This document shows positions 1-24,208 of a DNA stretch of 24,208 nt, piece by piece. The stretch covers positions 1-24,208 of IMG/VR virus record IMGVR_UViG_3300022752_000386; one strand, written 5' to 3'. Source of the DNA: a virus. The notes under the pieces are model-generated. The model was not told where the DNA came from, searched no databases, and saw only the letters and a list, made by a program, of their open reading frames with translations. A program made the translations under genes and the position numbers. Positions within the stretch are counted from its first letter, which is position 1. The number at the start of each line of letters is the position of its first letter.

Positions 1-1
1 C

Positions 2-238
2 AGCATCACGACTGGCGGCGTGGTTATCCCCGCGAACGGCTCCGTGGCGTTCCCCATCGGTTCGACGATCACGGTCTATAACAACAGCGCCAGCGCCCAG
101 AACATCTCGATCACGACCGACACGCTGCGGCTTGCCGGTACGGCAACCTCTGGAACTCGGAGCCTTGCGCAGCGAGGTCTTGCAACCTGTATTAAAGTAG
201 CAGCCACCGAGTGGGTTGTTACCGGTAACGTAACCTAA
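2..238 (+). CDS. Tail fibre C-terminus (5'-truncated by window edge)
   Basis: The reading frame is open from the left edge, so this is the end of a larger gene. The visible 78 residues end in a beta-rich module (TLRLAGTATSGTRSLAQRG, then LAT and a short strand). This module is clearly homologous to the last 80 or so residues of the 788-aa tail fibre encoded at 3194-5560 (TLRLAGTTTTGNRTLAARG). The simplest reading is the C-terminal tip or foldon-like end of another tail fibre or fibre-like virion protein. An internal GTG at 20 is the first start codon in frame, but homology extends to the window edge, so it is not the true start. The stop codon TAA contributes bases to the Shine-Dalgarno of the next gene (AGGAGA at 238-243), so the two genes are probably co-translated. 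Sure of the homology; the exact role is inferred. Confidence 0.7.
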   Translation, partial: SITTGGVVIPANGSVAFPIGSTITVYNNSASAQNISITTDTLRLAGTATSGTRSLAQRGLATCIKVAATEWVVTGNVT

Positions 239-249
239 GGAGAGACGAA

Positions 250-579
250 ATGACCATTACCAACACTTGGGCAGTTGTCCAGATGAACGCTTACCCTGAA
301 CTCGACGGCGAAACTGATGTGGTCTTTACCGTGCACTGGACGCTGACCGGCACGGACGGCACCTATATTGGTTCTGTCTATGGTTCTGTTGGTGTGTCGG
401 TTGACCCGGATGCCCCGTTCACACCTTATGCTGATCTGACGCAAGCGCAGGTGGTCGGTTGGGTGCAAAGCGCGCTGGGCGCTGAACAGGTCGCTGCCTA
501 CGAAGCCAACGTCGCCACGCAGATTGCTAACCAGATCGACCCCCCTGTCGTGACCCCTCCGCTGCCTTGGTCTGGCTGA
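250..579 (+). CDS. Small fibre-associated phage protein (DUF7936-like)
   Basis: This gene encodes 109 aa, starting 6 bases after a near-perfect Shine-Dalgarno (AGGAGA). The N-terminal two thirds is a predicted beta-sandwich (alternating hydrophobic strands with WTLTGTDG and SVYGSVGVSVDP turns). It is followed by one amphipathic helix (LTQAQVVGWVQSALG, EQVAAYEANVATQIANQ) and a Pro-rich end, PPLPWSG. This order (strands, FT/PYADLT, helix with VxGWV, closing PLPWS) matches small proteins found beside fibre genes in marine and cyanobacterial phages; the DUF7936 name is from memory. Its position directly behind a fibre gene, like the 141-aa gene behind the second fibre, suggests a fibre tip or assembly partner. 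Base composition is visibly AT-richer than the core virion genes. The function is not established. Confidence 0.75.
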   Translation: MTITNTWAVVQMNAYPELDGETDVVFTVHWTLTGTDGTYIGSVYGSVGVSVDPDAPFTPYADLTQAQVVGWVQSALGAEQVAAYEANVATQIANQIDPPVVTPPLPWSG

Positions 580-626
580 GAGCAGCAAAATAGCATAGGC
601 TGACCGAACGGAAGGAGTGAGCCTGC

Positions 627-1763
627 ATGTTCGGTTTCTCCGCGTTCGCCGTCACGCCGTTTGCCGCCACGCCGACGGTTGCGCTGTCGCCTGCGCTCTT
701 CACCAACACGAACACGTTCTACAGCGCAACGATCAGTAGCGCGATCAACCTCGCGCCGGCCCTGTTCACCAACACGAACACGTTTTACGCAGCTACGATC
801 GGTAACGCGATCAACCTCGCGCCTGCGCTCTTCACCAATACGAACACGTTCTACAGCGCAACGATCAGCAGTGCGATCAACCTCGCGCCTGCGCTCTACA
901 CCAACACGAACACGTTCTATACGGCCGCGATCAGTGCGGGCGCGATCAACCTCGCGCCTGCGCTCTTCACCAACACCAACACGTTTTACGCAGCTACGAT
1001 CAGTAGCGCGATCAACCTCGCGCCTGCGCTCTTCGCTAATACGAACACGTTCTACACGGCCACGATCAATGCGGGCGCGATAAACCTCGCGCCTGCGCTC
1101 TTCACCAATACGAACACATTCTATACGGCCACGATCAGCAGCACCTATGCCCTGCTGCCTGCGCTCTACACCAACACGAACACGTTCTACAGCGCAACGA
1201 TCAGCAGCGCGATCAACCTCGCGCCTGCGCTCTTCACCAACACGAACACGTTCTACACGGCAGTGGTGAAGCAGGACATAACGCTGTTGCCTGCGCTCCT
1301 CGTCAACACGAACACGTTCTATGCCGCCGCGATTACCGTCGGGCCTGTCGACCTAGCCCCGCAGCTTTACATCAACGCGAACACGTTCTACGCGGCCGCA
1401 ATCGTTCCGGGCGCGGTCAACCTCGCGCCGGCCCTGTTCACCAACACGAACACGGTTTTCCCGCCCTCCGCCCGGTCGGTCAACCCGCTGCGGCCGTCGC
1501 TGCTGGTCAACCTCTCGATATTCTACTCGGCGACGATCGGCGGCGGCAGCCCAGTGCCGATACCGTTCAACCCTTACGACCGCCGGCAGAACATGATCGT
1601 CGAGGAGCTGCCCCGGCAGAGCATGACGATTGAGGAGCTGCCGCGCCGATCTATGACCGTGCAGGAGCTGCCGCGCCGGTCGATGACCGTGCAGGAGCTG
1701 CCGCGCCGGTCTATGATCGTGCAGGAGCTGCCGCGAAAGAACATGGAGCCCAACGGCGTATAG
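627..1763 (+). CDS. Tandem-repeat virion protein (22/23-aa and 10-aa repeats)
   Basis: This gene encodes 378 aa with an AAGGAG Shine-Dalgarno 9 bases before the ATG. Residues 23-290 are twelve tandem units of 22 or 23 residues with consensus ALFTNTNTFYxATIxxAINLAP, and residues 291-305 are a decayed thirteenth unit. The regular alternation of polar NTNT, aromatic FY and hydrophobic strands suggests a beta-solenoid or a stack of short beta-hairpins. After a linker, residues 322-371 are five 10-residue units with consensus SMTVQELPRR, which are charged and probably extended. No signal peptide, membrane segment or catalytic motif is visible. The location between fibre and adaptor genes, and the repeats, point to a virion surface or tail appendage component; this is inference. 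No named family is recognised with confidence. The repeat number probably varies between relatives, and assembly of this stretch deserves care. Confidence 0.8.
   Translation: MFGFSAFAVTPFAATPTVALSPALFTNTNTFYSATISSAINLAPALFTNTNTFYAATIGNAINLAPALFTNTNTFYSATISSAINLAPALYTNTNTFYTAAISAGAINLAPALFTNTNTFYAATISSAINLAPALFANTNTFYTATINAGAINLAPALFTNTNTFYTATISSTYALLPALYTNTNTFYSATISSAINLAPALFTNTNTFYTAVVKQDITLLPALLVNTNTFYAAAITVGPVDLAPQLYINANTFYAAAIVPGAVNLAPALFTNTNTVFPPSARSVNPLRPSLLVNLSIFYSATIGGGSPVPIPFNPYDRRQNMIVEELPRQSMTIEELPRRSMTVQELPRRSMTVQELPRRSMIVQELPRKNMEPNGV
693..1541 (+). repeat. Tandem 66/69-bp coding repeats (12 units plus a degenerate 13th)
   Basis: These are head-to-tail coding repeats of 66 or 69 bp without spacers. 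The most conserved core reads AACACGAACACGTTCTA in most units. Eight units encode 22 residues and four encode 23, the extra residue being a glycine or similar in the SAGAINLAP-type units. Several units are nearly identical at DNA level, which fits recent expansion by slippage or recombination. The last units drift in sequence. Confidence 0.9.
1590..1739 (+). repeat. Five tandem 30-bp coding repeats (VQELPRRSMT)
   Basis: Five consecutive 30-bp units encode N/S-M-I/T-V/I-E/Q-E-L-P-R-R/Q/K. Units three and four encode the same peptide and differ only at silent positions. The units form the charged C-terminal tail of the 378-aa repeat protein. Confidence 0.9.
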
Positions 1764-1792
1764 TTTACACCCGCGCCTCTGTTTGGTATAAC
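1764..1792 (+). promoter_or_regulatory. Candidate sigma70 promoter upstream of adaptor/fibre genes
   Basis: TTTACA (1764-1769) and TATAAC (1787-1792) each match the sigma70 consensus at five of six positions and are separated by exactly 17 bp. They lie in the only sizeable gap (93 bp) of the + strand module. Transcription would start near 1799, just ahead of a hairpin. The gap is visibly AT-richer than its surroundings. No experimental support. Confidence 0.6.
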
Positions 1793-1807
1793 CGAGCGGC
1801 CAGAGAT

Positions 1808-1827
1808 GCTCGCCCCACGTGGCGAGC
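1808..1827 (+). promoter_or_regulatory. GC-rich hairpin in the 5' leader
   Basis: GCTCGCC (1808-1814) and GGCGAGC (1821-1827) form a perfect 7-bp stem around a 6-base loop. No T-run follows, so it is a poor intrinsic terminator. Its position about 10 bases after the predicted start site fits a 5' stabilising stem-loop, or attenuation of transcripts coming from upstream. Confidence 0.5.
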
Positions 1828-1856
1828 TGCTGCCCTGAACCAGCGAGCACCCTCTT

Positions 1857-2843
1857 ATGGCCTATTCCGGCACAGTATCGCAGACGACCTTCGACACGCG
1901 CCGCGTGATCGATAACGCCACGCGTCGCTGCAAGCTGCCCGCGCAGTCCATCACCGCCGAGCACATCAGCATCGCGAACGACGTGCTGTACCTGCTGCTC
2001 TCGGATCTCGCCAACCAAGGCGTGCCGCTCTGGTGCGTGCAGGAGACGCTCTACCCGCTCTACGAGGGCGTGCCGATCATCGTAACCGAGAAGGGCACCG
2101 TTGACATCCTCAACACCAACCTGCGCTCGCTGCAGGAGGTGACCGGCACCAACATCGACACGTCCACGACCCGCATCACGCAGTTCACCAGCACCACGCC
2201 CGTCACGACCGTCGGCATCCGCTGGTCGGCACCGGCCGTGCCGATCGAGTTTTCGCGCTCCAATGACGGGGTGACGTGGACTATACTCCAAGCCGAAGTG
2301 CCCCAAGCGTCAGCCGGAGAGTGGACTTGGTACGATCTGTCCAGCGTAGTCGCAGCCACATACTTCCGCGTGCGGGCCACCAGCGGCACCCTCGGCTTCA
2401 GTCAGGTGTACCTCGGCAACACGCCGACGGAAATCCCGCTGGCCCGCCTGAACCGCGACGACTACACCAACCTGCCCAACAAGCAGTTCCAGAGCAATCG
2501 CCCCCTGCAGTATTGGCTCGATCGGCAATCCCTCTCCCCCGTGATGAACCTGTGGCCGGTGCCGAATATCGCCGCCACCGTCATGCAGGTCGTGGTCTGG
2601 TCGCACCGGCACATCATGGACGTTGGGACGATGACGCAGGAACTTGAGGTGCCGCAGCGCTGGTACGAGGCAATCGTGTCCATGCTCGCCGCCAAACTGG
2701 CGATGGAGTACGTTGAGGTCGATGCCAGCATGATCCCGCTGCTCGACCAGAAGGCGCAGCAGGCGCTCTACATCGCGCAGGCCGAGGAGCGCGACAACAG
2801 CCCGATGATGATCGCGCCCAACATCGCCGTGTACACGAGGTAA
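1857..2843 (+). CDS. Adaptor-like virion protein with discoidin (F5/8C)-type insert
   Basis: This gene encodes 328 aa. Residues 1-95 are helical and resemble the N-terminus of head-to-tail adaptor proteins. Residues about 100-190 look like an inserted F5/8 type C (discoidin) beta-sandwich, with VGIRWSAP, a SNDGVTWT turn, GEWTWYDL and TYFRVRA in the expected order. Residues 197-328 return to an adaptor pattern: RDDYTNLPNKQF, PLQYWLDRQ, MNLWPVPN, then C-terminal helices with PQRWYEAIVSMLAAKLAMEY. A second protein of similar layout but without the insert is encoded at 8258-8911. Discoidin domains usually bind carbohydrate, so the insert may decorate the neck or carry a receptor- or fibre-binding role (inference). 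The Shine-Dalgarno is weak, but the start follows the predicted promoter and no better start is visible. Confidence 0.7.
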   Translation: MAYSGTVSQTTFDTRRVIDNATRRCKLPAQSITAEHISIANDVLYLLLSDLANQGVPLWCVQETLYPLYEGVPIIVTEKGTVDILNTNLRSLQEVTGTNIDTSTTRITQFTSTTPVTTVGIRWSAPAVPIEFSRSNDGVTWTILQAEVPQASAGEWTWYDLSSVVAATYFRVRATSGTLGFSQVYLGNTPTEIPLARLNRDDYTNLPNKQFQSNRPLQYWLDRQSLSPVMNLWPVPNIAATVMQVVVWSHRHIMDVGTMTQELEVPQRWYEAIVSMLAAKLAMEYVEVDASMIPLLDQKAQQALYIAQAEERDNSPMMIAPNIAVYTR

Positions 2844-2847
2844 GCGC

Positions 2848-3087
2848 ATGCCGATCTTCCTCGACACCCGTGGCAAGAGCACGCTGGCAATCGGCATCTG
2901 CGGACGCTGCAGCCGCAAGTTCTCCATGACCGAACTCCTGCCGGATCCCAACTATCCGGGCCTGCTGGTGTGCGACGTTGATCGCGACGACTACGACCCG
3001 TATCGCCTGCCGGCGCGGCAGCCGGAGAAGATCTCGCTACGCTTCGCGCGGCCGGACACACCCCTCGACCCCGGGGGTGCGGTATGA
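2848..3087 (+). CDS. Small conserved phage protein with CxxC zinc-ribbon-like start
   Basis: This gene encodes 79 aa starting 5 bases after the adaptor-like gene. C18-x2-C21 and C42, followed by acidic residues D43, D45, D47 and D48, resemble half of a zinc ribbon with the fourth Cys missing or replaced. The C-terminal stretch DPYRLPARQPEKISLRFARP is characteristic of small proteins found among structural genes of many phages, as far as I recall; the family has no established function. It is probably a virion or assembly component because of its place between adaptor and fibre genes. Its stop overlaps the start of the next small ORF (ATGA). Confidence 0.7.
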   Translation: MPIFLDTRGKSTLAIGICGRCSRKFSMTELLPDPNYPGLLVCDVDRDDYDPYRLPARQPEKISLRFARPDTPLDPGGAV

Positions 3088-3194
3088 AGATCCTCGAGAC
3101 CTCTGGCGTGCTCCCCACGTCTCGTGGAGGCGCTGGCGATGGCTCGCGCGCTGTCGCCAGCGCTCTTTCTTTCCCTGATCGAGGAACTTTCTGA
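3084..3194 (+). CDS. Putative 36-aa translationally coupled ORF
   Basis: This is a short ORF that bridges the 79-aa gene and the 788-aa fibre. Its ATG (3084) overlaps the upstream stop as ATGA, and its TGA (3192-3194) overlaps the fibre ATG as TGATG. A G-rich stretch (GGGGGTG) lies just upstream of the start. The peptide begins MKILETSGVLPTSRGG and is Gly/Ser/Ala-rich with no membrane helix. The alternative is that these 107 bases are an untranslated spacer, but the double overlap keeps ribosomes moving without a gap, as elsewhere in this module. No function can be assigned. Confidence 0.5.
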   Translation: MKILETSGVLPTSRGGAGDGSRAVASALSFPDRGTF

Positions 3195-5560
3195 TGGCCC
3201 AGAGCGGCTTCACACCCCTCCAGCTCTACCGCTCGACCACGCCCGCTGCGGTGCCCTTGGCGGGCAACCTCGTGGCCGGCGAGCTGGCGATCAACCTCGC
3301 CGACGAGAAGCTGTACTTCAAGAACGCCAGCGGCGTCGTCAAGCTGCTGGCGAACTCTGCCGTAACCGGCACCGTCACTTCAGTGGCCGCTTCAGGCGGC
3401 ACGACTGGCCTGAGCTTCACCGGCTCGCCGATCACCACCAGCGGGACGCTGACGCTGAGCGGCACCCTTGTCGTGGCGAACGGCGGCACTGGTGCGTCCA
3501 CGTTCACCGCAAATGGTCTCTTGCTGGGTAACGGCACGTCTGCCGTGAGCGTGACTGCCGTGGGCACCACGGGTCAGGTGCTGGTGGGCAACACCGGCGC
3601 GGCCCCGACGTGGGCCACGCTCTCCTCCAGCGCCGTCACCTCGTTCAGCGCGGGCACGACTGGCCTGACGCCGTCCACCTCGACCACGGGCGCGATTACC
3701 CTCGCCGGCACTCTGGCCGTCGCCAACGGCGGCACCGGCGGCACGACGCAGAGCACTGCGCGCTCTGGTTTGGGCTCAACCGTCACGGGCGACGCCCTGT
3801 TCACCGCCGCGAGCGCGGCAGCGGCGCGCACGACCCTCGGCGCGACGACGGTGGGCGCAAACGTCTTCACGCTCACGAACCCCAGCGCGGTCACGTTCCC
3901 GCGCTTCAACGCCGACAACACCGTCTCCGCACTGGACGCCGCCACGTTCCGCACGGCCATCGGCGCGGGCACCGGTGGCGGCTCCGTCACTTCGGTAGCG
4001 GGCACCGGTACGGTCAACGGCATCACGCTCACGGGCACCGTGACCAGCAGCGGCAACCTCACTCTTGGCGGCACGCTCTCGGGCGTTGACCTCGCCACGC
4101 AGACCAGCGGCACGCTGGCTGTTGCGCGCGGCGGCACCGGTGCCACTGACGCCGGCACCGCCCGCTCCAACCTGAGCGCGGCCGGATCAGGGGCTGTGGG
4201 CTCTAGCGGCCTGACGATGAACACGGCCCGCATGCTGGGCCGCACCACGGCCAGCGCCGGGGCTATCGAGGAAATCACGATCGGCTCCGGCCTCTCGCTG
4301 TCGGGCGGCACGCTGGTGGCCACGTCGTCTGGCGGCAGCGTGACCTCGGTGGACGCATCGGGCGGCACGACTGGCCTGAGCTTCAGCGGCGGCCCGATCA
4401 CCACGAGTGGCACGCTGACGCTGAGCGGCACTCTGGCAGTCGCCAACGGCGGCACGGGAGGCACGACGCAGAGCGCCGGGCGAGCCGGTCTGGGCGCGAC
4501 CACTGTCGGCGAAAACCTCTTCACCCTCGGCAACCCAAGTGCCGTGCGCTTCCTGCGCGTCAACGCCGACAATACGGTCAGCGCACTTGACGCGACGAAC
4601 TTCCGCACCGCGATTGGCGCGGGCACGGGATCTGGCACAGTCACCAGCGTTGACGCGGCGGGTGGCACGACTGGCCTGAGCTTCAGCGGCGGCCCGGTTA
4701 CCGGCTCGGGAACGCTGACCCTCGCCGGCACGCTCGCCGTCACCAATGGCGGCACCGGTGGCACGTCGCAGAGCACTGCGCGATCGGGTCTAGGTGCCAC
4801 GGCGGTGGGGGCCAACTTCTTCACGCTGACCAACCCAAGCTCTGTGACCTTCGTCCGCATCAACGCGGACAACACAATCAGCACCCTCGACGCGCCGACT
4901 TTCCGCACGGCCATCGGCGCGGGCACCAGCTCGACCACGGGCACGGTCACCTCTGTCAGCGGCACCGGCACGGTCAACGGCCTCACCCTCACCGGCACGG
5001 TTACCAGCACCGGCAACATCACGCTCGGAGGTACGCTTTCCGGCATTGCCAACAGCGCGCTGACTAACTCCGCCATCACCATCAACGGGTCGTCTATCTC
5101 GCTTGGCGGCTCGGTTTCAGTCGGCACGGTCACCTCGGTCAGCGGCACTGGTTCGACCAACGGCCTGTCCCTCTCCGGCACGGTTACCGGCAGCGGCAAC
5201 ATCACACTGAGCGGTAGCGTCACTTCGGTGGCCACCTCGGCAACCATCGACGGCGTCACCATCGGTTACCGCAGCATCCCCCGCTCGACCACGAGCGGCA
5301 CCGCAGTGGTGGCTGATGTCGGCAAGTGCATCGCCGTCACTGCGGGTATCACGATCCCGAACAGCACCTTCGCTGCCGGCGACGCCGTCTCTATCTATAA
5401 TGATAGCGGGTCGGCCATCACGATCACGGCGGGCGTCACGACCCTACGCCTTGCGGGGACAACCACTACAGGTAACCGTACGCTGGCTGCGCGCGGCTTG
5501 GCTACCGTCTGGTTCAACAGTGCGACCGAAGCAGTCATCTCTGGTGCGGGGGTCAGCTAA
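3194..5560 (+). CDS. Tail fibre protein with repeated shaft modules
   Basis: This gene encodes 788 aa, rich in Gly, Thr, Ser and Ala. The N-terminus (about 1-55, FTPLQLYRSTTPAAVPLAGN, ELAINLADEKLYFKN) resembles the virion-attachment region of fibre proteins of marine and other phages. The shaft consists of repeated modules. One starts with AVANGGTGGTTQ and runs through FRTAIGAGT (from residues 176, 416 and 516; the last two are exactly 300 bp apart). Another has GTVTSVSGTGTVNG and LTLTGTVTS (from residues 263, 583 and 644). The last 80 residues form a tip module (VGKCIAVTAGITIP, AVSIYNDSG, LRLAG) shared with the truncated gene at the left edge. No enzymatic domain is seen. The role is inferred to be host attachment. 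A long antisense ORF over it is a composition artefact. Confidence 0.85.
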   Translation: MAQSGFTPLQLYRSTTPAAVPLAGNLVAGELAINLADEKLYFKNASGVVKLLANSAVTGTVTSVAASGGTTGLSFTGSPITTSGTLTLSGTLVVANGGTGASTFTANGLLLGNGTSAVSVTAVGTTGQVLVGNTGAAPTWATLSSSAVTSFSAGTTGLTPSTSTTGAITLAGTLAVANGGTGGTTQSTARSGLGSTVTGDALFTAASAAAARTTLGATTVGANVFTLTNPSAVTFPRFNADNTVSALDAATFRTAIGAGTGGGSVTSVAGTGTVNGITLTGTVTSSGNLTLGGTLSGVDLATQTSGTLAVARGGTGATDAGTARSNLSAAGSGAVGSSGLTMNTARMLGRTTASAGAIEEITIGSGLSLSGGTLVATSSGGSVTSVDASGGTTGLSFSGGPITTSGTLTLSGTLAVANGGTGGTTQSAGRAGLGATTVGENLFTLGNPSAVRFLRVNADNTVSALDATNFRTAIGAGTGSGTVTSVDAAGGTTGLSFSGGPVTGSGTLTLAGTLAVTNGGTGGTSQSTARSGLGATAVGANFFTLTNPSSVTFVRINADNTISTLDAPTFRTAIGAGTSSTTGTVTSVSGTGTVNGLTLTGTVTSTGNITLGGTLSGIANSALTNSAITINGSSISLGGSVSVGTVTSVSGTGSTNGLSLSGTVTGSGNITLSGSVTSVATSATIDGVTIGYRSIPRSTTSGTAVVADVGKCIAVTAGITIPNSTFAAGDAVSIYNDSGSAITITAGVTTLRLAGTTTTGNRTLAARGLATVWFNSATEAVISGAGVS
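3719..5220 (+). repeat. Diverged internal repeats of the tail-fibre shaft
   Basis: GGTGG-type modules begin at 3719, 4439 and 4739; the second and third are spaced exactly 300 bp apart and encode about 100 residues each. A second repeat family (GTVTSV...LTLTGTVTS) begins at 3980, 4940 and 5123. The copies are diverged at DNA level but collinear in protein, indicating old duplication of shaft segments. Confidence 0.8.
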
Positions 5561-5985
5561 TGAGCGGTATTCAAATGATGCTGCTTGGGGGCGCTGGCGG
5601 CCCCCTCATCCAGCTTACCACCCCACGTACTATATCTTATACTTCTGGCGGCATTCTCTCCGCGCAAGCGGGTTATGGCCTAGACCCTGATAGCTACGTG
5701 TATACAGCCGCTAACTTTAGCGGTTCGTACACTCAATCTGAGCAGTGGGATAGTATCCCGTCTACGACGGGTAACTATGAAGTTCGGGCCACGCGCAACT
5801 CAGGTAATACTCCAACTGGTAGTGCTCTTGGTACGTGGCTTGTAGTGTCCACCTTTAGGTCTTGGCTGCTAAATGCGTCTCCGGGTAGCTTGCTGACTTG
5901 CAACTTGACCATAGAGGTTAGGGACACTGCGACTAGTACCGTACGGGCAACCGCTACGGTAACCCTTACCGCAAATGCCACCTAA
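5560..5985 (+). CDS. Small beta-rich fibre tip/accessory protein
   Basis: This gene encodes 141 aa, and its ATG overlaps the fibre stop (TAATG). It begins MSGIQMMLLGGAGGP, a start I associate with short tail proteins following fibres in many phages, and continues with beta-strand-like segments (SYVYTAANFSGSYTQSEQWD, NYEVRATRNSG, LTIEVRDTATSTV). The fold could be an Ig-like or jelly-roll head; no catalytic motif is visible. Base composition is markedly AT-richer than the genes around it and codon choice differs (many TAT, GGT, ACT), which suggests recent exchange of the fibre tip. A candidate promoter lies inside it. The role in receptor contact or fibre assembly is inferred from position. Confidence 0.7.
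   Translation: MSGIQMMLLGGAGGPLIQLTTPRTISYTSGGILSAQAGYGLDPDSYVYTAANFSGSYTQSEQWDSIPSTTGNYEVRATRNSGNTPTGSALGTWLVVSTFRSWLLNASPGSLLTCNLTIEVRDTATSTVRATATVTLTANAT
5615..5643 (+). promoter_or_regulatory. Candidate intragenic sigma70 promoter ahead of the lysis block
   Basis: TTACCA (5615-5620, four of six to consensus) and TATACT (5638-5643, five of six) are spaced by 17 bp inside the AT-richer 141-aa gene. It would drive the gene at 5999 and the lysis block. The AT-rich context raises the chance of a random match. Confidence 0.35.
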
Positions 5986-5998
5986 CGGAGTATTTCTG

Positions 5999-6352
5999 AT
6001 GCTTGAGCAACTCATCAGCCGGGTCTTCTACGCCCGCAACCTCGCCCACTTTGACCACTGGCGGACGAAGTCCTTCAGCCAGCACATGGCGCTGGGCACG
6101 TTCTACGATGAGATCATCGAGGCGCTCGACGCGCTGGTCGAGGCGCATCAGGGCCAGTATGGCCTGATCGGCAATATCCCCGCGCCGGGCGACACCACCG
6201 GTGACAGCCTGAAGATCCTCAAGGCCGACGCCGCGTGGATCGAGAAGAACCACGAGGAAATCTGCGGCGGCAACCGCGCGATCGCCAACCTGATCGACAC
6301 CGTCACGGGCATCTACCTTTCCACCATCTACAAGCTGGAGAACCTGAAGTGA
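5999..6352 (+). CDS. Ferritin/Dps-like helical phage protein (DUF5856-like)
   Basis: This gene encodes 117 aa. The start at 5999 is chosen because GGAG sits 8 bases upstream; an in-frame ATG at 5975 lies inside the preceding gene without such a site. The protein is all-helical with four predicted helices. H17, H29, D44 and E48 have spacings of 12, 15 and 4, the same as the ferroxidase ligands H51, H63, D78 and E82 of E. coli Dps, and W21 lies next to H20 in the first helix. The C-terminal helices (AIANLIDTVTGIYLSTIYKL) also look Dps-like. Phage proteins of this kind are grouped, I believe, as DUF5856, without assigned function. A role in iron or oxidant handling, or as a structural helical bundle, is inference. 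It is short compared with Dps (about 160 aa). The next gene overlaps by 4 bases. Confidence 0.75.
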   Translation: MLEQLISRVFYARNLAHFDHWRTKSFSQHMALGTFYDEIIEALDALVEAHQGQYGLIGNIPAPGDTTGDSLKILKADAAWIEKNHEEICGGNRAIANLIDTVTGIYLSTIYKLENLK

Positions 6353-6510
6353 GCGACGACGTTAACCTCCGGCTGACCACGCACGAGGCCGTCTGCGCCG
6401 AGCGCTGGCGCGAGACCATCATGCGGATCAAGCGCCTCGAGGCGGTGATGATCGGCTGCGCGGGCGGCATCATTGTTCTGCTGTCCACAATCGCGTTCAA
6501 GGTGTCCTGA
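6349..6510 (+). CDS. Small membrane protein, XhlA-like (lysis-associated)
   Basis: This gene encodes 53 aa starting with GTG, which overlaps the upstream stop (GTGA). Residues 1-31 form a charged amphipathic or coiled-coil helix (TTHEAVCAERWRETIMRIKR). Residues 33-50 are a single transmembrane helix rich in Gly, Ile and Leu, ending AFKVS. This cytosolic-helix plus C-terminal TM layout is that of the XhlA/haemolysin-type accessory proteins that work with holins. It sits one base upstream of a two-TM holin-like gene and close to the endolysin. It is probably a holin partner or small holin; the assignment rests on topology and context, not on a distinctive motif. Confidence 0.65.
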   Translation: MSDDVNLRLTTHEAVCAERWRETIMRIKRLEAVMIGCAGGIIVLLSTIAFKVS

Positions 6511-6511
6511 C

Positions 6512-6955
6512 ATGAGCTTCTGGGATCGTTTTGAAAGCACCCGCGACGGCATCGAGGACACAGTTGAGTTCACGATCCGCATGGCCGTTGTCACGCTGGC
6601 CTGCGTCGTGCTGGTCGTCGTGGCTGCGCTGGTCATTGGCCTGTTCATGCCGAACCACATCGTGGATAGCGACAAGGTCTTCGAGATCGTCGGCCCCGCC
6701 TTCAACATGGTCATCGGCGCGTTCGTCGGCCTGCTGGGCGGCCTAAGCCTCAACGCCAACGCGCGTGACAAAAAGCCGGAAAATCCGGCCCCCGTTGAGC
6801 CTCTGCCTGCGCCAGAGCCGCCTGCCGCTGTGGCCGACGAGGACGACGACATGGCCCCGTGGGAGAAGTATCGCAACGACCTGCGCTACGATGCCAACGG
6901 CGACGGCGTGGTCGATGAGAGCGACTTTCCTGACTGGCGCAATCCGGGGGCGTAA
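6512..6955 (+). CDS. Holin-like two-TM membrane protein with C-terminal EF-hand
   Basis: This gene encodes 147 aa. An amphipathic N-terminus (1-22) is followed by TM1 (about 24-46, VVTLACVVLVVVAALVIGLF) and TM2 (about 56-80, FEIVGPAFNMVIGAFVGLLG). After these come a Pro-rich linker (90-106), an acidic patch (DEDDD, 109-113) and a C-terminal domain with a canonical EF-hand loop: D127, N129, D131, D135 and D138 occupy calcium positions 1, 3, 5, 9 and 12. With two TM segments just upstream of the endolysin it is the best holin candidate in the window. The soluble EF-hand tail is unusual for a holin; calcium-dependent gating, or binding to cell wall or virion parts, would be speculative. The next gene overlaps its stop (TAATG). 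Confidence 0.65.
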   Translation: MSFWDRFESTRDGIEDTVEFTIRMAVVTLACVVLVVVAALVIGLFMPNHIVDSDKVFEIVGPAFNMVIGAFVGLLGGLSLNANARDKKPENPAPVEPLPAPEPPAAVADEDDDMAPWEKYRNDLRYDANGDGVVDESDFPDWRNPGA

Positions 6956-7122
6956 TGACTGGCAACCTCTCCACCGTTGAACTGATCGGCCAGCTCTGGC
7001 CCGTCGTTCTGGCGTTCATCTCCCTGACGATCATCCTCGCCAAGATGGATGTGCGCCTCGGCGTGGCGGAGGAGAAGATCAAGACGCTCTTCGAACTCTG
7101 GAACAAGAAGAAAGACGGATGA
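6955..7122 (+). CDS. 55-aa single-TM protein, lysis cassette
   Basis: This is a 55-aa ORF with overlaps at both ends: its start overlaps the upstream stop (TAATG) and its stop overlaps the endolysin start (ATGA). A short N-terminus (MTGNLSTVELIG) leads into one TM helix (about 11-29, WPVVLAFISLTIILA). This is followed by a charged coiled-coil-like helix ending NKKKDG. The order is the reverse of the 53-aa protein at 6349, whose helix precedes the TM. It is a probable holin accessory or antiholin-like protein, inferred from size, topology and position. Confidence 0.65.
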   Translation: MTGNLSTVELIGQLWPVVLAFISLTIILAKMDVRLGVAEEKIKTLFELWNKKKDG

Positions 7123-7733
7123 GCCTCGCAAACCTTCAGCAGAAGATCGGCGTCACCGCTGACGGTGCGTTTGGCCCCGGCACGCTCAAGGCTGCCGCCG
7201 CCTACTACAAGCTGTCGCCCAACCGCGCCGCGCACTTCTTCGCCCAGACGGCACACGAAACCGGCGGCTTCAAGGCCTTCAGTGAGAACCTGAGCTACGG
7301 TGCCCCCGGCCTGCGTGGCATCTTCGGGAAGTATTTCCCGACCGACGACATGGCCAAGGCGTACGAGCGCCAGCCGCAGAAGATCGCCAACCGCGTCTAC
7401 GGCGGCCGCATGGGCAACGGCGTCGAGGCGTCCGGTGACGGGTGGAAGTACCGCGGTCGCGGCGCGCTGCAGCTCACAGGCAAGGCGAACTATCAGGCCT
7501 TCTCCGACTACATCAAGCGGCCGGACGTAATGACGAACCCCGATCTGGTCGCGGGCGAACTCTGCTTCGAGAGCGCTCTCTGGTTCTTCGACAAGAACAG
7601 GCTCTGGTCGATCTGCGACCAAGGCATCAACGACGCCGCCATCCTCGCGCTGACGAAGCGCATCAATGGCGGCACGCACGGCCTCGATGACCGCAAGCTG
7701 AAGACGAAGAAGTTTGCCGGGTGGGTGGCATGA
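7119..7733 (+). CDS. Endolysin, GH19 chitinase/lysozyme-like
   Basis: This gene encodes 204 aa. The N-terminal 25 or so residues (LQQKIGVTADGAFGPGTLKA) resemble a half peptidoglycan-binding repeat, followed by a GH19 fold. HETGGF carries the probable catalytic acid E47, and E56 in SENLSY is the likely second carboxylate. GRGALQLTGKANY (113-125) and RINGGTHGLDDR (181-192) are the usual substrate-cleft motifs. GH19 endolysins cleave the glycan strands of peptidoglycan. There is no signal peptide, so release should depend on the upstream holin-like proteins. Length is typical for phage GH19 enzymes without extra binding modules. The start overlaps the preceding stop, and its stop overlaps the i-spanin start (ATGA). 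Confidence 0.92.
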   Translation: MSLANLQQKIGVTADGAFGPGTLKAAAAYYKLSPNRAAHFFAQTAHETGGFKAFSENLSYGAPGLRGIFGKYFPTDDMAKAYERQPQKIANRVYGGRMGNGVEASGDGWKYRGRGALQLTGKANYQAFSDYIKRPDVMTNPDLVAGELCFESALWFFDKNRLWSICDQGINDAAILALTKRINGGTHGLDDRKLKTKKFAGWVA

Positions 7734-8164
7734 TCCCCAACCCGATCATGCTTTACGCGGCGGCAGGCGCTCTCCTCGTCGGTGCCGTCGCAGGGTACAA
7801 AGTCCGCGACTGGCAGTGCGACGCGGCGTATGCAAAGGCTCTGGAAAAGGCGGGAAAGCAACGTGCTAAAGCCGACATCATCCTCGACAAAAAGGCCGCA
7901 GAATATGAAGAAACACGCGCCGCTGCCGATGTGCGCTCCGTCGAGCGGACTAACACCATTCGTGAGATTTACCACACGGTGCCTGCCGCTGCTGCCAGTT
8001 GCGCTCCTCCTGACGACGCTGTCCGGGTGCTCGTCGAAGTCATCGGTAATCCAGACACTGAAGCCGCCGCCGGCCAATCTGGCGAGCCCGTGTTCCCTGT
8101 TAAACAATCCGCCCAAGCCCTTCCTCGACCCAGCCCGGCTGCTGTGGGAAAAAGACCTGATTGA
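7730..8164 (+). CDS. Rz-like inner-membrane spanin (i-spanin)
   Basis: This gene encodes 144 aa, with an ATG that overlaps the endolysin stop (ATGA). Residues about 7-24 form an uncleaved signal-anchor TM helix (LYAAAGALLVGAVAGYKV). A periplasmic Ala/Lys/Glu-rich coiled coil follows (about 33-80), then a Pro-rich end. This is the layout of Rz-type i-spanins, which with a lipoprotein partner fuse inner and outer membranes in the last step of lysis of Gram-negative hosts. The partner ORF starts inside this gene in another frame at 7962. Because the last 200 or so bases serve two frames, the C-terminal sequence is constrained and of low complexity. Confidence 0.8.
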   Translation: MIPNPIMLYAAAGALLVGAVAGYKVRDWQCDAAYAKALEKAGKQRAKADIILDKKAAEYEETRAAADVRSVERTNTIREIYHTVPAAAASCAPPDDAVRVLVEVIGNPDTEAAAGQSGEPVFPVKQSAQALPRPSPAAVGKRPD

Positions 8165-8243
8165 GCGGAGGAATGACTGCGCGGAGAAACACCGGCTGAC
8201 CATCGAGGCGTGGCGCGAAGCTAGTCAATTGCCGCAAAAGTGA
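7962..8243 (+). CDS. Rz1-like outer-membrane lipoprotein spanin (o-spanin), overlapping Rz
   Basis: This gene encodes 93 aa from GTG 7962, in a different frame inside the i-spanin gene and running 79 bases past it. The first 22 residues are a lipoprotein signal peptide: two Arg, a hydrophobic core LPLLPVALLL, and lipobox LSG followed by C23. The mature part is short and Pro-rich (LKPPPANLASP, NNPPKPF) and ends in a helix, as in o-spanins. GTG 7962 is chosen because it gives a normal n-region; an in-frame ATG at 7905 would add 19 residues. It fits an overlapping Rz/Rz1 pair and implies an outer membrane in the host. Confidence 0.8.
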   Translation: MRFTTRCLPLLPVALLLTTLSGCSSKSSVIQTLKPPPANLASPCSLLNNPPKPFLDPARLLWEKDLIERRNDCAEKHRLTIEAWREASQLPQK

Positions 8244-8257
8244 TATAAGGACATCCC

Positions 8258-8911
8258 ATGGCCACGACGATGACCTTCACGACGCTCCAGCAGGACGTGC
8301 GGCGCTATCTTGAGCGCGGCACGACCTACGCGTCCGACCCCGTCGTTTTTGAGCAAATCCCGCGCCTGATCAATCTGGCTGAGCGGCGCATCGCGCGCGA
8401 GCTCAAGATCCAAGGCTTCATCAACGTCGTCAGCGGCACGCTGCAGGCCGGCGTGGCTGTGTACGACAAGCCCGACCGCTGGCGCGACACGGTGAGCATC
8501 AACATCGGCACCGGCACGAACAACAACACCCGCAAGGTGCTGTTTTCCCGCGCCTACGAGTACATGCTCAGCTACTGGCCGGATCGCACCGCAACCGCGC
8601 AGCCGATCTTCTACAGCGACTACGACTACAGCCACTGGCTGATCTCGCCGACGCCCAACGCTGATTACCCATTCGAGGTGCTGTACTACGAGCTGCCGCC
8701 GCTGCTGGATGACGCTGTGCAGACCAACTGGCTGAGTGAGTACGCGCCGCAGCTCCTGCTGTACGGCACGCTCCTTGAGGCCACGCCGTTCCTGAAGAAC
8801 GACGAGCGCATCCCCGTCTGGCAGAACATGTACGATCGCGCGGCCGCGATGCTTAACGGCGAGGATCTCGCCAAAATCCTTGACCGTTCGGCGGTTCGGA
8901 AAGAGGCATAA
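8258..8911 (+). CDS. Head-to-tail adaptor protein (SU10/P22 gp4-like)
   Basis: This gene encodes 217 aa with the SD-like ATAAGGA 6 bases before the ATG. The N-terminus (FTTLQQDVRRYLERG, then IPRLINLAERRIARELK) is the helical start typical of podovirus adaptor proteins that sit between portal and nozzle. A central beta region (YWPDRTATAQPIFYSDYDY, WLISPTPN, FEVLYYELPP) and C-terminal helices (WLSEYAPQLLLYGTLLEATP) complete the pattern. The gene lies two genes upstream of the nozzle/stabilisation protein it would bind. The family match is by eye; the name SU10-type adaptor is from memory. A longer protein of the same layout is encoded at 1857-2843. Confidence 0.75.
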   Translation: MATTMTFTTLQQDVRRYLERGTTYASDPVVFEQIPRLINLAERRIARELKIQGFINVVSGTLQAGVAVYDKPDRWRDTVSINIGTGTNNNTRKVLFSRAYEYMLSYWPDRTATAQPIFYSDYDYSHWLISPTPNADYPFEVLYYELPPLLDDAVQTNWLSEYAPQLLLYGTLLEATPFLKNDERIPVWQNMYDRAAAMLNGEDLAKILDRSAVRKEA

Positions 8912-10119
8912 TGACGAACACCTACACCCAGATCTTCGGCGGCACGACCATCTACCCCTCGGATGTGTCGTATCTGGCGCTTGCGCTGACGGCCGACACG
9001 GCGCTGGACTGGCCGCTGGAGAGCAACACGCTCCTGCGCCCGGCGGCGCGCATCATCGACGTGACGCCCACCGGCGCGTACGCGATCAGCCTGCCGCCGG
9101 CCAACGAGACGGGCAGCGGCCAGACGATCCTCTTCAACAACCTCGGCCCGTCCACCATCACCGTCAAGAACAGCGTGGGCGGCACGCTCCTATCCATCGG
9201 GCAGGGCGAGCAGTGGCAAATCTACCTGACCGACAACACCACCGCCGCCGGCACGTGGCGCACGTTCCGTTACGGCGCGTCCACGGCACAGGCGCAGGCC
9301 TCGGCGCTGGCCGGCTTCGGCCTGACGGCGACCGGCTCGACGCTGTCGCAGTCCACGCCCGTCACGCTCTTCAACAGCAACTACACTGCCGGTGTGCCCG
9401 ATCGCGCCAAGATGCTCGTCTGGACGGGCGGCCTCGGCACGCTGACGCTGCCCACCGCGTCCTCGGTCGGCGCTGACTGGTTCATCGCGGTTCGCAACGG
9501 TGGCGCGGGCAATCTCGTCATCGATCCGCAAGGCCTTGAGACGATCAACGGCGCAGCGTCCCTGACGCTCACGCCCGGTGACAGCGCCACAGCGGTGACG
9601 GACGGCACCAATTGGTACACGCTGGGCCTCGGCCAGAGCGCGGTGTTCGCCTTCGACTACACGTCGATCAACCTCGGGGGCCTGAGCGGCAACTACACCC
9701 TGTCGGGCGCGGAGCTGAACCGCATCGCCTACGAGTTTACGGGCGCGATTGTCGGCAACATCGATATCATCGTGCCGAAGACCACCCAGCAATACTGGGT
9801 GTCGAACAACACGACGGGCGGCTCCTTCACCCTGCGCGTCAGGACGAACACGCAGTCGCCCGGCATCTTTGTCGCTCGCGGCAGCCGCGCCATCCTGTAC
9901 TGCGACGGGAACAACGTCGTGAACGCCGAAACGGCTGGTATCGCTGTGCCGATCGCCGTTGGCGACGGGGGCACCGGCTCCACCACGGCGGGCGGCGCGC
10001 TGATCAATCTGGGCGGCACCACGGTGGGCATCGGCGTGTTCACCGCCGCGACACAGAACGATGCGTGGACGGCTCTGGGTGTGGCTCCGGCGGGCACCGT
10101 CAACGGCGGCACCTTCTAA
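8911..10119 (+). CDS. Fibre-like structural protein
   Basis: This gene encodes 402 aa, and its start overlaps the adaptor stop (TAATG). The N-terminus (YTQIFGGTTIYPSDVSYLAL) and following beta-rich segments (ISLPPANETGSGQ, ILFNNLGPSTITVKNS, QWQIYLTDNTTAAGTWR) match a class of tail-associated structural proteins widespread in podovirus-like phages. The pattern ILFNNLG...TITV recurs as VAVRNGGAGNLVIDP-type strands, suggesting repeated small beta-sandwiches. The last 55 residues (VGDGGTGSTTAGGALINLGG) resemble the GGTGG shaft module of the 788-aa fibre. It probably attaches to the nozzle or adaptor as a short fibre or fibre base. No catalytic motif is visible; the role is inferred. Confidence 0.75.
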   Translation: MTNTYTQIFGGTTIYPSDVSYLALALTADTALDWPLESNTLLRPAARIIDVTPTGAYAISLPPANETGSGQTILFNNLGPSTITVKNSVGGTLLSIGQGEQWQIYLTDNTTAAGTWRTFRYGASTAQAQASALAGFGLTATGSTLSQSTPVTLFNSNYTAGVPDRAKMLVWTGGLGTLTLPTASSVGADWFIAVRNGGAGNLVIDPQGLETINGAASLTLTPGDSATAVTDGTNWYTLGLGQSAVFAFDYTSINLGGLSGNYTLSGAELNRIAYEFTGAIVGNIDIIVPKTTQQYWVSNNTTGGSFTLRVRTNTQSPGIFVARGSRAILYCDGNNVVNAETAGIAVPIAVGDGGTGSTTAGGALINLGGTTVGIGVFTAATQNDAWTALGVAPAGTVNGGTF

Positions 10120-11736
10120 ATGCCCGTCGTCCAGATACGGTCGCAGCCGGGCATCAAGCGCGATGGCACGAAGTTCGAGGGCGATAACTACGTCGATGGG
10201 CAGTGGGTGCGCTTTCAGCGCGGCCTGCCGCGTAAGATCGGCGGCTATCGCGCGATCAGCAAGTATCTGCGCGAGGTCAGCCGCGCGCTGCACGAGTTCA
10301 CTCAGAACAGCCTGACGTACGTCCACAGCGGCTCGGCCAACCTCGTCGAGCGCTTTTATATCGACAACGGCTTCAACACGTCCGTCATCACCAATCGCAC
10401 GCCGGCAACGCTGGCGGCTGACCCGAACAATATGTGGCAATTCGACGCCATCGCCGCGCCGGGCCTTGGTGGCCTGCAGCTTGTCGCGCAGGTCGCGCCG
10501 AACCTCGAGTGCATCTGCAATGCGGACGGCGGCCAGCTTTTCTTCGGGGATCTGTTCGGCACTGCGCCGCTGCAGCCGATCACCAACCTGCCGGCCGGCT
10601 ACAGCGCCACCGGTGGCGTCGCCGTCTTTCACCCCTACACGTTCATCTTCGGCAACGACGGTTACGTGGCGTTCTCGGTGGCGGGCGACCCCACGGACTA
10701 CACCAGCCTCGGCTCTGGCGCGGCGAACATCGCCTCGCAGAAGATCGTGCGCGGCATCGCCCTGCGCGGCGGGCCGGGCAACTCCCCGTCCGGCCTGTTC
10801 TGGTCGGCTGACGCGCTGGTGCGCGCCTCGTTCGTGGGCGGCGCGCCTGTGTTCCAGTTCGACACGATCAGCACGCAAACCTCAATCCTCGGCGCGAACA
10901 CCGTCATCGAGTATGACGGCATCTTCTACTGGTGCGGCACCGACCGCTTCCTGATGTTCAACGGCGTCGTGCGCGAGGTGCCGAACAACCTCAATCTGAA
11001 CTACTTCTTCGAGGGCCTCAACCAGTCGCAGCGCCAGAAGGTGTTTGCGATGAAGGTGCCGCGCTACGGCGAAATCTGGTGGTGCTACCCGCGCGGCGAG
11101 GCGATCGAGCCGTCGCACGCCGTCATTTACAACGTGCGCGAGAATACGTGGTACGATTGTGAGTTGCCCAACAGCGGCCGCAGCGCAGCCGTGTCCCCCA
11201 CGGTCTTCCCCAAGCCGCTAATGACGGGCGTGGTGCCGACTGCAGCGGCAGAAGAAATCCGCGTCACCGAGGCCAGCGACACGCGCATCACGGAGACGGG
11301 TGGAGACGTGCGCGTCACGGAAGACAGCGGCGACGATCAGTATCGCCTGTGGGTGCATGAGGTGGGCGTGGACGATATCGACGGCCTGAACATCCAGCCT
11401 GTGCTGAGCTTCTTCGAGACGGCTGACATGTCGCTGCCGGTGACGAGCCAAGAGAACAAGGCGCTGCAGGTGCTGATGGTGGAGCCCGACTTCGTGCAGA
11501 GCGGCGACATGACCATGCAGGTGACCGGCCGCGCCAACGCGCGATCGCCCGAGGTGACAACGGAGCCGCACACCATCTACGAGACGCCGCCGACGCCGCA
11601 GGATCAGGTCGTGTACTTCAAGACGCAGCGCCGCGAGCTCCGCTTCCGCTTCGAGAGCAACGCCATCGGCGGCGACTATCAGATGGGCTTGGTGCTGGCG
11701 CATGTGCAGTCCGGCGACGGCACGGTGATCGGGTGA
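10120..11736 (+). CDS. Tail nozzle / packaged-DNA stabilisation protein (P22 gp10-like)
   Basis: This gene encodes 538 aa and begins directly after the previous stop (TAAATG). The N-terminus VQIRSQPGIKRDGTKFEG, then YVDGQWVRFQRGLPRKIGGY, is the characteristic beginning of P22 gp10-like nozzle/stabilisation proteins. Propeller-like beta repeats follow (HPYTFIFGNDGYVAFS, IEYDGIFYWCGTDRFLMFNG, GEIWWCYPRGE, AVIYNVRENTWYDC). In P22 this protein closes the portal-adaptor channel and carries the tail needle and spikes. Residues 378-404 contain three short repeats built on RVTE/RITE, probably a surface loop. The length is slightly above P22 gp10. I am fairly sure of the family; host-specific details are unknown. 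Confidence 0.85.
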   Translation: MPVVQIRSQPGIKRDGTKFEGDNYVDGQWVRFQRGLPRKIGGYRAISKYLREVSRALHEFTQNSLTYVHSGSANLVERFYIDNGFNTSVITNRTPATLAADPNNMWQFDAIAAPGLGGLQLVAQVAPNLECICNADGGQLFFGDLFGTAPLQPITNLPAGYSATGGVAVFHPYTFIFGNDGYVAFSVAGDPTDYTSLGSGAANIASQKIVRGIALRGGPGNSPSGLFWSADALVRASFVGGAPVFQFDTISTQTSILGANTVIEYDGIFYWCGTDRFLMFNGVVREVPNNLNLNYFFEGLNQSQRQKVFAMKVPRYGEIWWCYPRGEAIEPSHAVIYNVRENTWYDCELPNSGRSAAVSPTVFPKPLMTGVVPTAAAEEIRVTEASDTRITETGGDVRVTEDSGDDQYRLWVHEVGVDDIDGLNIQPVLSFFETADMSLPVTSQENKALQVLMVEPDFVQSGDMTMQVTGRANARSPEVTTEPHTIYETPPTPQDQVVYFKTQRRELRFRFESNAIGGDYQMGLVLAHVQSGDGTVIG

Positions 11737-11966
11737 TCGACCCTCACGGCATGACGTTGATTGATTGGGCCGATAGCGTTATACTGTCGGTTGGTGATGC
11801 GTGGTCGTTTGGTCGGCTTGACGACGAGAACGAATGGCAAGATTGGGCCACGGGCTTTTTGAAGGCGTCGCCGTTTTCAACACGCGCCGCGCCAGATCCG
11901 TACCAATTCGATGACTGGCGCGAGTGGGCGATGCGGGTCTACCCGATGCTTGAGGGACAGGGCTGA
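11733..11966 (+). CDS. 77-aa conserved phage protein of unknown function
   Basis: This is a GTG start overlapping the nozzle stop (GTGA). The next gene's ATG overlaps this stop (TGATG). The acidic, Trp-rich sequence (TLIDWADSVILSVGDAW, DDENEWQDWATGFLKASPF, YQFDDWREWAMRVYPMLEG) has repeated DW/EW pairs, no membrane helix and no signal peptide. Small proteins like this occur between nozzle and ejection genes in related phages, in my memory, but no function is known. An alternative start at ATG 11751 would remove 6 residues. A virion or scaffold role for the ejection proteins is inferred from position only. Confidence 0.7.
   Translation: MIDPHGMTLIDWADSVILSVGDAWSFGRLDDENEWQDWATGFLKASPFSTRAAPDPYQFDDWREWAMRVYPMLEGQG
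11757..11785 (+). promoter_or_regulatory. Candidate sigma70 promoter ahead of ejection genes
   Basis: TTGATT (11757-11762, four of six to consensus) and TATACT (11780-11785, five of six) are separated by 17 bp at the start of the 77-aa gene. It could give extra transcription of the large ejection-protein genes. The same bases encode the conserved TLIDWADSVIL peptide, so a chance match is possible. Confidence 0.35.
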
Positions 11967-14509
11967 TGCGTTACGGCGAAGACAACTACGAGAACAACTT
12001 CCTCGACGACTTCTCCGGTTACGGCGGATACGGCGGCCTGCCGGCTACGACGTACACGCCGCCGGTCACGACGTACACGCCGCCGGCCGCAACGTACACG
12101 GCTCCGATGGCGCAGCCGATGGGCGGTCTGGGCAACGCGTTCCGCGATGATGACTATACCGGCCGCATGGGGCCGGATGGCGAGCCTGAGCGCTACAGCA
12201 CCATGCTCGGCGGTGATCCGCGCATCAAGCAGCAGCAGGAGTTGGCGGAGCGTGAACGCCGGCTGAAAGAACCTTTCAGCATCGATAACTGGCTGAAGAG
12301 CGGCAACAAGGACGTGCGCGGCACCACCGCTGCAAGCCAGATCACGCTCAACCCCGGCACGCAGTACCGGATACGCGACTACTCCGGCGACAACGACGGC
12401 CAGATCATCGCCTCGGGTAGCACGCCCGAGGAGTTCCTGATGATGCAGGATATCGCTCGGGGGCTGGCCCGGCAGGGCACGAATGCCGATTACCGGCTTG
12501 AGCAGGTTGGCGGAGAGGCGGCGCAGAACTTCGGTCAGTACCGCGACCCGGCTACGGGCGAGGTCGTGTCGCTCCTTGGCGGCGATCTCTACAACAAACC
12601 CATTGCCGGCGACATCATCAAGATAGCGCTGCCCCTCGCGCTTAACGTCATTCCGGGGCTGGGCCTCGGCGCGGCGCTTGGCGGCAAACTCGGCTTGAGC
12701 GGCCTCGCAGCTAAAGCCGCCGGCGTCGGCCTGACATCGGCACTTGGCCGCACGGGTGCCGGCATCCTGACGGGAGATCCAGTGCTCGACAGCCTCAAGG
12801 CTGGCGCTATCACCGGCTTGGCTTCCGGGGCCACGGCTGGCCTGCTGGGCGCGACCGGCGTGGACAAGGCGATCAGCGGTGCGCTTGGTAGCGCAAAGGG
12901 CGCGCTTACCGGCGAGACGGTGGGGCAGGGTATTAACGAAGCCGCAAAGAGGCTGGCTGAAGAAGGTCTTATCACGGTTGTTGGGTCGAAATTTGCCCCC
13001 ATTGCTCTCAGCGGTATTAGCTCTGCGAGCGGCTCTCTGCTGGGTAATATCGGCAAGTCTATTGACCCGTTCCAGCAGGCGCTTGATAAGGCGCGTCTGT
13101 ATAACGAGCTTGGCCTCGGCGACACGGTGGTCACTGGCTTACGGGGCTCAACGACTGCGTCGCCTCTGACCGGTGCTTTGTCTGGGGCTTCTGACGCCAT
13201 CAAGTACATCGTTGATCCGTCTGAGGTCGCGGGCCAGACGGCTGAGACGCGGATCGATGAAAAACCAGCGGACAAAGAGATCGTCGTCACGAATAACGCG
13301 CTGCCAAAAGCTGGGCTTGATACCGTCCTCACCACGGGTGCTGGCGGCGCGCTTAATCTCGGCACGCCGCCTATCGACATAAGCCTGCCCGGTGGAGATG
13401 GAGAGCTCATCGACGTTGCAGGCAATCGCATCCGCCCGACCCGCCTGCCTGACGAAATTACGACGAGCCTGCTCAGCGAGCTACCCGGCACGAAGCCGAC
13501 CGTGTACGACCCTAATCAGATCGTCGTCACAGGCCAGAGGGAAGTCCCGGCGACCAAAGATCCCACCGACCTACTCGCTTCCGTTGCGGACGCGTTCGTA
13601 CCGGCCAAGGTGTCCGGTGTGGAGGGCAAGTCCCTCGAGCAGGAGCAGGCCGAGAAGAGCGGCAAGAAGGGCATGAGCACCTTCGGCAAGATCACGGGCG
13701 GCCTCGCCATCCTCGACGCGCTGGGCAACCTTCTGGGCGGCGGTGGCGGGGGTGGCGGCACCGGTGTCGGCGGCGCGACTGGCCTCGACGCGCTTGCCCC
13801 GACCTTCCGCGCGCAACTGCCCACGCCGCGCGGCCAGTTCACGCCGCAGGCCCTCGGGCAGCGCCCGCCCGGCGAGGCCGGCCGCCCGGACATCGACTAC
13901 GCGCGCTACGGCTACGGCCCGGCGCGCTCGTTCTTTAACTACGTCCCCGAGACGCAGGCCGAGCGCGACGCCTTTGCCGCAACCGCTGCTGCACCCGCCG
14001 CACCGCGCGTGGGCGTCGGCACCGTCATGCCGCAGGCGCTCCCCGGTGCCGCCGCAGCCCCGACTGGCGCGACGGACACGGTTCTGCGCGCCGGCTTCGA
14101 AAAGTTGCGCGCCGCCGTGCCGGGTGCGTCTGACGCCGAACTGGTTGCGTTCCTCGGCACGCCCGAGGGGCAGCAGGAACTCGCCATGATCTTCGAGGGT
14201 CTGGGCGCAACGACGCGCGCCAAGGGCGGCAGCATGGGCGGCAAGGGCCAGAGCCGTGAGAGCTTCGCGGTGAACGGCGCAGGCACCGGCCGCAGCGACG
14301 AGATCCCGGCATTGCTCAGCGACGGCGAATATGTCATCGACGCCGAGACCGTGGCGCTGCTCGGCGATGGATCTGGCAAGGCCGGTGCCCAGCGCCTCGA
14401 CGAGTTCCGCGCCAAAATTCGCAAACACAAGGGCCGCAACTTGGCCAAGGGCAAGTTTAGTGTTAATGCTAAGCGGCCCGAGCGTTACCTCTCAGGGGGA
14501 TTGGTTTAA
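11966..14509 (+). CDS. Predicted internal virion / DNA-ejection protein (847 aa)
   Basis: This gene encodes 847 aa. The N-terminus has a Tyr/Pro/Thr repeat (TTYTPP twice, ATYTAP; residues 28-46). A central Ala/Gly-rich region, about 205-330, has hydrophobic glycine-zipper helices (LALNVIPGLGLGAALGGKLG) that could insert in a membrane. Two IVVT motifs lie at 439-442 and 519-522, and an octaglycine-type hinge near residue 590. The C-terminal 85 residues carry AGTGRSDEIPALLSDGEYVI, a segment also seen at the ends of tape-measure and ejection proteins. Its place after the nozzle, as first of a row of large helical proteins, fits P22 gp7/gp16/gp20-type ejected proteins. The assignment is by composition, motifs and context; no enzyme is evident. 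Confidence 0.65.
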   Translation: MRYGEDNYENNFLDDFSGYGGYGGLPATTYTPPVTTYTPPAATYTAPMAQPMGGLGNAFRDDDYTGRMGPDGEPERYSTMLGGDPRIKQQQELAERERRLKEPFSIDNWLKSGNKDVRGTTAASQITLNPGTQYRIRDYSGDNDGQIIASGSTPEEFLMMQDIARGLARQGTNADYRLEQVGGEAAQNFGQYRDPATGEVVSLLGGDLYNKPIAGDIIKIALPLALNVIPGLGLGAALGGKLGLSGLAAKAAGVGLTSALGRTGAGILTGDPVLDSLKAGAITGLASGATAGLLGATGVDKAISGALGSAKGALTGETVGQGINEAAKRLAEEGLITVVGSKFAPIALSGISSASGSLLGNIGKSIDPFQQALDKARLYNELGLGDTVVTGLRGSTTASPLTGALSGASDAIKYIVDPSEVAGQTAETRIDEKPADKEIVVTNNALPKAGLDTVLTTGAGGALNLGTPPIDISLPGGDGELIDVAGNRIRPTRLPDEITTSLLSELPGTKPTVYDPNQIVVTGQREVPATKDPTDLLASVADAFVPAKVSGVEGKSLEQEQAEKSGKKGMSTFGKITGGLAILDALGNLLGGGGGGGGTGVGGATGLDALAPTFRAQLPTPRGQFTPQALGQRPPGEAGRPDIDYARYGYGPARSFFNYVPETQAERDAFAATAAAPAAPRVGVGTVMPQALPGAAAAPTGATDTVLRAGFEKLRAAVPGASDAELVAFLGTPEGQQELAMIFEGLGATTRAKGGSMGGKGQSRESFAVNGAGTGRSDEIPALLSDGEYVIDAETVALLGDGSGKAGAQRLDEFRAKIRKHKGRNLAKGKFSVNAKRPERYLSGGLV

Positions 14510-15366
14510 TGGGTTTTCTGGACTTCCTGACTGAAGGCAAGGCACCGCAGGCCGTGCCCGTCTCCTCAACGGAGCAGTCTGTGCTGCCTGACTGGTACAC
14601 GAACTATGCGATGGACATCCTGTCCAACCAGCAGGCACTCGCCAACCGCGCCTTCCCGCTGTACCAAGGGCCGCGCGTCGCCGACTTCACGGCGCTGCAG
14701 CAGAAGGCCTTCGAGCAGACGCCGCAGGCGGCGCAGGCCTACGAGCCGTACATGGCGCAGGCCGGACGCAGCGCCGCCGATGTCACGCAGCAGTTCATGA
14801 ACCCGTACACTGAGCAGGTCGTCAGCCGCATCGGTGAGATGGGCACGCGCGCCCTCAAGGAGCAGATCCTGCCCGGCATCGAGGGCGAGATGATCCGCGC
14901 CGGCCAGTTCGGCGGCACGCGGCAAGCGGAGCTGACGGGCCGCGCCATCCGCGACGCCACCGAGGGCATCTCGGCGCAGCAAGCGCAGGCGCTGGAGCGC
15001 GGCTACGCGCAGTCGCTGGGCGCTGCCCAGCGGGAGCAGGAGCGGCAGGGCGGACTGGCGCAGCAGGCGCAGCAGCTCGGCCTGACGGGCGTGGGGGCGC
15101 TGCAGACGGCGGGTGGCCTCCAGCAGGGCCAGACGCAGCGCAACCTCGACCTTGCCTATCAGGACTTCCTGCAGCAGCAGGGCTTCCCGCAGGAGCAGGT
15201 CAAGGGCATGATCGGCGCGCTGCAGGGCGTCGCTCCGGCGGTGCCGAAGGGCGCGACCAAGGTCGGCATGGAAGTGCCGGGCGCGATGAGCCCGTCGCTG
15301 CTGGCCTCGCTCGGATCGACGTTCGCGACGATCAAGGGCTTTGAAAACCTGTTCGGGGGGGGCTGA
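14509..15366 (+). CDS. Predicted internal virion protein (285 aa, Gln/Ala-rich helical)
   Basis: This gene encodes 285 aa with start overlapping the upstream stop (TAATG). It begins MGFLDFLTEGKAP and then DWYTNYAMDILSNQQALANR, a start common to structural proteins at this locus in podovirus-like phages. The body is almost all helix with many Gln, Ala and Gly (QQAQALERGYAQSLGAAQRE, QQAQQLGLTGVGALQTAGG), compatible with a coiled, elongated protein threaded through the portal. FGGTRQAELTGRAIRDAT (about 139-156) is its most conserved-looking stretch. It ends FGGG coded by a run of eight G, next to the start of the following gene. A DNA-ejection role is inferred. Confidence 0.65.
   Translation: MGFLDFLTEGKAPQAVPVSSTEQSVLPDWYTNYAMDILSNQQALANRAFPLYQGPRVADFTALQQKAFEQTPQAAQAYEPYMAQAGRSAADVTQQFMNPYTEQVVSRIGEMGTRALKEQILPGIEGEMIRAGQFGGTRQAELTGRAIRDATEGISAQQAQALERGYAQSLGAAQREQERQGGLAQQAQQLGLTGVGALQTAGGLQQGQTQRNLDLAYQDFLQQQGFPQEQVKGMIGALQGVAPAVPKGATKVGMEVPGAMSPSLLASLGSTFATIKGFENLFGGG
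15355..15363 (+). other. Run of eight G with slippery heptamer at gene junction
   Basis: TTC GGG GGG GGC TGA ends the 285-aa gene, and G GGG GGC fits the X XXY YYZ form in the zero frame. A -1 shift here reads CTG and then straight into the ATG of the next gene, joining both products in frame. It could be a programmed or transcriptional slip site, or only a mononucleotide run prone to sequencing error. Confidence 0.35.
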
Positions 15367-16559
15367 TGGACGAAGACGAAGATATCGGCGGCCTCCCGAC
15401 CGGTGAGGGCATCGCTGCGCTGATGACGCCCGGCCTGTCGTCGGCCGACGCGCGGGCTGCATACAGCAAGGCACAGGGTGCCGTTGCGAAGCAGATCAGC
15501 GCGAACTTGGGGCTGATAAACGCGGCAAAGGATCGCCTTCGCACGCAACGCGCGGGGCCGTCTGACGCCGAGAAGTATTTCGCGATTGCGGCCGCTCTGG
15601 GCCAGCCGACGCGCACCGGCTCGTTCGGCGAGACGCTGGGCAACCTTGGGACGCTGCTGAGCAAGTACTCAGGCGCGAAGCGCGAGGCTGAAAGCGAGCG
15701 CGAGTCTCTACTCGAAAAGTTAGGCATGCAGACTGGCACCGAGCAGTTGCGTCTGCTGCAGTCCAACGCCGCCGGCGCAGGCCAGCTAATGCGCACTGCG
15801 GCAACTGCCGAGGCGGCTGCGGCGAAGGCATCGCAACCGATCTTCCGGGGCACGGCAGAAATGGGTGGAAAGGTTGTCATGCTCTATGAAGATCCGCGCA
15901 CGGGCAAAGTGACGCCAACGCCAGTTGGCCCCGCTAAGCAAGATCTGATACCCGTTACGGGCGTGACCAGTAACGGTCAGCCTGTTTTCCGTATGGGTAC
16001 CAAGACCGTGCGGGCAGATGGCACGCCTGTAACCCAGTTTGACAAACCGCCGCGCAAGCTGAGCGCTACGGAGCAAAAACAAATCTTCGACATTGAAGAC
16101 GTTATCACAAGCGGCAAGGGCTCTATCTCGGCGATGCAGGCAGCCTTGCAACTTAACGATCAGGCATACGAAGGGTCACTGTCCGGTGCCCGTAAAATGT
16201 TGGGGCAGGCTTTTGCCAGCGACGACCCGACGTATGTGGCAACAGAGTCTTTGGACAATCTTGTCACAAAGGGAGCACTTGAAAGTTTGCGGGCCACCTT
16301 CGGGGGCAATCCAACTGAAGGCGAGCGCAAGATCCTCCTTGATCTGCAGGCGTCAAGCAGCAAACCGAAAGCTGTCCGGCAAGAAATCTACCAGCGGGCG
16401 CTGGAAGCGGCTCAGCTACGTATTGATCGGGAGAGTAGGAGGCTGTCTGGTCTCAAGAGCGGCGAATACGGCGTGGTGCAAGGCTCTGGCTCAACCGCTG
16501 CTGCACCCTCCGCTCCGAGCAAGCCCGGCAAACCGCGCATCGTGAACTGGAAGAACTGA
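15366..16559 (+). CDS. Predicted internal virion / ejection protein (397 aa)
   Basis: This gene encodes 397 aa. The acidic N-terminus (MDEDEDIGG) leads to a long helical region (about 25-155, Ala/Glu/Lys/Gln-rich) with probable coiled coils. A short beta part follows (GTAEMGGKVVMLYEDPRTGK, QPVFRMGTKTVRADG). The C-terminal helical domain contains FGGNPTEGERKILLDLQASS (about 316-335), a pattern I know from ejection-type proteins of many podovirus-like phages. The start overlaps the previous stop, directly after a G8 run. No TM helix, signal peptide or catalytic motif is clear. A role in forming the periplasmic conduit or protecting entering DNA is inferred from neighbours. Confidence 0.65.
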   Translation: MDEDEDIGGLPTGEGIAALMTPGLSSADARAAYSKAQGAVAKQISANLGLINAAKDRLRTQRAGPSDAEKYFAIAAALGQPTRTGSFGETLGNLGTLLSKYSGAKREAESERESLLEKLGMQTGTEQLRLLQSNAAGAGQLMRTAATAEAAAAKASQPIFRGTAEMGGKVVMLYEDPRTGKVTPTPVGPAKQDLIPVTGVTSNGQPVFRMGTKTVRADGTPVTQFDKPPRKLSATEQKQIFDIEDVITSGKGSISAMQAALQLNDQAYEGSLSGARKMLGQAFASDDPTYVATESLDNLVTKGALESLRATFGGNPTEGERKILLDLQASSSKPKAVRQEIYQRALEAAQLRIDRESRRLSGLKSGEYGVVQGSGSTAAAPSAPSKPGKPRIVNWKN

Positions 16560-16563
16560 GCCC

Positions 16564-19413
16564 ATGCCGAGAGACGTGAAGGTGACGCTGAGCAACGGCG
16601 AGGTGCTCCAGTACAACGGCGTGCCTGACGACGTGACGCCGGATCAGATCACTCAGCGCGCCCAGAAAGAGGGCGGCGCAGACGTGGTCGAAATCGATGG
16701 CGGTGCGAAGGTTGCAGCGCCTGCAGTTGACGGCCGCAAGGCGTTCGAGACTGAACTCGGCGAGTACTACAAGGGTCTGAAGGGCGCGCCGCTCGACCCC
16801 GGCAGACTGACGCAGCTCGGAGAAAAGTACCTCGGCGGTGCGCCCAGCAACATCCCCGAGATCGAAGAGTTCTATAAAAAGTACGGCACGCTCAACCCGC
16901 GCCTGCGCGACATGGCCCCCGAAGCTCCCCCGACGCCGGCTCCCAAGCCGGAGGACATCGTCACGACCGTGCCGCGCGCCGGTGAAGGCATGCAGATGGC
17001 CCGCGCGTTCGGCAAGGGGCTCCTGTCTAACTTCGCAGACGAGGCGGAGGCGGCAACCCGCATGCTGCTTTCCGGCGAGATCAGCAGCGACGAGTACTAC
17101 CGCATCAAGGATCAGATCAACGCCGACTACAACGCGTTTGCCAAAGCCAATCCGGGCCTCGCACTTAGTGGAGAGCTGAGCGGCGGCGTGGCGCAGATGT
17201 TCATTCCGGGTCTGAACGTAGCCGGCAAAGCCTTCCAAGGGGCGAGTGGCTTGGGCCGCGCCATGCTTACGGGCGGTGCCAGCGGCATGATCTCCGGTGC
17301 CGGTGAGGCTGACACGCCGTCCGACATCATCCCGTCGATGCTCGAACAGGGCGCGGAAGGTGCCGTCGCCGGGGGCATCCTCGGCAAAGCAACCGAACTG
17401 GGCGGTCGCGCCGCTATCCCCCTCGTCGCGAGGCTGCGCGGGCAGGATCTGCCGCCGGCTGAGCAGCGTCGTGCGGCTGAGATGCTCTACCGCGCCACGG
17501 AGGGCGGCGCATCGCCGGAGCGTGGCATCAACTTGACCAGCCTCGCGCAGCGCTACAACGTACCCACGCCACTGGGCATGGCCACGCCGGAACTGGCAGC
17601 CCTGTCGAAAGTCGTCATGGCTCGTGCGCCGCTGGGGGAGCGCACACTCGCCACGAAGCTCGTCAAGACGCAAGAGCCGGAGGCTGTCAGCGGCCGCGTC
17701 CAAAGCCAGATCGAGCGCGCGTTCCCGGGCGCTAAAGACTTCGGTGAAGCGGAAGAGCTTTACACGCGGACATTGCGCGATAACGCCAACACTCGGTACG
17801 ACGCAGCCTACGCCGCCGCGCCGGAGATCCGCGATCCGGCCATTCGTGATGTGCTGTCGAACCCTGACATAAAATCTGCCTACAAAGACGCGCTTGACGT
17901 GTCACGCAATCAAATGGATGCGGCGCGCCTTCGCGGTGAAGACCCCTCGCAATACGCGATGAAAGAGTTCATGGATCCTGTGCTGGACGCGCAGGGCAAC
18001 CTAGTGGGCCTCACGCCCAGCGGCACGATGGTGCCCGACTTGCGCTCGCTGGACATGATCAAGCGCTCGCTCGATGCCAAGATTACCGCGCTCTATAAAG
18101 GCGGGGAAGGCACTAAGGCGGAGGGCCTCAAGGAGTTGCGTAACGACTTCGTCAAGCGCCTCGATAAGGTCGGGCCGCCTGAGTACAAAGCGGCCCGCGC
18201 GCAATTTGCCGGCGACATCGAGGTGCGGGACGCGCTCCAATACGGTCGTGACCTTGTCGGGAAGACCGTGCCGGTCGCGCAGGTCAGGAAATTCATGTCG
18301 GAACTAAGCTCCGACGCCGAGCGCGACGCACTCAAGAACGGTGTGTTTGAAGGGCTCATTGCCCCTCTTCAAACGACAACGACGAGCCGGAACTTCGCGC
18401 GCGAGATCGTCCGCAACGAGCGGAAGCTGGACAAGCTGCAGGCAGTTATGCCGCCGGCCGAGTTCAAGTTCCTGTCCAAGGCTCTGGAGAAGGAGCGGCA
18501 GTTGTTCGAGCGCGTCGCCACCGCGCGTGGCGGATCGCAGACGGTGCCGCTGGCCGAGTCCGTGCGCCAGTTCGACGAGATCATGGCGGGCGGCAACATC
18601 GATGAGGCTATCAACTTCCTCGCAGCCGGGCCGCAGGGCAAGATGATCGCGCTGGCCAAGTTCGTGAACAAGTTTAATCCGCAGCGTGAGTTCGGCGAGA
18701 AGGTCTACACGGAGCTGAGCCGGGCGCTGAGCGCCGACACGCCCGACAAGCTGCGTGACGTGCTGAGCATGCTCCGCAACTCCAAGAGCTACGCCCAGAG
18801 CGCTCTGGCGGTCGGTAAGACGGCCACGGGTGAGGTCGCGGCGGTGACGGGCAACGTCGCGCCGTCTCTGGTCGAAGACCGGGGCATCAACCCGCCGCCG
18901 CAGCCAACGATTGGCGCGGCTAAGGGGGAGAGCATTGGGGAGACCGTTCGGAAGGCGGATGAAGCGTTGGGCATGGAAGTGCCCGACGAGAGCCCCGGAC
19001 TTGCGGCCGTCCCGATGGGGGTAGCCGAAGCAGGCGAAGTCCCTTTCGGTAACTCGCTTGGCGACCGGAACATGAACCGAGGCAACCTGCGCGACTTCCC
19101 ATGGGTGCGCAAACAGCCCGGCTATGTCGGCCCCGGCGAGGGCGGCTTCGCCCAGTTTGAGAGCGTCGAGGCTGGCGACGCCGCGCAGCGCAAGCTCGTC
19201 GAGAACAAGTTCACCGGCGGTGCGCGCACTGTGGCCAGCCTGATCGACTCGTACCTTGGCGGCGATCCTGCCAACAAGCCGGCCGAGATCCGCAACTACA
19301 AGAAGTACGTCGCCGGGCAGTTGGGTTTATCGCCCTCCGATGCTATAACGGCGGAAATGATCCCGTTGGTGAGCCAAGCCATGATCGAGTACGAGACGGG
19401 AGCCACCCGATAA
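16564..19413 (+). CDS. Large ejection protein with C-terminal lytic-transglycosylase-like/P5-type domain
   Basis: This gene encodes 949 aa. The N-terminal 35 residues (VKVTLSNGEVLQYNGVPDDV, TPDQITQRAQ) form a small motif common at the start of phage ejection proteins. Residues 145-300 include Ala/Gly-rich, possibly membrane-active helices (GLALSGELSGGVAQMFIPGL, GGASGMISGAG). The middle is long amphipathic helix. The last 122 or so residues are a compact domain: NRGNLRDF (838-845), GYVGPGEGGFAQFES, GDAAQRKLV and a C-terminal helical part ending MIEYETGA. This order resembles structural-protein-P5/virion transglycosylase-like domains of phages, which open peptidoglycan at entry; an active-site Glu cannot be fixed by eye. 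The mix suggests a multi-part injected protein like P22 gp16 or T7 gp16, in role only. Confidence 0.65.
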   Translation: MPRDVKVTLSNGEVLQYNGVPDDVTPDQITQRAQKEGGADVVEIDGGAKVAAPAVDGRKAFETELGEYYKGLKGAPLDPGRLTQLGEKYLGGAPSNIPEIEEFYKKYGTLNPRLRDMAPEAPPTPAPKPEDIVTTVPRAGEGMQMARAFGKGLLSNFADEAEAATRMLLSGEISSDEYYRIKDQINADYNAFAKANPGLALSGELSGGVAQMFIPGLNVAGKAFQGASGLGRAMLTGGASGMISGAGEADTPSDIIPSMLEQGAEGAVAGGILGKATELGGRAAIPLVARLRGQDLPPAEQRRAAEMLYRATEGGASPERGINLTSLAQRYNVPTPLGMATPELAALSKVVMARAPLGERTLATKLVKTQEPEAVSGRVQSQIERAFPGAKDFGEAEELYTRTLRDNANTRYDAAYAAAPEIRDPAIRDVLSNPDIKSAYKDALDVSRNQMDAARLRGEDPSQYAMKEFMDPVLDAQGNLVGLTPSGTMVPDLRSLDMIKRSLDAKITALYKGGEGTKAEGLKELRNDFVKRLDKVGPPEYKAARAQFAGDIEVRDALQYGRDLVGKTVPVAQVRKFMSELSSDAERDALKNGVFEGLIAPLQTTTTSRNFAREIVRNERKLDKLQAVMPPAEFKFLSKALEKERQLFERVATARGGSQTVPLAESVRQFDEIMAGGNIDEAINFLAAGPQGKMIALAKFVNKFNPQREFGEKVYTELSRALSADTPDKLRDVLSMLRNSKSYAQSALAVGKTATGEVAAVTGNVAPSLVEDRGINPPPQPTIGAAKGESIGETVRKADEALGMEVPDESPGLAAVPMGVAEAGEVPFGNSLGDRNMNRGNLRDFPWVRKQPGYVGPGEGGFAQFESVEAGDAAQRKLVENKFTGGARTVASLIDSYLGGDPANKPAEIRNYKKYVAGQLGLSPSDAITAEMIPLVSQAMIEYETGATR

Positions 19414-19925
19414 TGCGCTCCACCGACTTTCCCTTCGCCGTGACGCCCCAGCGCCTGCAGCGCGGCGGCAGCCCTGAAGACAAGCGCCGCGCCAAACAAA
19501 TGAGCGCTCTTGAGCGCATGTTTGACAGCCCCGAGTATCTGCGGCGCGGTGTGGGCGACGCGCTCGGCACCGCTGGCCGGTATCTGTCAAGCCGCGCCAA
19601 CAACCCTTCTGCCATTCCCGGCGATCTCAGGAGCTTCGGCGGGATGATGTACGACGCGGTGGCCGAAGATCCTTCGGGTTTCGCCATGGACGCTCTACTC
19701 GCGCCGCTCTCTGGCATGCGCGATTTCGCTGATGTGCGGGAGCAGGCACGCGCCGCCCGTGCGGCCGGTGACGAAAAGCTGGCGAGCATGCTTGAACAGG
19801 CGGCGGTTGTCTCCGGCCTGTCGGCAATCCCCGTGGCCGGCCCGTTGCTTTCGCGCGGTGTGAAGGCCGTTCCCCGCGCCGCGAAGGCGCGTGGCGGTCT
19901 GGCTGTGAAGAAGAGGAAGCGCTAG
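19413..19925 (+). CDS. Hypothetical helical protein with basic tail, ejection cluster
   Basis: This gene encodes 170 aa and its ATG overlaps the 949-aa gene stop (TAATG). The sequence is helical with RAKQMSALERMFDSPEYLRR near the start, a central Ala/Arg-rich coiled segment (DVREQARAARAAGDEKLASM) and a hydrophobic, glycine-containing helix (VVSGLSAIPVAGPLLSRGV) that could touch membrane. It ends with the strongly basic KARGGLAVKKRKR. The basic tail may bind DNA. The segment is similar in style to linker regions of large injected phage proteins, and the three short genes from here on may be pieces of what is one long protein elsewhere; that is inference. No known family is recognised. Confidence 0.55.
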   Translation: MRSTDFPFAVTPQRLQRGGSPEDKRRAKQMSALERMFDSPEYLRRGVGDALGTAGRYLSSRANNPSAIPGDLRSFGGMMYDAVAEDPSGFAMDALLAPLSGMRDFADVREQARAARAAGDEKLASMLEQAAVVSGLSAIPVAGPLLSRGVKAVPRAAKARGGLAVKKRKR

Positions 19926-19930
19926 GCGTC

Positions 19931-19960
19931 ATGGGCGTTGTCAGCAAACTGGCGGTGAAG
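19931..19960 (+). repeat. Leader repeat, copy 1
   Basis: The first 30 bases of the 332-aa gene match the first 30 bases of the next gene (20929-20958) at 28 positions. Both encode MG(V/I)VSKLAVK, and the similarity fades within the following Lys/Ala stretch. Confidence 0.85.
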
Positions 19961-20929
19961 GCGGCTACCAAGGCTGCGAAAAGCAAGCCGCAAAAACCGC
20001 TTGCCCAAGTGATGCCGCCGCCGCGCAAAATCGTGGAGTATATCGATCCCGAAGCCACCGTGAACGCGGACTGGCAGTGGTCACCCATGTCTGAAGTGTA
20101 TGAAAAGCTGGGAGGCCTTTCAGTCATACCGGAGCACGTCCTCGACTTCGGCCGCTTCATGGCTGATCAGGCCGGCCGTGCGGCATCTGGCGGTCTGTCG
20201 GCTCGCGATCTCATCAAGGCGTTCACCGTCACCCGAGCGAGCATCCAGCGTCAGGCGGTGGAAGCGGAGAAACTGCGCCGCGCTGGTCTGCAGCTACCGG
20301 CCGACGTGTCGGGCAAAGTGCGCCCGGAAGGTGCGTTTGGCGAGTGGCTCGGCACGCCTGCCGGTCAGGCTTACCTCGACGCCGCGCAGTACGGCCGGCT
20401 GTCGGATAACGCGATTGGCGACGCTGTCGCCCAGATGAAGCCCTTTGGAAAGCAGAACGATCTGCGGAAGGCACTCGAGTGGGCCGCGCAGAACCTACCC
20501 GGTCGGCAGTCGCAGGTTTCGGATCTTGTCGCAGCCGGCCGCGAGATGGCAAGCTCCCCAGAAGAATGGCGGAAGTTCACAAAGGACGTTAAGGGCATCG
20601 GCCCGAGCAAATCCGGCTTCTTGGCTTCCCTGCTCGGGCGGGGCGATCAGCCGACACTCGACGCCCGCCAGATCATTCTCAACACCGGGCGTCCGACCAA
20701 GGAGTCGTCTAAGTTTATCGCCCGGCGCGGCGGTGCCGGCGGTGTCGAAGGCGTCGAGCGCCTGTCAGCCCGCCAGAGCGCGCTTGATCTTGCGTTGCCG
20801 GAAGAGCTGCGCCCCTACTATCAACACCTCGCGCATCATTCTATATGGGACAAGGCTGGCGACGAAGTCACGACGCACAGCGACGTTGTTAAAGCCATGC
20901 GAGAGTTCGCGGTCGGAGGCCGAGTGTAA
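19931..20929 (+). CDS. Putative virion cargo protein with HhH-GPD DNA-glycosylase-like motif
   Basis: This gene encodes 332 aa. The leader MGVVSKLAVKAATKAAKSKP is basic and nearly repeated in the next gene. Residues about 42-210 are helical without a known family. Residues 219-250 read as a helix-hairpin-helix with a glycosylase-type follow-up: GIGPSKSGF (222-230), then TLDARQIIL with D244. The distance from the first Gly of the hairpin to that Asp (22 residues) is the same as G116 to D138 in E. coli MutY and EndoIII. S226 sits where MutY has S120 and EndoIII its catalytic K120. A conserved-looking end, YYQHLAHHSIWDKAGDE, follows. A base-excision or DNA-binding role is inferred. The iron-sulfur cysteines of MutY/EndoIII are absent. 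Position behind the ejection genes suggests it may enter the cell with the DNA. Confidence 0.6.
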   Translation: MGVVSKLAVKAATKAAKSKPQKPLAQVMPPPRKIVEYIDPEATVNADWQWSPMSEVYEKLGGLSVIPEHVLDFGRFMADQAGRAASGGLSARDLIKAFTVTRASIQRQAVEAEKLRRAGLQLPADVSGKVRPEGAFGEWLGTPAGQAYLDAAQYGRLSDNAIGDAVAQMKPFGKQNDLRKALEWAAQNLPGRQSQVSDLVAAGREMASSPEEWRKFTKDVKGIGPSKSGFLASLLGRGDQPTLDARQIILNTGRPTKESSKFIARRGGAGGVEGVERLSARQSALDLALPEELRPYYQHLAHHSIWDKAGDEVTTHSDVVKAMREFAVGGRV

Positions 20930-20958
20930 TGGGCATTGTCAGCAAGCTGGCGGTGAAG
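20929..20958 (+). repeat. Leader repeat, copy 2
   Basis: This is the second copy of the 30-base leader. It differs from copy 1 at positions 7 and 18 only and encodes the same peptide apart from Ile for Val at residue 3. Confidence 0.85.
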
Positions 20959-22161
20959 GGGGCCAAGAAGGCCGCGACCAAAAAGGCTGCGGCACGGGTA
21001 GCGGCACCGATCAACCCGGCGACTTTGATCGATCGGGAATACGGCCCGGAGATGGCGCGTCGCGTAGCCAATTACGTCGATAGTAACGCGCCGCTGGCCG
21101 AGTGGCAGGCAATGGCCAAACAGTTCATGGACGCAGGCAAGCCCAACGCCGCGCCGCCGCGCCCGTCGGCTTACACCGTGAAGCCAGCGCAGGTGGCGAC
21201 CGATCCGCGCATTGAGAAGCGAAAGAGGGAGCAGCAAAAGATCCGCGATCTGGAGCTCGAAATCCAGCCGCGTGCGCTTGAAGAACCCGCGACCAAAAGC
21301 ATTTTTGACCTTGAGGGACGCGGTATCCTCACGACGATGTCTGACCTGTCAGCTGCAGGCGATGATGTCCTCGCGGTCAACGGTGTGCGTTTGCGTCAGC
21401 CGTTCTCTCGGCAAGGCGGTCAGGGCTTCGTGTTTGAGAACCCCGGTGAGGTCTGGGCGGCGGACACGGCAAACGCAAAAGCGATACGAAATGCAGCGGC
21501 GGAACTCGAACGGGAAACCGGGAAACCCGCCATCCTTGCTCCGTTTACAATGGGGCCGCTGTCTTCGATGTTTTCGCATCACCCACGCGGCTTGCAATAC
21601 GCGTACGCAGACACGGCCTTGGACGCGCCGGAAAAGGCGTTGTTGGCAAAAGACATTCGAAGCATCCTGCCTGAGTGGACAGACTTCGAAGACCCCAACG
21701 CCTACATGACGTTCATGCGCGCCGCCGGAAAGCGTCGAGGGCAGCTCAACAAGCTCATGGATCGCTACCGTGATCGTGGCGGCCTCGGCACCGGTGAAGC
21801 TGTCTACGGCACCACCGATCTGGATCAGCTCGGTGCGCCGATGTTGGCGCTTCGTAACTTGGGCGAGGTAGACACCCGCTTTGGTTTATCGGAGAGCAAA
21901 AACCCGGCGTACCGCAGCGGGGTTCCCGGCCAAGGGCTCGCCCGCCTAAAGGAAGAAAACCTCGGTGCGCTTTCACTGTTTCCCGAATTGATGAAGCAAT
22001 ACGGCTACAAAACGCCGTTTGACTTCCCGGTGGGCGTGAACAAGGGGGTAGCCTCTCCGCTCCGCTCGTTCCAGTTGAAACCGCAGAAGCTCATAGTCAC
22101 CGATGACGTTTTGCGGTTTATCGACGATCTGAGGGTACAGGGACTAGATAAGAAGTCTTGA
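20929..22161 (+). CDS. Unknown 410-aa protein with shared leader, end of late module
   Basis: This gene encodes 410 aa; ATG overlaps the previous stop (TAATG). The leader MGIVSKLAVKGAKKAATKKA nearly repeats that of the preceding gene and is strongly basic. The body is a mixed alpha/beta domain. Segments that look conserved are FDLEGRGILTTMSDLSAAGD (about 125-144), GGQGFVFENPGEVWA (about 164-178), MGPLSSMFSHHPRG (about 209-222) and PNAYMTFMRAAGKRRG. I have an impression of similar domains in large injected phage proteins and effector-like proteins but cannot name a family. No membrane helix or classical catalytic motif is certain; the His pair in FSHHPRG and the DLEGR stretch are the best candidates. 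The 3' end overlaps the convergent gene by 44 bases. The role is unknown; virion cargo is an inference. Confidence 0.6.
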   Translation: MGIVSKLAVKGAKKAATKKAAARVAAPINPATLIDREYGPEMARRVANYVDSNAPLAEWQAMAKQFMDAGKPNAAPPRPSAYTVKPAQVATDPRIEKRKREQQKIRDLELEIQPRALEEPATKSIFDLEGRGILTTMSDLSAAGDDVLAVNGVRLRQPFSRQGGQGFVFENPGEVWAADTANAKAIRNAAAELERETGKPAILAPFTMGPLSSMFSHHPRGLQYAYADTALDAPEKALLAKDIRSILPEWTDFEDPNAYMTFMRAAGKRRGQLNKLMDRYRDRGGLGTGEAVYGTTDLDQLGAPMLALRNLGEVDTRFGLSESKNPAYRSGVPGQGLARLKEENLGALSLFPELMKQYGYKTPFDFPVGVNKGVASPLRSFQLKPQKLIVTDDVLRFIDDLRVQGLDKKS

Positions 22162-22333
22162 ACTTAGCTGCCAATTCCGGGCCAAAGCGTTCACTGATGT
22201 AGTCCCTGATCTCCTGTTCCGAGGCACATCCGATGCCTTTAAGCGAACAGTGTATCTGGAAATTATCCAGCGCGCGGGCCATGGCTATGCTCGTACGCTT
22301 CGGGCTGATCAGCGGCATGTATTTAGCTTCCAT
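22118..22333 (-). CDS. 71-aa hypothetical protein, end of minus-strand operon
   Basis: This minus-strand gene encodes 71 aa from ATG 22333, chosen because AGGAG lies 6 bases upstream; a GTG three bases earlier (22336) is possible. The start overlaps the stop of the preceding gene (TGATG). The sequence (AKYMPLISPKRTSIAMARAL, IHCSLKGIGCASEQEIRDYI) has two Cys and a helical end, but no named motif. It is the last gene of the minus-strand cluster and its 3' end overlaps the + strand late gene by 44 bases. Likely an early protein; the function is unknown. Confidence 0.6.
   Translation of the reverse strand: MEAKYMPLISPKRTSIAMARALDNFQIHCSLKGIGCASEQEIRDYISERFGPELAAKFKTSYLVPVPSDRR
22138..22208. repeat. 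9-bp inverted repeat at convergent gene ends
   Basis: CAGGGACTA (22138-22146) and TAGTCCCTG (22200-22208) are perfect inverted copies 53 bases apart, spanning the overlap of the two convergent genes. The loop is long for an intrinsic terminator and there is no T-run beside the stem, so the role, if any, is uncertain. Confidence 0.3.
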
Positions 22334-22674
22334 CACTTGCTCCTCTCAATGATCCGCTGCCCGAAGAAGACGATCTTCTCGCCGTCGTAGACCGCGCTGT
22401 CCTGACCCGGCTTGCCCCGGCCCTGCCGGAGCGCCGCGACGCGCCACGCCGCCTTGAAGGCGTTGGCCACGTCGTACTCCATGTTCAGCGCCTCGATGAT
22501 GTCGTTGCACTCGGCCGTGTACGGCTCGCCGCCGGACGTGGGCCGATCGACGCGCACCTTGTAGTAGTCGGTGCTGCCACCGGTCAGCTTGGCCGGCTCA
22601 TGCGAATGGACGCAGGCCATGACCCCCGAGATTTTGTCGTGCACTGCGAGGCATACCGAACAGGTGTAGCTCAT
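22333..22674 (-). CDS. DUF3310-like phage protein with N-terminal Cys/His cluster
   Basis: This gene encodes 113 aa on the minus strand. ATG overlaps the helicase stop (ATGA). The N-terminus has C5-x2-C8 and later C21, H23 and H25, which could bind zinc. From about residue 35 on, YYKVRVDRP, EPYTAECNDIIEALNMEY, NAFKAAWR and a final AVYDGEKIVFFGQRIIE match the outline of DUF3310 proteins (the T7 gp1.7/SaV-like group): a Y-x-x-E start, DIIEAL, N-A-x-K-x-x-x-R, and a closing helix. Members are linked to phage nucleotide metabolism; gp1.7 of T7 is a nucleotide kinase. The match is by eye and the extra Cys/His head is not usual. Placed with the helicase it belongs to early/replication functions. 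Confidence 0.55.
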   Translation of the reverse strand: MSYTCSVCLAVHDKISGVMACVHSHEPAKLTGGSTDYYKVRVDRPTSGGEPYTAECNDIIEALNMEYDVANAFKAAWRVAALRQGRGKPGQDSAVYDGEKIVFFGQRIIERSK

Positions 22675-24029
22675 TTCTTCCTCCGCTTCATCGCTTCCAA
22701 TAAAATTTGCTGCACGCTCTTCTTCGACGTGAGACGATCCATGACGAGGTCATCCACCGTGTCGCGGGCGAGGATCGGGTAGACAAACACCGGCCGATCA
22801 AACCCGGCCTGTTTTTGCCTCATCGGCCCGATGCGCTCGATGATCTGCATGTGCTCTTCCAACCCCCAGTTGACCCCGTAAAAGGCGAGGATGTTGCCCC
22901 CGTACTGGAGCGAGATGCCGTGGCCCGCCGATGCAGGGTGAGCGAAAAGTAGTTCGATTTCCCCCCGGTTCCACTGTTTGATCGTATCAGGGTCAGCGTC
23001 CAGCACCCGGCCTTTAGGGTAGCGCTTGCGTAGCCGGGCCAAGTCGTGTTTGAAATTGTAGGCCACCAAGACGGGCGCGCCATTGGCCTCCTCAATGACG
23101 CTGTCCAGCGCCTCCAGCTTGGCATCGTGCACCGCCTCCCAGTTGCCGTACTCGTCGGTGTACAGCGCCCCGTTGGCGAGCTGCAAGCACTTCTGCGTCC
23201 GCACGGCCGCGTTGGCCGCCTCCACGCCCTCGCTGTTGAGGATCGTGTACATCTCCTCCTCCATCTCGTCATACGCGCGGCGCGCCGCAGGGGGCAGGTC
23301 GATGTAGATCGGGCTGGTGATGGGCTCATCGACGGGCAGGCCGCGCACGGTCAGGCAGATGTCCTTGAGCCGCTCCTGCACCTCCTCCTGCGTGTGATCG
23401 TAGGGCACGAGGCTGTAGCCGTCGTAGCCCTTGCGGAACCAGCGCTCGCTGAAGGCGCTGAACGTGCGTCCCAACCGCTCGCCCTTGTCCAAGAACCAGA
23501 CCTGCCCCCAGAGATCCTTCACGCCATTGGGCGCAGGGGTGCCTGTCAGGCCGATGAAGCGCGTGACGTGCGTGTGGGCCACCTGACCCAGCGCACGCGC
23601 CCGTGAGCCGCCCTGACGCAGCCTGAAGCTCTTCAGGCGGGTGAACTCGTCGGCGACCACGGTGATGAACGGCCACGCGTCGCCGAGCGTCTCGCGCAGC
23701 CAGACGAGGTTGTCGAAATTGGTCGTGTAGATGTCGGCCGGCGTGTCGAGCGCCGCCTGACGCTGCTTCGGCGTGCCGGTGATGACGCTGACGCGCAGGT
23801 GGGACAGGTGCGGCCACTTCTTGACCTCGTCCGGCCACGTGGAGCGCGCCACGCGCAGCGGTGCCAGCACCAGCACCGGGTACACGTCCTCGACCACGGA
23901 GAGCGCCTCCAGCGCCGTCAGGGTGGTGACGGTCTTGCCGCCGCCCATGGGCATCCACAGGGCGGCCCTGCGCTCCTTGTACAGGTGCGCGAGGGCCTCC
24001 TTCTGGTAGTCGTGCGGCTTGAAGGTCAC
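22671..24029 (-). CDS. SNF2-type superfamily 2 helicase/ATPase
   Basis: This gene encodes 452 aa on the minus strand. The start GTG 24029 is chosen because it overlaps the stop of the upstream gene (GTGA) and gives MTFKPHDYQ at the N-terminus; an in-frame GTG at 24083 would lie inside that gene. Motifs in order: Q9, Walker A PMGGGKT (27-33), Ia VLAPLRV (54-60), motif II DEFT (127-130), III GLTGTPAPN (160-168), V PASAGHGISLQ (365-375) and VI IIERIGPMRQK (396-406). The size and GTPAPN are typical of compact phage SNF2-like helicases used in replication, recombination or remodelling. It lacks extra N- or C-terminal domains. The next gene starts within its stop codon. Confidence 0.9.
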   Translation of the reverse strand: MTFKPHDYQKEALAHLYKERRAALWMPMGGGKTVTTLTALEALSVVEDVYPVLVLAPLRVARSTWPDEVKKWPHLSHLRVSVITGTPKQRQAALDTPADIYTTNFDNLVWLRETLGDAWPFITVVADEFTRLKSFRLRQGGSRARALGQVAHTHVTRFIGLTGTPAPNGVKDLWGQVWFLDKGERLGRTFSAFSERWFRKGYDGYSLVPYDHTQEEVQERLKDICLTVRGLPVDEPITSPIYIDLPPAARRAYDEMEEEMYTILNSEGVEAANAAVRTQKCLQLANGALYTDEYGNWEAVHDAKLEALDSVIEEANGAPVLVAYNFKHDLARLRKRYPKGRVLDADPDTIKQWNRGEIELLFAHPASAGHGISLQYGGNILAFYGVNWGLEEHMQIIERIGPMRQKQAGFDRPVFVYPILARDTVDDLVMDRLTSKKSVQQILLEAMKRRKK

Positions 24030-24208
24030 AGTGCTTCCCAAGGCTGCGGCCGGTGGAGCGGGCCACCTTCGCCTGCGAGCCACTCGGCGGTGTGTTCAGA
24101 CGGAGCGCCCTTCCAGTACAGGCGGCCGCCGACATACCAGCGAAGCTGGCGGCCACCGCGCGAGGTCTGGACGACGCGGGCGACGCGCTTGCCGGGGGGG
24201 TCAGGTCG
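24026..24208 (-). CDS. Hypothetical protein C-terminus (5' end beyond window)
   Basis: The minus-strand frame is open from the right edge to TGA at 24026-24028, giving the last 60 residues of a gene. Its stop overlaps the helicase GTG (GTGA), which fits the coupling seen elsewhere. Visible features are RVVQTSRGGRQLRWYVGGRL, YWKGAPSEHTAEW and a final HRPQPWEAL: basic, Arg/Trp-rich and probably beta-stranded. A run of seven G near the edge (24194-24200) could hide an indel. No family is recognised; it is likely an early or replication gene. Confidence 0.6.
   Translation of the reverse strand, partial: RPDPPGKRVARVVQTSRGGRQLRWYVGGRLYWKGAPSEHTAEWLAGEGGPLHRPQPWEAL

Follow-up and report, generated by a model that had tools for sequence, protein, structure and literature searches.

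Virions of phage Corndog that had been banded twice in CsCl yielded 17 peptides of gp63 and 9 of gp64, and gp60 and gp61 of phage Catdawg were detected in a pelleted, otherwise unpurified lysate (PMC4351075). Corndog gp63/gp64 may be equated with Catdawg gp60/gp61 on account of equal lengths, gene order and the statement in the same paper that Corndog gp66 corresponds to Catdawg gp63 (PMC4351075). Catdawg gp61 and Brujita gp24 belong to the family phrog_8501, "minor tail protein" (8.6e-78 and 2e-73), and gp23, which adjoins gp24 in Brujita, belongs to phrog_644 (6.9e-49). Both phrog_8501 proteins are built, by eye, of units of the form xxPxxIxSxAxVxxPTVxxGxV. Two further groups of phages bear on the comparison, namely the Caulobacter phages RW, RLK, KcrB and GB2A, described in PMC11053796 (proposed Riverwalkvirus), and Pam2, given in PMC9382816 as a long-tailed phage of a cyanobacterium.

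Here, a gene for a repeat protein is described that lies on a virus fragment of 24,208 bases (IMG/VR record IMGVR_UViG_3300022752_000386; the whole stretch is referred to as the window). A literature search, from which most subscription journals were absent, found no paper on its NTNTFY repeat or on such tail proteins. The preferred reading, to which a probability of about 0.62 is given, is that the gene encodes a minor tail or fibre-stalk protein, the repeats of which form a rod (probably a beta-solenoid) linking exchangeable ends.

Tandem arrays of the window protein

The open reading frame (P0001, 627..1763, plus strand, ORF call with ATG start) encodes 378 amino acids and is preceded by a ribosome-binding-site-like sequence, GGAAGGAG, at 610-617. 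Its product is made almost wholly of two kinds of tandem repeats, as proposed in the first-pass annotation from the letters of the DNA. A short N-terminal part (MFGFSAFAVTPFAATPTV, 627..680, plus strand) is followed by the long array (681..1541, plus strand), which extends from residue 19 to about residue 305, its end being set at the core of the last unit. The units start at positions 681, 747, 813, 879, 948, 1014, 1083, 1149, 1215, 1281, 1350, 1419 and 1485 (plus strand) and are spaced by 22, 22, 22, 23, 22, 23, 22, 22, 22, 23, 23 and 22 residues. The first-pass annotation had counted a dozen units of 22/23 residues; the repeats are real, but the number is 13 and not 12. The last two (12 and 13) are degenerate, and the motif NT[NQHSTA]TF[YF] was found 10 times. 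Near the end of the protein, a C-terminal array of the xxMxVxELPR type plus KNMEPNGV is located (1587..1760, plus strand), in which all five 10-residue units claimed before could be read in the translation (QNMIVEELPR, QSMTIEELPR, RSMTVQELPR twice and RSMIVQELPR).

With Tandem Repeats Finder, the 66-nt array obtained scores of 735 (688-1257) and 672 (688-1321), two longer periods (135 and 201 nt) reached 766 and 809, and a score of 140 was obtained for the 30-nt array (1584-1745). Since the reporting minimum is a score of 50, both repeats exceed chance. Identical residues in units 1-9 use the same codon in 0.77 of 548 comparisons versus 0.51 expected from the codon usage of five other ORFs in the window, which bears out the earlier remark that the units are similar at the DNA level. 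Among the 323 units of 27 selected arrays, 152 had their nearest neighbour within their own array (12.7 expected under random membership), the observed count being lowered by related arrays in the selection. Codon identity and same-array nearest neighbours together indicate that the units arose by duplication.

Distribution of the repeat unit

No convincing match to P0001 was obtained in Pfam, PHROGs, NCBIfam or the PDB sequences (best E-values 0.036, 0.011, 0.015 and 0.022, respectively; no PHROG at E 0.01), and a lectin-like domain (Laminin-G etc.) was not found in it above the curated Pfam cut-off. A match to the tape-measure protein of Microbacterium phage Zeta1847 (20.4% identity, E 7e-5) was put down to composition. 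A scan of IMG/VR yielded 73 loci with an array, and a second query gave 26 loci, of which 10 were dropped as contigs already counted and 16 were further contigs. In 50,697 phage records, a single strong match to P0001 was found, in Pseudanabaena phage Pam2, and tblastn with three further relatives as queries gave nothing beyond Pam2 at E ≤ 0.001. Of the 35 stretches of GTDB species genomes that fitted a pattern of the repeat, one is a relative (a Mesorhizobium region, L076), with an array protein that equals that of L059 as printed. A part of L052 used as query matched only L052 itself, and the C-terminal 72 residues of the window protein matched eight loci, all on contigs already counted. The set used below comprises 91 array ORFs (72 of the 73 loci of the first scan, 16 of the second, Pam2, the window and L076), 66 of them complete at both ends; as many of the contigs are nearly identical, these are not 91 independent cases. 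L045 (a piece without a motif frame), the locus from the L052 query and the eight loci from the C-terminal query were dropped before the counts.

Over the 91 array ORFs, the unit consensus is roughly LxPxLFxNTNTFYxATV. Insertions, in the sequences as read, fall in the stretches that separate one unit core from the following one. A spacing of 421 residues, the widest, occurs in a 952-aa protein (L052, 3796-6651), where the part between two array stretches holds a zinc carboxypeptidase match (PF00246, 7.3e-11). In L058, Laminin_G_3 is fused to the array protein (5.4e-21), and the N-terminal cluster of this protein is shared by L056, L060, L061, L064 and L073. These are the two surface-type fusions seen in the ten relatives scanned against Pfam. 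The 22/23-residue unit is a widespread phage module, found with many different ends in a rough clustering.

Probable kinship to mycobacteriophage minor tail proteins

The statement that the protein has no named family holds for P0001 itself but not for its relatives, since six of ten that were scanned against PHROGs match phrog_8501 at E ≤ 0.01 (L013 1e-25, L019 2.3e-14, L010 4.6e-12, L074 3.7e-9, L058 1.1e-3 and L025 5.9e-3). The other four (L015, L054, L050 and L043) gave no phrog_8501 match at this threshold. A profile built from two sequences, Brujita gp24 and Catdawg gp61, matched 56 of the 91 array ORFs at E < 1e-3, with a best score of 80.9 bits. When one and the same reordering was applied to the 19 core residues in all units, by which composition and period are kept, matches averaged 0.4 over 40 trials, with a best score of 20.1 bits, and shuffling of whole sequences (once per ORF) gave no match. 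With reversed sequences, 18 of 91 matched (best 47 bits, L052), which indicates that periodicity inflates the profile scores and supplies part of the signal. The window protein itself reached E 0.032 (7 bits) with this profile, which is not significant alone, so that its kinship to the mycobacteriophage proteins runs through its relatives.

Direct comparisons gave little: pairwise tblastn of L013 against mycobacteriophages reached E-values of 0.3-1 only, when the array alignment was compared by hhalign with four remote proteins taken singly, the probabilities were 0.3-5%, and Pfam found nothing above cut-off in five remote relatives. The array profile matched gp57 of Roseobacter phage CRP-6 at 4.5e-16 (reversed form 2.5e-8), a protein of Microcystis phage Mwe-JY26 at 1e-8 (reversed form 0.024), prophiFVLQ01-1 gp73 at 5.3e-5, Brujita gp24 at 2.9e-4 and Catdawg gp61 at 0.05. 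By eye, the start of CRP-6 gp57 (MFGTSPFAAATFAG) resembles that of the window protein (MFGFSAFAVTPFAA). The Mwe-JY26 protein (L119, 1699-4203) carries 22-residue repeats of the GIQDGDTFG type, and its E/R-rich end resembles, by eye, the 10-residue repeats of the window.

Mycobacteriophage minor tail proteins are likely to be distant relatives of the array protein. Brujita gp24 and Catdawg gp61 have in common with the array proteins tandem units of about 22 residues with xxPTVxxGxV (by eye) and, as with array relatives, a phrog_644-like gene upstream and a position in the tail cluster. Unlike the window protein, they are 132-133 amino acids in all, with about five units by eye, and have neither the NTNTFY core nor the C-terminal array of 10-residue repeats.

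Genomic neighbourhood and probable virion location

The array gene of the window is located between a gene for a DUF7936 protein of 109 amino acids (250..579, plus strand; PF25590, 2.8e-32) and one for a protein of 328 amino acids (1857..2843, plus strand), which matches phrog_12985 and shows a weak similarity to SU10_adaptor (0.0021, below the curated cut-off). Further downstream, a 788-aa tail-fibre-like protein is encoded (3194..5560, plus strand; phrog_11393, 2.3e-5). That the gene sits with tail-type genes, as had been noted from the sequence, is confirmed by these Pfam and PHROG matches. Several other features of the region were observed. The ORF cut by the start of the window (2-238) and the 788-aa ORF have a similar C-terminal stretch by eye (TLRLAGT...RGLAT), and these two fibre-type neighbours seem to share an end domain. 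A 300-nt direct repeat inside the 788-aa gene (4352-4926, 1.9 copies, score 700 in Tandem Repeats Finder) falls in a region without a chained match to the related contig L001. A strong SU10_adaptor match (6.7e-30) was found in a second protein of the window (8258-8911). A GH19-type endolysin gene (7119-7733; PF00182, 1.3e-9) precedes two overlapping frames (7721-8164 and 7782-8243, the second with a lipobox-like LSGC), which by eye have the look of an i-spanin/o-spanin pair.

By the 538-aa virion protein encoded at 10120-11736 (60.8% identity), Caulobacter phages RW, RLK, KcrB and GB2A are the isolates closest to the window. None of the four has a match to the array at E ≤ 0.001. GB2A gp075c and gp074c look homologous to the products of 1857-2843 and 2848-3087 by eye, and GB2A carries other genes at the place of the array, among them gp080c, which has the look of an SGNH-type hydrolase (by eye). 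Pam2_68, a hypothetical protein, is 50% identical to P0001 over 65% of the query (E 2e-60) and, like the window protein, has 13 units by the unit model, but differs from it in the N- and C-terminal parts. It is encoded downstream of a phrog_644-like gene annotated as "minor tail subunit". At the corresponding places of Pam2 (L074, 5980-7596) and PA-SR01 (L078, 3748-5775), two otherwise related cyanophages, the C-terminal parts are common and the array is present in Pam2 only.

From 36 array loci, 149 nearby ORFs on the same strand (90-1500 amino acids) were compared with PHROGs. Among the 25 of 158 families listed, those found most often were phrog_644 (14), phrog_12985 (10) and phrog_26662 (10), all without assigned function. 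Next came two families of major head proteins (6 and 5) and one named starvation-inducible transcriptional regulator (6), and then scaffolding, tail-fibre and tail-fibre assembly families. With a profile of the partner gene (built from Brujita gp23, Catdawg gp60 and the gene that precedes the array in L013), a phrog_644-like gene was detected in 60 of the 91 array loci, in 59 of them upstream and on the same strand; L040, with a weak downstream match only, was left out of the latter. The value of 59 is a lower bound, many loci being cut (the window covers 626 nt upstream). Where 700 nt or more precede the array gene (77 loci), the partner gene is directly adjacent to it in 16, and where 3 kb or more precede it (53 loci), the partner gene lies within 4 kb in 37. 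A gene of the partner type was found by tblastn with one member (E ≤ 1e-5) in 226 of the 50,697 phage records. The association is far above this background, allowing for the differing methods and the near-identical contigs.

From this context and from the likely relatives, a location of the window protein in the virion may be deduced, and the protein would be an accessory component of the tail, either a minor tail protein or a fibre stalk. Alternatively, it might act as an assembly factor of the fibre cluster (a tail-fibre chaperone or scaffold) that is not part of the particle, to which the position among fibre-type genes and the tail-fibre assembly PHROGs in the neighbourhood of its relatives would also be suited. 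This appears very improbable, given that remote relatives with the same neighbour were found in purified Corndog particles (PMC4351075), and that one array relative has a fused lectin-like domain and another a fused peptidase.

Unit number in close relatives

Unit numbers, all of which could be affected by miscounting of repeats in short-read assembly, differ between close relatives. L021 and L038 have nine and eight units, respectively, with flanks identical to 100% over 1200 nt before and 98.8% over 1200 nt after the array. When units are written as letters, L039 reads ABIJQFGM and L020-L022 read ABIJPQFGM, so that exactly unit P is missing; L039 and L021 are 99.9% identical over 1200 nt downstream, and 51 nt are covered before the L039 array. 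Downstream, over about 1.6 kb, the window (13 units) shares 97.6-98.3% identity with L001, L002 and L003, which have 10, 8 and 8 units. The number of 10-residue units is five in the window and three in each of these relatives. In L045/L079, which has the closest C-terminus (89% identity), the last 72 residues are matched over 216 nt; 72 residues span 216 nt, and the same five 10-residue units are therefore present. Constant counts were seen as well, L003-L006 all having 8 units. The first-pass annotation had suggested that repeat number changes quickly and had named a comparison across relatives as the check: the number is not constant, as the changes beside nearly identical flanks demonstrate, though it is not always different.

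Given the similarity of the units at the DNA level, whole units would be gained or lost in frame by unequal recombination. By this route the length of a stalk could change while its fold stays intact. To go by the weak structure model described below, the array may set a surface length, a role that had been considered in the annotation along with antigenicity; for the latter, nothing was found in support.

Discordant flanks and exchange of ends

On the two sides of the array, relationships to other loci differ (14 loci compared). Upstream, L034 is 94% identical to L002 (1448 nt) and has no match to L019, whereas downstream it is 93% identical to L019 (1180 nt) and 75% to L002. Units 1-3 of L034 are nearest to those of L001/L002 and units 4-9 to those of L019, the latter with a lead over L001/L002 of only 2-6 points, unit 9 being tied among three relatives of the L019 side. 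L048 is 77-78% identical to L001/L003 over 1498 nt upstream, has no match to them downstream and there resembles L043 (73% over 1001 nt). The window, with 680 nt available before the array, has no upstream match to L001-L003; its units 1-10 are 80-89% and its units 11-13 86-94% identical to the best counterparts in these three, with a few lower single values. Its N-terminal part falls into cluster N1 with L008, L016-L024, L043 and others, apart from its closest downstream relatives L001-L006 (N3). The window, L034 and L048 thus have the appearance of recombinants with a junction inside the array or next to it. Clustering of the ends of the 91 ORFs gave 20 N-terminal and 23 C-terminal clusters, which are rough owing to the short, low-complexity ends. 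Both N1 and N3 are found with C1 as well as with C3, N2 is combined with eleven C clusters, and C1 has six N clusters as partners.

Recombination between the arrays of different phages may have swapped the attachments on either side, by which the end modules of a stalk would change. The discordance could instead reflect the ordinary hypervariability of fibre clusters, with breakpoints that are merely near an array which itself has no part in recombination. There is substance to this view: the 788-aa fibre gene is a second variable spot, without a chained match to L001 between 3492 and 6005, and hhalign of the array alignment against the 788-aa protein of the window detected no such repeat in it, so that exchange is not confined to the array. 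In GB2A and PA-SR01, other genes or domains occupy the corresponding place, and the margins that put the switch of L034 inside its array are small. Against it stand the change of the nearest relative of L034 within the array, between units 3 and 4, and the free combination of end types in the rough clustering (N1 and N3 with C1 and C3; C1 with six N clusters). Taken together, hypervariability unconnected with the array is considered a serious possibility, though one held below even odds.

Predicted fold of the array

Structure prediction had been proposed as a check for a solenoid. An AlphaFold2 model of the full protein with 22 relatives showed three strands in units 3-10, in keeping with a solenoid, but had a mean pLDDT of only 54.6 (52-69 for blocks of ten between residues 21 and 250, and below 50 thereafter). 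A six-unit model based on 71 sequences reached a pLDDT of 50.5, with 28-33 in the other four of five models. In Foldseek, the AlphaFold2 model retrieved nothing from the PDB at E ≤ 0.001 (E-values above 0.04). The single match at E ≤ 0.001 in a BFVD structure search (TM 0.24, rmsd 22.8) was uninformative. Among the PDB chains that aligned best with the model are tapirin 6n2c, Awp1 7o9q, HMW1 2odl and HxuA 4i84, with Z-scores of 12.7-14.8 and rmsd values of 3.2-3.7 over 213-268 residues at 6-11% identity (tapirin at Z 14.8 and rmsd 3.2 over 244). These are single-chain adhesins or secretion domains with a right-handed beta-helix, and LpxD chains, which are left-handed helices, align at an rmsd of about 13. 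The predicted fold class of the array is thus like that of the former, a resemblance of class only, at low model confidence. A right-handed beta-solenoid with three strands per turn is favoured but unproven.

Phage fibre shafts are often trimeric, and the array could also be a fibrous trimer (of the triple beta-spiral type) or a flexible, disordered linker, either of which would leave the role as a tail stalk otherwise the same. The low AlphaFold2 confidence in both models and the modelling of a single chain fit such a structure. A disordered array is less easily reconciled with the regular spacing of neighbouring units (22 or 23 residues in 387 of 452 cases, from 56 distinct arrays), with the nearly invariant N, F and Y positions and with the recurrence of the same three strands across units 3-10 of the full-length model. 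These points bear on disorder rather than on a trimer; a linker or trimer, taken together, is regarded as somewhat unlikely. In the preferred reading, the 22/23-residue units would form a rod, probably a right-handed solenoid, that spaces and joins the short N-terminal end and the C-terminal end of 10-residue repeats, and these ends might bind the virion and the host.

Implications for phage tails

The interest of the locus lies in the unit-by-unit difference in length and in the array as a meeting point of exchanged ends. A wider interpretation, considered doubtful at present, would make the array a general exchange joint of phage tails, that is, a uniform, length-adjustable rod with repetitive DNA within which distant lineages recombine and the length of which is tuned by single turns. 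If so, a fibre cassette on the upstream side could be linked, with the reading frame kept, to a different virion module downstream, for instance between a lineage with the Caulobacter-RW-like backbone seen in the window and Pam2 or other long-tailed cyanophages, and unequal crossing over would set the rod length in steps of one turn. If the assignment as a tail protein is right, a repeat module without a match above the Pfam or NCBIfam cut-offs would tie many "hypothetical" phage proteins to the minor tail proteins of mycobacteriophages, and such proteins would gain a probable place in the virion. The natural series of 8, 9, 10 and 13 units would then offer a means to test the effect of stalk length and of end-swapping in adsorption.
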